DNA from: Bacteroidota bacterium
GTDB taxonomy: Bacteria > Bacteroidota > Bacteroidia > Flavobacteriales > Flavobacteriaceae
Reading direction: 5' to 3'
NCBI GenBank assembly: GCA_018829465.1
Contig: JAHJTN010000017.1
Coordinates: forward strand, 124,001-188,000
Length of the DNA stretch: 64,000 bases
Shown here: one piece after another, positions 1-64,000 of the stretch
Position numbering within the stretch: position 1 is the first letter of the stretch
Layout: each line of letters opens with the position of its first letter
Translations under genes and position numbers: made by a program
The notes under the pieces: generated by a model
Told to the model about the DNA's origin: nothing
What the model saw: only the letters and a program-made list of their open reading frames with translations
The model's database searches: none

Positions 1-388
1 TCATTTCATCTATAGCGGTTTCTTCACCATAATATGTCAACACGCCTTGTTGCGATCCTGTTTTAAAGCGCATGAGTTCATTAAATTTGTCACCTTGTAG
101 AATTTTGGTGATGGTTTCTTTTTCTTGTGCATACATGGCTTCGCCTGATTTTTGAACTTGTAGCGCCAATACATTGATTTTTTTAATAGATTTCAACGCC
201 GCTTTTTGATTTTCATCTAAACTGATGGAATCAAACTGAAACAGACTTACAGGCAAATCAACATTGATAAATTGCTGTGCATCTCTCTTGGCCACCAAAT
301 ACTCTTGTAGCGTTGGCTCACTGTTACAAGCGGTCAAAACCGATACAGCTAATATGAACAAGGTAACTTTTGTGATTAAAATTCTCAT
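1..388 (-). CDS. DUF4252-type lipoprotein (3' end outside window)
   Basis: The gene runs off the left edge of the window, so only about 129 N-terminal codons are present. It starts at ATG 388 and opens with a lipoprotein signal peptide ending in the lipobox-like VLTAC, so the protein is probably anchored to a membrane in the cell envelope. The segment NELMRFKTGSQQGVLTYYGEE corresponds in place to the LMRVKENN...FYVKPG segment of the next gene upstream, which supports a second DUF4252 paralogue. It lies 33 nt downstream of that paralogue and is probably the last visible gene of the sigma/anti-sigma operon. Function unknown. Confidence 0.7.
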   Translation of the reverse strand, partial: MRILITKVTLFILAVSVLTACNSEPTLQEYLVAKRDAQQFINVDLPVSLFQFDSISLDENQKAALKSIKKINVLALQVQKSGEAMYAQEKETITKILQGDKFNELMRFKTGSQQGVLTYYGEETAIDEM

Positions 389-421
389 ATCTCAATTTTT
401 TATGATTAATAAACTAATGAT

Positions 422-958
422 TTAGTTTTTCTTTTTCCCGATTTGATCGCCACCGGGTATGTTCATTTTTTCGGTCAGGGCAGATATTTTGTTTAAGTCT
501 ATCAAACCTGTAATGCTCAAAATAATCGTTTCTGTTGAATCCGGACTTTGCTCGTTGCGCGTGTTAACAAACATCAGCAGTTCGTTGACCATGTTCTCTG
601 TTTTTCCGGGTTTCACATAAAACTTGATGTTGCTGTTGTTTTCCTTGACACGCATTAACTCGTCTAACTTATTATTTTTCAAGTATGTGTTAAAGGTGTT
701 TTCCATATCGAGGGCAACTTTTTTGTTGCTTGTAGAGAAAACCCTCAAATTATCGAGCGTTTGGATGAGCTCCATATATTGTTGCGCTTCGGGGTCGTCT
801 GCCACGGCACCTTTAAAGGAACTCAGCATTTTAAACAAATTTTTGTTCATAATGACCACTTTGACATCTTCTGTGTTTTCAAATTTATCAAAGGCGGATT
901 GCGCATAGGTTGCGGTCGTCAATATGACAAGGGACAGGGTAATGAGGATCTTTTTCAT
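422..958 (-). CDS. DUF4252 domain-containing exported protein
   Basis: 178 aa with a Sec signal peptide (MKKILITLSLVILTTATYAQ) and then a single DUF4252-like domain; FDKFENTEDVKVVIMNK and the LDELMRVKEN segment are characteristic. It probably sits in the periplasm, and no catalytic motif is visible. It follows the anti-sigma gene by 20 nt, and a second DUF4252 lipoprotein follows it. Such proteins commonly accompany ECF sigma/anti-sigma pairs in Flavobacteriaceae. A role in signal sensing or as output of the sigma factor is inference only. Confidence 0.8.
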   Translation of the reverse strand: MKKILITLSLVILTTATYAQSAFDKFENTEDVKVVIMNKNLFKMLSSFKGAVADDPEAQQYMELIQTLDNLRVFSTSNKKVALDMENTFNTYLKNNKLDELMRVKENNSNIKFYVKPGKTENMVNELLMFVNTRNEQSPDSTETIILSITGLIDLNKISALTEKMNIPGGDQIGKKKN

Positions 959-978
959 CTTGTATAAATATTAAATTG

Positions 979-1395
979 TTAATCAAAAATTTCAGAAATT
1001 GTTTTGTCAAAAGTTTTTAGGTGACTGATTTCTTGGGCTCCGGAATTGAAGTTTATCGAAACCATTTCCAGTGCATTTTTGGTTTGTTCGTACAACAAAG
1101 CGGCCTCTTTTTGTCTGCTATTTTGCTGTTGCCAAATACCCGCAGAAACTACTATGGCCAAAGATGCTGCGATACTCAGCCATTTTCGCAAAGGCTTTTG
1201 CTTTACTGTAGGCTTCCATGTAGGCGATTTGGACGTTTTCTGTACATTAAAATGCGCAAATAAAGGTTGGTATGGCAAGTGTTCGTCTGCAATGTGGGCT
1301 TGTGAAAAATACATTTTCAATTGTGCTTCTTCCGCTGTTGTGGTTTCTGCTTCAAAGTATTTTTCGAGCAATTTGTTAATTTTAGTTGACTCCAT
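979..1395 (-). CDS. membrane anti-sigma factor-like protein
   Basis: 138 aa. An N-terminal cytoplasmic region of about 90 residues (KINKLLEKYFEAETTTAEEAQLKMYF) resembles the sigma-binding part of short Bacteroidota anti-sigma proteins. One transmembrane helix follows (LSIAASLAIVVSAGIWQ), then a short periplasmic tail. No zinc-binding HxxxCxxC motif is seen. Its start overlaps the end of the sigma-factor gene by 14 nt, which implies translational coupling and a partner role. Releasing the sigma factor on an envelope signal is the expected job, inferred from position and topology. Confidence 0.75.
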   Translation of the reverse strand: MESTKINKLLEKYFEAETTTAEEAQLKMYFSQAHIADEHLPYQPLFAHFNVQKTSKSPTWKPTVKQKPLRKWLSIAASLAIVVSAGIWQQQNSRQKEAALLYEQTKNALEMVSINFNSGAQEISHLKTFDKTISEIFD

Positions 1396-1891
1396 AGCTG
1401 TGTCTTTTTATGAGTTGATCTCTCAGTGTTTTTCGGGCTCTGCTCAAGGCTACCCGTATAGCGGTTTCATTCATATCTAGCATTTCTGACATTTCTTCAA
1501 ATTCGTAACCTTCAACATCGCGTAGCTGTACAATCATGCGTTGCTGGGTTGGCAACAAATTCATCAGGCGTTCTACATAGCTCACAGCATCTTTTGTTTC
1601 CAACTGTTTTTCGAGCGAAGCAGCCGGCGCACTGAAATTTACATGAACCAACGACAAATTTCCTGCTTGCTTCGATTTTAGCCTGTCTAAGCAATGGTTT
1701 TTGGTAATGGTCATTGCAAATGCTTCCAAGTTGTCATAGTTTTTCAAGTCATTTTTCTTGTTCCAAAGTTTTACCCAAACCTCCTGTGAAGCATCTTGGG
1801 CTTCTTCCGTTGAAACCAGTAAGCGTTTGGCGAGCCTAAACACCTTGTCTTGAAAAGGTTTTATCAGGTTTGAAAATTCGTTTGGCTTCAT
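1382..1891 (-). CDS. RNA polymerase sigma-70 factor, ECF subfamily
   Basis: About 169 aa from ATG 1891; a second ATG at 1903 would add four residues, but homologues usually begin near MKPNEF. Region 2 shows DKVFRLAKRLLVSTEEAQDASQEVWVKLW and region 4 shows LPTQQRMIVQLRDVEGYEFEEMSEML followed by the helix-turn-helix AIRVALSRARKTLR. It directs core RNA polymerase to a small regulon and is expected to be held by the overlapping anti-sigma product. A candidate ECF-type promoter (TGTAAC-N16-CGTC) lies just upstream, suggesting autoregulation. Confidence 0.92.
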   Translation of the reverse strand: MKPNEFSNLIKPFQDKVFRLAKRLLVSTEEAQDASQEVWVKLWNKKNDLKNYDNLEAFAMTITKNHCLDRLKSKQAGNLSLVHVNFSAPAASLEKQLETKDAVSYVERLMNLLPTQQRMIVQLRDVEGYEFEEMSEMLDMNETAIRVALSRARKTLRDQLIKRHSYGVN

Positions 1892-1928
1892 TACAAGTTC
1901 CATGTTTGGTGGTCATTTGTTTCCTATC

Positions 1929-1954
1929 GACGAGTGTGATGAAATTTTGTTACA
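1929..1954 (-). promoter_or_regulatory. candidate ECF-sigma promoter of the sigma/anti-sigma operon
   Basis: On the minus strand TGTAAC (1954-1949) and CGTC (1932-1929) are 16 nt apart, resembling the AAC...CGTC layout of ECF-dependent promoters. It lies about 38 nt upstream of the preferred sigma start. Recognition by the operon's own sigma factor is inferred. Confidence 0.5.
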
Positions 1955-1959
1955 AGATA

Positions 1960-1991
1960 TTGTAAATTTCAAAGTTTACGTCTTACTTTTA
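1960..1991 (+). promoter_or_regulatory. candidate housekeeping promoter for the S41 peptidase
   Basis: TTG at 1960-1962 and TACTTTTA at 1984-1991 are separated by 21 nt, close to the Bacteroidota TTG / TAnnTTTG pattern. The gene starts at 2061. It lies back to back with the candidate ECF promoter on the other strand. Confidence 0.4.
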
Positions 1992-2060
1992 TAGGGTTTT
2001 ACAGTTGATCGCTGTTATAATAAAAATTAAGTCTAAGAGTTATATAAAAAACATTTTGCC

Positions 2061-3560
2061 ATGAATAAGAAAACGCTGCTCCTCTCCTATTTTTTACTGC
2101 TTTTTATATGTATGGGTTGTTCGGGTGACGACCAGGATGATATTGATGCGCCGTTGCCAGTAGAGAATATTGTGACTCAAATCAATGATTTTGTTTGGAA
2201 GGGATTGAATCTTTTTTACCTGTATCAGGCCGAAGTGCCCAATCTTTCCGATACCCGGTTTGCCACACAAACAGAACTGAATACCTTTTTATCGGGTTTT
2301 AATTCGCCTGATGCATTGTTTGAAAGTCTTTTGTACAGACGAAACGATGTGGATAGGTTTAGCGTCATTGTAGAAGATTTTATTGCGTTGGAGCAGTCTT
2401 TTCAAGGTATTTCTAAAACTAACGGCATGGATTTCAGGTTGACTTTTCTGCCCGGTAGCCAAACCAACCTAGTCGGTTTTGTGCGTTTTGTATTACCCGG
2501 TTCTGATGCAGCAAGCAAAGGCATACAGCGCGGTGATTTTTTTCTGACGGTCAACGGCACCCAACTCACGGTTGATAATTTTTCTGAACTTTTGTTTGGC
2601 AGTGGCGATACCATCAGCTTGGGAATGGCAGATTTTGTGGATGGAAACCCGCCTTCTTTTCAATCGAACGGAACAAATGTTTCTTTGACGGCAACGGTCT
2701 TTACCGAAAATCCTATTTTTATAAATAAGATCTTTAACATAGGTGGTCAAAAAATTGGATACCTCATGTACAATGGTTTTGTTAGCAATTTTGATATCCA
2801 ATTAAACGATGTATTTGGTCAATTTAAAAATGAAGGCGTTACAGATTTGGTTTTAGACCTTCGCTACAATCCGGGCGGTGCCGTTACTTCGGCAACGCGT
2901 TTGGCAAGTATGATTACCGGACAATTTGCCGGACAAGTTTTTAGCAGACAGATTTGGAATGATAAAATACAACAAGCCTTTTTGGAAGATGACCCAAGCT
3001 TGTTGGAAGACAAATTTGTGAGTTCTTTTAACGGCAACAATGTCAACAGCCTCAACCTGAGCCGTGTGTACGTTATTACCACTTCTTCAACAGCATCTGC
3101 AAGTGAACTCGTAATCAATTCTTTGAATCCTTATATAGATGTCATTCAAATAGGTACAAATACCACGGGTAAGTTTCAAGGGTCTATCACTTTGTACGAT
3201 TCGGATGATTTTGGCCGACAAGGCGCAAATCCCAATCACAATTATGCCATGCAGCCTTTGGTGGTTACCTTGGCCAACCGTGATGGTGTGGGTGAATTTT
3301 TTAACGGACTGACGCCCGATATACAGCAACAAGAGTTCATCAATGAATTGGGTGTGTTAGGTGAAACAAACGAGCCTTTACTCAATATTGCCTTGAACCA
3401 AATTACAGGGGCTTCGCTACCCGGCAGGGCTAATGTTTTTGGGAATCAAAAGCCTTACAATTGGGAACTCTTTAAAGAATCTAACGATTTTGCGCCTTTG
3501 GGCAAAGAAATGTATTTAGACAGAGACCGCATTCCGTTGAAAAAGTTGAAATTTGAATAA
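2061..3560 (+). CDS. S41 family C-terminal-processing-type peptidase, lipoprotein
   Basis: 499 aa. A lipoprotein signal ends at FICMGC, so the enzyme is probably anchored in the envelope. A PDZ-like domain (about residues 120-210, LVGFVRFVLPGSDAASKGIQRGDFFLTVNG) precedes the S41 protease core. Within the core, VTDLVLDLRYNPGG and STASASELVINSL carry the probable catalytic Ser (about residue 350), and NTTGKFQGS carries the catalytic Lys (about residue 371), giving a Ser-Lys dyad. It is divergent from the ECF operon and may respond to the same envelope conditions. The substrate is not known. Confidence 0.88.
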   Translation: MNKKTLLLSYFLLLFICMGCSGDDQDDIDAPLPVENIVTQINDFVWKGLNLFYLYQAEVPNLSDTRFATQTELNTFLSGFNSPDALFESLLYRRNDVDRFSVIVEDFIALEQSFQGISKTNGMDFRLTFLPGSQTNLVGFVRFVLPGSDAASKGIQRGDFFLTVNGTQLTVDNFSELLFGSGDTISLGMADFVDGNPPSFQSNGTNVSLTATVFTENPIFINKIFNIGGQKIGYLMYNGFVSNFDIQLNDVFGQFKNEGVTDLVLDLRYNPGGAVTSATRLASMITGQFAGQVFSRQIWNDKIQQAFLEDDPSLLEDKFVSSFNGNNVNSLNLSRVYVITTSSTASASELVINSLNPYIDVIQIGTNTTGKFQGSITLYDSDDFGRQGANPNHNYAMQPLVVTLANRDGVGEFFNGLTPDIQQQEFINELGVLGETNEPLLNIALNQITGASLPGRANVFGNQKPYNWELFKESNDFAPLGKEMYLDRDRIPLKKLKFE

Positions 3561-3604
3561 AAATCTCATCAATTTCAGTGGATTATACGGCGCTTTGATC
3601 AAAA

Positions 3605-4801
3605 TTATTTTCGAATCTGTCCTGTTCCAAAAACGTAATATTTGTTTGTTACCAATTGTTTCAGTCCGAGTGGTCCTCTGTGGTGAAGTTTGTCTGTACT
3701 GATGGCCAACTCGGCACCGACGCCAAACTGACCACCATCAGTAAACCTAGTAGAAGCATTGTGATAGACTGCAGCACCGTCAATTTGTTCCATAAAGGTT
3801 TTTGCGGCCGGCTCAGCATTTGTCATGATACAAGCCGAGTGTCCTCCTGAATATTGATTGATTTTTTCTATGGCTTCATCCAAACTGTCAACTGCGCCCA
3901 CACAGGCTTTCATCGCTAAAAATTCTTCGTGCCAAACAGCTTCACTTTCAATGGGCAATACGTTGGTAATTGACTGAATATCAGTACTACTCATAACAGA
4001 TACATTGTTTTCTTTCAGCAACTGTACCAAAAATTTAACTTTCGCTTCAAAATGGGGAATGTTTTTGTTTATCAATATTTTATCTAAGGCATTGCAGGCG
4101 GATATTTTTTGTGTTTTAGCATTGACAATTACTTGTTTTGTCATGTCCCAATCCGCATCCGGATGTACGTACAAAAAATTGTTCCCGCGGCCACTGACAA
4201 GCACTGCACATTGGGCGTGTTCTTTTACGAAAGCAATGAGTTTTTCTCCGCCTCTCGGCACAATTAAATCTAACTTTTGAGTCGGATTTTTCAGAAATTC
4301 TTGTGTTTGTTGTCGGTTGAGTTGCAGATAGCTGATCCAATCTTTGTCGAGATGGTTTGCTTGCAGCGCTTGGTGCCAACAGTCAACCAAAGCCAAGTTG
4401 CTGTGGTGGGCTTCTTTACCGCCTTTGAGCAAAATCTTACTGTTGGCCTTGAAGGCTAAGACTGCGGCTTCTATGGTTACGTCAGGCCTCGATTCGTAGA
4501 TGATCATAATTCTGCCAAACGGCGCGGTTTTGTTGAGAATTTTTAAACCGTTGTCGAGTGTTCGTTCCGAAATCAGGCGGCCCACAGGGTCTTCTTGGGC
4601 TTTTACTTCTTTCAGTGCTTGAATCATCCCGTCAATTTTGTGATTGTCCATTACCAATCGATCGTACAAAGCACGGTCATCTGAGGCAAATGCATCTAAA
4701 TCTTTTTGGTTGGCAGCTAACAATTGCTTTCGGTTTTGATCTAAAAGCGAAAGCATATCCGTCAACACCTTATTTTTTATATCTGTTTCTAAAAGTATCA
4801 T
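3605..4801 (-). CDS. proA: glutamate-5-semialdehyde dehydrogenase (gamma-glutamyl phosphate reductase)
   Basis: 398 aa cytoplasmic enzyme that reduces gamma-glutamyl phosphate to glutamate-5-semialdehyde with NADPH, the second step of proline synthesis. It is an aldehyde-dehydrogenase-fold protein; the catalytic Cys lies in SACNALDKILI (about residue 235), and IMIIYESRPDVTIEAA and the C-terminal FTDGGQFGVGAE are typical of ProA. Length is near the usual ~415 aa. It is the last gene of proC-proB-proA, beginning 5 nt after proB. It converges on the S41 gene with 44 nt between and no clear terminator. Confidence 0.95.
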   Translation of the reverse strand: MILLETDIKNKVLTDMLSLLDQNRKQLLAANQKDLDAFASDDRALYDRLVMDNHKIDGMIQALKEVKAQEDPVGRLISERTLDNGLKILNKTAPFGRIMIIYESRPDVTIEAAVLAFKANSKILLKGGKEAHHSNLALVDCWHQALQANHLDKDWISYLQLNRQQTQEFLKNPTQKLDLIVPRGGEKLIAFVKEHAQCAVLVSGRGNNFLYVHPDADWDMTKQVIVNAKTQKISACNALDKILINKNIPHFEAKVKFLVQLLKENNVSVMSSTDIQSITNVLPIESEAVWHEEFLAMKACVGAVDSLDEAIEKINQYSGGHSACIMTNAEPAAKTFMEQIDGAAVYHNASTRFTDGGQFGVGAELAISTDKLHHRGPLGLKQLVTNKYYVFGTGQIRK

Positions 4802-4806
4802 TTTGA

Positions 4807-5580
4807 TTATTTTATAAATTTAGTACCTACTTCTTTTCCGTCTAAAATATCAAGTATAACATTTTCTTTTTTTCCGTTTGCAATATACGTGACTATGCCT
4901 TTTGAAGCAGCGTTTTTGGCAATTTTCAATTTTGATTTCATGCCACCTCTACCCTGTCCTTCTTCTTTATTGCTTTGTTTGACATATTTTTCCACTTTTT
5001 CGTCAGATTTGACCAACCTGATCAGATTGGCGTTTTCATCATCCGGATGGCCGTCAAAAAGACCGTCAATATCGGTCAGAATGATCAATGTATCTGCATG
5101 TATCAATTCGGCAACTAAGGCTGCGAGTTCGTCATTGTCTGAAAACATTGACATGGTGAGTGAAACAGTATCGTCTTCGTTGGCGATGGGGATAATGCCT
5201 TCCGAAATTAGTCCTTCGTAGCAGTTAATCATATTTTTGCGGTGATTGCCGGGGCTAAAATCGCGTTTGGTTGCCAATACTTGTGCACAACGAAGACCCC
5301 ATTCGTGGAACAGTGTGTAATAGTGGCGCATCATGCGGGGCTGTCCTACGGAAGAATATATTTGCCTTCTGATGGATGGTTCTTGAATACCGCATTCGCC
5401 CAAAATTTCTTTACCGGCAATTGCAGAACCGGAAGAAACCATCACCGGCATGATGTCGTTTTCGTATAAGAATGCAATTTGTCTGACTAAATTCTTCAAA
5501 ACCGGTCCCATGATTCGGTTGTCTCGGTTTGTCATCACGTTGGTGCCTATTTTTACGACAACCCTTCTTTTATCTTTCAT
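4807..5580 (-). CDS. proB: glutamate 5-kinase (short form without PUA domain)
   Basis: 257 aa amino-acid-kinase-fold enzyme that phosphorylates L-glutamate with ATP, the first and normally feedback-inhibited step of proline synthesis. N-terminal RVVVKIGTNVMT and VMVSSGSAIAGKE form the phosphate-binding region; ANEDDTVS and DNDELAALVAELIHAD give the glutamate-site residues. The protein ends where the kinase domain ends. The C-terminal PUA domain of the ~367 aa E. coli enzyme is absent. It is the middle gene of the operon: 19 nt after proC, 5 nt before proA. Confidence 0.93.
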   Translation of the reverse strand: MKDKRRVVVKIGTNVMTNRDNRIMGPVLKNLVRQIAFLYENDIMPVMVSSGSAIAGKEILGECGIQEPSIRRQIYSSVGQPRMMRHYYTLFHEWGLRCAQVLATKRDFSPGNHRKNMINCYEGLISEGIIPIANEDDTVSLTMSMFSDNDELAALVAELIHADTLIILTDIDGLFDGHPDDENANLIRLVKSDEKVEKYVKQSNKEEGQGRGGMKSKLKIAKNAASKGIVTYIANGKKENVILDILDGKEVGTKFIK

Positions 5581-5599
5581 TTTTTTTATTTAACTGTAA

Positions 5600-6409
5600 T
5601 TATCCGTTTTCTTTTCCCATTTCTACTGCTCGGTCAAAGGCCGCAAATGCCGCTTCTTTAATCAATTCCTTCACGTTGTTATCTTCCATAGAATCTAAAG
5701 CAGCGCGCGTGGTACCTCCTTTTGATGCCACGCGGTTCATCCAGGTTTGCGGGCTTGAATCATCATCGTTAAACAAGGCCACGGCACCTTCAAAAGTTTG
5801 TGAAACCAAAACTTTGGAATCGTTTTCTGAAAATCCCATCTTTCTGGCTGCTTCCAACATAGACTGCATAAAGTAAAAAATGTAAGCGGGACCACTTCCT
5901 GATATTCCTGTTGATGCATCTATGTAATTTTCGCTGTTTACATGTATGGAAACACCTGTGGTGTCTAAAAGCGATCGTACGGTTATCAATTCTACCCTAC
6001 TGACGGCATCGGATTCTGTGTAGGAAGTGACTCCCTTCCCTACTTTTGCAGGTAGGTTTGGCATCGTTCGAATTATTTTTGGAACACCGAGCCAATTTTG
6101 TATTTGTTCTATGCGTACACCGGCCATCAGCGAAACTATAATTTGCTGGGGGTTGGTTAGTGCTTTCATTTCATTAAAAAGATCTTCGCAGTGAAAAGGT
6201 TTCACGCCAATAAAAACAATATCGGCCTTAGGTAGGCAGTTTTCAAGTTTGTCAAACACCTCAAAATTGGTATTTTTGGCAACTGCCTCGCGGGTTTCAT
6301 GCATGATGTCGTATATCATAATTTTTCGCTTGCCTATAATAGGAGCCTGTGACATCCCTTCGGCATAGGTAAGTCCCATATTGCCGGCGCCAATAACTAA
6401 AATTTTCAT
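5600..6409 (-). CDS. proC: pyrroline-5-carboxylate reductase
   Basis: 269 aa NAD(P)H-dependent enzyme making proline from 1-pyrroline-5-carboxylate. The Rossmann motif VIGAGNMG opens the protein, GVKPFHCEDL and SLMAGVRIEQIQNWL follow, and the signature GISGSGPAYIFYF with the C-terminal SKGGTTRAALDSME is visible. It is the first gene of proC-proB-proA, so the whole route from glutamate to proline is encoded in one transcript. About 340 nt separate it from the divergent small membrane-protein gene. Confidence 0.95.
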   Translation of the reverse strand: MKILVIGAGNMGLTYAEGMSQAPIIGKRKIMIYDIMHETREAVAKNTNFEVFDKLENCLPKADIVFIGVKPFHCEDLFNEMKALTNPQQIIVSLMAGVRIEQIQNWLGVPKIIRTMPNLPAKVGKGVTSYTESDAVSRVELITVRSLLDTTGVSIHVNSENYIDASTGISGSGPAYIFYFMQSMLEAARKMGFSENDSKVLVSQTFEGAVALFNDDDSSPQTWMNRVASKGGTTRAALDSMEDNNVKELIKEAAFAAFDRAVEMGKENG

Positions 6410-6748
6410 TTTTTTGATGTTTATAATTCAACATACGCTCCGCAAAGACCGTGCGGGTATCCAAACTTTGTGTTTTTTCGGATGATTCTTTGCGAAAGTT
6501 TATCTTGATAATGGCATTCGTAAATTTAAAACAACAGTTTTTTTATACAGCTTAAGTCGTTGAATAAAAAACATATAAGAAAGTTTCATCTCATTATTAA
6601 CAGCGTTGTTTTATATTTTATGCCATCTCTTTTCTTAATATTATGTTAATTGTCATATTGTCAGTAAAATTGCAATGGTTATTATACTTTAAACTTTTAA
6701 AAGCGCTTGTAAAGATAAACCTTACTTTTACGCTCAAATTTTTAAAAC
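6410..6748. other. intergenic region between proC and the PQ-loop-like gene
   Basis: 339 nt shared by two divergent genes. It presumably holds both promoters. On the proC strand the leader contains a CCGC-N9-GCGG inverted repeat (about 6447-6463). On the plus strand a TACTTTTA box (6723-6730) lies 18 nt before the next start, but no well-spaced TTG was found. No ORF or RNA gene is convincing. Confidence 0.4.
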
Positions 6749-6982
6749 ATGGATACATTTTTAGGCGTTACTTTGACAGAATGGGTTGGATATGCTGCAT
6801 CTGCAGGTGTGTTGCTTTCTTTTTTGATGAAAGAAATGCGCACACTACGTATCGTAAATACTGTCGGCTGCTTTCTTTTTATCATTTACGGTGTTTTACT
6901 CAATTCTATCCCTGTTATTGCCACCAACACCATTATTGTAGGAATCAATATCTATTACCTCTTTGTCAAAAAAATTAAATAA
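6749..6982 (+). CDS. small PQ-loop/YgjV-like inner-membrane protein
   Basis: 77 aa with two to three transmembrane segments: WVGYAASAGVLLSFLM, IVNTVGCFLFIIYGVLL and VIATNTIIVGINIYYLF. The repeated hydrophobic pattern resembles small half-transporter proteins (SWEET/YgjV-like) conserved in Flavobacteria, which are sometimes wrongly labelled as uroporphyrinogen decarboxylase. It would have to oligomerise to form a pore; no substrate can be assigned. The ATG at 6749 gives the natural EWVGYAAS N-terminus. It lies 65 nt upstream of the surface-glycan block. Confidence 0.65.
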   Translation: MDTFLGVTLTEWVGYAASAGVLLSFLMKEMRTLRIVNTVGCFLFIIYGVLLNSIPVIATNTIIVGINIYYLFVKKIK

Positions 6983-7047
6983 GGGTTTTGGATAGTGTTT
7001 GGTGAAAAAAGGAAAATGCGTTACTTTCACACATAAAACCACACCAC

Positions 7048-7995
7048 TTGTCCACCTTTCACATTCAGCCATACAGAGATGCATACCAAGAAGAATGGGA
7101 TGCTTTTCTGATGCATTCACCCTGTGAAGTTTTCTTTTTCTCACGTCGTTTTCTCGCCTATCACAAAGAACGGTTTCGCGACGCTTCGCTTATGTGTTAT
7201 AAAAACGATAAACTCTTTGCGCTGCTGCCCGGACACATCGCGCAAGAAACGTATTGTTCGCACCGAGGACTGACTTTTGGCGGGTGGATTCCGCATGCCA
7301 AAAACGCTATAGAGGATTGGATTGAAATCTACAAGCAGCTCGAAGATTATCTTAAAAATATAGGGCTCAAATTTTTAGAAATCAAAATGCTCCCGGCTAT
7401 TTATACAAGACTTCACCACAGTGGTTTCTCTTACTTGCTATTTCAAAAAAAAGCTATTTTGATGCGCCGCGATTTGAATTACGTAATTTCGCTTCAGCAA
7501 AAAATTGCTTTTAATAAATCGAAAACACTCATAGCAAACAAACAATTGCCGGATGCATTTACCATTGAGCAAACGCATGATTTTAGCACCTATTGGCACA
7601 GTATTTTAGAACCCGAACTTCAAAAAAAATACGAAGCCAAGCCGGTACATTCTTTTGATGAAATTGATTTTTTGCGACGGGAATTTCCACAAAACATCCA
7701 ATTGTATCAAATAAAACATCGCGGCGATTTGATAGGCGGAATCGTCCTTTTTATACACCAAACGGTTGTTAAATCTCAGTATGTGGCTGTAAATGCGCTT
7801 GGCAGGAAGCTGCGCGCATCCGATTATTTGTATATTTTTCTCATAAAAAAATTTCAGGCATCCGGTTTTTTGTATTTTGATTTGGGACATGCAAATGTTG
7901 ATGAAGGCTACGGCATACAAACTACTTTAGCAAAATACAAAGAGGAGCTCGGCGCACGGCCGATAGATGCAGATCGTTATCTCTTAAAGTTATGA
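7048..7995 (+). CDS. FemAB/GNAT-like N-acyltransferase
   Basis: 315 aa soluble protein. The N-terminal [29 protein letters not shown] and the C-terminal [19 protein letters not shown]...FDLGHAN layout resemble duplicated GNAT (FemAB/BioF2-like) acyltransferases found with sugar aminotransferases. It probably acylates an amino group, perhaps that made by the next enzyme. The start is TTG at 7048: the first in-frame ATG would remove about 20 residues of the conserved N-terminus. It overlaps the aminotransferase gene by 4 nt. Chemistry inferred from family and context. Confidence 0.7.
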
Positions 7996-9098
7996 CACAG
8001 CCTTTTTTAAACTTACAACAGCTAAATGCACGCTTTGAAAAATCCTTTTTAGAAGCGCAAAAAAAAGTACTCACAGAAGATTTTCTCATCAAAGGAAAAG
8101 CAGTATCCGATTTTGAAACCGCATTTGCGGCCTACTGTGGCACACGCTTTTGTGTAGGCACCGGAAACGGACTCGATGCCTTAATCCTTATCCTGAAAGC
8201 TTACATTGCACTGGGAAAACTAAAAAAAGGCAGTGAAGTTATCGTGCCGGCCAATACCTACATTGCCACGATTCTCGCTATAAAACACGCCGGATTGCAT
8301 CCGATTTTGACAGATGCCGACCCCGATGATTTTAATATTGACTTAGTCGATTTACAAAAAAAGATTTCCCCAAAAACCAGGGCTATATTGGTTGTTCATC
8401 TCTATGGGCAGCTCGCCAAAATGGACGAAATCAAACAAATTGCAAAAAAACATGCCTTACTACTCATAGAAGATGCCGCACAGGCCCACGGTGCTACTGA
8501 TTTGTTCGGTAAAAAAGCCGGAAATTTGTCGGATGCCGCAGCTTTTAGTTTTTATCCAACCAAAAATTTGGGTGCTTTGGGCGATGCCGGAGCCGTCACC
8601 ACTAACGATGCGGATTTGGCCAATTTGATAGCCCAACTCGGTAACTACGGTCGCACGCATAAATACGAAAATGCGTATCTCGGTCACAATTCCAGGTTGG
8701 ACAGCCTACAGGCCGCATTTTTATCTATCAAACTGGTGCATCTCGATGCTGACAACGCTTTGCGAACTGCAAACGCTAAAAGATATTTACGCGAAATATC
8801 CAACCCGATTATCGATTTACCAAAGGTACATCTGTTTGCTGCACACGTGTTTCACCAATTTGTAGTGCGGTGTGTACGCAGAGATGATTTAAAAAATTAT
8901 TTGCAGGCACACGGCGTCGAAACAGACATCCACTACCCTATTCCGCCGCACCGTCAAAAAGCATTGCGAACTTTGCACAAACACGCTTTTCCTGTTACGG
9001 AACGCTTACACCAAACCGTATTGAGTTTGCCTGTTTACCCTACTTTAGATGACGATGCTTTGACCCGCATCATTAGCCTTTTAAACAACTATGCCTGA
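7992..9098 (+). CDS. DegT/DnrJ/EryC1/StrS sugar-nucleotide aminotransferase
   Basis: 368 aa PLP enzyme of the family that converts 3- or 4-keto dTDP/UDP sugars to amino sugars. Visible motifs are [15 protein letters not shown], the [12 protein letters not shown] segment, [11 protein letters not shown] (PLP Asp) and [16 protein letters not shown], which carries the Schiff-base Lys. It resembles the FdtB/QdtB type, which works on dTDP-3-keto-6-deoxyhexoses, but the exact sugar is not certain. ATG overlaps the acyltransferase stop and the gene end overlaps the flippase start by 8 nt, so the three are translationally coupled. Confidence 0.88.
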
Positions 9099-10596
9099 TT
9101 TTGCATCACAGCAGCGTGAACAAAAAGCTTACAGGAATATCCTGAAAGTCACTTCTATTTTCGGAAGTGAGCAGCTGGTTCAAATGTTGATTGCCTTGGT
9201 TCGGTCTAAATTTTTGGCTATTTGGTTAGGGCCATTGGGCATGGGCATCAATAGCCTTTTACAAACTACGCTAAGCTTGTCCGAACAAATCTTTTCAATG
9301 GGTTTGCACCAAAGTGCCGTGAGAGATATAGCCGAGGCAAAAAATAAGGATACGGATAAGCAGGCTAAAATCATCGCGGTGCTCATCAAATGGGTTTGGA
9401 AGAGTGCCTTGGTCGGCGGCCTTTTTATCGTGTTTTTTTCTTTCGGATTTAGTCTTTGGATTTTTGACGATTCTAGTTATACGCTTTCTTTTGTGTTGAT
9501 CGGCATTGCCGTATTCTTAAAGATTGTTACCACCGCTCGTTTAGCTGTTTTACAAGGGCTTCAACGTTATTCGAGTTTGGCGAAAGTTAGAATTTTGGGT
9601 AGCTTGGTCAGTTTGTTGATCATTTTGCCACTTTACTACGTGTGGCGCGAAGCGGCTATAGCACCTGCCATTTTGATTGCTACTTCTGTCTTATTCTTAG
9701 TGACCTTGTTTTTTTACAGAAACATTCCTAAAAGTTCTGAAAAAATAAGCGGTAACGAATTTGCAAAAACCGGAAAAAATATGATGCGGCTGGGTTTTGT
9801 GATGAGTTTGGGCGGTTTTCTCAACATGGCGTCACTCTACGCTGTCCAACTGTTTATTCAAGACAGCGGTTCACTCTCAGATGTTGGCCTTTTCAGTGCC
9901 GGTTTCACTATAATTCATGTGTATTTTGGCATGGTTTTCAACGCGATGACAACGGATTATTATCCCCGTTTGGCTGCGACTGACCAAAGCCCAAACCTGC
10001 TTAAAAAAGAAGTAAACCGACAGGCTGTTTTTTCACTTTTAATCACCACACCTCTGATTTTAATCATCTTAATATTTGGAAAAGGTTTGATCACACTTTT
10101 GTACGCTGCAGCTTTTGAGCAGGTTTATTATTTTTTGTTTGCCGCATTGCTCGGTGTGCCGTTTAAAAGTATTTCTTTTTGTTTTGGTTTTATTTTTATT
10201 GCCAAGGGCGATGTAGCTGTTTATGGAAAAACCCTGATTATCTTTAACCTTCTTTTTTTTGCAATTATGGTCACCGGATATACACTTGGTGACCTTCAAG
10301 GCTTGGGCATCGCTTTCTCGCTTTATTACTTCATTCATCTAACGGTGGTTGTTATCATCTCGAAGCTTCGGTATCAATTGGGTTTTTCAGGCGAACTGCT
10401 TAAAATCATTACAATTTCTCTACTTCTTGTTTTGGCTAACATGGTGTTGGTCTATTTTGACACTATTTTTTTTAAATATCTGAAAGTTTTACTTTTGGTT
10501 GTTTCTTTGCTTTTCAGTTTATACTATTTAAATCAGAAAACCCATATTTTTGAGATGCTCAAAAAAATGATTAAACGCCCAGAGCAAGACTTATGA
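9091..10596 (+). CDS. Wzx-like O-antigen / polysaccharide flippase
   Basis: 501 aa integral membrane protein with about 12-14 predicted helices, of the MOP (MviN/PST) exporter type. It starts with a short cytoplasmic tail, then [30 protein letters not shown], the usual first repeat of oligosaccharide flippases. It would move undecaprenyl-linked glycan units across the inner membrane. It overlaps the aminotransferase before it (8 nt) and the hexapeptide acyltransferase after it (ATGA, 4 nt). Glycosyltransferases and a polymerase are absent from this block. Confidence 0.85.
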
Positions 10597-11330
10597 ATTT
10601 TCTTAAAAAAATCTACCGCATTTTCCGTTTTGTAATGAAGGTAAATTGGATTAAAACCGTGTATTTTAATCTGAAAGCATTTCGTTTTTCAGTAGCAAAA
10701 AAACTTCCGGTTCTAATATATGGTCGTGTAAAAATCACCGATATTTCAGGAAAGATTATCATAAATGCTCCCATCAAAACCGGCATGATTGGGTTTGGGC
10801 AAAAATTTGAAAAAATGACCAAGGCCAAAGGAAATGCAGAAATCAATATCAGAGGCACAATCGTTTTTAGAGGATACGCACACATAGGTAAAGATTGCTT
10901 TTTATTTGTGGGCAAAGACGCCTATTGTGAGCTTGGAAACATGACCGGTTTGGGTTCGGATGTTAAAATTATATGTACCGAGCGTATTGTGCTTGGCGAT
11001 TGGGCACGGATTGGCTACGAATCGCAAGTGGTAGATACCAATTCGCACCATATGATGGATGCGGGTACGGGTGAAAAATTCCCCATGTCTGCGCCTATTC
11101 ATATTGGCAACTATAATTCGGTGTCCAACAGGGTTTCTATCATGTCTAAAACCGTTACGCCGGATTATTGTGTAGTGGCTTCCAACGCAGTTCTATCAAA
11201 GGATTATTCAAACTTGGGCAATGAAATCTTACTGGGTGGCATACCCGCCAAATTGATTCGAAAAAACTTTTCAAGAGATTGGGAAGGTGAAAAATTGAGC
11301 ATAGAAAAGCTGCTGATCGTTTGTCGCTGA
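10593..11330 (+). CDS. left-handed beta-helix (hexapeptide) acyltransferase
   Basis: 245 aa. The central and C-terminal parts contain hexapeptide-repeat-like stretches (IRGTIVFRGYAHIGKDCFLFVGKDAYCELGN..., RIVLGDWARIGYESQVVDTNSHHM, PIHIGNYNSVSNRVSIMSKTVTP), ending in GGIPAKLIRKNF as in sugar O- or N-acetyltransferases. A trimeric cytoplasmic enzyme modifying a glycan or sugar precursor is expected. Last gene of the overlapping block. Only 4 nt separate it from the convergent DUF2461 gene. Confidence 0.8.
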   Translation: MNFLKKIYRIFRFVMKVNWIKTVYFNLKAFRFSVAKKLPVLIYGRVKITDISGKIIINAPIKTGMIGFGQKFEKMTKAKGNAEINIRGTIVFRGYAHIGKDCFLFVGKDAYCELGNMTGLGSDVKIICTERIVLGDWARIGYESQVVDTNSHHMMDAGTGEKFPMSAPIHIGNYNSVSNRVSIMSKTVTPDYCVVASNAVLSKDYSNLGNEILLGGIPAKLIRKNFSRDWEGEKLSIEKLLIVCR

Positions 11331-11334
11331 CGCT

Positions 11335-12012
11335 TTAGTACAAGGGTTCTCCGTTGAGGTCGGTGGTCAGTATTTCAGACATGTAATCGAAAAAAGGTCT
11401 AAGTTTTTGAAACACCTCCACAACCTTTGTTGAAAAATCTTCAGACAAAGCTTGTTTGTCGTCAAAGTGATGCTCCACTACAAATTGTTTCCACCGAATG
11501 AAATCGATATTTGGATGGTTTTTGTCAAAACCTTTAGGAGCTGTTTTTAAAGATTGCCCGACCAAACCACCAAAAACAGATTGAAACTCCGGATTGCCAA
11601 CAATCTCTTTAATACCGGAGGCATCTGCTTCAAATTCTTTACGAATGCGCAGTAAATCTTCGGGTGAAGGCTGCCAGAAACCACCTGCAACAAAGGTATT
11701 TCCAGGCTCGATATGAAGATAATAACCACCTCTGTATTCCGGTTTTACACGGTGAAAAACCCCACCGAAATGTGTTTTATAGGGCGTTTTGTCTTTTGAA
11801 AAACGCACATCCCTGTAAATGCGATATACTTTGACGTAATCGATAAAATCGGTTTGTTTGAGTTGATCCGAAATTTCTTGAAACAGCGTTTTGGTTGCGT
11901 CATTCGCTTTTTCATAAGCATCTTTATGAGTGTCAAACCAAGGCCTATTGTTGTTGGTTTTCAGCTCAGTGAGAAAAGTAAAAGTTTCGTTTATAACCCT
12001 GTTTATAGCCAT
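11335..12012 (-). CDS. DUF2461 family protein
   Basis: 225 aa, matching the TIGR02453/DUF2461 layout: FLTELKTNNNRPWFDTHKDAYEKA near the N-terminus, then YRIYRDVRFSKDKTPYKTHFGGVF and GGYYLHIEPGNTFVAGGFWQPSPEDLLRIR. No enzymatic function is established for the family and none can be read from the sequence. The start overlaps the end of corA by 10 nt, so the two are probably co-transcribed. Confidence 0.9.
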   Translation of the reverse strand: MAINRVINETFTFLTELKTNNNRPWFDTHKDAYEKANDATKTLFQEISDQLKQTDFIDYVKVYRIYRDVRFSKDKTPYKTHFGGVFHRVKPEYRGGYYLHIEPGNTFVAGGFWQPSPEDLLRIRKEFEADASGIKEIVGNPEFQSVFGGLVGQSLKTAPKGFDKNHPNIDFIRWKQFVVEHHFDDKQALSEDFSTKVVEVFQKLRPFFDYMSEILTTDLNGEPLY

Positions 12013-13088
12013 TTTTTTCTTTTAAAAAAGAGTAAAAGTCCTAAAGAAATCAAAACCATGACACCCCAAACCACATAATAACCTTCGCGCATATTCAATT
12101 CGGGCATATAATGAAAATTCATACCGTAAACCCCGACGATAAAAGTAAGCGGAATGAATACCGTTGAAATAATCGTGAGCACTTTCATCACACTATTCAT
12201 TTTGTTGCTCACGCTACTCATGTACATGTCCATAAGTCCCCACAGCATATCTCGATAGGTTTCTAGAGTTTCGATAATTTGAATGGTATGGTCGTATAAA
12301 TCGCGAAAATACTTTTGTGTACTTTGTTCAATGGCCGGGTAGGAATTTTTATCTAAACCACTCACGACTTCCCTCAGTGGATAAATTGAGCGGCGAATGC
12401 GGATGGCTTCTCGTTTGAGATTTTGAATGTCGTTGACCAACTCTGCATTCGAGTTGTTGATGAGTTGGTCTTCTAAATCTTCTATTTTTTCGCCCAAAGT
12501 TTCCAAAATTAAAAAATAGTGATCTACCACAGCGTCCAAGAGGCAAAACAATAAATAATCGGCTTTTTTACCACGGATTAAGCCACGAGGTTCTTCTATA
12601 CGGGTTCTGATGGAATCGAAAACGTCTTTTTCGGTTTCCTGAAACGTAAGCAAGGTGTCGCCGGAAAGAAATAAAGCCAAATGCTCAATGACCAATTCGT
12701 TTTGTGGATTGTAATAGAGCATCTTGGAAATGATAAAAAGCTTGCCATCCGGCAATTCTTCCAGTTTTGGGCGATGGTTGGTGTTAAGGATATCCTCTAT
12801 ATACAGCGGATGCAACTGAAAGAGTTCGCCTATTTTTGCAATACTTTCTAAATTGTTTAATCCGTTAAAATTAATCCATTTAACTAAGTTAGTCTCTGGT
12901 ACTACTTTAAACGAATCTAAATTTGTGAAAATTTCCTTTTGGTAATTATCTTCGGTATATTCATAGGCCTCAACATGAAAGGTGTCGCGCTCATCCTTGT
13001 CACCTAGATATACAAATGAGCCGGGTGGTAGCCCCACTTTTTTGTGTGCTTTTCGCTCTCTTTTACTTTTTTTGGTAGATTTTGCCAT
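12003..13088 (-). CDS. corA: CorA-type magnesium/cobalt transporter
   Basis: 361 aa from ATG 13088 (MAKSTKKSKRER); an upstream in-frame start at 13136 adds an unlikely 16 residues. A large cytoplasmic N-terminal domain is followed by two C-terminal transmembrane helices. The diagnostic pore motif GMN is present in VGVYGMNFHYMPEL between them. A highly basic tail (KRKKWL) follows the last helix, as usual for CorA. It imports Mg2+ or Co2+ as a pentamer. First gene of a two-gene operon with the DUF2461 gene. Confidence 0.92.
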   Translation of the reverse strand: MAKSTKKSKRERKAHKKVGLPPGSFVYLGDKDERDTFHVEAYEYTEDNYQKEIFTNLDSFKVVPETNLVKWINFNGLNNLESIAKIGELFQLHPLYIEDILNTNHRPKLEELPDGKLFIISKMLYYNPQNELVIEHLALFLSGDTLLTFQETEKDVFDSIRTRIEEPRGLIRGKKADYLLFCLLDAVVDHYFLILETLGEKIEDLEDQLINNSNAELVNDIQNLKREAIRIRRSIYPLREVVSGLDKNSYPAIEQSTQKYFRDLYDHTIQIIETLETYRDMLWGLMDMYMSSVSNKMNSVMKVLTIISTVFIPLTFIVGVYGMNFHYMPELNMREGYYVVWGVMVLISLGLLLFFKRKKWL

Positions 13089-13143
13089 AAAGCACCTGTT
13101 TTCAGCTAATCTATAGCAATTTTGCGAACTGCGCAAACGCCTA

Positions 13144-13743
13144 TTATTTATGTCTCGATTTTAATACCGCTTCGATATCTGATAGCTTAAAACCTTTTGC
13201 TTGCAGGAGAATAAGGTAGTGAAATAGCAAATCGGCAGCTTCGTTTTTGAAGAGTTCATCATTATGGTCTTTGGCTTCGATGACGGTTTCCACAGCTTCT
13301 TCGCCTACTTTTTGTGCTATTTTATTGATCCCTTTTTTAAATAAGGAAGCCACATAGCTTTTTTCATCATCTAAATTTGTCTTTCGTTCTGCAATAATTT
13401 CTTCCAACTGTGAAAAAAAACCAAAACCGGATTCGTTTTTTTCTGCCCAGCAAGTAGCTGCACCGGTGTGGCAAGTAGGACCGTGCGGTTTGGCGTAAAC
13501 CAACAAAGCATCTTGGTCACAATCGATTTTCATCGCATCAAAAAAGAGAAAATTTCCACTTTCTTCACCTTTTGTCCACAGCCGGTTTTTACTTCTGCTA
13601 AAGAAGGTAACCTTGCCGCTTTCTTTGGTTTTCTCAACTGCTTCGCTGTTCATATAGCCGAGCATTAGAACTGTTTTGGTTAGCGGATCTTGAACAATTG
13701 CAGGTACAAGAGCGTCCGGGTATTTATCAAAATGTATTTTCAC
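13144..13743 (-). CDS. hisIE: bifunctional phosphoribosyl-AMP cyclohydrolase / phosphoribosyl-ATP diphosphatase
   Basis: Two fused domains for histidine steps 2 and 3. The N-terminal HisI part shows VTFFSRSKNRLWTKGEESG, the metal-binding DCDQDALL and GPTCHTGAATCW. The C-terminal HisE part shows GINKIAQKVGEEAVETVIEAKD and EAADLLFHYLILL. Start: GTG 13743 gives VKIHFDKY, matching the usual N-terminus; ATG 13764 would add seven residues. No other early histidine gene lies beside it, so the gene is detached from a his operon here. Confidence 0.93.
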   Translation of the reverse strand: MKIHFDKYPDALVPAIVQDPLTKTVLMLGYMNSEAVEKTKESGKVTFFSRSKNRLWTKGEESGNFLFFDAMKIDCDQDALLVYAKPHGPTCHTGAATCWAEKNESGFGFFSQLEEIIAERKTNLDDEKSYVASLFKKGINKIAQKVGEEAVETVIEAKDHNDELFKNEAADLLFHYLILLQAKGFKLSDIEAVLKSRHK

Positions 13744-13884
13744 GATGCATATTTTGTATGGCAAATTTATGTAATCCTATCGGAAAGCTGCCTATTATTT
13801 GAGTAAATGCTTTCAACAATTCTTTAAATATTCTTATTAACAAACTTTTAGAGTTCTTTAGTGTTCGACTATCTGTTTATCTGC

Positions 13885-13892
13885 TAAATTTG
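13885..13892 (+). promoter_or_regulatory. candidate -7 element for the TlpA-like gene
   Basis: TAAATTTG fits the TAnnTTTG box of Bacteroidota promoters. TTC occurs at 13864-13866 where a TTG would be expected. The start codon is 20 nt downstream of the box, so the transcript would have a very short leader. Confidence 0.4.
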
Positions 13893-13911
13893 CAGTCAAA
13901 TCGTTTTATAT

Positions 13912-15018
13912 ATGTACAAAAAGCACATTTACTTATCTTTGTTGCTTCTCTCTTTATGGGCGTGCAAAAACCAGGCAGAAGGCTATCGTCTAAACGCCCA
14001 AATAGATGCTTTGCCGGCAGACACCAAAGTATATCTTTCTCGTTTGGAAGGTTTAAATTTGGCAACAGTTGATTCGGCTATAGCTGTTAATCAAGCAGTT
14101 CGATTTGAAGGTGTTGTTCAGGATACGACCATTTATTTTTTATCTTTTGAAAACACGGGAGGTGGCATCCCATTTTTTCTAGAAAATACTGATATACAGA
14201 TAAAAGCACATTTGGATTCTCTCTACAATGCCACGATAACCGGTAGCCAAACCAATACGGACTTGATGACTTACCGAAATGCATCCAACGAATTGAACCA
14301 GAAAGGCAGCCAAATTTTTCAGCAAGCCCGTAATTTAGATCCTGCCGATACGATCCAAGCAAAAGCCATGCAAGATGCTTTTGAGAAAGTACAGGAAGAG
14401 GCCGATGCTTTAAATAATGATTTTGTCAAAACGCATCCAAACAGCTACGCGAGTTTATTTGTGTTGTTCGATATGTTTTCTTTCGAAACAGAGGACAAAT
14501 TCAAATTATCTGAATTGTACTATTCTTTAAACGACAACATCCAACAATCCCTTTTAGGGAATGCTTTTAGAGAACAATTAGAGCGATATCAATCTTTGCA
14601 AATAGGAGCCGTAGCCCCCGATTTTATAGGGCCGTCCGCCGATGGTGGTGCGGTAAAACTCAGCCAAGTAAAAGGCGCTGTAACGGTACTCGATTTTTGG
14701 GCTTCATGGTGTGTGCCTTGCCGAGCAGAAAACCCAAGGTTGGCAAAAATGTATGACGATTTGAAAGACAAAGGCCTCGAAATCGTGAGTGTTTCCCTTG
14801 ACAGAGACGGTGCGGACTGGCGAGAGGCTATCAAAAAAGACGGTATGACCCAATGGCATCACGTGTCTAATCTTATGTTTTGGGAAGAACCCATCGCTCG
14901 CGAATACAACGTGCTTGCCATCCCACAAACCTTTGTTTTGGACGAAAACCTGACCATTATTGCTTCAGATTTGCGCGGCGAGGTTTTAGAAGAATTTGTG
15001 CGGGCGCGTTTTCAGTAA
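13912..15018 (+). CDS. TlpA-family thiol:disulfide oxidoreductase with DUF4369 domain, lipoprotein
   Basis: 368 aa. The lipoprotein signal ends at LLSLWAC, so the protein is envelope-anchored. Residues ~25-115 (YRLNAQIDALPADTKVYLSRLEG) match the DUF4369 N-terminal domain common in Bacteroidota. The last ~135 residues form a TlpA/AhpC-TSA thioredoxin fold starting GAVAPDF, with the redox pair in WASWCVPC (Cys267 and Cys270), then AREYNVLAIPQTFVLDE containing the cis-Pro. It probably reduces or isomerises periplasmic disulfides. Monocistronic in appearance. Confidence 0.9.
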   Translation: MYKKHIYLSLLLLSLWACKNQAEGYRLNAQIDALPADTKVYLSRLEGLNLATVDSAIAVNQAVRFEGVVQDTTIYFLSFENTGGGIPFFLENTDIQIKAHLDSLYNATITGSQTNTDLMTYRNASNELNQKGSQIFQQARNLDPADTIQAKAMQDAFEKVQEEADALNNDFVKTHPNSYASLFVLFDMFSFETEDKFKLSELYYSLNDNIQQSLLGNAFREQLERYQSLQIGAVAPDFIGPSADGGAVKLSQVKGAVTVLDFWASWCVPCRAENPRLAKMYDDLKDKGLEIVSVSLDRDGADWREAIKKDGMTQWHHVSNLMFWEEPIAREYNVLAIPQTFVLDENLTIIASDLRGEVLEEFVRARFQ

Positions 15019-15052
15019 TTTTCCGAATCACATTCAAGCACAATGATGCGGC

Positions 15053-15568
15053 TTAAATTCGTTTGAGTTGTTGTTGCATCATTTTGATTTGCTCTGTCAA
15101 CATGTTTTGTTTGTCGAGCTTTTTAGTTTCCGCCAAAAGTTGTGTAGCTTCTCTTTTCCTGCGCTTGGTGAGTGCAATGCCCGCCAGATTGAGTTTGGCC
15201 AAAGCAAGATCGTGTTTCATGGATAAGCCTAACGAAATGGCCCTTTTGAAGAGTTTTTCGGCTTCATTCATGTTGGTTTGAGAAACCATCAAACCTTTTA
15301 AATAGTAGAAATATCCTTGCTGTTTTCGCGTCAGTGAAGCCTCGGGACTTTTTATTTTGTTTAACCATTTATCGGCACCTACAAAGTCTTGTTTGCGCAA
15401 TCGAAAAAAGGCCAACAAGATGATTTCGTTTTTGAAATAGAGCAATACGAAAATACTTGAAAGCAATACATACATAATGCCATTGCCAATAAAACCTTCT
15501 ATAAATTGATAGACGGCCCAGCCAAAAATCAAAACAGCCAAGGCCAACTTTATGTTTTTATGAAACAT
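15053..15568 (-). CDS. TPR-like membrane protein conserved in Flavobacteria
   Basis: 171 aa from ATG 15568 (MFHKNIKLAL); a longer frame to 15697 lacks family support. Two N-terminal hydrophobic helices (LALAVLIFGWAVYQFIEG, GIMYVLLSSIFVLLYF) are followed by a helical, TPR-like cytoplasmic region (KQQGYFYYLKGLMVSQTNMNEAEKLFKRAI) with a basic C-terminus. It may be a scaffold for protein contacts; no partner is evident. Convergent with the TlpA gene, 34 nt away. Confidence 0.7.
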   Translation of the reverse strand: MFHKNIKLALAVLIFGWAVYQFIEGFIGNGIMYVLLSSIFVLLYFKNEIILLAFFRLRKQDFVGADKWLNKIKSPEASLTRKQQGYFYYLKGLMVSQTNMNEAEKLFKRAISLGLSMKHDLALAKLNLAGIALTKRRKREATQLLAETKKLDKQNMLTEQIKMMQQQLKRI

Positions 15569-15978
15569 GCGAATCGTGTTTAGTGGCACAAAAGTAACAA
15601 AAACTTCCAGATGAAAGGGAATAGATTTTGCTTTTAATCTACTTTTATTCGCAGGTACTTTTTGCTGTAAATCCAAACCTGAGTTCCGATTTATCATTCA
15701 CACTTAAAGAACTCATAAATATTGAAAGACCTCAAAGCTTAAGAAACCTTCAGATGAGGGGATTGAAATATGCCTAAGTAAAATATGTTGAAGATCGTGT
15801 AAGCAACTTTTAAAAATTTAACCCGCATGCCACTGTCACTCTATATATATTTTCGCTGAGCCCCTCGACTGCGCTCGGGGTGACATTCCCCTCAACTATG
15901 ATCGAGACGTCATTCCCTTTCATGAGCTAGCGATACTACCTGACGGGCGTTTCAGAGGTTTACCTGTATAAAAAGTTT
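15569..15978. other. intergenic region with a dispersed-repeat-like hairpin
   Basis: 410 nt upstream of the TPR gene and downstream of the OsmC gene. It contains the GC-rich hairpin element listed separately at 15855-15885, otherwise AT-rich DNA. No convincing ORF, RNA gene or terminator was seen. Confidence 0.4.
15855..15885. repeat. GC-rich hairpin repeat (GAGCCCCTCGACTGCGCTCG type)
   Basis: The core CCTCGA-ctgcgc-TCGGGG can form a 6-bp stem with one G-U pair and a 6-nt loop, and is followed by TGACA. It stands out by composition in AT-rich surroundings. It resembles the short palindromic element (CTGAGCTTGTCGAAG) that interrupts a different repeat at 50779-50803. Confidence 0.45.
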
Positions 15979-16449
15979 TTAATCGGCAATTGTATGTGGT
16001 TTGTGGCTTATTTTAAAGTTACAAGAATTTGCAATAAAGCACATTTTGTTTGCTTCCTCGTGCAATTTATTTGCTTTTTCAATCATATTTTGTTCCTTGA
16101 TTCTTACCTTCGGATTAAGCGTAACCTCGGTAAATTTTCCGCTGCCATTTTCCGTTTCTTCCAAAATTCCGGTTGCAGCGTCAACATATTCGGTTACTAC
16201 AATGTTATGCGCCGAACACAAGTGCAAATACCAAAGCATATGGCAGGCAGATAGCGAAGACAAAAAAAGGTCCTCCGGATTGTATCTCGTCTTATCTCCT
16301 AAAAATGAAGGGTCGGACGAACCCTTAATCTTATCGTATTTTCCTTCAGCTATGATCTTATGGTTTCTTTTATAAGACTTGTAATTGAGTGTTCCACTCC
16401 CCTCGTTTCCCGTCCACTCAATTTTTATTTCATATTTGTGTTTTTTCAT
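15979..16449 (-). CDS. OsmC/Ohr family peroxidase-like protein
   Basis: 156 aa. The two redox cysteines expected in the family are visible: Cys69 in LSACHMLWYL and Cys137 in MCFIANSCNF. The N-terminal EIKIEWTGNEGSGTLNYKSY and NPEDLFLSSLSACH place it in the OsmC-like branch that reduces organic hydroperoxides in the cytoplasm. A third Cys (143) follows closely. Length is typical. It lies alone with about 180 nt of upstream DNA. Confidence 0.88.
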   Translation of the reverse strand: MKKHKYEIKIEWTGNEGSGTLNYKSYKRNHKIIAEGKYDKIKGSSDPSFLGDKTRYNPEDLFLSSLSACHMLWYLHLCSAHNIVVTEYVDAATGILEETENGSGKFTEVTLNPKVRIKEQNMIEKANKLHEEANKMCFIANSCNFKISHKPHTIAD

Positions 16450-16631
16450 TTGAATATCTTGTTAGATTTCTAAAATGCTTTATAAAGTTTTACTGATATG
16501 AATTATGCTGGTTTTAGAATCCATTTTTTGTCGGTTAGCAACAAATTTACTTAGAAGTACAAAGCTTGAATTTACAATTTTTCAAGTCATAAATTATTGG
16601 ATGTGCTGTTTTGCGGATGGTTTATTTTATT

Positions 16632-17096
16632 CTATTTTGTAGTTTTTCCACCCATGGCAGTAAACACGCTGTCGATTGGTTCCCAAAGTTCTATTTTATT
16701 TCCTTCGGCATCCATAATATGGACAAATTTTCCGTATTCAAATGTTTCTATGCTATCTACAATTGTTACGCCATTATCTTTGAGTTTCTGTACAAGTCCT
16801 TCTATATATTGGACTCTGTAGTTTATCATAAATTCTTTTTTTGAAGGGGCGAAATAGTCACTCCCTTGTTTAAACGGGCTCCATTGCAAGTAATTTATTT
16901 CGTCTGGCCTATTTGCGTTTCTAAATTCAAAGCTTGAACCCCATTGATTGACTTCAAGTCCCAAATTTTCAGCATACCATTCTCTAGCCTTTTCAGGATT
17001 ATCTGAGAAAAAGAAAATCCCACCAATTCCTGTCACTTTAGGTGTTGTGTCTCGTTGCAAATTTTTTTCGTCTGATTGTTCTTTTTGTTCATCCAT
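16632..17096 (-). CDS. VOC (glyoxalase/bleomycin-resistance fold) family protein
   Basis: 154 aa from ATG 17096 (MDEQKEQ); a 22-residue longer frame to 17162 has no family support. After a charged N-terminus, a single VOC module follows: TGIGGIFFFSDNPEKAREWYAENLGLEV, then VQYIEGLVQKLKDNGVTIVDSIETFEYGKFVHIMDAEGNKIELWEP. A metal-dependent lyase, dioxygenase or drug-binding role is possible; the reaction cannot be read from the sequence. Confidence 0.82.
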   Translation of the reverse strand: MDEQKEQSDEKNLQRDTTPKVTGIGGIFFFSDNPEKAREWYAENLGLEVNQWGSSFEFRNANRPDEINYLQWSPFKQGSDYFAPSKKEFMINYRVQYIEGLVQKLKDNGVTIVDSIETFEYGKFVHIMDAEGNKIELWEPIDSVFTAMGGKTTK

Positions 17097-17197
17097 GTTT
17101 TTGGTTTTCAAGTTACAGCTTTCAAATACAGTTGTATTATAAAAAAAAGGTTGCCGCCTCATGACCGCAACCTTACATTATGGAGCGTCAGCATCCG

Positions 17198-18649
17198 TCA
17201 AATCAAATCCCAACCACTTCTGTAGGATCTCTTTACAAACTGGTTAACATCATCAAAATTGGTTACTTTCATGTTTTCGTAGTCCCACAACAATTTGATG
17301 TCTCTACCCGGATAGTCAAATCCACGTCCGTTTTCTCGAGGCTTTCTGAGGTCTGTTCCCCTAATGGCTAAGTTGGCCATCAGTAAAGTTTCTGTCAGAG
17401 GTCCGGAAATTTCAAAAGGCGCACTGAGTTCTTTGTTTCCGTAACCGGCAATACAGCCTTCCACCCACTGTGCATAGTGCCCGTCTGCACCGTCGGGAAC
17501 ACGAGCTATGGTTTGTGGCACTTGAATCATATCGGTAAGTGAAGTAGGCAGCAATCTTGGATTGGCACCATATGTGTCGCACATCATTTTCCCCTTAGTG
17601 CCAATCATCAGCACCCCGTTACCACCATCGCCAAAAATTTCGCCGGGACCCAATTCTTCTGGTCGGGAGGGTTGAATGCCACCATCCATCCAGTGAAGCG
17701 TCAAATCGCCATCCGTTTTGTCATTTTCTGGAAAGGTTAAGGTAGCATGGCTGGAAGGGGGGCAACTTTCCGGGAAATAACCTCGCTGAAATTCGTCCAC
17801 ATAAACACTTCCTACACTGCAATGTACATCTTTAGGATATTGAAGTCCTAAGATGCGAAAGGGTGCTTCTACCAAATGGCAGCCCATATCGCCAAGTGCT
17901 CCGGTGCCGTAGTCCCACCATCCGCGCCAGTTAAACGGAACAACTTTATCTCGATAGTCTTTAAACGGCGCAGTTCCTAGCCACAAATCCCAATCTAGCG
18001 TTTTCGGGATTTTAGCTTTTTGGTCGGACCACGGGATACCTTGTGGCCAAACCGGTCTGTTTGTCCAGCAATACACCGTGTGTACTTTGCCGATGATACC
18101 GGCGCTATACCAATCCATCATTTGTCGCACACCGTCTCCTGAGGCACCTTGATTGCCCATCTGGGTGACCACCTTGTATTGTTTGGCAGCCTCGGTGAGT
18201 TTTCTTGCTTCGTAAATATCGTGTGTCAGTGGTTTTTGCACATAGACATGTTTGCCCAGTTGCATGGCTGCATAGGCTTGCACAGCGTGGTTGTGATCGG
18301 GAGTGGAGACCGAAACGGCATCAAAACTTCCCGCTTCTTTTTCGAGCATTTCGCGCCAGTCTTTGTAATATTTTGCTTTCGGAAAACGCTCGCGCGATTT
18401 TGCTGCACGTACATCGTCCACATCGCAGAGGAAGGCTATTTCTGCTTTTCCGGATTTGTAAAAACTATGGATGTCGCTCTCCCCTTTTCCGCCCACACCA
18501 ATTCCGGCTATAAGCAGTTTGTCGCTAGGCGGGATAAAGCCCGGACCGCCCAATACATGGCGTGGTACTATCATAAATCCGGCACTGGTCAGGGTACTGA
18601 GTTTGATAAAATCGCGTCTGGTTGGTGTTGATTTTTTTGAAGTGTTCAT
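17198..18649 (-). CDS. Tat-exported Gfo/Idh/MocA family oxidoreductase
   Basis: 483 aa. The N-terminus TRRDFIKLSTLTSAGFMIV is a twin-arginine signal, so the enzyme probably folds with its NAD(P) before export to the periplasm. The dinucleotide-binding loop is GIGVGGKGESD, followed by AFLCDVDDVRA and DAVSVSTPDHNHAVQAYAAMQLGKHVYVQKP, where the EKP-type motif appears as QKP. A GFO_IDH_MocA C-terminal domain follows. Such exported members often act on sugars or glycosides; the substrate is unknown. No sugar-degradation genes flank it. Confidence 0.88.
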   Translation of the reverse strand: MNTSKKSTPTRRDFIKLSTLTSAGFMIVPRHVLGGPGFIPPSDKLLIAGIGVGGKGESDIHSFYKSGKAEIAFLCDVDDVRAAKSRERFPKAKYYKDWREMLEKEAGSFDAVSVSTPDHNHAVQAYAAMQLGKHVYVQKPLTHDIYEARKLTEAAKQYKVVTQMGNQGASGDGVRQMMDWYSAGIIGKVHTVYCWTNRPVWPQGIPWSDQKAKIPKTLDWDLWLGTAPFKDYRDKVVPFNWRGWWDYGTGALGDMGCHLVEAPFRILGLQYPKDVHCSVGSVYVDEFQRGYFPESCPPSSHATLTFPENDKTDGDLTLHWMDGGIQPSRPEELGPGEIFGDGGNGVLMIGTKGKMMCDTYGANPRLLPTSLTDMIQVPQTIARVPDGADGHYAQWVEGCIAGYGNKELSAPFEISGPLTETLLMANLAIRGTDLRKPRENGRGFDYPGRDIKLLWDYENMKVTNFDDVNQFVKRSYRSGWDLI

Positions 18650-18803
18650 GGTTTGTTTTAAGGTTATTGAGGTTTTAATACCCTAAAATTAAAAATTAAT
18701 TCGACCCTGTGTAGAACAAATTAAAAAATTGAATTAATTTAACAATATTTAACAATAACCCCAAAGTAAACGTTTTATTTAAAAAAAAGACGCTTCTTAT
18801 AGA

Positions 18804-18831
18804 TTGCTTTTCAAAAATTCACTTATTTTCG
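18804..18831 (+). promoter_or_regulatory. candidate promoter of ddl
   Basis: TTG at 18804-18806 and TATTTTCG at 18824-18831 with 17 nt between. The second box differs from TAnnTTTG at one position. The ddl start follows 17 nt downstream. Confidence 0.4.
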
Positions 18832-18848
18832 TTTGTAAATACAGTTTT

Positions 18849-19838
18849 ATGCAACCTCTAAAAGTTGCCGTCATCATGGGCGGTTTCTCCGAAGAATACA
18901 AAATTTCACTCAAAAGTGGTGCTGTGGTGATGAAACACCTCAATTCGCAACAATTTGAGGCTTATGCCATCATCATTACAAAGAAATTGTGGTACTACAC
19001 GGATGATTGTGGCCGTCAAGTTCCTGTGAATAAACACGATTTTTCCATAGTCGTAGATGACAAAAAAATATGTTTTGATGTGGTTTTTAATGCCATACAC
19101 GGTACGCCCGGTGAAGATGGTTTGATTCAGGCTTATTTTGATTTAATTGGCTTGCCTCAAACCTCTTGTGGTGCCTATCAAGCTGCCATCACTTTCAACA
19201 AAAGAGATTTGCTTTCCATTTTGAAACCTTATGGGATTCGGATGGCAAATTCTTATTTTGTGAACAAGGGAGACATTATAGATACCAATGCCATCATTGC
19301 TCGTATAGGGCTGCCTTGTTTTGTGAAGGCCAACCGATCAGGCAGCAGCTACGGCATATACAAAGTTCATCAAATTGAAGACTTGCTTCCATCAGTGGTA
19401 AAAGCCTTTGAGGTGGACGACGCCGTTCTCATTGAATCTTTTTTGGATGGTAGAGAAGTTTCGGTGGGTGTGATTCAATATCAAGGCGAAACCTTTGTTT
19501 TGCCGATAACAGAAATCATCACGGAAAATGAATTTTTTGATTACGAAGCCAAATACTTAGGTAAATCGGATGAGGTTACGCCCGCCGATATACCGGAGTC
19601 ATGGGCAACAAAGGTGTCTGCTGTAGCCAAAAAAATATATGATGTTTTGGGAATGAAGGGATTTTCTCGTTCCGAATTTATATTTGTGGATGGTGAACCT
19701 CATTTGTTGGAAGTTAATACCGTACCCGGGTTAACAGAACAATCGCTTTTGCCCCAACAGGCCGAAAAAGCAGGAATTTCACTGAAAAATCTTTTTGAAA
19801 ATGCCATCTATGAAGCCTTGAAAACTTCAACAAGTTGA
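18849..19838 (+). CDS. ddl: D-alanine--D-alanine ligase
   Basis: 329 aa ATP-grasp enzyme joining two D-alanines for the peptidoglycan stem peptide. It starts at ATG 18849 (MQPLKVAVIMGGFSEEYKISLKSG); an in-frame TTG further upstream is not needed. Also visible are NAIHGTPGEDGLIQAYFDLIGLPQTSCG, the ATP-grasp loop KANRSGSSYGIYKV, SVGVIQYQG and the C-terminal metal-binding LLEVNTVPGLTEQSL. Its stop overlaps the TTG start of the acyltransferase gene (TTGA). Confidence 0.95.
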   Translation: MQPLKVAVIMGGFSEEYKISLKSGAVVMKHLNSQQFEAYAIIITKKLWYYTDDCGRQVPVNKHDFSIVVDDKKICFDVVFNAIHGTPGEDGLIQAYFDLIGLPQTSCGAYQAAITFNKRDLLSILKPYGIRMANSYFVNKGDIIDTNAIIARIGLPCFVKANRSGSSYGIYKVHQIEDLLPSVVKAFEVDDAVLIESFLDGREVSVGVIQYQGETFVLPITEIITENEFFDYEAKYLGKSDEVTPADIPESWATKVSAVAKKIYDVLGMKGFSRSEFIFVDGEPHLLEVNTVPGLTEQSLLPQQAEKAGISLKNLFENAIYEALKTSTS

Positions 19839-20926
19839 TTTCTGAAAATAGAATATTTGGTTTGGATGTGATGCGGGCTGCGGCTATTTTGATGGTTGTA
19901 TTAGGCCATTGGACTTGGCTCAGCGGTTTTGCGTTGTCAAACTTTTGGGTGCAAGTAGCCGAACTCTTATCTTTTTGGGGGGTAGAAGTGTTTTTTGTGT
20001 TGAGCGGTTTTCTTATTGGGCGTATTCTTTTTGACAATTTTGTAAACCACACTTTTACCTTCAAAGCCTGCAAAAGATTTTTGATGCGTCGGTGGTTTCG
20101 AACATTGCCCAATTATTACCTGATTTTGTTTGTAAATTTTCTCATAGCCGACACTTTGGGATATGGTGTTGAAAATGGAGTCAGTTATTTCTTTTTTCTT
20201 CAAAATTTCAGTTCCAATCTCATCGATTTTTTTCCCGAATCCTGGAGCCTGTCTGTTGAAGAATGGGCTTACCTCCTACTCGCTTTGGGCCTTTTTGCCA
20301 CCTCTGTTTTTATCAAGAAAAACAAGGTGAAAATCTTTTTGATTTTGACAGCTTCTCTTTGGTTTGTTTTTGTTTTCACAAAAGTGATATTTTTTAAAAA
20401 CGCTGATATTTTTTCATGGAATGAGGCACTCAAAACGGTAGTTATTTTCCGGATTGACGCCATCCTCACCGGTGTTTTGGCTGCGTGGTTGCTCAAACAG
20501 TATGCAAACTTTTGCCTTTTTTATAAAAATAGCATTGCTTTACTCGGTTGTTTGGTACTCTTCTTTTTAGCCTTTTTACTTCCCAAGCTGGGGCTGGAAA
20601 ATACAAATTCCTTTTTCTGGACGGTTTTATACCTGCCTATAACATCTATCGGGTTTGCCTGTTTTTTGCCGCTGCTGTACGTCTGGAAAACAAACAAATC
20701 TATTTTATCCAAACCCGTTACCTATCTCAGTAAGATATCGTATTCGGTATATTTACTGCATTACAGCATCGTTTTGCAATGGATAAATTACTTCTTGAGA
20801 GGCGCCGAAGCAACAGGCTACTTTTTGATCAACAGTTTGCTGTACATGAGTATTACCATTGTTTTGAGCGCAATACTTTACGAGAATTACGAAAAACCCA
20901 TGATGCAGCTCCGCAATAGGTTTTGA
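19835..20926 (+). CDS. acyltransferase-3 (OafA-like) integral membrane protein
   Basis: 363 aa with about ten transmembrane helices. The N-terminus RIFGLDVMRAAAILMVVLGHW and WGVEVFFVLSGFLIGRIL are typical of acyltransferase-3 proteins, with the probable catalytic His in LGHW. SWSLSVEEWAYLL is also characteristic. It would transfer acetyl or other acyl groups to a cell-surface sugar. The start is TTG at 19835 inside the TTGA overlap with the ddl stop; the first ATG is 12 codons in and would cut the conserved N-terminus. The acceptor is unknown. Confidence 0.85.
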   Translation: MISENRIFGLDVMRAAAILMVVLGHWTWLSGFALSNFWVQVAELLSFWGVEVFFVLSGFLIGRILFDNFVNHTFTFKACKRFLMRRWFRTLPNYYLILFVNFLIADTLGYGVENGVSYFFFLQNFSSNLIDFFPESWSLSVEEWAYLLLALGLFATSVFIKKNKVKIFLILTASLWFVFVFTKVIFFKNADIFSWNEALKTVVIFRIDAILTGVLAAWLLKQYANFCLFYKNSIALLGCLVLFFLAFLLPKLGLENTNSFFWTVLYLPITSIGFACFLPLLYVWKTNKSILSKPVTYLSKISYSVYLLHYSIVLQWINYFLRGAEATGYFLINSLLYMSITIVLSAILYENYEKPMMQLRNRF

Positions 20927-21005
20927 AAGTCTATTTGGAACCCAATATTTACCATAGCTATTTAGTAACAAAAAGTGTAAAGATTTGTAAATTGCCTTCA
21001 AAAAA

Positions 21006-21647
21006 ATGAAAAAGAAATTTCTCGTCTGCTTACTCTTCACCGTATCTATTTTGGCTTGTCAAAACACTTCCAGTCAAAAGAAACCCCACTCGGCAGCATT
21101 TGCAAGCACATCTGAAGTCGCGTATTTTGCCAGCGGTTGTTTTTGGTGTGTAGAGGCTATTTTTGAAAGTGTAAAAGGTGTACATGAAGTGATATCGGGT
21201 TACAGTGGTGGTTTCGATAAAAGCCCAACCTACTACGAAGTGAGCAACGGCACCACAGGGCATGCTGAAACAGTAGCTGTTTTCTATGACCCTAAAAAGA
21301 TTACTTACCAAACTTTGCTCGAGGTATTCTTTGGTTCTCACGACCCTACCACGCTGAACCGGCAAGGTCCCGATCGTGGTTCGCAGTATCGGTCGGCTAT
21401 TTTTTACAGAGGCGAAAAAGAAAAAACAGCGGCCTTGTCTTATATAGAAAAGCTCCGTACTGAAAAGATTTTCAAGGCTGACATTGTGACGGAGGTTGTA
21501 CCGTTTGTCAAATTTTACGAAGCGGAAGATTACCATCAAGATTACGAACGCAACAACCCGAACAACCCGTACATTCAAAATGTTTCCATACCACGACTGC
21601 GACAATTTCAAGCAAAATTCTCGGCACTACTCAAAGAAAATCATTGA
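21006..21647 (+). CDS. msrA: peptide methionine sulfoxide reductase A, lipoprotein form
   Basis: 213 aa. A lipoprotein signal (VSILAC, Cys18) precedes the MsrA domain, so this copy acts in the envelope. The active-site motif GCFWCVEAIFE carries the nucleophilic Cys45. GYSGGFDKSPTYYEVSNGTTGHAE, VFFGSHDPTTLNRQGPDRGSQYRSAIFY and the C-terminal EDYHQDY complete the signature. It reduces methionine-S-sulfoxide in oxidised proteins. No obvious Cys is available C-terminally, so Cys48 or a partner may resolve the intermediate. Confidence 0.94.
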   Translation: MKKKFLVCLLFTVSILACQNTSSQKKPHSAAFASTSEVAYFASGCFWCVEAIFESVKGVHEVISGYSGGFDKSPTYYEVSNGTTGHAETVAVFYDPKKITYQTLLEVFFGSHDPTTLNRQGPDRGSQYRSAIFYRGEKEKTAALSYIEKLRTEKIFKADIVTEVVPFVKFYEAEDYHQDYERNNPNNPYIQNVSIPRLRQFQAKFSALLKENH

Positions 21648-21675
21648 GTCGAATTTCTACTCGCCGCTATTTTCG
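21644..21675 (+). promoter_or_regulatory. candidate promoter of the aldose epimerase gene
   Basis: TTG 21644-21646 and TATTTTCG 21668-21675, 21 nt apart. The first element overlaps the msrA stop codon. The TTG start codon follows 27 nt downstream of the second box. Confidence 0.4.
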
Positions 21676-21702
21676 TAAATTCGCCGATAGATTTTTTGAA
21701 AT

Positions 21703-22656
21703 TTGGAAAAACACACCATAGAGAATCGATTTATAGCACTGAGTGCTATTGAATTAGGCGCAACGCTTCACCAAGTTTGGGTAAAAGATAAAAATGACGT
21801 TTCGCAAAACATTATTCTCGGATTTGAAGACACGCAGCAGTACGCCGACAATCCTTTTAGCATAGGCGCTACTATTGGCCGATACGCGGGTCGAATTTCC
21901 GGAGGTGGATTCCACATCAACCACAAACGATTCGAACTCTATCAAGAAGACGGTGTACACCTCCACGGAGGTCACGTGGGTTTCGGTCAGTTAATGTGGA
22001 CTTTGGAATCCAAAACGGAAAGCGAAATCATCTTTACAATTTTAAGCCCGGACGGGCAAGAAGGTTATCCCGGCAATGTAGAAGTTAAGGCCGAGTATCG
22101 TTTGCTTGAAAATGGTTTTGAAATAGTATATAGTGCCAAAACTGACGCACCTACTTACCTGAATCTCACCAACCACGCCTACTACAATTTGGCTGGAAAA
22201 GGCCATATCCTCAATCACTCGTTGAAGCTCAACAGCCAATCCTATTTGGAAACAGATGCTAAGCTGCTCCCTTCCGGAAAATTGCTTTCCGTTTCAGCAA
22301 CACCTTTAGATTTTATGTCCAATAGAGCCATCGGGGCACACCAAGCATTTAAAGGAATTGACGACTGTTTTTTATTGAACAAAGAAACTGACCTAGCTGC
22401 CGAACTCTTTGCCTCGGAAACCGGTATACGCATGCAAGTTCACACCAATCAACCTGCAGTTGTGGTGTTTACACCACCCGATTTTCAAAAGCAAAATAAC
22501 TTATTTGAAAATAGGTACGATCGGTTTTCGTCTATTTGTTTTGAAACCCAATATCCGCCCGATGCGCCCAATTGCAATCAGTTTCCCTCGCCTTTGTTGT
22601 TACCCGGTCAGTTGTATGTTAATAAAACGCAATTCCTCTTCTCTGTTGAAAATTAA
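21703..22656 (+). CDS. aldose 1-epimerase (galactose mutarotase family)
   Basis: 317 aa. It interconverts alpha and beta anomers of hexoses. Motifs: NPFSIGATIGRYAGRISGGGF, YQEDGVHLHGGHVGFGQLMW (catalytic-region His), TYLNLTNHAYYNLAG (second catalytic His) and SICFETQYPPDAPN (catalytic Glu). The start is TTG at 21703 (MEKHTIENRFIALSAIE); no in-frame ATG gives a complete N-terminus. No signal peptide, so cytoplasmic. No galactose genes adjoin it. Confidence 0.9.
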   Translation: MEKHTIENRFIALSAIELGATLHQVWVKDKNDVSQNIILGFEDTQQYADNPFSIGATIGRYAGRISGGGFHINHKRFELYQEDGVHLHGGHVGFGQLMWTLESKTESEIIFTILSPDGQEGYPGNVEVKAEYRLLENGFEIVYSAKTDAPTYLNLTNHAYYNLAGKGHILNHSLKLNSQSYLETDAKLLPSGKLLSVSATPLDFMSNRAIGAHQAFKGIDDCFLLNKETDLAAELFASETGIRMQVHTNQPAVVVFTPPDFQKQNNLFENRYDRFSSICFETQYPPDAPNCNQFPSPLLLPGQLYVNKTQFLFSVEN

Positions 22657-22833
22657 TTTTATATATTTATGGCAGGTCGAATCTATTTGGAAAACAATTC
22701 GTTCAACTTAAATTTAAGGACAGAGGCGTTTTCTGATAAATGAAGCATTGTTTATCGGGGGATTTAACAAATCAATGGAGGTGACATTAAAAACATCATT
22801 CCAAAACATTTTATAAAAAATAAAAACAAACAC

Positions 22834-23385
22834 ATGAAAAAAATCAAATGGATATTAATTGTCATTGTTGCCTTGGGCATAATCGCTTACGGTTTTATAA
22901 AAGTAAGGCAAGCAAACACAAAGAAATACAGTCCGGAAGATACGGTAGGTTATATCAAAAATGATTTACAAATGTCTGTGTTCTACAACCGACCTTATAA
23001 AAAGGGGCGTCCCATTTTTGGCGGATTGGTTCCGTATAATGAAGTTTGGCGAACAGGTGCCAACGAAGCAACTGTTTTTACAACCAATAAAGACCTAACT
23101 ATTAACGGACAACATTTACCCGCCGGTAAATACACCCTGTGGACGATTCCAGACTCTGAGCAATGGCAGGTTATCTTTAACGAACGTCAATATATTTGGG
23201 GGGTCACCAACGAGGGAGTAGCCAGTCGTGATCCACAATACGATACCGTAAATGTTTTTATTCCCATAGAAACACTTCCAGAAGTAACAGAACAGTTTAC
23301 CATTTCGTTTGCAGAGCAAAACGGCCACGTGATGCTCCGTTTTGAGTGGGACCAAACCCGAGTATCTGTGCCTATTTCCTATTGA
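22834..23385 (+). CDS. DUF2911 domain-containing membrane-anchored protein
   Basis: 183 aa. An N-terminal hydrophobic helix (WILIVIVALGIIAYGFI) acts as signal or anchor and the rest should face the periplasm. DUF2911 pattern: YNRPYKKGRPIFGGLVPYNEVWRTGANEATVFTTNKDLTINGQHLPAGKYTLWTIP. No enzymatic role is established for this family. It stands just upstream of the PepSY-like/DUF2490 pair with 28 nt between. Confidence 0.88.
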   Translation: MKKIKWILIVIVALGIIAYGFIKVRQANTKKYSPEDTVGYIKNDLQMSVFYNRPYKKGRPIFGGLVPYNEVWRTGANEATVFTTNKDLTINGQHLPAGKYTLWTIPDSEQWQVIFNERQYIWGVTNEGVASRDPQYDTVNVFIPIETLPEVTEQFTISFAEQNGHVMLRFEWDQTRVSVPISY

Positions 23386-23413
23386 TTTTTTTTTAAAGCA
23401 TAAATTGCCCATC

Positions 23414-23989
23414 ATGTTGCGTATTTACACTTTGCTTTGTGGCTTACTTATCCTTGGAACTTACCCATTGATAGGACAAACCAAATTTGAAAAAGAAAGT
23501 CGCGTCAAAGAAAGTGAAGTTCCCGATGCCGCAAAGGCATTTGTCTCATCATTGACAGAAATTAAAAATCTTAAATGGTATAAAGAAATAAGCACAAGCG
23601 GACATAGCATAGAGGCAAAGTTCAAAAAAGACAAAGCCAAATACAGTGTTGAATTTGACACGCTTGGAAACTTGGAAGATGTCGAAAAAACTGTTGATTG
23701 GGAAGCTATTTCCAAGGTTCAGCAAGATAAAGTCGCACGAAGATTAGACTCTGTCTTTTCTAAATTTTCAATCCAAAAAGCACAGCTCCAATACAAGGGT
23801 AGCCTTGAAGATCTTAAAAATTTAATTCAAACCGACCAAAGAAGTCCGAAAATTGAACTGGCTTTTGAATTGATTGTGAAGGGCACTAAAAAAGAAAAAC
23901 GACAGTATGAAATCCTGTTTTTGGAAAGCGGACATATACACAGTATAAATGAAATTATATTTAAGATTGCCGACCACCTTATGTTTTAA
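23414..23989 (+). CDS. exported PepSY-like protein of unknown function
   Basis: 191 aa from ATG 23414 (MLRIYTLLCGLLILGTYPLIGQ is a Sec signal); a longer frame from 23342 would overlap the preceding gene. The mature part has two beta-alpha segments resembling PepSY/DUF2874-like putative beta-lactamase-inhibitor-fold units (VPDAAKAFVSSLTEIKNLKWYKE...YSVEFDTLGNLEDVEKTVDW). The family call is tentative. Its 3' end overlaps the start of the DUF2490 gene by 41 nt, so they are co-translated and may form a functional pair. Confidence 0.6.
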   Translation: MLRIYTLLCGLLILGTYPLIGQTKFEKESRVKESEVPDAAKAFVSSLTEIKNLKWYKEISTSGHSIEAKFKKDKAKYSVEFDTLGNLEDVEKTVDWEAISKVQQDKVARRLDSVFSKFSIQKAQLQYKGSLEDLKNLIQTDQRSPKIELAFELIVKGTKKEKRQYEILFLESGHIHSINEIIFKIADHLMF

Positions 23990-24665
23990 AAGCTGGTGTT
24001 TGGCTTTTTTTTTATTTTTGTTTACTCACACGGTTTCATCTCAAACTTCATATGCTTGGGGATTGCTTCCTGCTATCAATTTGAATAAGGGTTTTGATAA
24101 CAAATGGAATTTGAATTTTACAATAGAATCCCGGCAGTTTGTTCAAAAAGGTATTTTTAACCAAACAGCCAACTCCGGATATACATATGAATTGACAGAT
24201 TTTTCTACGGTTTTGTCAAAAAAAATTGGTTTGCAATCCTTTTTAGGCGGCGGTTATACACTGCGAATCAGAGACCAAAAAACGCAACACAGAAGCATAC
24301 AGCAATTTACAGTTGTTAGCAAATTAAACCATCTGAGACTCAGCCATCGGTTTACTTCCGATCAAACTTTTTTTAAAGATGACAAACCCGAATTTAGAGT
24401 GCGGTACCGAATTGGAAGTGAAATTCCCTTAAACGGACAATCTGCCGATGTTGATGAATTCTACCTAAAACTCAGCAACGAGCTCCTCAACAGCTGGCAA
24501 GATCAAGATTATGATTTAGAAAACAGACTTGCCGCTGTTTTGGGATATAAATTTTCAGATACTAACAAACTCGAAGTAGGTCTCGATTACAGAATAGACG
24601 GTTTTATAGACGGTTTTGCAGCACATGTTTTTTGGGTGCGTGTAAATTGGTATGTTAAAATATAG
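23949..24665 (+). CDS. DUF2490 outer-membrane beta-barrel protein
   Basis: 238 aa. A signal peptide (CLAFFLFLFTHTVSSQ) precedes a region of alternating amphipathic strands, including YAWGLLPAINLNKGFDNKWNLNFTIESRQF and RVRYRIGSEIPL. It ends in VNWYVKI, the kind of C-terminus seen in outer-membrane barrels. The pattern matches DUF2490. A 41-nt overlap with the upstream exported protein is unusually long and suggests coupling. Function unknown. Confidence 0.8.
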   Translation: MKLYLRLPTTLCFKSWCLAFFLFLFTHTVSSQTSYAWGLLPAINLNKGFDNKWNLNFTIESRQFVQKGIFNQTANSGYTYELTDFSTVLSKKIGLQSFLGGGYTLRIRDQKTQHRSIQQFTVVSKLNHLRLSHRFTSDQTFFKDDKPEFRVRYRIGSEIPLNGQSADVDEFYLKLSNELLNSWQDQDYDLENRLAAVLGYKFSDTNKLEVGLDYRIDGFIDGFAAHVFWVRVNWYVKI

Positions 24666-24764
24666 TCGAAAGACTAGCTTCGATGTTTGATGAAGGTGAT
24701 ATCAAGCGTAAAGAAATTTCAAATCATCCAATACTTTTCTTACTTTTATACATTATATTTTGCC

Positions 24765-25829
24765 ATGTCAGTGGGTCGCCAAAAAAAACATATCAATCCG
24801 GATAAACTTTCAGAAATCAGAACGATACGCGAGGGGTTGCTCAACGCAGAAACGCTGTCTCAGAACATATTGAAAGGCGACACCACAAGCCTGAGCAAAG
24901 CCATTACCTTGCTCGAAAGCACACATAAAAAGCACCAAAAGGAAGCGACAGCACTTTTAGAAAAAATTATTCCAAAAACCGGTAAATCAATTAGAATAGG
25001 TATAACCGGTGTTCCTGGTGTGGGCAAAAGCACTTTTATTGAGCAATTTGGTTTACATTTTATCCGGCAAGGTAAAAAAGTAGCTGTTTTAGCAATAGAT
25101 CCAAGCAGTCCCGTTTCCGGTGGCAGCATTTTGGGCGATAAAACCCGTATGGAAAAACTCTCCAGCCATCCAAATGCTTACATTCGGCCCTCTGCTGCGG
25201 GCAGCACGCTCGGTGGCGTAGCCAAACGTACCCGCGAAACCATTTACTTGTGCGAAGCCGCCGGATTTGACGTGATATTTATCGAAACCGTTGGTGTTGG
25301 ACAAAGTGAAACGCTTGTTCACAGCATGACCGATTTTTTCTTATTGATGCACCTTACGGGTGCCGGAGACAGCCTGCAAGGCATCAAGCGTGGCGTGGTT
25401 GAAATGGCCGACGCCATAGTGATTAACAAAGCTGACGGCGACAACATAGAACGTGCCCGTCGTGCCAAAAACGAAATACAAAATGCACTCCATATTTGGT
25501 CGCCCAAGCCCGGGAACTGGCTGCCGCCCGTGCTGATGTGTAGTGCCATCGAAAACAAAGGCATTGTGGAAATTGCACAAGTAATCGATTCCTATCTTGA
25601 AGAGCACAAGAAAAGTGGTCATTTTGAGAATAAGCGAAAAGCACAGCAAAAATTTTGGTTTAATCAGGCTTTGGAATCTCAGCTTAAAACAGATTTTTAT
25701 GAAAATAAAACTGTGAAATCGGAACTGAAAAATATGGTAAAATCCCTCGAAAGCAAAAACAGCAATCCATTTGTTTTGGCCGATGAATTATTAAAAAAAT
25801 ATTACCAAAGGCTGTCTGAAAACACTTGA
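24765..25829 (+). CDS. meaB: MeaB/ArgK-type P-loop GTPase (methylmalonyl-CoA mutase chaperone)
   Basis: 354 aa from ATG 24765 (MSVGRQKKHINPDKL); an upstream frame start at 24687 lacks family support. Walker A is GITGVPGVGKSTFIEQFG, followed by AIDPSSPVSGGSILGDKTRM, ETVGVGQSE (switch) and NKADGDN (base recognition). MeaB guards the B12-dependent methylmalonyl-CoA mutase and helps exchange damaged cofactor using GTP. No mutase subunit is present in this window, so the gene is separated from its usual client here. Confidence 0.93.
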   Translation: MSVGRQKKHINPDKLSEIRTIREGLLNAETLSQNILKGDTTSLSKAITLLESTHKKHQKEATALLEKIIPKTGKSIRIGITGVPGVGKSTFIEQFGLHFIRQGKKVAVLAIDPSSPVSGGSILGDKTRMEKLSSHPNAYIRPSAAGSTLGGVAKRTRETIYLCEAAGFDVIFIETVGVGQSETLVHSMTDFFLLMHLTGAGDSLQGIKRGVVEMADAIVINKADGDNIERARRAKNEIQNALHIWSPKPGNWLPPVLMCSAIENKGIVEIAQVIDSYLEEHKKSGHFENKRKAQQKFWFNQALESQLKTDFYENKTVKSELKNMVKSLESKNSNPFVLADELLKKYYQRLSENT

Positions 25830-25865
25830 TGTATTGTTATTCCTTATTTTTACAAAAATTTTAAA

Positions 25866-27038
25866 ATGAACTATATACTTTTCGATGGAACAGTGCGAAA
25901 TCAACTGTTGCCTTTTACTTTCACTAGACCTGTAGCAGATATTCGAATCGGCATACTGACCATTAGAGAAAAGTGGGAGACCTACCTCGATACCACCACC
26001 ACAACCCTAACAGAAGATTACCTAGGGCACAAATATCCAATGGTTGAGCTGTCTGAAAATGTTATGATTAATGCCTCTTTTTTGCCCAATCAAGAGTTGG
26101 TAGAAATCGTCAAAAACCTCGGCAGGCATCAAGCCGTTTTTTTCGAAGAAGAAGTCATTGCATTTTTCACTGAAGACGTACAAGAGACGGTTCATTTTGA
26201 ATCATACGAAGCCATAGAATTTGAAGGCGAACTTTTACGTTTAGAATATCCGTGGGATATTTTCAGTAAAAATGGCAGGGCCATTCAAGACGATTTTGAC
26301 TTGCTCACTTTGGGCAGACAATCCATGCCGCTCTCTCCTACCAACAAAGTCTTGTTTCAAGAAAATATTTTTTTGGAAGAAGGCGTCAGCGTAGAGTTTG
26401 CGACACTCAATGCATCAAAAGGTCCTATTTACATCGGTAAAAATGCCGAAATCATGGAAGGCAGTATCATTCGTGGTCCATTTTCTCTTGGTGTAGGTGC
26501 CACGGTTAAAATGGGAGCTAAAATATACGGCCCTACAACGATTGGCCCTTATTGCAAAGCAGGAGGCGAAATAAACAACTCCGTACTTTTTGGGTACTCC
26601 AACAAAGGTCACGATGGATTTTTGGGCAATTCCGTTTTGGGCGAATGGTGCAACCTCGGCGCAGACACCAATACTTCAAATTTGAAAAACGATTATGGCA
26701 TCGTTAAAATATGGAGTTACGAGGCACAAAAATTTGTTTCTACGGGCTTGCAGTTTTGTGGCTTGATGATGGGGGATCACTCAAAAAGCGCCATCAATAC
26801 CATGTTTAACACCGGTACGGTAGTTGGGGTAAATGCCAATATATTTGGTGCAGGTTTTCCTCGAAATTTCATACCGTCTTTTTCTTGGGGCGGTCCGGCC
26901 GGTTACAAAGTCTATCAGCCGGATAAGGCCATACAAGTGGCATCAGAAGTCATGCGGCGCAGAGATGTGGAATTGACAGAAGAAGACAAAAAAATTCTGG
27001 GACACATTTTTGAGATCACTAAAACTGAGCGAAAATAA
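25866..27038 (+). CDS. GlmU-like sugar nucleotidyltransferase / LbH protein
   Basis: 390 aa, of a Bacteroidota-specific GlmU-like family. The N-terminal half starts MNYILFDGTVRNQLLPFTFTRPVADIRIGILTIREKWE, where nucleotidyltransferases carry their sugar-binding region. The C-terminal half is a left-handed beta-helix: PIYIGKNAEIMEGSIIRGPFSLGVGATVKMGAKIYGPTTIGPYCKAGG. A combined uridylyl- and acetyl-transferase activity on sugar phosphates is plausible, but the canonical GlmU pyrophosphorylase signature is not evident. It ends at a strong bidirectional terminator. Confidence 0.82.
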   Translation: MNYILFDGTVRNQLLPFTFTRPVADIRIGILTIREKWETYLDTTTTTLTEDYLGHKYPMVELSENVMINASFLPNQELVEIVKNLGRHQAVFFEEEVIAFFTEDVQETVHFESYEAIEFEGELLRLEYPWDIFSKNGRAIQDDFDLLTLGRQSMPLSPTNKVLFQENIFLEEGVSVEFATLNASKGPIYIGKNAEIMEGSIIRGPFSLGVGATVKMGAKIYGPTTIGPYCKAGGEINNSVLFGYSNKGHDGFLGNSVLGEWCNLGADTNTSNLKNDYGIVKIWSYEAQKFVSTGLQFCGLMMGDHSKSAINTMFNTGTVVGVNANIFGAGFPRNFIPSFSWGGPAGYKVYQPDKAIQVASEVMRRRDVELTEEDKKILGHIFEITKTERK

Positions 27039-27066
27039 AAAAGCCTGCGTAAGAGCAGGCTTTTTA
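27038..27066. terminator. bidirectional intrinsic terminator
   Basis: AAAAAGCCTGC at 27038-27048 pairs with GCAGGCTTTTT at 27055-27065 across a 6-nt loop. The A- and T-tracts allow it to serve both the GlmU-like gene (+) and the DUF2853 gene (-). Confidence 0.9.
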
Positions 27067-27084
27067 TTCTAAAACGGGAATTGC

Positions 27085-27423
27085 TTAATAAGCAGATTCT
27101 TTTTTAAAGTGTTTGGTCAATAGGTAATAAACCACAGCACGATATTTGTTTCTGTTGCTACGTCCGTATTGTTCTATAACTGCTTGAATTCCTTTGTCGA
27201 GTTCGGGGCTGTCTTTAAGACCCAATTTTTTAATAAGGAAGTTTTGCTTTACACGATTTAGCTCGTCAGCATCTGAACCTGAGACTGTTGAAGCATCGTC
27301 ATTGTAGATAGATGGGCCACAACCTATGACGACTTTCGTCAATAAATCGTGATCCGGTGTTACACCGCATTTTTCTTTTAAGTCGGCGGCATACTTAGCG
27401 ATTAATTCATCTCTTTTACTCAT
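27085..27423 (-). CDS. DUF2853 family protein
   Basis: 112 aa small soluble protein. Matches the DUF2853 pattern: MSKRDELIAKYAADLKEKCGVTPDHDLLTKVVIGCGPSIYNDDASTVS, then ELDKGIQAVIEQYGRSNRNKYRAVVYYLLTKHF. The fold is mostly helical and no function is established. It stands alone between menD and a terminator. Confidence 0.9.
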   Translation of the reverse strand: MSKRDELIAKYAADLKEKCGVTPDHDLLTKVVIGCGPSIYNDDASTVSGSDADELNRVKQNFLIKKLGLKDSPELDKGIQAVIEQYGRSNRNKYRAVVYYLLTKHFKKESAY

Positions 27424-27464
27424 TTGAATGTTTTTTTAAATTAATATGTCATAAAAATAAACAT

Positions 27465-29129
27465 TTATCTAATAGATTCGAAGTAATTCGTTAAAATTTT
27501 ATTATTTCTTAATCTAGGTGTCATAATTTCTAAGATTTTTGGTTTATCAAAAGACAAAAAACACTGTTGCAAGCATGTATCCAAGGTGTCTTCATCACTA
27601 GCTGAGAGATAACTGAAACCATACATCTCGGCAAAAAGGGATGCATTTCTTGTGTGTGTGGTTTCGAAAAAATGCGCAAAATTATCTGTTTCTTCATATC
27701 CGGGTAGAATTCTAAAAATGCCACCGCCTGCGTTGTTTATCAAAATGATGACAAAGTCTTTTGGAATGTAATTGTTCCACAGTGCGTTGCTGTCATAAAA
27801 AAAACTCAAATCTCCTGTAATCAACACGGTTGGACGATCCGAAGCTACGGCTGCACCAATTGCTGTAGATGTTGAACCATCTATTCCGCTAGTGCCGCGA
27901 TTGCAAAAAACGTGAATATCAGGATGCAAATCAAAGAGCTGTGAATACCGAATGGTGGAACTGTTGCTGAGTTGCAGTTGCACATTTTTGGGTAGGTTTT
28001 TGAAGATTTTGTCAAAAACTTTCAAATCAGAAAAAGGAATGATTTCCAGATAATTATCGTGATTTGCAGCATGCGTTTTTTTACAAAACAACCATTGGTC
28101 TCTGTATGAATATTTGTCGGAAGCATCAGGCAGGTTCGTCTTGTCGAATAAGAAATTGGGATCTGTATTTATATGTTTTTGCAAGCGAAAAAAAGTGTCG
28201 TAGGCAACCGTATCGTCCACATGATAGTGCTTGAGTGATTTACAATTTCGCAGAAAACTTTTAATTTTTTTGGAAACCACCATTCCGCCAACGGTCAACA
28301 GGATTTCCGGACACAGTGCGTTGCGATCATCATCTGCGAGCGGTGCAATTAACTTGTCGATGCTGTTGATGAAATGCGGGTGGTGCCAATTAGACGTAGT
28401 TTCCGTCAACACAATTAAATTGGAATCGTGGGCCAGCTTTTCTGTCACTTTCGGATTGATGCGATTGGGTGGCATAACGCCACACAGCAACATTTTACGT
28501 TTAGATTGTTGCCAATCGAGTAAAAAATGGTTAATATTTTCTAAGGGTTCTCGCCTATCAGATTTGTTGAGATGGACAAATGAAAAGTCTAGTTTTTTTT
28601 CCGTCAAGTTGTAGAGTGGCTCTTCAAGTGGAATGTTAACATGAACGGGCAAACTTTCTGTAAAACAAGTTTTTATGGCATTTTCAATTTGTACTTTGTC
28701 AGATGAGAATTGATTTTCATTTCCTGTCAAGTTAGCTGTGTAACCTATATGATTGGCAAATACATTTTCTTGTCGGATGGTTTGTCCGTCTCCAATATCT
28801 ATAAAATGTTTTGGCCTGTCCGCAGATAGAATTAACAGCGGTATTCTGCTATAGTAAGCTTCTGAAATGGCAGGATAGTAATTTAGCAAAGCCGAACCCG
28901 AAGTACAAACCAAGGCCACGGGCTTGCCGGTTTGTTGCGCCATTCCTAAGGCAAAAAAAGCGGCAGCTCTTTCATCTACAATACTGAAGTTTAGGAAGTA
29001 TGGGTTATTTGTAAATCCCAAGGTCAACGGTGCGTTTCGCGAACCCGGGGAGATGACTATTTTAGAAATTTTGTAAAATTGACAAGCCGATGTGATGGCT
29101 TGAGCTAAAGGAATTTCAGAGTATTTCAT
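27465..29129 (-). CDS. menD: 2-succinyl-5-enolpyruvyl-6-hydroxy-3-cyclohexene-1-carboxylate synthase
   Basis: 554 aa from ATG 29129 (MKYSEIPLAQAITSAC); an upstream frame start at 29180 is not conserved. It is a thiamine-diphosphate enzyme of menaquinone synthesis, condensing isochorismate with 2-oxoglutarate. Motifs: VISPGSRNAPLTLGF, the catalytic-Glu region SIVDERAAAFFALGMAQQTGKPVALVCTSGSALLNYYPA, and the ThDP-binding ITGDLSFFYDSNALWN...INNAGGGIF. No other men gene lies nearby. Menaquinone fits a respiring Flavobacterium-like host. Confidence 0.94.
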   Translation of the reverse strand: MKYSEIPLAQAITSACQFYKISKIVISPGSRNAPLTLGFTNNPYFLNFSIVDERAAAFFALGMAQQTGKPVALVCTSGSALLNYYPAISEAYYSRIPLLILSADRPKHFIDIGDGQTIRQENVFANHIGYTANLTGNENQFSSDKVQIENAIKTCFTESLPVHVNIPLEEPLYNLTEKKLDFSFVHLNKSDRREPLENINHFLLDWQQSKRKMLLCGVMPPNRINPKVTEKLAHDSNLIVLTETTSNWHHPHFINSIDKLIAPLADDDRNALCPEILLTVGGMVVSKKIKSFLRNCKSLKHYHVDDTVAYDTFFRLQKHINTDPNFLFDKTNLPDASDKYSYRDQWLFCKKTHAANHDNYLEIIPFSDLKVFDKIFKNLPKNVQLQLSNSSTIRYSQLFDLHPDIHVFCNRGTSGIDGSTSTAIGAAVASDRPTVLITGDLSFFYDSNALWNNYIPKDFVIILINNAGGGIFRILPGYEETDNFAHFFETTHTRNASLFAEMYGFSYLSASDEDTLDTCLQQCFLSFDKPKILEIMTPRLRNNKILTNYFESIR

Positions 29130-29230
29130 ATCTACACAAAGATACGGAAACAAAGGTTTTGAGAAATGCGTAGCCAACAAAAAAATACGCTTTATTCAGC
29201 ACAAAACAGTTCCTGTTTGACTTTTAAGAA

Positions 29231-30358
29231 CTATGCTTTCAAAATTTGGGATAACTTTTGGTTAAACAAACGAACCTCTTCCGGTGTGCCAATACTGATG
29301 CGACACCAATCTGTAAAAGGCGGAAAAGGTCGTCCTACGAGTATGCCTTGTGCTTTGAATTGTTGGTTGAGCCAGTTGATGTCTTTTCCTGATTTAAAAA
29401 ACACAAAATTGGTTTGCGAAGGAATATATGGGAGGTTCAGTTCGTCTAAATGTTTGTAAATAATTTGCTTACCTCCTTTTATTTGCTGCAAACTAAAATT
29501 GTAAAATTCGGTATCTTCCATGGCTGTGCGTGCGGCAACAATCGCTGCAACATTAGTAAAAGCCACAATATTTGCTTTAATTTTCATTGCGATTTCCGGT
29601 TTGGCAACGAGGTAACCTATGCGGAGCCCGGCGAGTCCGTAAACTTTCGAAAAAGTACGAGATACAATTACATTCTTATCCGCTTTTACCAATGAAATCA
29701 TGGATGGATAACCCGGGTCATCTATAAAATCGTAATAGGCTTCATCGCTAAAAACAATGGTTTTGGACGATACGGAACGGCAAAAGTCCACCAAGTCATT
29801 CTTGGGAACGATGGTGCCGGTCGGGTTGTTGGGGTTACATAGGAAAACGAGTTTTGTTTTATCAGAAACTCTTTTTTCAATTTCTTGCAAATCGTATTCG
29901 AGTTTTTCGTTTACCGGCACCCAATTGATGCTGGCACCCCATTTTTCGGCAAAATCCATCATAGCCAAAAAAGTGGGTTGCCCGGCTATGATTTCGCCTC
30001 CATTGGCAGCAAAGGTAAGCCCGGTAATGCGAAGGGCTTCTGTAGAACCCCCTGTAAGGACGATATGATTGGGCGTGACGCCTTCTTTCTGTGCTAAAAG
30101 AGATACGAGTTCATCGCCGTACTGATAAGGATATCGGCAAGCGATATCAAAGTGATCTACAATGGTTTGGCGTACTTTTTCTGACGGGCCGTAAGGATTT
30201 TCGTTTGAACTTAACCGGATCGGATTTTCGAACGGCCTAGGTCTGAATTTTTTCTTTTCTGCAGCCGAAAGGGTTTGTACAAATCCGAGGCCGGATACCA
30301 AGGCCAAACCACCGGTAAGTGAGGTTTGTCTGAGCCATTCACGTCTGTTGAGTGCCAT
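29231..30358 (-). CDS. histidinol-phosphate-aminotransferase-like enzyme with Tat signal
   Basis: 375 aa fold-type I PLP aminotransferase of the HisC/Cobalamin-CobD type. It begins with an export signal: LNRREWLRQTSLTGGLALVSG is a twin-arginine motif plus hydrophobic stretch. Motifs: IRLSSNENPYGPSEKV, FLCNPNNPTGTIV, FSDEAYYDFID and VSRTFSKVYGLAGLRIGYLV with the PLP-binding Lys. Cytoplasmic HisC lacks such a signal, so this copy probably works in the periplasm on an unknown amino donor or acceptor. Not in a his operon. Confidence 0.87.
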   Translation of the reverse strand: MALNRREWLRQTSLTGGLALVSGLGFVQTLSAAEKKKFRPRPFENPIRLSSNENPYGPSEKVRQTIVDHFDIACRYPYQYGDELVSLLAQKEGVTPNHIVLTGGSTEALRITGLTFAANGGEIIAGQPTFLAMMDFAEKWGASINWVPVNEKLEYDLQEIEKRVSDKTKLVFLCNPNNPTGTIVPKNDLVDFCRSVSSKTIVFSDEAYYDFIDDPGYPSMISLVKADKNVIVSRTFSKVYGLAGLRIGYLVAKPEIAMKIKANIVAFTNVAAIVAARTAMEDTEFYNFSLQQIKGGKQIIYKHLDELNLPYIPSQTNFVFFKSGKDINWLNQQFKAQGILVGRPFPPFTDWCRISIGTPEEVRLFNQKLSQILKA

Positions 30359-30570
30359 AGTTATTTGATTTGTAGATTTTTAAACTACTCAAAAATATTA
30401 AAAAAAGCCTAATCAACCCACATGAAAAGATTTTTTTATCGAATCCACAAAACCATTATAAAAAATGAATGCGAATAACGCTGTTTTTTGACATGCGATA
30501 AATATTACAAAAACGGATTTATTTTACCATAAAAATACAGGAGCTGATATGTACAATAGAAATAACCGTG

Positions 30571-31461
30571 TTACATTTTGTGTTTCAGTAACTTTCGTTC
30601 CCGCGCCAAAAGCGTGTTTTTGAGCAACATGGCGATTGTCATCGGGCCTACACCGCCGGGCACTGGCGTGATATAACTCGCCTTTTTGCTGACGTTTTCA
30701 AAATCGACATCGCCGGTGATGCGGTAGCCTTTGGGTGAATTTTCGTCAGCTACGCGCGTGATGCCGACATCGATGACCACCGCGTCGTCTTTCACCATTT
30801 CGGCCTTCAGGTAGTTAGGCACACCCAAGGCCGTAATGATGATATCAGCTTGGGTGGTAATTTGTGCAATGTTTTTGGTGTGGCTGTGTGTGAGGGTCAC
30901 GGTAGAATTGCCCGGAAAGCCTTTTCTGCCCATCAGGATACTCATCGGTCTGCCCACAATGTGACTTCTGCCAATCACAACGGTGTGTTTTCCTTTGGTT
31001 TCCACGTTATATCTTTCGAGTAGCTCTAAAATACCAAAGGGCGTAGCCGGGATAAAGGTGGTCATGTCGAGTGCCATTTTCCCGAAATTCATCGGGTGAA
31101 AACCATCTACGTCCTTATCCGGATCGATGGCCATAATTACTTTTTGCGTATCAATTTGTTCCGGCAAAGGCAGTTGCACGATAAATCCGTCGATGTTGTC
31201 ATCTTGGTTGAGTTCGTCAATTTTTTTGAGCAGTTCGGTTTCGCTGGTGGTGCTGGGCAGTTTGATGAGTGTAGACAAGAAACCCACGCGCTCGCAGGAC
31301 TTTACTTTGCTACCCACGTAGGTGAGGCTGGCACCGTCGTTGCCCACTAAAATGGCCGCCAGGTGCGGGACTTTTTCGCTTTTGGCTTTCATCTGATTGA
31401 CCGTTTCGGTAATCTCTTCTTTAATTTGTTCCGATATTTTTTTTCCGTCGAGTAGGATCAT
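30571..31461 (-). CDS. folD: bifunctional methylene-THF dehydrogenase / methenyl-THF cyclohydrolase
   Basis: 296 aa cytoplasmic enzyme interconverting methylene-, methenyl- and formyl-tetrahydrofolate and supplying one-carbon units. Motifs: YVGSKVKSCERVGF carrying the catalytic Lys, QLPLPEQIDTQKVIMAIDPDKDVDGFHPMN, GRSHIVGRPMSILM (cofactor site) and TPVPGGVGPMTIAMLL. The usual length. It is divergent from a lipoprotein gene; a perfect inverted repeat lies between. Confidence 0.96.
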   Translation of the reverse strand: MILLDGKKISEQIKEEITETVNQMKAKSEKVPHLAAILVGNDGASLTYVGSKVKSCERVGFLSTLIKLPSTTSETELLKKIDELNQDDNIDGFIVQLPLPEQIDTQKVIMAIDPDKDVDGFHPMNFGKMALDMTTFIPATPFGILELLERYNVETKGKHTVVIGRSHIVGRPMSILMGRKGFPGNSTVTLTHSHTKNIAQITTQADIIITALGVPNYLKAEMVKDDAVVIDVGITRVADENSPKGYRITGDVDFENVSKKASYITPVPGGVGPMTIAMLLKNTLLARERKLLKHKM

Positions 31462-31530
31462 GCCGGTTTTTTTTGATTAACGTAATTTTCTTACAAAAAT
31501 AAAATACTTGTCACTATAAACTCACACAAA

Positions 31531-31544
31531 GTCATATTTATGAC
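31531..31544. promoter_or_regulatory. perfect inverted repeat upstream of folD, possible operator
   Basis: GTCATA-TT-TATGAC is a perfect 6-bp inverted repeat with a 2-bp centre. On the folD strand a TTG lies directly next to it (31529-31527), where a -33 element could sit. Regulator unknown. Confidence 0.3.
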
Positions 31545-31609
31545 ATTTTAATTTTTTTTCAATGTTTTTTGGTGTGGATTAACCTTCATTTGATGGATGA
31601 ATAAAAAAT

Positions 31610-31642
31610 TTGGATTTACACCAACGAATTGTTTTACTTTTA
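31610..31642 (+). promoter_or_regulatory. candidate promoter of the 31700 lipoprotein gene
   Basis: TTG 31610-31612 and TACTTTTA 31635-31642 with 22 nt between, close to the Bacteroidota consensus. Confidence 0.35.
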
Positions 31643-31699
31643 CAAGGTTTGATTTATAAAATCTCCTAAAAACGCTTTTAAACTTTAAATAGTACAAAG

Positions 31700-32257
31700 A
31701 TGAGACTATGCTGGATTTGCCTTCTGATACCTTTAGCCCTGCATGGCTGTTTCCCCATCAAGCGAACTACAACTGCGGATTCCTTTGGTAAAGTTGAGGG
31801 AAACTACAAGAGCAAAGACGGTCAAAAAGACCAAGCTTTTATTTTTAAAGATTATCAACTACCCGATAAATTCGACACTTTTTTAAGAGAAAAATACCAA
31901 CTCCAAAAACATCAAACCAGAGGATATATTCCGATAGAAATAAAAGGCACTCCATTTTTTTTGATATACGACCGGTTTCAAGATGAAGATGTGTACCTAA
32001 ATCTTTGGCCTATACTGCTTCAAAATGATGAGGAAGATACTCAAAGTCTCACCAAAGTTGTGAATGACAAAGAAAATGACCTGTCTAGTGATTTAACCCT
32101 AACAAACACATTTGAATTTATAGCTATCAGAATTTATGATGGAGATTTTAACAATGCCTTGATGCCCAAAAGCTTATTTGTCAATATAGCCAAGGATTAC
32201 ACCCAGCAACTTAAAGAAGAATACAAGCAGTATGTTTTAAAATCTAAGTCCTATTGA
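31700..32257 (+). CDS. lipoprotein of unknown function
   Basis: 185 aa. A short signal peptide with lipobox LALHGC makes it a lipoprotein. The mature part contains GYIPIEIKGTPFFLIYDRFQDEDVYLNLWPILL and a C-terminal helical tail rich in Lys, Glu and Gln. I do not recognise the family and see no catalytic motif. It is monocistronic with its own promoter-like site and converges on the GH13 gene. Confidence 0.65.
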   Translation: MRLCWICLLIPLALHGCFPIKRTTTADSFGKVEGNYKSKDGQKDQAFIFKDYQLPDKFDTFLREKYQLQKHQTRGYIPIEIKGTPFFLIYDRFQDEDVYLNLWPILLQNDEEDTQSLTKVVNDKENDLSSDLTLTNTFEFIAIRIYDGDFNNALMPKSLFVNIAKDYTQQLKEEYKQYVLKSKSY

Positions 32258-32324
32258 GTACGGTTTTCATTCACCTTCAAAGAATGACTGTTATGTTTGT
32301 AGTTGATGGTTGTGATATAAAATT

Positions 32325-34193
32325 TTAAAGACATTCCTTCAAGATAAGACCCCATTTGCTTGATACAACTATTTCGTCTTTGTTAAACACAGTATCCTCT
32401 AATAAGTCTGTAAGGCAATTTTTCTTCAAGTCGGGAATATCTACAACATAGTTATCGTCGCCATTATTTATAACAACCATTATTTTTTGATTTTCATAAT
32501 TTCGTTCAAAAATAACAATGCCATTTTCATCATCTGTAAACAATGTTTTGAAGGTGCCTAATTGTAATTCGGGAAACTTATTACGGATTGAAATAAGTTT
32601 TTTATAATGTTGAAATAAAGCGGTGTTTACTTCAACTTTGTCAGGCTCATGTGTAGTACCATCTGCATTAAATATTTCGTCTTCATATTCTAGGTCGTTC
32701 CAAATCATTGGTTTTCTGCTATCCGGATCGTTTCCGCCCCACATGCCAATTTCATCGCCATAATAAATCATGGGTGCGCCCACATAGGTCATTTGCATAA
32801 TGGCAAATAATTTTTGTAATGCTGTGTCATCTTCTTGAGGTTTTCGAGTGGAATAGTTGGTGTTGTTTGCGGCGATTGAAGCATTAAAATAGGTTCCCCA
32901 ATCTCTAAAATTACCAATACCACGATTGCGATTTACAATATGCGATCCTATTCTATTGGAGTCATGACTACCAAATAAGTTTTGCGACACATAGGCCACA
33001 CCATCGGGATACAACTCTCGAAGTTCTTTTAATTTGCTTGTGTACTCGCTTGCAACTATGCGCGTTGAATCAGGATTAAAAAAGAATTCGGCCGATGCAA
33101 AGGCAAAATTATAGTTCATTTCGCCATCAAATTCATCGCCTTGCATATAGGGCTTTACTTTTTCAGGGCTGTCAACAATTTCAGCAGTCATATAGGCTTC
33201 CGGGTTAATTGATCTCACATGTTTTCGCCATTGTTTCCAAAAAGGATGCCCAATGCAAAAGGCGACATCTAATCTCCAACCATCAATACCATATTCAATT
33301 CCTTTATCCTGAGGATTCATCCATCTTTTCGTAGCATTAAAAATGTATTGCTTAGGTCCATCTACAATTCCTGTACTGTCTTCTTTTAATTCAGGAAGTG
33401 ATTTCACGCCAAACCATCCTTCATAATCAAACGTCGTTCCTTTTTCCTTATCATCCCACGATTTAATGATAAACCAGTCTTTATAAGGAGAGTTTTGTTG
33501 ATTTTTTAAGACATCTTGAAAAGCAAAACTGTTGTAACCTAAATGATTAAATACGCCATCAAAAATGATTTTCATGCCTCGGTTATGGGCTTCTTCTATT
33601 AATTGTAACGCCAATTTATCGGCACTTGTCCAAACCCAAGTTGTAGGGTCTAACGGGTTTTCTGTGGCGATTAACTTTCTGTCACCATCCGGATCGGGGC
33701 CAAAATTAGGGTCAATATGGTGATAGCTTTCTGCGTCATACTTATGCAACGATGGCGATGTAAAAACCGGGTTTAAATAAATGGCTGTAATGCCCAAATC
33801 TTCAAGATAATCCAACTTATTAATAATGCCTTGCAGGTCTCCGCCGTAACGCCTTCTTAACAAATGTTTCCATAATTCCGGTTCTCCATTTGCTTTTTCA
33901 TAATCTTGTAGTTGATACCAATCACTACCCCAAGGATGAAGGTTCCATTGTGTGGGTAGCTCCCTAGGGTCGGCACCTTTTAAATCTTCTATTGTAGGAT
34001 TATTGAAGGGATCGCCATCACGAAATCTTTCTGGAAATACCTGATACCAAACTACCGTTTTTGCCCATTGTGGTACAAACTCACTGTTTTCCAACGTGGC
34101 TGTAGGCACATTTTTTGGCTGATTGCATCCTATGAAAATAACACAAAACAGAATAGATAACAGATTGATTATGTTGCTGAGAGAATACTTCAT
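32325..34193 (-). CDS. GH13 alpha-amylase-family lipoprotein (cyclomaltodextrinase/neopullulanase-like)
   Basis: 622 aa from ATG 34193 (MKYSLSNIINLLSILFCVIFIGC, lipoprotein signal); a frame start at 34232 would bury that signal. GH13 regions in order: IIFDGVFNHLG (region I), GIDGWRLDVA with the nucleophile Asp (II), TAEIVDS with the acid/base Glu (III), GSHDSNR (IV). YGDEIGMWGGNDPDSRKPMIW is typical of cyclomaltodextrinase/neopullulanase-type enzymes. It probably cleaves alpha-1,4-glucans outside the cytoplasm. No SusC/D pair is adjacent. Confidence 0.9.
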   Translation of the reverse strand: MKYSLSNIINLLSILFCVIFIGCNQPKNVPTATLENSEFVPQWAKTVVWYQVFPERFRDGDPFNNPTIEDLKGADPRELPTQWNLHPWGSDWYQLQDYEKANGEPELWKHLLRRRYGGDLQGIINKLDYLEDLGITAIYLNPVFTSPSLHKYDAESYHHIDPNFGPDPDGDRKLIATENPLDPTTWVWTSADKLALQLIEEAHNRGMKIIFDGVFNHLGYNSFAFQDVLKNQQNSPYKDWFIIKSWDDKEKGTTFDYEGWFGVKSLPELKEDSTGIVDGPKQYIFNATKRWMNPQDKGIEYGIDGWRLDVAFCIGHPFWKQWRKHVRSINPEAYMTAEIVDSPEKVKPYMQGDEFDGEMNYNFAFASAEFFFNPDSTRIVASEYTSKLKELRELYPDGVAYVSQNLFGSHDSNRIGSHIVNRNRGIGNFRDWGTYFNASIAANNTNYSTRKPQEDDTALQKLFAIMQMTYVGAPMIYYGDEIGMWGGNDPDSRKPMIWNDLEYEDEIFNADGTTHEPDKVEVNTALFQHYKKLISIRNKFPELQLGTFKTLFTDDENGIVIFERNYENQKIMVVINNGDDNYVVDIPDLKKNCLTDLLEDTVFNKDEIVVSSKWGLILKECL

Positions 34194-34290
34194 TATTGGT
34201 GGTTTTAAGAATATGCATGGCGTTTGGCTCACGAGTTTGCCATGTTCAATTTATTTAGTTATAAAGATAATGGTTTTCATTTAAAAATAT

Positions 34291-34816
34291 CTAATTGATT
34301 AGAATGCAAGGCACATAATTCAAAAATTTGAGCCACTTCATAAAGAAACAGCTCATATAAATGTTTAGCCTTTCTTTTTTTGTGACCAATTGATACACAC
34401 AAGGAATCACAATCGAATTCAAAAGTGTTGCAGTGAGTAAACCGCCCAAAATAACCACAGCCATCGGGCTTTGTATTTCGTTTCCGGGTTCACCTCCTTA
34501 TTAATGCCGACGGAATTAATGCCAAACCTGTGGTGAAAGCGGTCATTAAAATAGGGTTTAATCTATCCAATTCGCCTAATTTAATTAGGTTGATAACGGT
34601 TTTGCCTTCTTTTTGTAAATCTTCATAACGAGAGACCAACAGAATACCGTTTCTGGTGGCAATGCCAAACAAGCTGATAAAACTAATGGTAGTGGCAATG
34701 CTCACAATCCCTGAAGTAAAGTAGATAATCAGAATTCCACCTATTAACGCCAAGGGTAGATCTATCAAAACTACAAATGCCAATTTTACATTTTTAAATT
34801 CGTAAAACAACAACAC
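34291..34816 (-). pseudogene. remnant of a CusA/CzcA-type RND heavy-metal efflux pump
   Basis: Only the last ~170 codons of a ~1000-residue pump survive. In frame 1 (34816-34490) LLFYEFKNVKLAFVVLIDLPLALIGG and FISLFGIATRNGILLVSRYEDLQKEG are recognisable RND sequence, ending at SALIRR-stop. One base out of frame, [20 protein letters not shown] continues the same protein, with [18 protein letters not shown], to a stop at 34291-34293. The frameshift lies near 34497-34503 (ATAA where three bases are expected). A stop (TAA 34819-34817) directly precedes the remnant and no N-terminal portion is found upstream. Confidence 0.9.
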
Positions 34817-34884
34817 TTAGATTCAACTAATAATTACCACTAAAACACACCCCTTTTACCCTAAACTTCTCAGAGTCCTACCGC

Positions 34885-37740
34885 CTACTTCACCTCCCAT
34901 TTCTCCTCCGAAATTTGTCCGTTTTGAGAAATACGCACGGTATATTTTCCTTTCGGTAAATAGTATTTTCCATTTTTGGCAGCGGTTGGTTTAAAATCTT
35001 TCTGCTTTTTCTGAATCGCTTTGAGCAAGGTTTCGTCGATGGTCAAATCGTTTTCCGCATAATTGAATCCGCGTACAGCCGTTCCCGAGTTTTGTTGCAA
35101 CACATTTCCCTTTTCATCAGCAATGCTGAGTTGATAGGCTCCGGCATTCGCTGTAAAAAAAGTAAAAGTTGTTTTGGGTTCAAAAGCAGGTCGCCACGTA
35201 CTAAAAGAATTTCCCCAACGCGGCGAAAAACGAACATCTTCTGGCTTAAAAAGTTTTAAAATTGGTGATGATTTTTCTTGTGCCAAAACTTGTAAATTCG
35301 CAATACTCGTTTTATAAAGCGAACGCCCGTGTGTGCCGATAACCAGGTCGTTTGCTTCCGGGTGAACGACCAAATCGTGTACGGCCACTTTCGGCAAACC
35401 TTCCGAAAACAACTCCCAACTGCCGCCCCGGTCAAAACTCACATACACGCTGTCATCCGTCCCTACATATAGCAAACCGGCCACTTTCGAGTCTTCCTTG
35501 ATGACATTGACCGGCGACAAAGGCAGGTTGCTGCTGATGTTTTTCCAAGTTTTACCAAAATCTTCACTCACATAAACGTAGGGTGTAAAATCGTCCCAAC
35601 GATAACCGTTCAGGCTCACATAAACCCTTTCTTTTTTGTGCGCTGAAGCCACCACGCGCGACACCCACAAGTCTTTGGGGAAGTTTGAGGATATGTTTTC
35701 CCAACTGCCGCCGCCGTTGCGCGTGACCTGCACCAAACCGTCGTCGGTACCGGCATAAATCAGCCCAAACTGAAACGGGGATTCCGAAATGGCAGTCAGC
35801 GTCCCGTAAGCTACGTTGCCGGGCTTGCCGCCTTGTGTCAAATCGGGGGAAATGGACTCCCATGTATCGCCTTTGTCTAACGAGCGGTGCAAATGATTGG
35901 AGCCGAAATACAAAATATCTTGGTTGTGGGGCGACAACAGTATGGGTGTTTGCCAATTGAACCTGTATGGCGATTCGCCCAATCCGTGCTGCGGTGTGAT
36001 TCTTTCCGTTTTGCCTTTTGCCAAATCCAACCTAAAATAATTGCCGAATTGAAACCCGGTATAGACGATGTTTGCATTTCTACTGTCAATCTGTACCTGC
36101 ATGCCATCGCCGCCCATGATTTCCTTGTACGGATATTCACCGTCGGCCTGCCAACTTTTAGAAGCGCGATAGGTATTGGCACCTTTCCAAACGCCATTGT
36201 CCTGCAAACCGCCATAAACATTGTAGGGTTTTTGGTTGTCCACATTAATATAGTAGAATTGCCCCACAGCCGGGTCGTTGGCTTTGAGCCAGTTTTGGCC
36301 GTCGTCGTAGGTGATGTTCACCCCGCCATCGTTGCCGTTGACCAAATGCCCCGGTAAATTAGGATCTATCCAAAGCGCGTGGTGGTCGGCGTGTACATTT
36401 TCTTTGTCGATAGACTTAAAGGTTTTGCCGCCATCTTCCGATTTGATGAGTGGCACACCACTGAGATATATCTGTTTGACGTCCTTCGTGTTGACGTTGA
36501 TTTGGGCAAAATAATAGCCGTAGGAATAAAACAGATCATCGATGTAGCCTTCATGTGTTTTCTTCCAGGTTTTCCCACCGTCATCCGTGCGATAGACTTC
36601 AGCTCCTATGACCGGCGTGTCAAACAACTGCGCGTTGGCATCTTCGAGATATTTTGCCAAATCGATGGGTTTCACGCTACCATCACGAACGAGTTGCTTC
36701 ACGTTTTCGGCGCGGTATTTTTCCTGAAAACCGTTGTTTTTCAAATAATCGTTGAGTTTTTTGTTGTCTAAATTTAAAAAGGCTTCGACATCCATTGTTT
36801 TAAAATCATCTTTGGAAAGCGCGTCGGTTTTGGGTTTTTCCGTGGTTTCAGGCCGGTGAAATTGGCTGTCGTGTACCGCATAAACCGTGTTTTCATCAAA
36901 GACTGCCAAGCCAATCCTGCCTACACCTTTTCCGGTTGGGAAGCCGCTTTCTGCAGTTGTCAGCAAAACCCAAGTGTCTCCGCCATTTGTGCTTTTATAA
37001 ATACCTGAACCTGCGCCACTACCGTCAAAATTCCACGCTTTGCGGTCTTTTTGCCAAGCGGCGGCATATTGAACCTGAAAATTTCCGGGGGCAAAAGCCA
37101 CATCAATGATGCCTGTGTTTTCGTCTATAAACAAGGTTTTTTTCCAGGTTTTTCCGCCGTCTTTTGTTTTGAAAACGCCTCTTTCTGCGTTGGGTGAATA
37201 CAGATGTCCGACTGCACCAATGACCACTTCATCCGGATTGTCCGGATTGATGATGATGCGCCCGATGTGGTGCGAATCGGGCAAACCGACGTTTTCCCAG
37301 GTTTTTCCGTGGTCTGTACTTTTCAGGATGCCAATGCCGGCATAGGACGAACGCGAAGCATTGTTCTCGCCGGTGCCGACCCAAATCGTTCCATTTTTCC
37401 AATCTACGGCTATGTCGCCGATGTTTTGCGTAGGTGCATGGTCAAAAACAGATTCAAAGGTGGTACCGTTGTTGTGGGTAAACCACAAACCACCGGATGC
37501 ATAGGCCACATAAAATTCGGTGGGTTTGTCGGGGTTGACATCCAAATCGACCACACGGCCGCTCATGATGTTTGGCCCAATGTTCTGAAAAGGGACGTTT
37601 TGCACAAGGGAATTTTTTGCCAGTATTTGTTTGTTTTCTAATGCTTTGAAAACTTCATCGGCGGGCGTGGCCGGTGTTTGTGCAATAAGATTTGCAACGG
37701 TAAAAAAACCGATAAGCAAACCGAAATAATGTTTATTCAT
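34885..37740 (-). CDS. secreted multi-Asp-box (BNR/sortilin-like propeller) protein
   Basis: 951 aa with a Sec signal (MNKHYFGLLIGFFTVANLIAQ). At least eight Asp-box/BNR-like repeats of the S/T-x-D-x-G-x-T-W type are visible (STDHGKTW, KDGGKTWKK, TNGGDTW, DDGGKTWKK, DKGDTW, RNGGGSW, EDFGKTW, DRGGSW), so the fold is one or two beta-propellers like VPS10/sortilin or sialidase. Annotated homologues are often called glycosyl hydrolases, but no catalytic triad is evident. The last ~130 residues form a separate domain. Probably secreted or outer-surface; substrate unknown. Confidence 0.82.
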   Translation of the reverse strand: MNKHYFGLLIGFFTVANLIAQTPATPADEVFKALENKQILAKNSLVQNVPFQNIGPNIMSGRVVDLDVNPDKPTEFYVAYASGGLWFTHNNGTTFESVFDHAPTQNIGDIAVDWKNGTIWVGTGENNASRSSYAGIGILKSTDHGKTWENVGLPDSHHIGRIIINPDNPDEVVIGAVGHLYSPNAERGVFKTKDGGKTWKKTLFIDENTGIIDVAFAPGNFQVQYAAAWQKDRKAWNFDGSGAGSGIYKSTNGGDTWVLLTTAESGFPTGKGVGRIGLAVFDENTVYAVHDSQFHRPETTEKPKTDALSKDDFKTMDVEAFLNLDNKKLNDYLKNNGFQEKYRAENVKQLVRDGSVKPIDLAKYLEDANAQLFDTPVIGAEVYRTDDGGKTWKKTHEGYIDDLFYSYGYYFAQINVNTKDVKQIYLSGVPLIKSEDGGKTFKSIDKENVHADHHALWIDPNLPGHLVNGNDGGVNITYDDGQNWLKANDPAVGQFYYINVDNQKPYNVYGGLQDNGVWKGANTYRASKSWQADGEYPYKEIMGGDGMQVQIDSRNANIVYTGFQFGNYFRLDLAKGKTERITPQHGLGESPYRFNWQTPILLSPHNQDILYFGSNHLHRSLDKGDTWESISPDLTQGGKPGNVAYGTLTAISESPFQFGLIYAGTDDGLVQVTRNGGGSWENISSNFPKDLWVSRVVASAHKKERVYVSLNGYRWDDFTPYVYVSEDFGKTWKNISSNLPLSPVNVIKEDSKVAGLLYVGTDDSVYVSFDRGGSWELFSEGLPKVAVHDLVVHPEANDLVIGTHGRSLYKTSIANLQVLAQEKSSPILKLFKPEDVRFSPRWGNSFSTWRPAFEPKTTFTFFTANAGAYQLSIADEKGNVLQQNSGTAVRGFNYAENDLTIDETLLKAIQKKQKDFKPTAAKNGKYYLPKGKYTVRISQNGQISEEKWEVK

Positions 37741-37801
37741 GGGAAAGGTTTTAGCAGGGTTGGAAATGAAAGTCTAAAAATAAACAAAATCAGTTTAATT
37801 T

Positions 37802-39094
37802 CTATTCTTTTTTGACCGGCTGAAATGTATCAAACCAAAACAACACCACTCCCAAACCGATTAGGCCCAAGCCTGCTAAACTTTCAAACGGCCGGTCAAT
37901 CAACATATAAATCAATACCCAAAGGCTGAACAAGACATAAATAATTTGAAGAAAAGGTTTCAGCGGGCTTTGAAAAGTACTTTTGTCTCTTTTGACAAAC
38001 AGCAAAGAAACCACCGTAAGCGTTCCCATCAATTGCAATACAAACCCTGCATAGAGCAACACCTGCTCAAAGGTTCCGGTCATGGTAAGCAAAATACTGA
38101 TCCCCGTGTTGAGCCACAAAGCGCGCACCGGAATGCCAGAGTTGTTGGTTTTGGCCAGTGGCCGCCACAGTTTGTAATCCTTTGCCATGGCATGCGTCAC
38201 CCGAGGGCCAATCCATACGTACCCGCTGATGGTGCCGACCAACTGCAAGGCTATAAAAAAACTCACCCATTTGATGCCGTTCACCGGAAAAATATTAGAG
38301 AAGGATATATTGGCAACCTCTACTTTGCCCATCAATTGGTCGAAGGAAGCATGTTTGAGAAAGACGATTTGCAACAAAACATACACGATCATCACCAAAA
38401 GCGTACCGCCTATCAAGGCTTTGGGCAAACTGCTGCGCGGTTGGTCAATTTCTTCTACGATGTAAGCCGCAGCGTTCCAACCCGTGTAAGCATAGGAAAC
38501 ATAAATGAGTGAAACCGCGAAACCGGGCAATAAAATTTCGCGGCTCCAGGAAGCATCAAATTGGATGGCATTCACCGATTCCGGCGCGTACCAAAACCCA
38601 ATGACAATCAAAGAAAACACAAAAAGCAATTTCAATGAAGTCACCACATCCTGAAACCAACCGCTTTGCCGCACATTAAAAGAATGCATGATACTCACCA
38701 AAAGGATGATGCCCAAACCAAACCAGTCGCCATTGGCTTTGCCCATAAATGGGTTGAGGTAGTCTGTCATGGCAATGGCGGCGATGGCGATGGGTGCCGA
38801 AAACCCGACCATGAGGGAAGTCCACGCGTAGAGATAACCCAAAAGCGGATGAAATATCTTGGAGAGAAAAATATAATCGCCACCCGAATTTTTGAAATGC
38901 GTACCCAATTCGGCATAGGTAAAAGCACCGATGAGTGCCATCACACCACCGATAAACCATAGCAAGACGATGCTCCAACTGCTTTTTAAGTCAACCAACT
39001 GAAACCCCAAACTCGTAAAGACGCCGGTGCCGATCATATTCGCAATGACCAGCCCGGCGGCAGTTTTCCATCCAATTTTAGCCTGTGGCATCAT
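37802..39094 (-). CDS. APC-family amino acid permease
   Basis: 430 aa with about 12 transmembrane helices. The N-terminus GWKTAAGLVIANMIGTGVFTSLGFQL carries the APC helix-1 substrate motif (G-x-G-I/V-F). ALIGAFTYAELGTHFKNSGGDYIFL and VSLIYVSYAYTGWNAAAYIVEEI are conserved. It would take up amino acids by proton or substrate coupling; specificity cannot be read. ATG 39094 or the next codon is the start. It lies 27 nt after the TonB-receptor stop and may be read through from it. Confidence 0.9.
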   Translation of the reverse strand: MMPQAKIGWKTAAGLVIANMIGTGVFTSLGFQLVDLKSSWSIVLLWFIGGVMALIGAFTYAELGTHFKNSGGDYIFLSKIFHPLLGYLYAWTSLMVGFSAPIAIAAIAMTDYLNPFMGKANGDWFGLGIILLVSIMHSFNVRQSGWFQDVVTSLKLLFVFSLIVIGFWYAPESVNAIQFDASWSREILLPGFAVSLIYVSYAYTGWNAAAYIVEEIDQPRSSLPKALIGGTLLVMIVYVLLQIVFLKHASFDQLMGKVEVANISFSNIFPVNGIKWVSFFIALQLVGTISGYVWIGPRVTHAMAKDYKLWRPLAKTNNSGIPVRALWLNTGISILLTMTGTFEQVLLYAGFVLQLMGTLTVVSLLFVKRDKSTFQSPLKPFLQIIYVLFSLWVLIYMLIDRPFESLAGLGLIGLGVVLFWFDTFQPVKKE

Positions 39095-39121
39095 ACAGTT
39101 TTTATGCCTACAGGCGTTGTG

Positions 39122-41752
39122 TTAAAGTTTATACGTAAGCCTTGCAAAATAGAAAGCTCCTGTTGTTCCCATCTGTACGGGTGCATATTTGAATACGCCG
39201 AAAAAACTATTGTCATATTCTTGTCTGTCAGGAAATACATCAAATACATTGTTGACACCAGCAGTAAATTGCAAACCGTTAAACAGTTTGACTGTACCGG
39301 TCAAATCGGTTACCGTTCGCGGGTCGTGTTTTTGCGAAACGCCAAACGGGAAACCGTTTCTTGTCACCTGACCAAAATAGGTATTTCTCACGAGAAAATT
39401 AAATCTGCCAATGGCGTAATTCAAATTGAGTATTGCCTTGTGCTTGGGGATGTTAGACTCAATCAAACTTTTTTCTTGTGGGCCAAAATACACATCTTCC
39501 TGACCGATAAATGCCTCGGGGAGGTTGTTGATGCCATCTTTTACGTTGTTGTCGTTGATGTTGTACAACAAAGATGCCGTGAGTTTGCCACCGCCCAAGC
39601 CGGTATTGTAATCGACCACCAAGTCCAATCCGTTGGTTTCGGTATCGACCGCATTGGTAAAAAACCGTCCGGTGGAAGCCCCAAATTGACCGAAAAGATC
39701 TCTGAGTTCAGGCACCGGATCGCCAAACGGATCATTGCCCAAACTTCCTGTCAAAATGATGCGGTCGTCTATTTCGATGCGATAGGCATCTAAAGTGAAC
39801 GATAGATTTTTAAGTGGTTTGTAGGTAAACCCGACGCTATAACTCACAGAGGTTTCTTCTTCTAACTCAGGGATTCCGAGTTGTTTGGCAACCTCGCTGT
39901 CGTTTCTGAAGATTCCGGTATTGAGCAATTCGCCATCAACGATATCTGTGGCAATGTTGTTGAAAAACTGTTGGTGCAGCGATGGTGCCCTAAAACCCGT
40001 GCTGATAGCTCCGCGAACGGCCAACGCATCGGACAGTTCGTATCGAGCCGTCAACTTTCCATTGAATGTGTCGCCAAAATCGCTGTAATCTTCGTATCTT
40101 CCGGCAAGGCCAATCAGGAAATTGTCAGTGACCTCTGCTTCCAAATCTATATAAAAGGAAACGCTGGTTCTGTTTTCAGCAACGGCATTCAAGGGTGAGA
40201 ATCCGGGAAACGATTGCGCGCCACCGTTGATAAAAGAAGCTTCTTCACCTGCCGTAATTTCGTAACGTTCGTACCTGAATTCAGACCCGATCGCCACGTT
40301 CAGGCCGTTGAGTATATAATCGTAATATTTTCGGGCATCCAAATTGACCGTGTTTTGAAAAAACTCGTGTCCACCGGCATCAAATTTGGTTGGGCTGTTG
40401 ACCCCTAATGAGGGGTTGTTGCTGTTTTCGACGGTAAAATCAAAAATGTTTTCTCCAAGCGTGTTGCTCAAATCAAGATCCCACCGGCCCAGTTTGAAAC
40501 GCACACCTGTTGACAGCGATTGGTCGCTGATGTCTGACAATAAAGAAGGTTGGAAACCGAACGGGAACAATTCGGGCACTACGTTGTCGGTCTCGCTTGG
40601 CAAACGTCTAAAACCGAAGCCTTGCCCGTCGCGGACATTCATTCCTCCCGACAGATAGAAAACGGCTTTGTCGGAAAACGGATATTCCAAATTTAGAAAA
40701 CCTTGTATATTTCGAATGGCAGCATCACCTACCTGAAAGTTGAAATCATCACGTTCTAAACCATTTTCAGCCAATCTTTGGTCGTCAATTTCCCTGGCAT
40801 TCGGGTTGCTGAAATCGTAAGCGAAAAAGTTACCAAATTCGGATTGGTCAAAAATAATCAAGTTGTGATTTTGGCTTCGGTTTGTTTTTTGGCGGTCGTT
40901 GAATCCCAAAGTGAGGTTGTAAAACCCGCCATCATCACCCAATTTGGCGCCGTAATTGAGATTTACATCTACCGTTTCCCCGTCTGCCCTTGAGGTTTGG
41001 CCATAAGTGGTATTGACTTCCAAACCGCTATCCTTTTTTAGGATCAGGTTGATGACACCCGCGATGGCATCTGAGCCGTACTGAGCAGAGGCACCATCCC
41101 GCAACACTTCCACGCGTTCGATGGCTGCTGCCGGAATCGCACTTAAATCTGTCCCGACCGAGCCATTGCCAAACGTGCTTTGGTTGTTGACCAATGAGGT
41201 GGTGTGCCTTCTTTTTCCATTGATCAATACCAAGACCTGGTCGGGACCTAAACCGCGAAGCGATGCCGGGTCGATATGCTCCGTTCCATCTGAGGCAGAC
41301 TGCCGATTGTTGTTAAAAGAAGGCACTAAATAATTCAACATATCATTGATGTTGGTCTGCGGCAAAGTGGTTTTGATTTCATTTAAAGGCACCACATCTA
41401 CCGGAACAGGCGTGTTGAGTTTACTCCTATTCGGATTGCGGCTTCCGGTAAGCGTGATTTCGCTCAGGCCCTCTGTTCTTGATTCGAGCGAAACATTCAT
41501 GGTATTTCCCTGAACAAGAACTTCTTTAGCCTCAAAACCGAGTATTGAAAAAACCAGCGTTTGCCCCACTTGCGCCTGAATTTGAAACTTTCCGTCAAAA
41601 TCGGTTGTGGTACCCATCTGCGTCCCTTTGATGACAATGTTTACACCCGGTAGCGGAATACCCGATGGGTCTGAGACAACGCCTTTAATAAAGTTTTGGG
41701 CTTGCAATGTGAGCCCGAATACCAACGATAGAAAAAATAGTTTTGTTTTCAT
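39122..41752 (-). CDS. TonB-dependent outer-membrane receptor
   Basis: 876 aa from ATG 41752 (MKTKLFFLSLVFGLTLQAQ, signal peptide). Order: a carboxypeptidase-regulatory-like domain (FIKGVVSDPSGIPLPGVNIVIKGTQMGTTTDFDG), then a plug (about residues 110-225: NTPVPVDVVPLNEIKTTLPQTNINDML, GLGPDQVLVLINGKRRHT, IERVEVLRDGASAQYGSDAIAGVIN), then a 22-strand-type barrel ending FYFARLTYKL. No SusD partner is adjacent, so a small ligand rather than a glycan is plausible. A Cys-rich leader and terminator lie upstream. Confidence 0.93.
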   Translation of the reverse strand: MKTKLFFLSLVFGLTLQAQNFIKGVVSDPSGIPLPGVNIVIKGTQMGTTTDFDGKFQIQAQVGQTLVFSILGFEAKEVLVQGNTMNVSLESRTEGLSEITLTGSRNPNRSKLNTPVPVDVVPLNEIKTTLPQTNINDMLNYLVPSFNNNRQSASDGTEHIDPASLRGLGPDQVLVLINGKRRHTTSLVNNQSTFGNGSVGTDLSAIPAAAIERVEVLRDGASAQYGSDAIAGVINLILKKDSGLEVNTTYGQTSRADGETVDVNLNYGAKLGDDGGFYNLTLGFNDRQKTNRSQNHNLIIFDQSEFGNFFAYDFSNPNAREIDDQRLAENGLERDDFNFQVGDAAIRNIQGFLNLEYPFSDKAVFYLSGGMNVRDGQGFGFRRLPSETDNVVPELFPFGFQPSLLSDISDQSLSTGVRFKLGRWDLDLSNTLGENIFDFTVENSNNPSLGVNSPTKFDAGGHEFFQNTVNLDARKYYDYILNGLNVAIGSEFRYERYEITAGEEASFINGGAQSFPGFSPLNAVAENRTSVSFYIDLEAEVTDNFLIGLAGRYEDYSDFGDTFNGKLTARYELSDALAVRGAISTGFRAPSLHQQFFNNIATDIVDGELLNTGIFRNDSEVAKQLGIPELEEETSVSYSVGFTYKPLKNLSFTLDAYRIEIDDRIILTGSLGNDPFGDPVPELRDLFGQFGASTGRFFTNAVDTETNGLDLVVDYNTGLGGGKLTASLLYNINDNNVKDGINNLPEAFIGQEDVYFGPQEKSLIESNIPKHKAILNLNYAIGRFNFLVRNTYFGQVTRNGFPFGVSQKHDPRTVTDLTGTVKLFNGLQFTAGVNNVFDVFPDRQEYDNSFFGVFKYAPVQMGTTGAFYFARLTYKL

Positions 41753-41811
41753 AATCTTATTTATTGTGATGCCTTTATTGAATAGCATCTGTTAGTGTTG
41801 AATTTTTTTAT

Positions 41812-41842
41812 AAAAAAAACCTCGCATAAAATATGGGAGGTT
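41812..41842 (-). terminator. intrinsic terminator in the TonB-receptor leader (putative attenuator)
   Basis: On the minus strand AACCTCcCATA pairs with TATGcGAGGTT (one C-C mismatch, tiny T-rich loop), followed by an uninterrupted run of eight T. It ends 59 nt before the receptor's start codon and begins 29 nt after the stop of the Cys-rich ORF, so it would stop transcription before the receptor gene unless disrupted. Confidence 0.85.
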
Positions 41843-41871
41843 ACTTACAGGTTTTTGACCTTTGTATCGGG

Positions 41872-41919
41872 TCAACAACTGCAGCAACACATTCGGAGTG
41901 TACACATAAGTTTTGTCAT
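41872..41919 (-). CDS. Cys-rich leader peptide (15 aa) upstream of the TonB receptor
   Basis: ATG 41919 to TGA 41872 encodes MTKLMCTLRMCCCSC: five Cys (three consecutive) and three Met in 15 residues. It begins about 26 nt after the predicted transcription start and ends shortly before an intrinsic terminator. Rare-residue runs of this kind are the hallmark of ribosome-stalling leader peptides such as those of the trp, his and polycysteine attenuators. Expression and regulatory function are inferred from this arrangement. Confidence 0.65.
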   Translation of the reverse strand: MTKLMCTLRMCCCSC

Positions 41920-41950
41920 AGCAATAAAGAATTTAGTAAAATTTAAAGGG

Positions 41951-41980
41951 CAAAAGTATCACTTTTTTCAAATTCTACAA
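41951..41980 (-). promoter_or_regulatory. promoter of the leader / TonB-receptor transcript
   Basis: TTG (41980-41978) and TACTTTTG (41958-41951) separated by 19 nt give a perfect match to the Bacteroidota TTG-N19-TAnnTTTG promoter. Predicted transcription start about 41945. Confidence 0.7.
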
Positions 41981-41984
41981 ATCT

Positions 41985-42171
41985 GGTAGAGTTTTTTTTT
42001 TACACATAGGCACATACATATTTTTGATGACAAATAAATCCAAAAAAAATATATGATTTGAAGACGTTAAATTCATTTTGTGTGAATAAAAATATACTGC
42101 TTTAACACCCTCTACTGTTATTTTGTTAAAAAAAATCACTAAAATTGTTCGGTTTTTAAAAAATCAAACTT
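41985..42171. other. AT-rich intergenic DNA before the DPP-IV gene
   Basis: About 190 nt between the leader promoter on the minus strand and the dipeptidyl-peptidase start. It presumably includes that gene's promoter; only imperfect TAAAATTG-like boxes were seen. No ORF or RNA structure is convincing. Confidence 0.35.
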
Positions 42172-44343
42172 ATGCAAAGTAGAATATCAAAGTTTATCTT
42201 CTTTTTATGGGTGCCTGCCCTACTCTTCTCTCAACAGCAAGAGTTTTCTCTCGAAGAAATATGGTCGGGAGCTTTTCGCACCCAATCTTTACAATCGCTC
42301 AACTCACTACAAGATGGTCAACACTACACTGTTTTAGAATATGACAGGGTCGCACGTGCATCCAAAATAGTTGTTTACGAATATTTGACCGGCAACCAAA
42401 CAAAGGTTTTGATAGACGGGAAAGACTATCCGGAAGTGAAAGCTTTTGAGGATTACACCTTTAGTCGTGATGAAAAAAAACTTCTGCTCAGCACCGATTC
42501 CGAACCTATATTCAGAAGATCTTCCAAAGGTATTTATTGGGTTTTTGATACCGATTTGCAAAAACTGTTTCAGGTTTCAGACAAGCCCATTCAAGAGCCC
42601 ACTTTTTCACCGGACGGATTGAAGGTGGCTTATGTGTTTGGAAACAATCTATTTGTAAAGGAAATCGGCACGGGAAAAACTACGCAAATCACCTTCGATG
42701 GCAAAAAAAACAGCATCATCAACGGTTTGACAGATTGGGTTTACGAAGAAGAGTTGTCTTTCGTACGCGCATTTGATTGGAACCAAACCGGCGACAAAAT
42801 CGCCTTTATCCGTTTTGACGAATCTGAAGTGCCCGAGTTTTCGATGAGCGTTTTTGGAAAGGAATTGTATCCGCAAGTGGAAACCTTCAAATACCCGAAA
42901 GCAGGAGAAAAAAACTCAGCAGTTTCGTTGCACATTTATAACCTGAACAATCAAAAAACTTCCCCGGTAGATTTGAGTGATTACCAAGATTTCTACATCG
43001 CGCGCATCGGTTGGACCAAGGAAGACAATACTTTGGCAACTTTGATTTTAAATAGGCATCAAAACCAAGTAGATTTGCTGTTTGTTAACGGAAATACTAC
43101 TGAAAAACAACGCATTTTAAGAGAAACCGACAAGGCTTATATCGAACAACCCGAAATGCCACCGTTCTTAGCCGACAACAGTTTTATCTGGGCTAGCGAG
43201 CGCGATGGATTCAACCATTTGTATCACTTCGACAATACCGGAAAACTCCGCAACAAGATTACCGAAGGCAATTGGGACGTGACTTCATTTTACGGCTATG
43301 ACCCAAAATCGAAACGGGTATTTTATCAATCGGTGGAAAACGGCAGCATCAATAGGGACATTTATTCGGTAAAATTAAACGGTAAAAACAAACTCCGTTT
43401 ATCATCTGAAGCCGGTAATAATCGCGCCGATTTTAGTGCCGATTTTTCGTATTACATCCAATCGTTCAGCAACAGTACAACCGCGCCGCGTTTCACTTTA
43501 CACAGTGGTAAGGACGGTAAAAAACTCAAAGATATTAAAGACAATCAGGCTTTGGTGGATAAACTCAAAGGCTACCGGTTACCCGTCAAAGAATTTTCCA
43601 CGCTGAAAGTGGAGAATTTTGACCTGAATATGTGGATGATCAAACCCACAGATTTTGACCCCAATAAAAAATATCCGGTGTTTATGTTTCAATACTCCGG
43701 ACCGGGTTCGCAGAGCGTCTCCAACACTTGGAACAGCACCAATGATTATTGGTATTTTATGTTGGCACAACAAGGTTATATCGTAGTTTGCGTGGACGGC
43801 AGAGGTACGGGTATGCGCGGCGCAGACTTCAAAAAAATGACTTACAAAGAACTCGGGAAATACGAAGTAGAAGACCAAATCAACGCTGCTATTGAGCTGG
43901 GAAAAAGATCTTACGTAGATGCGTCACGCATGGGGATTTGGGGTTGGAGCTACGGTGGTTTTATGGCTTCAAACGCTATTTTTCAAGGCGCGGATGTGTT
44001 TAAAATGGCAATTGCGGTTGCCCCGGTTACCAGCTGGCGGTTTTACGACACCATCTACACCGAGCGCTATATGCAAACACCGCAGGAAAATCCGGGTGGC
44101 TATGACAACAATTCGCCCATCAACCATGTAGATAAATTGAAAGGTGCTTTTCTGCTCGTACATGGCTCGGCAGATGATAATGTACATGTGCAAAATACCA
44201 TGCAAATGGTTGAAGCACTCGTTCAAGCAAACAAACAATTTGATTGGGCTATATATCCCGATAAAAACCATGGTATTTTTGGTGGAAACACACGGCTTCA
44301 GCTCTATCATAAAATGACGGATTTCATCAAAAATAATTTATAA
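42172..44343 (+). CDS. S9 family dipeptidyl peptidase IV
   Basis: 723 aa with a signal peptide (ISKFIFFLWVPALLFSQ). An eight-bladed propeller (~25-475) is followed by an alpha/beta hydrolase domain. The region WVYEEELSF carries the paired Glu that bind the substrate N-terminus in DPP-IV. The catalytic Ser is in GIWGWSYGGFMAS, Asp in HGSADDNVH and His in DKNHGIFGG. It removes X-Pro/X-Ala dipeptides from peptides in the periplasm or outside. A POT peptide importer follows about 200 nt downstream, which fits peptide feeding. Confidence 0.95.
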   Translation: MQSRISKFIFFLWVPALLFSQQQEFSLEEIWSGAFRTQSLQSLNSLQDGQHYTVLEYDRVARASKIVVYEYLTGNQTKVLIDGKDYPEVKAFEDYTFSRDEKKLLLSTDSEPIFRRSSKGIYWVFDTDLQKLFQVSDKPIQEPTFSPDGLKVAYVFGNNLFVKEIGTGKTTQITFDGKKNSIINGLTDWVYEEELSFVRAFDWNQTGDKIAFIRFDESEVPEFSMSVFGKELYPQVETFKYPKAGEKNSAVSLHIYNLNNQKTSPVDLSDYQDFYIARIGWTKEDNTLATLILNRHQNQVDLLFVNGNTTEKQRILRETDKAYIEQPEMPPFLADNSFIWASERDGFNHLYHFDNTGKLRNKITEGNWDVTSFYGYDPKSKRVFYQSVENGSINRDIYSVKLNGKNKLRLSSEAGNNRADFSADFSYYIQSFSNSTTAPRFTLHSGKDGKKLKDIKDNQALVDKLKGYRLPVKEFSTLKVENFDLNMWMIKPTDFDPNKKYPVFMFQYSGPGSQSVSNTWNSTNDYWYFMLAQQGYIVVCVDGRGTGMRGADFKKMTYKELGKYEVEDQINAAIELGKRSYVDASRMGIWGWSYGGFMASNAIFQGADVFKMAIAVAPVTSWRFYDTIYTERYMQTPQENPGGYDNNSPINHVDKLKGAFLLVHGSADDNVHVQNTMQMVEALVQANKQFDWAIYPDKNHGIFGGNTRLQLYHKMTDFIKNNL

Positions 44344-44352
44344 TACCCTGTC

Positions 44353-44511
44353 ATGCATTTGGTTTCCATTCAAAATAAGATATACGAGGTTCGCGGGGTC
44401 AGCGAAATGTTAGATTTTGATTTGGCGGAACTTTATGAGGTCAAAACCCGGATTTTAAATCGAACTAAACAAGATTTTGGCTTAGTATTGATTAATATGC
44501 CATCGACATGA
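44353..44511 (+). pseudogene. truncated ORF6N-domain protein remnant
   Basis: ATG 44353 to TGA 44511, 52 aa. The first 36 residues (SIQNKIYEVRGVSEMLDFDL... then AELYEVKTRILN) match the start of ORF6N/KilA-N-type DNA-binding proteins of phages and mobile elements, which normally run past 150 residues. After LNR the reading no longer resembles the family and stops soon after. It lies between the DPP-IV and POT transporter genes, and is probably a scar of a lost mobile gene. Confidence 0.8.
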
Positions 44512-44559
44512 TCACGTAGAAACAATTTATAAACATATAACCAAACTAAATACAACTTT

Positions 44560-46122
44560 ATGGAATTCAAATACGGCGGTTCAGAAACCAACCAGTTGAC
44601 TGTTTTAGGCCATCCCTCCGGCTTATTCGTCTTGTTCTTTACAGAAATGTGGGAACGTTTTAGCTATTATGGTATGCGCGCTTTGTTGGTGCTTTTTCTC
44701 ACAGCATCTTTGATGGACGAAGGTTGGGCGTGGGCGCGCGATGAAGCTTTAGTGTTATACGGATGGTACACCGGGTTGGTTTACATCACGCCTATTTTGG
44801 GAGGTCTGATTGCAGATAAACTTTTGGGTTACAGAAAAGCAGTTACTTTGGGAGCTCTTATAATGACCTTGGGCCATGCTTCCATGGCTATGGAAGGGCT
44901 TACAGGCAATTTCTTTTATTTGGGATTGGCACTTTTAATCATAGGAAATGGTTTATTTAAGCCCAATATTTCTTCCATAGTCGGGCAACTCTACAAAACG
45001 CAAGGCAAAGAAAAAGACGCCGGCTACACTATTTTTTATATGGGTATCAATGCAGGTGCATTTTTGGGTATTCTGCTTTGTGGTTATATAGGTGAAAAAG
45101 TAGGATGGCACTATGGCTTCGGCTTGGCCGGAATTTTTATGTTTTTTGGGATGTTGCAATTTTGGTTTGCACAAAAGATTTTCGGAAAAATCGGATTAAA
45201 CCCCAAAGAAACCTTGGCATACAAAGATGATAACCCGCAAACTGAAGTGGCACAAGAAGAAATTTCAACACAGGTTAAAGCAGATCGCATCTTGGTAATC
45301 AGTGTTTTTGCCCTGTTTACCATCTTTTTTTGGTGGGCTTTTGAGCAAGCAGGCGGCTCGATGACCGTTTTTGCCAACGATTACACCAATAGGGTTTTAG
45401 AAGGCGATGGTGCCACCACATTTAAGGTATTCAACACCTTGCTCACTGTGGTACCGATGATTATCATCACTTGGGTTTTAGCACTATTATTCAAACAAAC
45501 CTATGCCAAATTTGCATTGTCTAATATCTTTTTAGGTGTCAGCTTTGCAATAATTTGGGCTATTGTAATTTGGATGCTTCAGAAAGAATTCTATTCGGAG
45601 TCCACTGAGGTTCCAGCCTCTTGGTTTGGAATTCTGAATTCCTTTTTTATCATCGCATTTGCACCCCTTTTCTCTAAAATCTGGGAGAACGTTTGGAATC
45701 CGTCTGGTCCGGTGAAATTTGCTATAGGCCTCATCCTGCTCGGTATCGGTTTTGGCGCCTTATCTTATGGTGCATCTTCTATTCCATCGGGTGCGCAAAC
45801 AGCAGCCGTGAGTATGGTTTGGCTAATTTTGGCCTATTTGTTTCATACTTTAGGAGAACTGTGTGTGTCGCCCGTGGGACTGTCGTATGTGTCAAAGCTA
45901 GCACCGGCTAAACTGGTTGGACTGATGTTTGGCATTTGGTTTTTGGCCAATTTTGTAGCCAACCTAATGGGTGGGATCACCGGAAGTTATATAGATGCCA
46001 TTTCAGAAAAGTATTCGTTAGCGGTGTTTTTCTTAATATTTACGTTAATTCCTTTTGCTGCAGGAATAATCATGCTAATTTTGAACAAATTTCTCATCAA
46101 AAAAATGCACGGCATACATTGA
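44560..46122 (+). CDS. POT/PTR2 family proton-coupled di-/tripeptide transporter
   Basis: 520 aa with 12-14 transmembrane helices. The family signature ExxERFxYYG is present as FFTEMWERFSYYGMRALLVLFL, and GNGLFKPNISSIVGQLY and DAGYTIFYMGINAGAFLG are the two PTR2 signatures. It imports di- and tripeptides with protons across the inner membrane. Placed downstream of DPP-IV, it would take up that enzyme's dipeptide products. The ATG is preceded by A-rich DNA with no clear Shine-Dalgarno. Confidence 0.94.
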   Translation: MEFKYGGSETNQLTVLGHPSGLFVLFFTEMWERFSYYGMRALLVLFLTASLMDEGWAWARDEALVLYGWYTGLVYITPILGGLIADKLLGYRKAVTLGALIMTLGHASMAMEGLTGNFFYLGLALLIIGNGLFKPNISSIVGQLYKTQGKEKDAGYTIFYMGINAGAFLGILLCGYIGEKVGWHYGFGLAGIFMFFGMLQFWFAQKIFGKIGLNPKETLAYKDDNPQTEVAQEEISTQVKADRILVISVFALFTIFFWWAFEQAGGSMTVFANDYTNRVLEGDGATTFKVFNTLLTVVPMIIITWVLALLFKQTYAKFALSNIFLGVSFAIIWAIVIWMLQKEFYSESTEVPASWFGILNSFFIIAFAPLFSKIWENVWNPSGPVKFAIGLILLGIGFGALSYGASSIPSGAQTAAVSMVWLILAYLFHTLGELCVSPVGLSYVSKLAPAKLVGLMFGIWFLANFVANLMGGITGSYIDAISEKYSLAVFFLIFTLIPFAAGIIMLILNKFLIKKMHGIH

Positions 46123-46160
46123 TGTAAGTTTAAAATTTATTTTACGACTAAGCGCGCGAT

Positions 46161-46700
46161 ATGAAAAGAATTGTTTTAATACTTATGCTGATTCCTGTCA
46201 CCTTGATGGCTCAGGAAATCAAATGGATGAGTTTGGCAGAAGCCTTAGAAGCTCAAAAAAAAGAGCCGCGAAAAATCATGATGGATGTCTATACCAATTG
46301 GTGCGGTCCATGTAAAATGATGGACAAAAACACCTTTGCGAATCCGGATGTAGCCGCCTATGTCAGCAAATATTTTTACGCTGTCAAATTCAATGCAGAG
46401 GGTAATGAAAATATAAATTATCAGGGCAAAGCGTTTGTCAATACCAACTACAATCCGGAACACGCTAATAAGCGGAGTTACCAGCATCCATTTGCAGCTT
46501 TTATGCGCATTGAGGGTTATCCGTCTATGGTGTTTTTGGATGAAAAAGGAGATTTTATTTCACCCATTACAGGCTACAGAACACCCAAACAGTTAGAGGT
46601 CTATCTGAAAGTTTTTCATACAGACGCGTATAAAAACATCAATACCGCTGAGGATTGGCAAAGTTTTCAAGAAAGTTTTGTATCCGAGTTTAACGACTGA
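46161..46700 (+). CDS. exported thioredoxin-fold protein
   Basis: 179 aa. A signal peptide (IVLILMLIPVTLMAQ) directs it to the periplasm. A thioredoxin_7/DUF255-like domain begins WMSLAEALEAQKKEPRKIMMDVYTNWCGPCKMM, with the WCGPC redox pair, and GYPSMVFLDEKG includes the cis-Pro. It would act as a periplasmic disulfide reductase. It begins 38 nt after the POT transporter gene and ends just before an intrinsic terminator. Confidence 0.88.
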   Translation: MKRIVLILMLIPVTLMAQEIKWMSLAEALEAQKKEPRKIMMDVYTNWCGPCKMMDKNTFANPDVAAYVSKYFYAVKFNAEGNENINYQGKAFVNTNYNPEHANKRSYQHPFAAFMRIEGYPSMVFLDEKGDFISPITGYRTPKQLEVYLKVFHTDAYKNINTAEDWQSFQESFVSEFND

Positions 46701-46724
46701 TACACGTGCAATACAACAATACTT

Positions 46725-46750
46725 AAAGGATGCTCTGTGCATCCTTTTTT
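46725..46750 (+). terminator. intrinsic terminator after the thioredoxin gene
   Basis: AAAGGATGC (46725-46733) pairs with GCATCCTTT (46739-46747) around a 5-nt loop, followed by T-rich sequence. Confidence 0.85.
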
Positions 46751-46783
46751 GTTTAAAAAATATAGGAGCTTGTTTGTATTCCA

Positions 46784-46815
46784 TTGAACAAACTGTAAAA
46801 ACTAACTTATATTTG
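46784..46815 (+). promoter_or_regulatory. promoter of aroB
   Basis: TTG 46784-46786 and TATATTTG 46808-46815 with 21 nt between; the second box is a perfect TAnnTTTG. The aroB start follows 19 nt later. Confidence 0.6.
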
Positions 46816-46834
46816 CGGTGATATTTTTTAAAAA

Positions 46835-47914
46835 ATGGTCCGCAAAACACTTTTAGATACGCATATTTATTTTAAAGATGATGGTTTTCAAAACATCAAT
46901 CAATATCTAACAGACAAAAAACCCTCGGTGATTTTTGTTTTGGTAGATCAAAATACGCATGAACATTGTCTGCCCGTTTTTTTACAAAAAATAGACACCG
47001 ACATCCGTATAGAAATTATTGAAATAGAAGCTGGTGAAGTTTATAAAACCATTGACACCTGCACGGGAGTTTGGTCTGCAATTTCAGAATTGGGCGGAGA
47101 CAGAAACAGTTTGCTCATCAATTTGGGCGGAGGTGTGGTCACAGACCTAGGCGGATTTGTCGCTTGCACCTTTAAGCGGGGTATTCCTTTCATACAAGTA
47201 CCCACCACGCTCCTTTCTATGGTTGATGCCTCTATTGGCGGAAAAAACGGTGTCGATCTAGATGCATTAAAAAATCAGGTGGGCTTGATCCAACAACCGA
47301 ATATGATTGTCATCGATCCTGTATTTTTAAAGACATTACCCTACAATGAACTCAGAAGTGGATTTGCCGAAATGCTCAAACACGGTCTAATCTACGATTC
47401 AAACTATTGGAAAACACTCACCAACCTTAAAGAAATTTCGAGCAAGGTGCTTTCTGCCTTTATTGAGCCCTCTGTTCAAATTAAACAGGCAGTCGTTTCA
47501 GAAGATCCAACAGAACAAGGACTCCGAAAAATACTCAACTTCGGCCACACGCTTGGCCATGCCATTGAATCGTATTTTTTGACGCATAAAACCAAAAAAA
47601 CACTGTTGCACGGCGAAGCCATCGCCATCGGTATGATATTAGAAGCTTGGCTTTCTCATAAAATTTGTGGTCTGCCTGAAAAATATTTTAACGAAATAGC
47701 AAACTATTTCTCTGGTCTTTATGAGGCCATCACATTCGAAAATGAAGACATCATTGCGGTGATAGGTTTGCTCAAACACGACAAAAAAAACAGTCACGGA
47801 GCGGTTTTGTTTGTACTGTTAGAAAACATCGGACAACCGATAATTGACATTCAGGTAGATAATAAGCTTATTATCAATGCTTTCAATAAATATAATTTGC
47901 TACAAAAAAATTAA
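46835..47914 (+). CDS. aroB: 3-dehydroquinate synthase
   Basis: 359 aa NAD- and metal-dependent enzyme, second step of the shikimate pathway (DAHP to 3-dehydroquinate). Motifs: LLINLGGGVVTDLGGFVACTFKRGIPFIQVPTTLLSMVDASIGGKNGVD, RSGFAEMLKHGLI, and the metal-binding FGHTLGHAIE with LLHGEAIAIGM. Length normal. Preceded by its own promoter; other aro genes are absent here. Confidence 0.95.
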   Translation: MVRKTLLDTHIYFKDDGFQNINQYLTDKKPSVIFVLVDQNTHEHCLPVFLQKIDTDIRIEIIEIEAGEVYKTIDTCTGVWSAISELGGDRNSLLINLGGGVVTDLGGFVACTFKRGIPFIQVPTTLLSMVDASIGGKNGVDLDALKNQVGLIQQPNMIVIDPVFLKTLPYNELRSGFAEMLKHGLIYDSNYWKTLTNLKEISSKVLSAFIEPSVQIKQAVVSEDPTEQGLRKILNFGHTLGHAIESYFLTHKTKKTLLHGEAIAIGMILEAWLSHKICGLPEKYFNEIANYFSGLYEAITFENEDIIAVIGLLKHDKKNSHGAVLFVLLENIGQPIIDIQVDNKLIINAFNKYNLLQKN

Positions 47915-48146
47915 AAAAAAATCAGTTATTTATCGTTTTTTTACGTTTTTTGCATCAAAATTACAACGTTCATAAACGATGTTTAGAAGGACCCTGATGG
48001 ATAATTTTATATCAGAATATTATCAAGTTTGATTATGAATTATTTATATTACCCTTCTGTTATTTTTACTTAAAAATCCTGTAAAATTTTTATAAATTTA
48101 ATTCATCACACTTTTTTTTAGCTATTTTAGAAACTTAAAACTGTAA

Positions 48147-49538
48147 ATGAAAACCAAGTACATAGACCTGATAGATCAAACTTATTATTTTCCCCAAGAA
48201 GAATTTTCTTTGGATAACGGCAACCTACTTTTCCACGACATCGATTTGATGGAACTTATAGAAAAATACGGTGCGCCTCTAAAATTCACCTACCTACCAC
48301 AAATTTCCAACAACATCAAAAGGGCGCAAGCTTGGTTTGATAAATCTATAAAAAAACTCGATTACAAAGGAAATTACAACTATTGCTACTGTACTAAAAG
48401 CTCTCATTTTCAGTTTGTTTTGGACGAAGTTTGTAAAAACGACGTGCATATCGAAACCTCTTCAGCCTTTGATATGGACATCGTTGAAAAGCTGCTTCAG
48501 AAGGGAAAACTAAACAAGAATACTTACGTGCTTTGTAACGGATTTAAGCGGGCACAATACATTAAAAACATTGCGAGGCTCATCAACAGCGGACACGAAA
48601 AATGCATTCCCATTATAGACAATTACGAAGAAATCAACTTGTTGGATGAAGCCATTGAAAATCCTTATCAAATAGGCATCCGAATAGCGTCGGAAGAAGA
48701 GCCCAAGTTTGAGTTCTACACCAGCCGACTCGGGATTGGCTACCGAAATATAGTGCCCTTTTACCTGAGAGAAATCAAAGAAAATGACAAGGTGGAGCTT
48801 AAAATGCTACACTTTTTTATCAATACAGGCATTAAAGACAATTCGTATTATTGGAACGAACTCAACAAATGTTTGAAAGTCTATGTCCGGCTCAAAAAAG
48901 AGTGCCCAACGCTCGACAGCCTTAACATTGGCGGCGGCTTTCCTATAAAAAACTCCCTAGCTTTTGAATTTGATTATCCTTATATGGTGGAAGAAATTCT
49001 CAATCAGGTGAAACTTGCCTGTGAAGAAGCCGGCGTATCGGTGCCAAATATTTTCACGGAGTTTGGCAGTTTTACTGTGGGCGAAAGCGGTGGTGCCATT
49101 TACGAAGTCTTGTATCAAAAACAGCAAAACGACCGGGAAAAATGGAACATGATCAACTCTTCTTTCATCACCACACTACCCGATTCTTGGGCCATCAATA
49201 AGCGTTTTTTGATGCTGGCCGTCAACCGATGGAACGACGAATATGAGCGCGTGCTTCTGGGCGGACTCACTTGCGACAGTGACGACTATTACAATTCTGA
49301 GCAAAACATGAACGCCATTTACCTGCCCAAATTCAGACGAGACAAACCCTTATACATAGGTTTTTTCAATACGGGCGCTTACCAAGAAACCATAGGTGGC
49401 TTTGGAGGCTTGCAACACTGCCTGATACCGCATCCTAAGCATTTACTTATCGATAGAGATGCAAATGGAAAAATGACGACGACCTTATTTTCTGAAGAAC
49501 AATCTTCGGATGATTTATTAAAAATTTTAGGATATTAG
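48147..49538 (+). CDS. speA: biosynthetic arginine decarboxylase-like enzyme, short Bacteroidota form
   Basis: 463 aa fold-type III PLP decarboxylase. Lys84 in YCYCTKSSHF is the probable PLP-binding residue; LNIGGGFPIKNSLAF (PLP phosphate loop) and GLTCDSDDYYN (catalytic Cys and the CDSxD motif) are also visible. It lacks the extra domains of the ~650 aa E. coli SpeA. Arginine decarboxylation to agmatine is the likely reaction. Fourteen nt downstream lies a deoxyhypusine-synthase homologue, with no agmatinase gene between. About 230 nt of AT-rich DNA upstream holds no identified gene. Confidence 0.85.
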   Translation: MKTKYIDLIDQTYYFPQEEFSLDNGNLLFHDIDLMELIEKYGAPLKFTYLPQISNNIKRAQAWFDKSIKKLDYKGNYNYCYCTKSSHFQFVLDEVCKNDVHIETSSAFDMDIVEKLLQKGKLNKNTYVLCNGFKRAQYIKNIARLINSGHEKCIPIIDNYEEINLLDEAIENPYQIGIRIASEEEPKFEFYTSRLGIGYRNIVPFYLREIKENDKVELKMLHFFINTGIKDNSYYWNELNKCLKVYVRLKKECPTLDSLNIGGGFPIKNSLAFEFDYPYMVEEILNQVKLACEEAGVSVPNIFTEFGSFTVGESGGAIYEVLYQKQQNDREKWNMINSSFITTLPDSWAINKRFLMLAVNRWNDEYERVLLGGLTCDSDDYYNSEQNMNAIYLPKFRRDKPLYIGFFNTGAYQETIGGFGGLQHCLIPHPKHLLIDRDANGKMTTTLFSEEQSSDDLLKILGY

Positions 49539-49552
49539 CAAAAACAAAACAC

Positions 49553-50533
49553 ATGAAGGGTTCCATTTCTCAATTTATCGAAAAATACTATTTACACTTC
49601 AACGCAGCCTCGCTGGTAGATGCCGCAAAAGCTTACGAAGCACAATTAGCCAAGGGGTCTAAGATGCTCGTTTCCTTGGCTGGAGCCATGAGTACAGCCG
49701 AATTGGGTAAAATATTTGCCGAAATCATTCGACAAGACAAAGTGCACATCATTTCTTGTACGGGTGCCAACCTGGAAGAAGATCTGATGAATCTCGTGGC
49801 ACACTCCCATTACAAACGCGTACCCAACTACCGCGATTTGACACCCAAAGACGAATGGGAATTGTTGGAAAAAGGACTCAACCGCGTTACAGACACTTGC
49901 ATACCCGAAGAAGAAGCCTTCCGAAGACTCCAAGCACATATTTTTCAGATTTGGAAAGATGCCGAAGACAAAGGTGAACGCTATTTTCCACATGAGTTTA
50001 TGTACAAACTCCTTTTGTCGGGTGTATTAGAACAATACTACGAAATAGATATTAAAGACAGTTGGATGTTTGCCGCAGCAGAAAAAAACCTGCCTATTGT
50101 TGTGCCCGGTTGGGAAGACAGTACCATGGGCAATATATTTGCTTCCTACGTCATCAAAGGAGAACTGAAAGCATCTACTATGAAATCGGGAATTGAATAT
50201 ATGGCATTTCTTGCAGATTGGTACACGCAAAACGCTGCACCCGAGGTTTCCAACGGCATAGGTTTCTTTCAAATAGGCGGTGGCATTGCCGGAGATTTTC
50301 CAATTTGCGTAGTGCCTATGCTGTATCAAGATTTGGAACGGACAGACACACCTTTCTGGAGCTATTTTTGTCAGATTTCCGATTCTACAACCAGTTATGG
50401 CTCTTACTCAGGTGCTGTGCCCAACGAAAAAATCACTTGGGGAAAACTCGATATAGACACCCCAAAATTTATTATAGAATCTGATGCAACTATTGTAGCA
50501 CCACTTATATTTGCGTACTTGTTAGACATGTAA
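49553..50533 (+). CDS. deoxyhypusine synthase-family protein (probable polyamine aminobutyl/aminopropyl transferase)
   Basis: 326 aa NAD-dependent DHS fold: KMLVSLAGAMSTAELGKIFAEII, then SCTGANLEEDLMNLV, and the active-site segment YSGAVPNEKITWGKL with the Lys (about 298) that forms the covalent intermediate in true DHS. Where eukaryotic DHS has a GGG...KHHICNAN segment this protein has GGGIAGDFPICVVP, so the His is changed. Bacteria lack eIF5A, so a polyamine product such as homospermidine is more likely than hypusine. Co-transcribed with speA. Confidence 0.82.
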   Translation: MKGSISQFIEKYYLHFNAASLVDAAKAYEAQLAKGSKMLVSLAGAMSTAELGKIFAEIIRQDKVHIISCTGANLEEDLMNLVAHSHYKRVPNYRDLTPKDEWELLEKGLNRVTDTCIPEEEAFRRLQAHIFQIWKDAEDKGERYFPHEFMYKLLLSGVLEQYYEIDIKDSWMFAAAEKNLPIVVPGWEDSTMGNIFASYVIKGELKASTMKSGIEYMAFLADWYTQNAAPEVSNGIGFFQIGGGIAGDFPICVVPMLYQDLERTDTPFWSYFCQISDSTTSYGSYSGAVPNEKITWGKLDIDTPKFIIESDATIVAPLIFAYLLDM

Positions 50534-50627
50534 AATAGTTTTTTTGACAGCAATAAAATATTCCTGTATGGAATTAGTAATCAGTTGTTATTTTTTTATA
50601 CGACCATTAAAAGAAAATAAACATAAA

Positions 50628-50693
50628 CAGATGAAACGCCCATGTAAAAAGAGTAACACACAGGAATATGATTATCTTAGGGCGTTCCATCTG
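50628..50693 (+). repeat. palindromic intergenic repeat, copy A1
   Basis: 66 bp with inverted arms CAGATGAAACGCCC and GGGCGTTCCATCTG (13 of 14 positions pair). A 24-nt AT-rich spacer (50694-50717) separates it from copy A2. A spacer-like stretch also precedes it (about 50603-50627). Confidence 0.85.
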
Positions 50694-50717
50694 ACCAATA
50701 AAAACAAATAAAATAAA

Positions 50718-50778
50718 CAGATGAAACACCCATGTAAAAATTTTGCACACAGGGACATGATGAGTTAGGGTGTTCCAT
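50718..50778 (+). repeat. palindromic intergenic repeat, copy A2 (right arm interrupted)
   Basis: Left arm CAGATGAAACACCC and right arm GGGTGTTCCAT. Compared with A1, both arms changed in the paired position (CGCCC to CACCC, GGGCG to GGGTG), so pairing is kept. The right arm is cut short by the 25-bp insertion at 50779-50803, after which GACC and the 24-nt spacer resume. Confidence 0.85.
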
Positions 50779-50803
50779 TCCTGTGCTGAGCTTGTCGAAG
50801 CAT
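50779..50803 (+). repeat. CTGAGCTTGTCGAAG-type element inserted in repeat A2
   Basis: 25 bp containing GTGCTGAGCTTGTCGAAGCA replace the end of the right arm of copy A2. It resembles the GC-rich hairpin at 15855-15885 and the short CTGAGCTTGTCGAAG repeats common in many bacterial intergenic regions. Confidence 0.6.
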
Positions 50804-50831
50804 GACCATAAAAATCAATAAATATAAACAC

Positions 50832-51233
50832 ATGAAACGCGTTATCGTAGATTTTAAAAAACTGACCCCGGAAATCTTAACGTTATTGGTTGAAAAATAT
50901 CCGGACGGATATAGCGACACAGATATTATTACATTTAAAAATGCACAAAACGAAACGGTTGAAGCCGTTGAAGTCAGAGATCAGGAAGCTATCTACCTGG
51001 TCAAAGTAAGTACGCGACTGGCCAACCGAATGGAAAATTTTGAAGAGGAAGACCAAGATGATTTTGGCTTAGACGAAGTAGCTATCAAAGATTTAGATCT
51101 TTCGGAAGAAGATGACGATGACGATGACGAACTGGTGAACACTCCCAAAACTCTCAAAAGTGATGCGGACAACGACGACGACGACGCCGATGACTTAGAT
51201 ACCTTCGACGATGATGAAGATGAAGAATTGTAA
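50832..51233 (+). CDS. acidic-tailed protein conserved in Flavobacteria, unknown function
   Basis: 133 aa from ATG 50832 (MKRVIVDFKKLTPEILTLLVEKYPDGYSDTDIITF); an in-frame start at 50802 lies inside the repeat spacer and is unlikely. The first ~70 residues form a compact conserved module. The last ~60 are dominated by Asp and Glu (EEDDDDDDELVN, DNDDDDADDLDTFDDDEDEEL), making a low-complexity acidic tail. Homologues are sometimes labelled DNA primase without support. The gene start directly follows the palindromic repeats. Confidence 0.7.
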   Translation: MKRVIVDFKKLTPEILTLLVEKYPDGYSDTDIITFKNAQNETVEAVEVRDQEAIYLVKVSTRLANRMENFEEEDQDDFGLDEVAIKDLDLSEEDDDDDDELVNTPKTLKSDADNDDDDADDLDTFDDDEDEEL

Positions 51234-51247
51234 GCCTAAACCCCAAA

Positions 51248-51871
51248 ATGCAAATACCTGACCATTTTACAAGCTTGTTTGAGCCAGAACTTCTCGAAGA
51301 AATTCAGCAAAGCGGTCAATTGCTCACCTTTAAGGAAAATGACATAGTCATAGATATCGGTCAGAAAATCACACACATCCCGATGCTGATTTCCGGTGCC
51401 TTAAAGGTGTTGCGCGAAGACGAAAATGGAGACGAACTCTTGCTGTATTTTTTAGAAAAAGGTGAAACCTGCGCCATGTCTTTAACTTGTTGTATGGGCA
51501 ATTCTAAAAGTGGCATACGCGCCACGGCTGAGACCGATGGAAGCTTGTTGCTCATTCCCGTAGCAAAAATGGAAAAATGGCTGGCCCAATACGCCGGTTG
51601 GCGAAATTTTGTTTTTGAAACCTACAACCAACGGATGGCAGAACTTCTGAACGCTGTGGACAGCTTGGCTTTTATGAATTTAGAAGAGCGCCTCCACCAA
51701 TATTTGCAGGCAAAAAAAGAAATTGCCAAAAATTCGGAAATCAGAAGTACACACCAAGAAATAGCTGCCGAACTGCACACCTCACGTGTCGTTATATCTA
51801 GACTTCTCAAGGTTCTAGAGCTGAAAGGCATCATCAAAATGCACAGAAATAAGATATCGCTTTTAAAATAG
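51248..51871 (+). CDS. Crp/Fnr family transcriptional regulator
   Basis: 207 aa. A cyclic-nucleotide-binding-fold sensor domain (ITHIPMLISGALKVLREDENGDELLLYFLEKGETC) is followed by a Crp-type winged helix (STHQEIAAELHTSRVVISRLLKVLELKGII). Cys75, Cys81 and Cys82 cluster in GETCAMSLTCCMG, the position of the effector pocket, with no N-terminal FeS-type Cys set as in FNR. A thiol- or sulfur-species-sensing role is inferred. It lies 14 nt after the acidic protein and 59 nt before a rhodanese gene. Confidence 0.9.
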   Translation: MQIPDHFTSLFEPELLEEIQQSGQLLTFKENDIVIDIGQKITHIPMLISGALKVLREDENGDELLLYFLEKGETCAMSLTCCMGNSKSGIRATAETDGSLLLIPVAKMEKWLAQYAGWRNFVFETYNQRMAELLNAVDSLAFMNLEERLHQYLQAKKEIAKNSEIRSTHQEIAAELHTSRVVISRLLKVLELKGIIKMHRNKISLLK

Positions 51872-51930
51872 TGTATTTGCCGTGTTAATTTTGATGAATT
51901 TCTTCGACTTATACATAAACTCACTAGGTC

Positions 51931-52302
51931 ATGAAGTCTTTAATTACATTCTCTCTTTTTTTTGTAAGCATCAGCGTTTTTTCACAAATTAGATTGCTGG
52001 AAGTTGATGAATTTAAACAAGTCGTTGGAAATAAAAACGTGCAAATCATAGATGTGCGAACACCCTACGAATACAACAGCGGACACATACAAGGCGCGGT
52101 AAATATAGATTATTACGCATCAGACTTTGAAAAACAATTGGCGAAACTTGACAAAAACATACCCATCTATTTTTATTGTCACTCAGGGGTCAGAAGTGCC
52201 AAAGCCGCCAAAACTATGAAAGCTTTGGGTTTCACAAAAATATACGATTTAAAAGGTGGCATGGTGGCATGGAAGAAAGCGGGATTAAAAGTTTCCAGAT
52301 AA
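51931..52302 (+). CDS. periplasmic single-domain rhodanese
   Basis: 123 aa. A signal peptide (LITFSLFFVSISVFSQ) precedes one rhodanese domain: VQIIDVRTPYEYNSGHIQGAVNIDYYA, then IYFYCHSGVRSAKAAKTMKALGF with the active-site Cys in the CHSGVRS loop, and DLKGGMVAWKKAGL. It would carry sulfane sulfur in the envelope. Adjacency to the Cys-rich Crp/Fnr regulator suggests regulation by sulfur or redox state. Confidence 0.92.
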   Translation: MKSLITFSLFFVSISVFSQIRLLEVDEFKQVVGNKNVQIIDVRTPYEYNSGHIQGAVNIDYYASDFEKQLAKLDKNIPIYFYCHSGVRSAKAAKTMKALGFTKIYDLKGGMVAWKKAGLKVSR

Positions 52303-52319
52303 TTTTTTTGATAATAACC

Positions 52320-52349
52320 TTGTAGAAAAAATAAAATTATTTACATTTG
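52320..52349 (+). promoter_or_regulatory. promoter of rpmE2
   Basis: TTG 52320-52322 and TACATTTG 52342-52349 with 19 nt between: a perfect Bacteroidota promoter match. The start codon follows 25 nt later. Confidence 0.7.
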
Positions 52350-52374
52350 CACCCTGAAAAAACACTACTCAATC

Positions 52375-52626
52375 ATGAAAAAAGGCATACATCCTGAAAA
52401 TTATAGACTTGTCGCTTTTAAAGACATGTCAAATGAAGATATTTTTATCACCAAATCTACCGTTAATACACGTGAGGAAGTTGAAGTTGATGGTGTTTCT
52501 TACCCACTCGTAAAACTGGAAATATCTCGCACGTCTCACCCCTACTATACCGGTAAATCTAAACTGGTTGACACAGCCGGACGTATCGACAAGTTCAAAA
52601 ACAAATATTCAAAATTCAAAAAATAA
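52375..52626 (+). CDS. rpmE2: 50S ribosomal protein L31 type B (zinc-independent)
   Basis: 83 aa. [29 protein letters not shown] and [31 protein letters not shown] match type B L31. No Cys at all, so the CxxC zinc ribbon of type A L31 is absent. Monocistronic with a strong promoter and terminator, as expected for a ribosomal gene. Confidence 0.96.
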
Positions 52627-52643
52627 TTGAATTTTAAACCTAT

Positions 52644-52675
52644 AAAAAGCCTTTCCGATCGGAAAGGCTTTTTTT
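52644..52675. terminator. bidirectional intrinsic terminator between rpmE2 and murA
   Basis: AAAAAGCCTTTCC and GGAAAGGCTTTTT form a 13-bp stem around a GATC loop, with A- and T-tracts on both sides. It overlaps the murA stop codon region. Confidence 0.92.
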
Positions 52676-53978
52676 ATTCCCTTTTGATAAAGGCGCCCAA
52701 GGCCTTGAGACGGCCATCTATATTTTCATAACCGCGATCTATCTGTTCTATGTTGTGAATCGTACTTGTACCCTTGGCTGACAATGCAGCTATGAGCAGA
52801 GACACACCTGCTCTTATATCTGGTGAACTCATAGTAGTTGCTTTGAGTTGCGACTCAAAATTATGTCCTATGACTGTTGCCCTGTGCGGATCGCAAAGGA
52901 TGATTTTAGCACCCATGTCTATGAGTTTGTCCACAAAGAAAAGCCTACTTTCAAACATCTTTTGATGAATAAGCAGGCTGCCTTTTGCCTGTGTAGCAAC
53001 TACCAAAATAATACTGAGTAAGTCTGGTGTAAAACCGGGCCACGGCGCATCTGAAATGGTAAGTATGGAACCGTCTATATAATTTTGGATTTTATAATGC
53101 TTTTGCTCAGGAATATAAATATCGTCGCCAATGCGCTCCAATTTGATGCCTAATTTTTTAAAAGTTCCGGGTATGAGTCCCAGCATATCCCAACATACAT
53201 CTTTAATGGTGATTTCGCTTCGCGTCATGGCTGCCAAACCTATCCAACTGCCAATTTCTATCATATCCGGCAACAGTCTGTGGGTACATCCGCCTAAAGA
53301 TTTTACGCCTTCTATGGTTAGTAGATTGCTGCCTACACCCGATATATTGGCCCCCATATTGTTCAGCATACGGCACAATTGCTGTATATATGGTTCGCAA
53401 GCTGCATTGTACACAGTTGTTTTTCCTTTGGCCAACACAGCCGCCATGACGATGTTAGCCGTACCGGTCACAGACGCTTCGTCCAGCAACATATCTGCGC
53501 CAATGAGCTCATCTGCTTCTACACCGTAAAAATGCTCTTCCTTATTGTATCTAAAAGAAGCTCCAAGCTTGATAAATCCTTCAAAATGGGTATCTAAACG
53601 ACGTCTGCCTATCTTGTCGCCACCGGGTTTGGGTATAAATCCCTTGCCGAATCTGGCCAACAACGGCCCTACAATCATGATGGACCCACGAAGCGAACTT
53701 CCGGCTTTTTTAAAAGCGTCGGTTTGCAGATAAGAAATATCGATGGCGTCGGCTTGAAAAGTGAAATTTCCGTGGCTGTTTTTGTGCACTTTTACACCCA
53801 TGTCTCTGAGCAAATCTATCAAACGATTGACGTCTATGATATCGGGCAGGTTACTAATGGTAACAGGCTCTGAGGATAACAAAACTGCACACAACACTTG
53901 GAGTGCTTCATTTTTGGCACCTTGTGGCGTGATGCTTCCGGATAGTTTATGCCCGCCTTCAATAATAAATGTACCCAT
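52674..53978 (-). CDS. murA: UDP-N-acetylglucosamine 1-carboxyvinyltransferase (Asp-type active site)
   Basis: 434 aa EPSP-synthase-fold enzyme, first committed step of peptidoglycan synthesis. MGTFIIEGGHKLSGSITPQGAKNEALQVL and RGSIMIVGPLLARFGKGF are typical. In the active-site loop the usual PGGC is PGGD (KPGGDKIGRRRLDTHF, about residue 120), so the Cys alkylated by fosfomycin is Asp. Such enzymes are active and intrinsically fosfomycin-insensitive in other bacteria. It starts after the DUF493/DUF4290 pair and is probably co-transcribed with it. Confidence 0.95.
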   Translation of the reverse strand: MGTFIIEGGHKLSGSITPQGAKNEALQVLCAVLLSSEPVTISNLPDIIDVNRLIDLLRDMGVKVHKNSHGNFTFQADAIDISYLQTDAFKKAGSSLRGSIMIVGPLLARFGKGFIPKPGGDKIGRRRLDTHFEGFIKLGASFRYNKEEHFYGVEADELIGADMLLDEASVTGTANIVMAAVLAKGKTTVYNAACEPYIQQLCRMLNNMGANISGVGSNLLTIEGVKSLGGCTHRLLPDMIEIGSWIGLAAMTRSEITIKDVCWDMLGLIPGTFKKLGIKLERIGDDIYIPEQKHYKIQNYIDGSILTISDAPWPGFTPDLLSIILVVATQAKGSLLIHQKMFESRLFFVDKLIDMGAKIILCDPHRATVIGHNFESQLKATTMSSPDIRAGVSLLIAALSAKGTSTIHNIEQIDRGYENIDGRLKALGAFIKRE

Positions 53979-53980
53979 AG

Positions 53981-54631
53981 TTATTTAGAGAATCTTTTTT
54001 TGGACTTAGCAGCATGGCGCTTTTTGGCTATTTTGGTGGCGTCTAACGGAAATTTTTTATTTTGCCTTTTGAGTTCTTCTGATTCCGTCAATGTCTCGTT
54101 CTTTACTTTAAGATCGATTTTCCCGTCGGATATTTCAAAGAGATGGTTAAAAATCACATCGTCCTCCACACTGTCCTTGTTCCAAACCAGAAACGATTTT
54201 TTCATTTGGGTAGCGATGTTTACTTCAAGTGCATCGCGTTTGGGGCCTTTTTCCCAACTCAGGGCTACTTGTATCATTTCTCTGATGATGTTGCCGTAAA
54301 ACCTAAATTTGGTAAGCTGTTTCGGATACGACAAAGTCTCAGGTTTCTCAGATAAAACTTCCGGGTTTAATTTGGGAAACGGACAATCTACATCTAACTG
54401 AAAACGCGACATGATAAAAAGTTGGTCCCACAATTTGTGCTGAAAATCAGTCACATCTCTCAGGTGAGGGTTTAAATTACCCATCACGCCTATGATAGAC
54501 TTGGCTACTTTGTTGCGCTCCACAGGATCTTCTATACTTATGGCATAGTCAACCATTTTTTGAATATGGCGACCATATTCCGGAATAATTAGCGTTTCGC
54601 GCTCTGTGTTGTATTCTAAATCTTGTTCCAA
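53981..54631 (-). CDS. DUF4290 domain protein
   Basis: 216 aa from TTG 54631, which aligns best with the usual family N-terminus (DLEYNTERETLIIPEYGRHIQKMVDYAI); a TTG at 54703 would add 24 residues and overlap the DUF493 gene. Core motifs: GNLNPHLRDVTDFQHKLWDQLFIMSRFQLDVDCPFP and KFRFYGNIIREMIQVALSWEKG. The C-terminus is Lys/Arg-rich. A helical cytoplasmic Bacteroidota protein of unknown role, 2 nt upstream of murA. Confidence 0.85.
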   Translation of the reverse strand: MEQDLEYNTERETLIIPEYGRHIQKMVDYAISIEDPVERNKVAKSIIGVMGNLNPHLRDVTDFQHKLWDQLFIMSRFQLDVDCPFPKLNPEVLSEKPETLSYPKQLTKFRFYGNIIREMIQVALSWEKGPKRDALEVNIATQMKKSFLVWNKDSVEDDVIFNHLFEISDGKIDLKVKNETLTESEELKRQNKKFPLDATKIAKKRHAAKSKKRFSK

Positions 54632-54653
54632 ATCTGAAATTTTATTGGTTTGT

Positions 54654-54944
54654 TTATAAAAGTATAACGTCTCCCAACGCAGCCACTTGTTTGTATTTTT
54701 CAATAACCGCTTCGGGTGATGACATCACCAAATGTACAGAAACGCTGGTGTAATTACCTTTGCCCGAACTACGTGTTTTGATAACGGCACCCATGTTGTC
54801 AAACATGTTCTCTATTGAGCTAATCAACTCTTGATTCGATTTTACAATGAATTTATACAGGTATTGAGACGGCCATTCTGTGCTTTTTTCCAATTCTGTT
54901 TCTAGTCTTTTGTAAAAGGCATCCGCCGATTCGCTTTCCTGCAT
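54654..54944 (-). CDS. DUF493 family protein
   Basis: 96 aa from ATG 54944 (MQESESADAFYKRLETELEKSTEWPSQYLYKFIV); a frame start at 54980 is not conserved. Small ACT-like alpha/beta protein; KTRSSGKGNYTSVSVHLVMSSPEAVIEKYKQVA is typical of DUF493. Possible regulatory or ligand-binding role. First gene of the DUF493-DUF4290-murA cluster. Confidence 0.88.
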   Translation of the reverse strand: MQESESADAFYKRLETELEKSTEWPSQYLYKFIVKSNQELISSIENMFDNMGAVIKTRSSGKGNYTSVSVHLVMSSPEAVIEKYKQVAALGDVILL

Positions 54945-55145
54945 TGTTCTGTACGTATTTAGAAATCTTCTGTCTGTCAAAGTTCAGCAAATTTACACAA
55001 ATTATTTATTTTAAACTTTGTAGGGAAAATTTTAATCTTTTAACAAGGCTTCTTATAAAATGTGTATAAAATGCGTGGTTTATTAACGCATCACAACAGC
55101 CAATTTTGTACTATTGCTACAATAAAAAAACAATTTTCAACGAAT

Positions 55146-55706
55146 TTGCAAAGTCTAAAAATTGTCATCACCGGAGGTCCTAGCACGGGAAAATCATCGT
55201 TGCTCAAAGCTTTGAGTCGTTATAAAGTACCATGCTTTGAAGAAATTTCTCGCCAAGTCACTTTAGAAGCCAGGCAGCATGGCGTGTCACAGCTTTTTGT
55301 AGAAGATCCACTGCATTTTAGTCAAAAATTGTTGGACGCCCGTATCAAACAATATGAGGCATCTTTGGTTGTTGAAAATCCCTTTGTTTTCTTTGATCGG
55401 GGCATTCCGGATGTAAAAGCCTATTTGAATTTCGCCAAAACACCCCATCCCGATTTTTTTCATCAAGCTGCGCTTGATCTTCGCTACGATTGTGTTTTTA
55501 TACTTCCGCTTTGGGAAGAAATCTACACCACAGACAGCGAGCGATACGAAAGTTTCTCACAGGCTCTCGAAATTCAGTGGCACCTGCAAAGTTATTACAA
55601 CACGCTCGGTTACGAGCCCATTGAAGTGCCTATTGGAATTGTGGAAGAAAGAATTGCGTTTATAAAACATAAATTGGAAGCTGCATTTCAACTGTCTCCA
55701 TTTTAA
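55146..55706 (+). CDS. AAA_28-type P-loop ATPase
   Basis: About 186 aa if translation starts at TTG 55146 (LQSLKIVITGG); ATG 55071 would add 25 residues of no clear similarity. Walker A is VITGGPSTGKSSLLKALS, followed by CFEEISRQVTLEARQHGV and VVENPFVFFDRGIPDVKAYLN (Walker B-like). The pattern matches the AAA_28/NadR-like nucleotide-kinase-fold group, so a kinase or ATPase on a small molecule is possible. Substrate unknown. Confidence 0.8.
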   Translation: MQSLKIVITGGPSTGKSSLLKALSRYKVPCFEEISRQVTLEARQHGVSQLFVEDPLHFSQKLLDARIKQYEASLVVENPFVFFDRGIPDVKAYLNFAKTPHPDFFHQAALDLRYDCVFILPLWEEIYTTDSERYESFSQALEIQWHLQSYYNTLGYEPIEVPIGIVEERIAFIKHKLEAAFQLSPF

Positions 55707-55747
55707 ATAGCAACTTTCGTTAACACTGAAATATTTATTACTTTGGT

Positions 55748-57670
55748 ATGCACATGGATGCAACATTTATTTTACAGAAATATTGGGGCTTTGACCAATT
55801 CAGACCTCAGCAACTTGAAGCCATAGAAGCCATACTTACTCAAAAAGACACTGTGGTTTTGATGCCCACCGGCGGGGGAAAATCTGTTTGTTATCAAGTG
55901 CCTGCGCTCATGCAACCCGGTATTTGCATTGTCATTTCTCCGCTTATCGCCCTGATGACAGACCAGGTACAAGCACTTCAAAAAAAAGAAATTCGCGCCA
56001 TGTCATTGGCCGGAAATCTTTCTTTCGACGAGTTGAGAATCGCTTTGGACAATGCACTGTATGGCAATTTTAAATTTATATACCTGTCACCCGAACGGTT
56101 GAAAAATGAGATCGTCATTGAAACACTCAAACAGGTCAAATGCAACCTCATAGCTGTTGATGAAGCACACTGCATCTCTCAATGGGGACATGATTTCAGG
56201 CCGGCATACAGAGAAATCAGCCAGCTCAAAAAATGGCATCCCGATGTGCCAATGGTTGCACTCACTGCCACTGCAACACCTACTGTGCTTCACGACATTG
56301 TTACCAACTTGGGATTGACAACACCAAAAATCTTCAAGAAATCGTTTTACAGAGAAAACCTCAGTTACAGAACCATCTTGGCAGAGGACAAATTGTATAT
56401 TTTAAAGCATTATTTAAAAGAAACAAACGGAACCGCCATCGTTTATGTATCTAGTCGAAGAGAAACTGTTTTGGTAGCCGATAGCCTGAAAAAATCCGGA
56501 TTTACTGCAGAATTTTTTCACGGTGGACTCACCCATCCCGAAAAAGTAAAAAAACTTAACGAATGGATGAAAAACCATGTCAGAATCATGGTGGCAACCA
56601 ACGCCTTCGGCATGGGAATAGACAAACCCGATGTAAGACTTGTCTTTCACATGAATTTGCCCGATAGTTTAGAAAATTACTATCAAGAAGCCGGAAGAGC
56701 AGGCAGAGACGGTAACCAAGCCTATGCAGTTCTGGCCTATCACCCAAACGACCTCAAACAACTGCAAGCGCAATACATTCAACATTTACCCGATTTGATC
56801 GCCGTAAAAACTGTTTATAGAAAATTGAGCAATTTTCTGAGAATTGGCTACGAAGAGTTTCCTGAAACTGAATATAAAGTCAGTTTCAACACTTTTTGCA
56901 AAAAGTTTGACATCCATCCAACCTTGGCCCTCAATACGCTCAAACTACTCGATAACCAAGGTATCATTTCGCTGTCGCTTTATGCAGAAAATAGAACCAC
57001 TGTGAAGTTCCTTTACGACAGCCAATCGCTTATCGAGTTTTCGGAAGCGCATCCTAAAAGCGGTGAAATTATCAAATTGGTATTGAGAAACTATCCCGGA
57101 ATTTGGGATTTTGACACGCCTATCAATATCCCTAAATTGTCAAAGAAATCGGGTTTGGATGAACTTTTAATCCATCAAGAATTGAGCAAACTCCACAAAC
57201 TGTCTGTAATCCACTATGAACATACACAAGCAGATATGTCTGTGTGCTATTTGGAACCCCGTCATGACGACTACACCATCAACCGCATCTCAAAACACAT
57301 TCGCCAACAACTACAAACCAAAAAAGACATGGCAGATAAGCTGTGGCTCTATGTAATTGACAAAGATACTTGCAAAAGCAAACTTCTTTCTGCCTATTTT
57401 GGTGAAGTGCTTACAAAAGATTGTGGCTCCTGCTCTCACTGCATTCATAAACCCGCAGAAAATCGCTCAAGTAAAAACCATACACTAGCCGAAAAAATTA
57501 TGGAAGCATTGTTAGAAGCGCCGATGAACTCCCGCCAACTACAAGCGATGCTTCACATTGATGAAACTATCTTGATAAGTACACTCAAGCGGTTGCTTTT
57601 TGAAAGAAAAATTACGGTTAACATCCGAAACCAATACCAATTGCGCAAAAGAAATGAAACACACACGTAA
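55748..57670 (+). CDS. recQ: RecQ-type ATP-dependent DNA helicase
   Basis: 640 aa. Helicase motifs: FRPQQLEAIEAIL, VVLMPTGGGKSVCYQVPA (Walker A), LIAVDEAHCISQWGHDFRP (DEAH and the RecQ aromatic loop), VALTATATP, then ATNAFGMGIDKPDVRLV and YYQEAGRAGRDG. A RecQ zinc site (CKSKLL...KDCGSCSHC) and a shortened winged-helix tail follow; no HRDC domain is seen. 3'-5' helicase for repair. Its last codons and stop (57654-57670) lie inside a palindromic repeat, giving the ending RNETHT. Confidence 0.92.
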   Translation: MHMDATFILQKYWGFDQFRPQQLEAIEAILTQKDTVVLMPTGGGKSVCYQVPALMQPGICIVISPLIALMTDQVQALQKKEIRAMSLAGNLSFDELRIALDNALYGNFKFIYLSPERLKNEIVIETLKQVKCNLIAVDEAHCISQWGHDFRPAYREISQLKKWHPDVPMVALTATATPTVLHDIVTNLGLTTPKIFKKSFYRENLSYRTILAEDKLYILKHYLKETNGTAIVYVSSRRETVLVADSLKKSGFTAEFFHGGLTHPEKVKKLNEWMKNHVRIMVATNAFGMGIDKPDVRLVFHMNLPDSLENYYQEAGRAGRDGNQAYAVLAYHPNDLKQLQAQYIQHLPDLIAVKTVYRKLSNFLRIGYEEFPETEYKVSFNTFCKKFDIHPTLALNTLKLLDNQGIISLSLYAENRTTVKFLYDSQSLIEFSEAHPKSGEIIKLVLRNYPGIWDFDTPINIPKLSKKSGLDELLIHQELSKLHKLSVIHYEHTQADMSVCYLEPRHDDYTINRISKHIRQQLQTKKDMADKLWLYVIDKDTCKSKLLSAYFGEVLTKDCGSCSHCIHKPAENRSSKNHTLAEKIMEALLEAPMNSRQLQAMLHIDETILISTLKRLLFERKITVNIRNQYQLRKRNETHT

Positions 57671-57714
57671 AAATTTTGCACACAGGTGCATGATGAGTTT
57701 GGGTGTTCCATGCG
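57652..57714 (+). repeat. palindromic intergenic repeat, copy B (overlaps recQ 3' end)
   Basis: Left arm region AAATGAAACACACACG and right arm GGGTGTTCCATGCG; the interior TAAAAATTTTGCACACAGG matches copy A2. The left arm encodes the final residues and stop of RecQ. A 25-nt spacer of AT-rich DNA leads to TAC-ATGAAA, the start of fmt at 57743. Confidence 0.8.
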
Positions 57715-57742
57715 ACCGCTTTAAATAAATAAAAATTAGTAC

Positions 57743-58696
57743 ATGAAAACAACTAAATTGAAAATTGTGTTTATGGGCACGCCCGATTTTGCCGTGCATA
57801 GCTTGCAACGTATAGTAGCTTCAGAGTTTACCGTTGTAGCTGTCGTCACAGCACCCGACAAACCCTCCGGGCGGGGCAGAAAACCCACCGAAAGTGCCAT
57901 TAAGCAATATGCGGTTTCAGAAAATCTTCCTGTTTTGCAACCCGAAAATTTAAAGTCGGAAGCCTTTTTGTCATCACTATCCACTTTGCAAGCCGATGTT
58001 TTTGTCGTCGTCGCCTTCAGAATGTTGCCCAAGGAGGTTTGGCAAATGCCCAAGTTGGGAACCTTCAATTTGCATGCCTCGCTCCTACCCGATTACCGTG
58101 GTGCCGCCCCAATCAATTGGGCAATCATCAATGGCGAATCTAAAACAGGCGTTACTACATTTTTGATTGATGAAAAAATTGACACAGGTGCTGTTTTGTT
58201 TCAAGAAGCGGTTTCTATAAACGCTTCAGACACCTTTGGAAGTCTTTATGCAAAGCTGAGCGAACTGGGTGCAGGGTTGGTTTTGAAAACACTCGAATCT
58301 ATGTATGTAGGGAAAATTGAACCCAAAAAGCAAAAAGAAACTCATTTCATAAACCAAGCTCCAAAACTCACGCCCGAAAATACGCGTATAGATTGGCATC
58401 AGGATGCGGTGAGCATACACAACAAGATCAGAGGACTGAATCCGTTTCCTAAAGCTTGGTGTTTGCTGGTAAATTCACAATCTGAGTTAAAGGTAAACAT
58501 CCTTGAGACTCGTCCGGATGTTGAAAATTCGACTTTGAAGCCCGGTGAGCTAAAAACTACCAAAAAACAACTCTGGATTGGCACCCAAAAAGGACATTTG
58601 GAGGTGTTGCAATTACAACTACCCGGAAAGAAAATAATGCCTACTTCTGCACTCTTGAACGGTTTTCAGTTTGACACAGACGCTTATTTTACATAA
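57743..58696 (+). CDS. fmt: methionyl-tRNA formyltransferase
   Basis: 317 aa. It transfers formyl from 10-formyl-THF to Met-tRNAi, using the product of FolD-type metabolism. Motifs: VFMGTPDFAVHSLQ, VTAPDKPSGRGRK, and the catalytic HxSLLPxxRGxxPINW as NLHASLLPDYRGAAPINWAI, then TGVTTFLIDEKIDTGAV. A C-terminal OB-like domain follows. Its start codon sits immediately after repeat copy B and its spacer, so the repeat must lie in its 5' leader or promoter region. Confidence 0.95.
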   Translation: MKTTKLKIVFMGTPDFAVHSLQRIVASEFTVVAVVTAPDKPSGRGRKPTESAIKQYAVSENLPVLQPENLKSEAFLSSLSTLQADVFVVVAFRMLPKEVWQMPKLGTFNLHASLLPDYRGAAPINWAIINGESKTGVTTFLIDEKIDTGAVLFQEAVSINASDTFGSLYAKLSELGAGLVLKTLESMYVGKIEPKKQKETHFINQAPKLTPENTRIDWHQDAVSIHNKIRGLNPFPKAWCLLVNSQSELKVNILETRPDVENSTLKPGELKTTKKQLWIGTQKGHLEVLQLQLPGKKIMPTSALLNGFQFDTDAYFT

Positions 58697-58783
58697 AATA
58701 AGTCATATCAAACGTTTTAACGTCGATGTTTTTAACAATTTTTTAAAGTTATTAACAAAAATAGCGGTTTCCCTTGATTTTGC

Positions 58784-58813
58784 TTGTCTGAATGTAAAAA
58801 CAACCTAAATTTG
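58784..58813 (+). promoter_or_regulatory. promoter of the HU gene
   Basis: TTG 58784-58786 and TAAATTTG 58806-58813 separated by 19 nt: perfect match. A ~38-nt leader precedes the start codon. Confidence 0.7.
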
Positions 58814-58856
58814 TGAGAGCATTGAAAAACAACCATTAAATTTAAATTTTATCACT

Positions 58857-59129
58857 ATGAACAAAACAGAATTAATTGATGCAATTGCAGCAGATGCCGG
58901 CATCTCAAAAGCTGCAGCTAAAAAAGCATTGGAATCCGTATTAGGAAACGTTTCTAAAACACTCAAAAAAGGTGGACGCGTATCTTTGGTAGGTTTTGGT
59001 TCTTGGTCTGTTTCTAAAAGAAGCGCAAGAGAAGGAAGAAATCCTCAAACCGGTGCAACCATCAAAATTGCTGCTAAAAACGTTGTAAAATTCAAAGCAG
59101 GTGCAGAATTATCTGATGCTGTAAACTAA
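58857..59129 (+). CDS. hup: HU family DNA-binding protein
   Basis: 90 aa nucleoid protein. MNKTELIDAIAADAGISKAAAKKALESVLGNVSKTLKKGGRVSLVGFGSW is the dimerisation half, and the DNA-arm segment RSAREGRNPQTGATIKIAAKNVVKFKAG includes the conserved GRNPQTG with the intercalating Pro. Homodimers bend and wrap DNA. Own promoter and terminator. Confidence 0.96.
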   Translation: MNKTELIDAIAADAGISKAAAKKALESVLGNVSKTLKKGGRVSLVGFGSWSVSKRSAREGRNPQTGATIKIAAKNVVKFKAGAELSDAVN

Positions 59130-59159
59130 AGAATTTAATCAACCAAACTATCCAAAGTA

Positions 59160-59185
59160 CCCTCCCTTATGTGGAGGGTTTTTTT
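59160..59185. terminator. intrinsic terminator after the HU gene
   Basis: CCCTCC (59160-59165) pairs with GGAGGG (59173-59178) around a 7-nt loop, followed by seven T. It serves the HU gene. Confidence 0.88.
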
Positions 59186-59188
59186 GTA

Positions 59189-59554
59189 CTATTTTTTAGG
59201 CACAATAGAAATATAAGCTTTTGTTTGGCAGTTTCTTACTGATATTTGCATCAATTCGTCAGGATGGTTGATTTTATATGTATTACAGCCTTTTTCTTTG
59301 GTTTGGCTCTCGCCAAAATCCACATCGCCGTGTTGGATAGTCTGTATGATGGCCAAAGAATCAGCTTGTTTTAAGCGAATAGCCTCTAGCGTTTCCGGTT
59401 CAAACACAATGCTTTTTTTTTGAATATCATGCAAAACCCGGTCATTTGGAAAATAGTTGCAAGATGCATTTTTTTGGTTGAGCACAAACACAAGGATAAT
59501 CAAACCGATAGAAAAACCTCCTAAAAAGAATCCGAGCCTATATATAAACTTCAT
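59189..59554 (-). CDS. small membrane-anchored protein conserved next to ald/tsaE
   Basis: 121 aa. One N-terminal transmembrane helix (LGFFLGGFSIGLIILVFVL) with the rest probably periplasmic. CNYFPNDRVLHDIQKKSIVF and GCNTYKINHPDELMQISVRNCQTKAYI contain three Cys that could pair. I do not recognise a named domain. It follows ald by 24 nt and is likely co-transcribed with it. Confidence 0.65.
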   Translation of the reverse strand: MKFIYRLGFFLGGFSIGLIILVFVLNQKNASCNYFPNDRVLHDIQKKSIVFEPETLEAIRLKQADSLAIIQTIQHGDVDFGESQTKEKGCNTYKINHPDELMQISVRNCQTKAYISIVPKK

Positions 59555-59578
59555 GCGATGGAATTTGCGGCAAAGGTC

Positions 59579-60790
59579 TTAAAAAATAAGCAGATTTGCA
59601 TCGCTGTAAGGCAAATTAAACCAATCGGCAACCCCTTTATTGGTCAATATGCCGTGATAAAAGTACAAACCGCTTTTCAGTCCTCTGTTAAACCGCAACG
59701 AAGGTTCTAAACCACCCTCTTCGGCTATTTGCAGCAGATAGGGGGTGAAAATATTGCTGATTGAAACAGAAGCCGTGCGCGCATAGCGAGAGGGAATGTT
59801 AGGTACGCAATAGTGCGTTACACCAAATTTTTCGAAGGTTGGATGGTCGTGAGTAGTTAGTTCAGATGTTTCGAAACAACCACCCATATCTATACTGACA
59901 TCTACAATTACGGAACCTTTGGGCATGTGTTGTACCATTTCTTCAGTAACCAAAACAGGAGATCGGTTTTTACCGCGCACGGCCCCAATAGCCACGTCGC
60001 ATTCTGAAAGTGCATGCATGAGCGTTTGTGGTTGCACGGTTGAGGTGTTGAGTTGTCTGCCCAAATTGTTTTGGAGACATCGCAATTTGGTGATGGAATT
60101 GTCAAACACTTGCACTTGCGCACCCAAACCCAGTGCTGCGCGCGTGGCAAATTCGGACACCGTTCCGGCACCCAAAATGACTACTTTTACAGGAGGCACA
60201 CCACTTATATTACCAAACATAAGTCCGTTTCCGCCTTTGAGGTTGTTGAGCAATTCTGCCGCAATGAGTACAGAGGCGGTTCCGGCTATTTCGCTGAGTG
60301 TGCGTACGGCAGGCAGCGCGCCGGTTTCGTCGCGAATAAATTCGAAAGCCAAGGCCGTAGCTCTTTTGGCTGCGAGGGTTTCAAAATACTTTTTACTTTG
60401 GGTTTTTAACTGCAAGGCCGAGATGAGAATGCATTGCGGATTCATCAATTCCAACTCATCCAAAGAAGGGGGTTCTACTTTTAAAATCATCGGACAACCA
60501 AACACTTTTTTGGTATCGGAGGTGATTTCTGCTCCGGCTTCGGAATAATCTTTGTCTGAAAAATTGGCGGCCAATCCGGCTTCAGATTCTATCAAAATAC
60601 GGTGGCCGTGCATGCTGAGTGCTGCTACGGCATCCGGTGTGAGGCAAACCCTCTTTTCTTGATAGTGGGTTTCTTTCGGGATACCAATAAAAAGCTCGCC
60701 TTTCTGTAAAGAAATTTCCAGCATTTCTTCTTGCGGCAATAACTGTTGCTTAGAAAAAGGTGATTTGGTGTTTCCCATGGATTGCATCAT
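59579..60790 (-). CDS. ald: alanine dehydrogenase
   Basis: 403 aa. It interconverts L-alanine and pyruvate with NAD. IGIPKETHYQEKRVCLTPDAVAALSMHGH is the AlaDh/PNT N-terminal domain (substrate Lys/Arg region); the NAD site is VKVVILGAGTVSEFATRAALGLGAQVQVFD. The C-terminal part is FGVTHYCVPNIPSRYARTASVSISN. ATGs at 60790, 60787 and 60778 are all possible starts. It supports growth on amino acids, consistent with the peptidases and transporters in the window. Confidence 0.92.
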   Translation of the reverse strand: MMQSMGNTKSPFSKQQLLPQEEMLEISLQKGELFIGIPKETHYQEKRVCLTPDAVAALSMHGHRILIESEAGLAANFSDKDYSEAGAEITSDTKKVFGCPMILKVEPPSLDELELMNPQCILISALQLKTQSKKYFETLAAKRATALAFEFIRDETGALPAVRTLSEIAGTASVLIAAELLNNLKGGNGLMFGNISGVPPVKVVILGAGTVSEFATRAALGLGAQVQVFDNSITKLRCLQNNLGRQLNTSTVQPQTLMHALSECDVAIGAVRGKNRSPVLVTEEMVQHMPKGSVIVDVSIDMGGCFETSELTTHDHPTFEKFGVTHYCVPNIPSRYARTASVSISNIFTPYLLQIAEEGGLEPSLRFNRGLKSGLYFYHGILTNKGVADWFNLPYSDANLLIF

Positions 60791-61051
60791 TTTTAGTGTT
60801 TGGCGGGTTGCTGTTACAATACGTTTGTCGATTTCTAAACATCGCTTTGAGACCGTTTCTCATCGAATATCCCGTCAAACTATATTATTATGGATTGTAT
60901 TTTAAAGTTATAAAGATTCACAAGTTAAAATTAATAATTTTCTAACCGGCACCTAAGGCTTTGCATCGCGGTTAACCACAATTAATCCTAACGAAATTAG
61001 TGTTTTTTTCTAAATTTTATTGACATATGCCGATATAATACTCAAATTTGT

Positions 61052-61483
61052 TTAGTGATGTCGGAAACATGTTGCCATTCTTTTCGTTTCTGAAAATCTT
61101 TCCAAACGAACTTCCAAATACACATCGGGTAGCAAAGCCTCTACCTTTTCGGGCCATTCGATTAAAACATAATTTCCACTGTACAGATATTCTTCAAAAC
61201 CGATATCTAAAGCTTCTTCGATATGGTTAATTCTATAGAAATCGAAGTGGTAGATGTTTGCATCTGAGGTTTCGTAGGTGTTCACCAAAGCAAACGTAGG
61301 ACTGCTCACGGCATCTTGACTGCCCAAAAAGGCGACCAATGCTTTGATCAAAGTGGTTTTGCCAACTCCCATTTCACCTCTAAAAATGATGACTTTTTCA
61401 TTTGATAATTCAATAATCTTTTGACTTACTTCGGCAATTTCTTCTATTGAAAACCGGAAAACATGATTGGGAGACGGCTCCAT
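61052..61483 (-). CDS. tsaE: tRNA threonylcarbamoyladenosine biosynthesis ATPase TsaE
   Basis: 143 aa P-loop ATPase. Walker A IIFRGEMGVGKTTLIKALVAFLG, then SSPTFALVNTYE and HFDFYRINHIEEALDIGFEEYLYSGNYVLIEWPE. It works with TsaB/TsaD in the t6A37 tRNA modification. It starts 8 nt after the patatin gene, so both are probably on one transcript. Confidence 0.95.
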   Translation of the reverse strand: MEPSPNHVFRFSIEEIAEVSQKIIELSNEKVIIFRGEMGVGKTTLIKALVAFLGSQDAVSSPTFALVNTYETSDANIYHFDFYRINHIEEALDIGFEEYLYSGNYVLIEWPEKVEALLPDVYLEVRLERFSETKRMATCFRHH

Positions 61484-61491
61484 AGGCTTGG

Positions 61492-62385
61492 TTAAATTCG
61501 GTTGGATTGATTTTTTAATCTAGCAAATTCAAATCCGTTCTGCCACCACTGTGCCATTTTTATTTTATTGAAAATCAATGAATTTGTAGTCAGGACTGTG
61601 GGTGTATAATAGATATCGATACAGGCACTTTTATTTTTGGCCTGGAGTTTACCCGTCTTCACATTTTGATGCTCTATTTGGTCCATCATAAACTCAATCA
61701 TGGTGGTGATGAGTGAGAACGGGTTCTTTATCGGCAAGCGGTTTATAAAATTCACCTCCGTTTCCAGGATAATCACATCTATTTCGGTGGCACCTCTGTT
61801 GATGGCTTCTTCTATAGGCACCATACAGCCCAAACCACCATCGGCATAATCGTAATTGTTTTTGCGTGCCAAGCTCATAAAAGGTGGATAATTGCAAGAA
61901 ATCCAAATCCAATCCATAAAATCGTCATAGGTACATTCACGTATCGATTTATATTCCATTTGGTTTAGTGTCAAATTGGAGACCGTCACCACCACGTCTT
62001 TTGAAGTGAGTTGAATGTTATTGAAAATTTCTTTGGTGATAACCCTTCTGATGAGTTTTCGCAAGTTACCGCTTTCTCCAAAGGTTTTTCTGCCTCGGAT
62101 AATATTGTTAAAAACATTAAAATGATTAATACTGATATTGGAAACACCGCCTTTATTTTTAACAATAAAAGGACAATTACTAAAAATAGATTTCTGGTTT
62201 ACAGAAGTGTAAATTTCTTTAATGGCCTCAATTTTATCGAGGGCCAAATGCGAAACCAACAAGCTACCGGTAGATGTACCCAAAAAAATATCGTATTCTT
62301 TACCCAACTCTCTGATAAGGAATTGGGCTACACCGCCTGCAAAAGCGCCCTTGCTTCCACCACCGGATATTACCAATGCTTTCAT
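61492..62385 (-). CDS. patatin-like phospholipase
   Basis: 297 aa. The oxyanion-hole loop is VISGGGSKGAFAGG at the N-terminus, the nucleophile Ser is in the GxSxG motif FLGTSTGSLL, and the catalytic Asp is in YADGGLGCMVP. Lipid acyl hydrolase; substrate unknown. No signal peptide. ATG 62385 is preceded by CAG and a 24-nt AT-rich spacer identical in type to those between the three upstream repeat copies, so the gene start occupies the place of a further repeat start. Confidence 0.92.
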   Translation of the reverse strand: MKALVISGGGSKGAFAGGVAQFLIRELGKEYDIFLGTSTGSLLVSHLALDKIEAIKEIYTSVNQKSIFSNCPFIVKNKGGVSNISINHFNVFNNIIRGRKTFGESGNLRKLIRRVITKEIFNNIQLTSKDVVVTVSNLTLNQMEYKSIRECTYDDFMDWIWISCNYPPFMSLARKNNYDYADGGLGCMVPIEEAINRGATEIDVIILETEVNFINRLPIKNPFSLITTMIEFMMDQIEHQNVKTGKLQAKNKSACIDIYYTPTVLTTNSLIFNKIKMAQWWQNGFEFARLKNQSNRI

Positions 62386-62412
62386 CTGTTTATTTTATTT
62401 ATTTTAATCTGT

Positions 62413-62477
62413 CAGATGGAACGCCCTTGGATAATCATACTCCTGGGTGCGAAATTTTTACATGGGCGTTTCATCTG
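62413..62477 (-). repeat. palindromic intergenic repeat, copy C1
   Basis: 65 bp. On the minus strand it reads CAGATGAAACGCCC ... GGGCGTTCCATCTG. Followed by a 24-nt spacer (62412-62389) and then CAG-ATGAAA of the patatin gene. Confidence 0.9.
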
Positions 62478-62501
62478 TTTATTTTATTTATTTTAATCTG
62501 T

Positions 62502-62566
62502 CAGATGGAACGCACTAGGATAATCATACTCCTGGGTGCGAAATTTTTACATGGGCGTTTCATCTG
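62502..62566 (-). repeat. palindromic intergenic repeat, copy C2
   Basis: 65 bp, nearly identical to C1 apart from the ...CCTAGTGCGTTCC variation in the right arm. Starts 89 bp from C1; a 24-nt spacer lies between. Confidence 0.9.
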
Positions 62567-62590
62567 TTTATATTATTTGTTTTTATCGGT

Positions 62591-62656
62591 CAGATGGAAC
62601 GCCATATGATAATCATACTCCTGTGTGTAAATAATTTTACATGGGCGTTTCATCTG
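62591..62656 (-). repeat. palindromic intergenic repeat, copy C3
   Basis: 66 bp with the same arms but an altered interior (TTATTTACACACAGG, as in copy A1). Starts 89 bp from C2. It is only 18 nt from the end of the M1 peptidase gene. Confidence 0.88.
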
Positions 62657-62674
62657 CTTATTAATAGTTTTTGC

Positions 62675-64000
62675 TTATTTGCCGGCCTCTTTTATCATCC
62701 TATCCAATACGGTCTGCTCGGCTATGCTAAATTGAGAAAAATTTCTAAGATAAAACGCTTTGTAATCCGAATCCTTTATAATTTCTCTTAAAAAGTCTTT
62801 TGCACCTTTTGAAAATTGCCACACCGGATGCACGCTTGCATTTAATAAATTATTGAGATAAACATCACTGATTAACTGCAAATCAAATAAATACCTAAAA
62901 GAAATTGTTCTGATTTGATAGGAGAACGAAGGCATCGAATAGGCGGTTAGCTCTTCGTAATAGGCTCTTTTTTGATCATCCCTATAATCTTTGGTAGTGA
63001 GTGCCAAAGCCAACCAAAGCTGTCGTATGTTGAAATCTTTAAATCCGTATAAACTCGCTGTCAAATTTAGGTATCGGTGTCGGTGTTCCGGAAATTGAAT
63101 CCATAATTTAAAAAGCACTGTTTCAATGGTTTCGTAACTTTCTGTTAAAAGCAGTTTCTCAAATTCGGGTCTTAAACTTTCCGAAATTGTATCAATCAAA
63201 CGTACTGTGGCTTGCATGACTTCAGCATCGCCTTTTTGTAAAATTTCTTGTACAAGCGCTTCCTTATTTGATAATGAGTCTGAAAGGAGTTGCGAGACAA
63301 CTTCTTGTTTTAAAGGCGCAATAGCATCAGAAAACAATATTTTGTCGCAAGCTGCTTTATCGTGCTTGCAATTCAATTGAAGATAAGCCGAAACAACCGT
63401 GCCTTTGAGCATTTCCATGGCTTCTTCTCTTAAAAAAATAGGATTTTCAAGCCAATTATTTTTGAATGTGATTACATCAAAAGTGGATAAAGCAGTTATT
63501 TCACGCAAAAAATCATCTGTTTCAGCTGAAGAAAATGTGTATTTGTTGAGGTAGTTTTTAACAGCTTTATTGAAGGTATCCAATCCTACGGCTTTCTCCA
63601 GTGCAAACAATGCCCAAGCACCTTTTTGATAATACGTGAGGCTCGATGCTTTTTCACTTAGCACGGCTTCTCCCATACCTGTTGCCGAAGCTACACTGAG
63701 CTCCAAAGCAGATTCGTATAATTTCCAATGAAAAGCATCTTCTCCAAAAATGGCTCTCGTCGCCTTTAAAGCGTAGTACGTAGAAAATCCTTCTTGTAGC
63801 CAATGATGTCGGCTACTTTTAGCCGTCACCAGATTGCCAAACCATTGGTGTGCCAATTCGTGTGCGCTGACTTCCACAAAGTTTTTGTCTTTATAGGCAA
63901 TCGAATCGACCAAAAAATCATCCGAAAATATGGTAAGCCCCACATTTTCCATACCGGCATATAAAAAGTCGCGCACCGGTACTTGTCTGTATGTTTCAAA
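62675..64000 (-). CDS. M1 family aminopeptidase (5' end outside window)
   Basis: The C-terminal ~440 residues. The frame is open to the right edge; the first visible residues FETYRQVP lead into VRDFLYAGMENVGLTIF, the exopeptidase GxMEN motif. The zinc site is HELAHQWFGNL (HExxH) with the third ligand Glu in WLQEGFSTYYA. A long helical C-terminal domain follows. It removes N-terminal residues from peptides. Its end is separated from the patatin gene only by repeats C1-C3. Confidence 0.93.
   Translation of the reverse strand, partial: FETYRQVPVRDFLYAGMENVGLTIFSDDFLVDSIAYKDKNFVEVSAHELAHQWFGNLVTAKSSRHHWLQEGFSTYYALKATRAIFGEDAFHWKLYESALELSVASATGMGEAVLSEKASSLTYYQKGAWALFALEKAVGLDTFNKAVKNYLNKYTFSSAETDDFLREITALSTFDVITFKNNWLENPIFLREEAMEMLKGTVVSAYLQLNCKHDKAACDKILFSDAIAPLKQEVVSQLLSDSLSNKEALVQEILQKGDAEVMQATVRLIDTISESLRPEFEKLLLTESYETIETVLFKLWIQFPEHRHRYLNLTASLYGFKDFNIRQLWLALALTTKDYRDDQKRAYYEELTAYSMPSFSYQIRTISFRYLFDLQLISDVYLNNLLNASVHPVWQFSKGAKDFLREIIKDSDYKAFYLRNFSQFSIAEQTVLDRMIKEAGK

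Follow-up and report, generated by a model that had tools for sequence, protein, structure and literature searches.

The locus lies on the minus strand of the window, by which we mean the whole 64,000-nt stretch of DNA that was analysed and which belongs to a 3.07 Mb assembly that is 99.5% complete (hereafter the own genome). In the direction of transcription the sequence reads as an operator-like palindrome, a predicted promoter, a short Cys-rich leader ORF, an intrinsic terminator and the ATG of a gene for a TonB-dependent receptor (table 1). The promoter is made up of a TTG at 41980-41978, a 19 nt spacer and TACTTTTG at 41958-41951, an arrangement which we take to be the Bacteroidetes-type consensus. 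The word TAnnTTTG occurs a single time within the 410-nt stretch scanned around the leader, and 7 of the 8 bases of the -7 box are identical between the window and each of its genus relatives. The leader ATG is located 31 nt downstream of the -7 box, the transcript start being a predicted one. The terminator has the sequence AACCTC-C-CATA-TTT-TATG-C-GAGGTT followed by eight T, with one C/C mismatch in the stem, and both genus orthologues carry a similar terminator in which U/U replaces C/C; the window terminator is absent from the list of a stricter terminator scan and was found by a rule allowing one mismatch in a long stem. The receptor start was taken at ATG 41752, which gives the signal-peptide-like MKTKLFF, and a further in-frame ATG is present at 41788. 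Promoter, 15-codon leader, terminator and receptor ATG are thus confirmed where the preliminary description had placed them. The amino-acid permease gene that follows is probably in one operon with the receptor; a permease-like ORF 3′ of the receptor was also seen, by eye, in loci L011/L069, L031 and L032. Within the window there were no Rfam matches at gathering scores.

Table 1. Positions of the receptor leader locus in the window and of the sister leaders at other loci of the genus.
Feature	Position	Strand	Basis or remark
Palindrome TCTACCAGATTTGTAGA, operator-like	41974..41990	minus	overlaps the -33 TTG; sequence
Promoter TTG-N19-TACTTTTG, Bacteroidetes-type, predicted	41951..41980	minus	sequence
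Leader ORF MTKLMCTLRMCCCSC, 15 codons plus TGA	41872..41919	minus	sequence, orthologues
Cys6 codon, proposed sensing codon	41902..41904	minus	kept in three of three genus genomes
Cys11-13 codons (CCC)	41881..41889	minus	conserved RMCCC
Stem P1 strand 1 (GUUGCUGCAG), predicted	41879..41888	minus	folding model
Stem P1 strand 2 (CUGUAAGUAAC), predicted	41840..41850	minus	overlaps first terminator bases
Stop-codon hairpin UUGACC/GGUCAA	41855..41875	minus	AAUCG/CGAUU at the same place in the relatives
Intrinsic terminator, 1x1 mismatch, eight T	41812..41842	minus	sequence; similar one in both orthologues
TonB-dependent receptor	39122..41752	minus	PF13715 (carboxypeptidase-regulatory-like), PF07715 (plug), PF00593 (barrel)
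Amino-acid permease, PF13520	37802..39094	minus	27 nt downstream of receptor
Own-genome cys leader	L123:1249-1326 (G000:C4)		ends in LRCCC and stop; hairpin 3′ of the ORF without T-run
G002 cys leader	L119, about 1262-1330 (G002:C171)	reverse	upstream of PF01507 gene
Tandem leaders MKNILVINCCMMCQNLPEVLGVVV and MKVIVRLVSVNCCMSMCMCMPMG, each with stop	L226:1097-1440 (G002:C220)		terminator after each; upstream of OAH/OAS sulfhydrylase

The window holds 686 ATG-started ORFs of 8-30 codons, and at least three Cys are found in 21 of them. Both signals, defined as TAnnTTTG at most 90 nt upstream and a terminator start at most 90 nt downstream (one stem mismatch allowed), are present at one of the 686, and this one is the leader. 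Taking the Cys frequency of long ORFs in the window (0.81%), five Cys in 14 residues has a binomial probability of about 6e-8; in the short ORFs the frequency is 3.5%, and one of the 686 has at least five Cys. When the same scan was applied to genus loci, a mutually overlapping set picked for its sulfur or receptor genes, seven rows carried both signals and six of these were Cys-rich (four of five after duplicates had been removed).

At the same receptor a leader is present in all three genus genomes examined, each time with 15 codons: MKYFNCMIRMCCCRN (L011) and MKCFNCTMRMCCCKS (L012) correspond to MTKLMCTLRMCCCSC in the window. Cys6 and RMCCC are retained in all three. The RMCCC codons are 93-100% identical, as against 44-83% for the other parts of the ORF; identity to the window is 58% for codons 1-8 in either relative, 28-38% for the stretch between stop codon and terminator, and 44-48% for the stretch between terminator and receptor ATG. 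The central claim of the preliminary description, namely that a leader attenuator with Cys codons acts on a TonB receptor, therefore passes the comparative test. It had also pointed to two hairpins, AGGT-CAAAA-ACCT and GACC-N9-GGTC; both occur in the window, without being conserved in sequence in the two relatives. A named close relative, 'Flavobacteriales bacterium CG_4_9_14_3_um_filter_40_17', has a receptor with 92% identity.

Outside the genus, the search for a Cys leader with promoter box and terminator was negative at 17 loci of receptor orthologues (16 from Flavobacterium and one from 'Flavobacteriaceae bacterium CRH', 63-66% identity), at L031, L032 and L048, where receptor identity is about 60-64%, and at 25 more distant receptor loci. 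Short ORFs with CC are present at L043, L046 and L013, the last being the second receptor of G002, none of them with both signals. The pattern C..RMCCC (TGYNNNNNNMGNATGTGYTGYTGY) matches in 10 of 397 genomes of the family, and three of these matches are the genus leaders. The remaining seven were rejected as leaders: L061 has an ATG-started frame, MCLKRMCCCCRMAVIIFLTK, without promoter and terminator, L063 lies inside a long ATG-started frame, likewise without the two signals, and L059, L060, L062, L067 and L068 have no in-frame upstream ATG. The scan for promoter and terminator covered L059-L063, five of these seven, and found none. Judged from these comparisons, the receptor leader appears genus-specific as far as sampled.

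Cys leaders are also present at two other sulfur loci in the genus, which speaks for the Cys-leader idea of the preliminary description. Genes of the cysH type (PF01507) are preceded by MKSNIHSPIFMMLPQHIFEVLRCCC in the own genome and by MIINCICRPMICVKLTSPRLLL in G002, both ending at a stop codon, with leader ATGs 28 nt and 31 nt, respectively, from the start of the TAnnTTTG box; two species of the genus thus have unlike Cys leaders at this type of gene. The own-genome PF01507 gene product matches phosphoadenylyl-sulfate reductase. At the PF01507 locus of G001 the contig starts inside the hairpin. In G002 a tandem pair of leaders precedes a gene for O-acetylhomoserine/O-acetylserine sulfhydrylase (TIGR01326, 655 bits; cut-off 495), and only the first leader of the pair has its own promoter box within 90 nt. 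The second one contains NCCMSMCMCMPMG. It is possible that these tandem Cys/Met leaders form an attenuator that senses both sulfur amino acids.

The search for such leaders was extended to other loci. At 30 cysD loci of other Flavobacteriaceae none of 1295 short ORFs was a Cys leader with promoter box and terminator. The same holds for the PF00291 loci of the genus, where ORFs with CC occur in L127, L129, L133 and L137 without both signals and where L143 has both signals at an ORF without Cys. Among 13 PF01053 loci inspected upstream, such leaders are present at L226 only. A Cys run followed by a stop codon (TGYTGYTGYTRR) is found at 41 sites of the own genome and at 38 for the reversed control; of the 30 Cys-run sites followed up as loci, one (L177) corresponds to the own-genome cys leader.

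Folding was modelled for the transcript just after the 5′ arm of the terminator has been made, with the RNA masked up to a point 12 nt beyond the first base of the codon in the A-site. In all three receptor leaders the model contains a stem, P1, which pairs the CCC codons with a strand running into the terminator base; its register is shifted by one codon between the window and the relatives. With Cys6 in the A-site, the first three bases of the terminator 5′ arm are paired with probabilities of 0.99, 1.00 and 1.00 in the three leaders, and with the ribosome at the stop codon the same bases are paired at 0.07 in the window, 0.52 in G001 and 0.04 in G002. The stalled value was reached by 5, 15 and 3 of 400 shuffles (window, G001 and G002) and the stall-minus-stop difference by 10, 103 and 10 of 400. 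Each shuffle control permutes one sequence, and since the receptor leaders are related these counts are not to be multiplied. When the ribosome is on CCC or at the stop, the pairing of the arm bases is 0.03-0.20 in the window and 0.00-0.06 in G002; in G001 it is still 0.55-0.81 with the ribosome on CCC. Because P1 joins the Cys-codon run to the terminator base, the permissive ribosome state would be a stall at Cys6 and not on CCC. The model thus places the switch at Cys6 instead of CCC; in it a ribosome on CCC favours the terminator, which fits poorly with CCC as the sensor.

The modelled effect on the receptor terminator is a partial one. With Cys6 occupied, pairing averaged over the whole 10-11-base arm is only 0.27-0.37. 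In the full-length equilibrium the lowest terminator pair of the window falls from 0.85 to 0.25 and the next two are partly opened, pairs 4-6 remain at 0.9-1.0 in all three receptor leaders, and the minimum-energy full-length fold retains the terminator in every ribosome state tried. The stretch of the window from the Cys codons to the terminator is more stable than 200 of 200 shuffles (z -3.83); for longer leader folds z is -1.63 and -1.29, which is not significant, the native stability being equalled or exceeded by 16 and 23 of 200 shuffles. Folding of the receptor leader yielded no classical 2:3 antiterminator.

In the G002 cys leader and the first sulfhydrylase leader the antiterminator strand lies in the ORF past the last Cys codon. 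Measured over eight arm bases, and not over three as for the receptor leaders, sequestration in the model is 0.76 stalled versus 0.27 at the stop in the former and 0.92 versus 0.17 in the latter. The stalled value is reached by 13 (cys, G002), 10 (first sulfhydrylase) and 156 (second sulfhydrylase) of 400 shuffles and the stall-minus-stop difference by 19, 18 and 37, respectively. According to the model, the G002 cys leader and the first sulfhydrylase leader follow the usual logic, in which starvation leads to read-through, and the modelled switch of the second sulfhydrylase leader is unconvincing. The own-genome cys leader does not fit the scheme, its Cys codons lying 3′ of the candidate antiterminator strand. 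A mutually exclusive antiterminator is therefore clear in the model for two sister leaders, whereas the receptor leader contests only the terminator base. Since its predicted antiterminator does nothing more than weaken that base, the direction of control rests mainly on the two sister leaders.

We consider it probable that the receptor leader is a ribosome-mediated, Cys-tRNA-responsive transcription attenuator of a sulfur-linked TonB-dependent receptor, and that it probably controls the amino-acid permease together with the receptor. Transcription would begin about 25-30 nt upstream of the leader. On the one hand, when Cys-tRNA is ample, the ribosome would pass Cys6, reach CCC and the stop codon and cover strand 1 of P1, the full terminator would form and the receptor would be off. 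On the other hand, when Cys-tRNA is scarce, the ribosome would stall at Cys6 and leave the CCC codons free to pair with strand 2, and this pairing would capture the first bases of the terminator stem, weaken termination and allow the receptor to be made. The anatomy of the locus, the conservation in three genomes and the sister leaders at sulfur genes are observed, and the pairing is modelled; from these we infer ribosome stalling, read-through, the direction of control and a sulfur-carrying cargo. We place considerably more confidence in the mechanism class, Cys-codon leader attenuation, than in the way the receptor leader is modelled to switch, which is held loosely. If true, a TonB-dependent receptor would be governed by the cost of translating Cys codons.

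The palindrome at the window promoter is of the class [TC]CTA[TC]N7[GA]TAG[GA]. Sites of this class were counted outside long ORFs (ORFs of at least 100 residues were masked except for their first 60 nt), and they are present at 23 of 30 cysD loci from Flavobacteriaceae (36 sites, 23.1 kb) and at 12 of the 17 loci of receptor orthologues from outside the genus (12 sites, 16.8 kb), compared with 1 of 28 loci of other receptors (1 site, 15.0 kb). At 7 of the 30 cysD loci (L146-L175; the receptor set is L070-L086) the palindrome is paired, the copies being about 80 nt apart. At cys operons and receptor the palindrome is likely to be the operator of a sulfur regulator. The window palindrome TCTACCAGATTTGTAGA has one mismatch in each of the two genus relatives, and a narrower form of it occurs 19 times in the own genome as compared with 39 for the control. 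In the absence of enrichment in the own genome, the palindrome at the window promoter is suggestive and serves as supporting context. A palindrome-like word is also carried by the first codons of the PF01507 genes (L123:1402-1418, L118 about 50-66, and L119). As the third base of that word the own genome has T where both relatives have G, which is the same difference as in the receptor palindrome and may be a synonymous codon change only. We put forward tentatively, at somewhat less than an even chance, that sulfur control in this genus has moved from a DNA-operator regulator, as suggested by the palindrome in other Flavobacteriaceae, to separately arisen Cys/Met-codon attenuators, single or tandem, the receptor included, so that outer-membrane nutrient uptake would be set directly by tRNA charging.

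What does the receptor carry? The sulfur-amino-acid role is direct for the cysH-type and OAH/OAS sulfhydrylase genes, and the receptor is linked to it by context. In L072, one of the orthologue loci outside the genus, the divergent gene beside the receptor matches SAM hydroxide adenosyltransferase (PF01887, PF20257), and similar divergent ORFs adjoin the receptor in L070, L075 and L081, the Pfam run having covered L072 alone. The protein of this type beside the receptor has a signal-peptide-like start. This neighbour hints that the cargo may be SAM or a SAM product. All three genus genomes contain a SAM_HAT gene, located away from the receptor, and the loci taken for it show no palindrome. Comparison with the nearest solved sequences, those of siderophore, colicin I and B12 receptors, gives matches mostly within the plug and leaves the cargo open. 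Before the receptor in two genera, a similar protein of about 450 residues is encoded (L032:4160-5518 and L048:2936-4279, minus strand); the L032 protein has no Pfam match in the 285 residues searched. If the attenuator is real, the leader itself hints at a sulfur or cysteine source as the cargo.

Other readings of the locus have to be weighed against attenuation by a stall at Cys6. The control could have the opposite sign: under Cys shortage a stall on CCC would mask strand 1, the terminator would form and the receptor would be off, and with ample Cys P1 would form after release and the receptor would be on. This would explain the strict conservation of CCC directly, and for the window and G002 the model does leave the base of the terminator arm free once the ribosome has reached CCC or the stop. 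However, a starved ribosome reaches Cys6 first (in L012 also Cys3), the arm bases of G001 stay paired in the model with CCC occupied, and the two clearest sister leaders at sulfur genes show the usual sign, also in the model; we regard the opposite sign as unlikely. A DNA-binding sulfur regulator acting at the palindrome could be the sole control, leaving leader and terminator as a constitutive damper or a vestige. The palindrome, of the class found at cys operons, sits over the -33 box, and 12 of the 17 orthologue loci outside the genus have it and no leader. Yet it is mismatched in both relatives, no other part of the region is as well conserved as RMCCC when the relatives are compared with the window, and other sulfur genes are preceded by different Cys leaders, which makes regulator-only control quite improbable.

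Short ORFs are abundant in the window and one of them could stand beside an ordinary terminator by chance, but this is very unlikely considering that length, Cys6 and RMCCC are kept in three genomes and that the combination of promoter and terminator is found at a single short ORF. Still less credence is given to a nascent-peptide sensor of metal or redox state, in which the Cys-rich peptide would bind copper or another thiophilic agent in the manner of CruR. At 15 residues the peptide would still be enclosed in the ribosome tunnel, and the leader has neither RAPP nor CXXC nor a DUF2946-like length. Moreover, the sister leaders precede genes of sulfate reduction and a sulfhydrylase gene, not metal genes. 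There is a precedent in CruR, a CXXC-containing upstream ORF that controls a TonB transporter (PMC9426467). The link to a metal or oxidant that had been considered in the preliminary description found no evidence, and its interpretation as a whole is partly supported.

Attenuation by stalling at Cys6 places the leader next to several known systems. In attenuation of the trp/his type there are regulatory codons, a stem containing them and an intrinsic terminator. The receptor leader shares all three: a short ORF in which codons for a single amino acid are clustered lies between the predicted promoter and the gene, and a terminator precedes the gene; unlike that type, it has no separate 2:3 antiterminator, and two sister leaders are three-strand. 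The closest layout is that of the uORFC-8-2 motif upstream of cysS in Rhodobacterales, a short ORF with tandem Cys codons whose first stem includes these codons and whose second is the terminator, with read-through proposed under Cys-tRNA shortage (PMC8632094). That motif controls cysteinyl-tRNA synthetase in Alphaproteobacteria, whereas here, in Flavobacteriaceae, a TonB receptor and sulfur-synthesis genes would be controlled, and the receptor leader has an additional conserved Cys at codon 6; lying before a TonB receptor in a flavobacterium, it falls outside the motif as defined.

Short leaderless polycysteine ORFs are described in mycobacteria (Canestrari et al. 2020, as cited by PMC9031893 and PMC9094748), for which Cys-leader candidates are also given in PMC4633059. 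For Actinobacteria, leaders of cys operons are predicted, without a conserved terminator hairpin (PMC1262725). With these the genus leaders share the short ORF upstream of sulfur genes and the Cys run near the stop, but the mycobacterial ORFs are leaderless and the receptor leader has a predicted 5′ UTR and an intrinsic terminator; given its predicted transcript start, it is not a leaderless ORF. Within the same family, leader-peptide attenuation has been proposed at amino-acid biosynthesis operons of Flavobacterium psychrophilum, but no cysteine leader or receptor control is named in the passages on them (PMC9723704). Leader-peptide-like short ORFs are mentioned for Bacteroides thetaiotaomicron (PMC7366714). 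CruR is an upstream ORF controlling a TonB-dependent copper transporter, with DUF2946, copper sensing through CXXC, RAPP arrest and Rho-dependent termination (PMC9426467). Control of a TonB-dependent transporter by an upstream ORF is what it has in common with the proposed role of the leader, whose 15 residues contain neither the CXXC nor the C-terminal RAPP of the DUF2946 protein.

Searches of the open-licence literature brought up no Cys leader described on a TonB receptor or in Flavobacteriaceae. Our reading, if true, would extend Cys-codon attenuation to Bacteroidota and provide a natural set of variants, from the textbook three-strand switch to a tandem pair, for testing its rules. The kind of leader is already known from Actinobacteria and from cysS in Rhodobacterales, and what is new, as far as the literature searches reach, is that such leaders occur in this host group, that the gene under control would be a receptor and that Cys/Met leaders stand in tandem.
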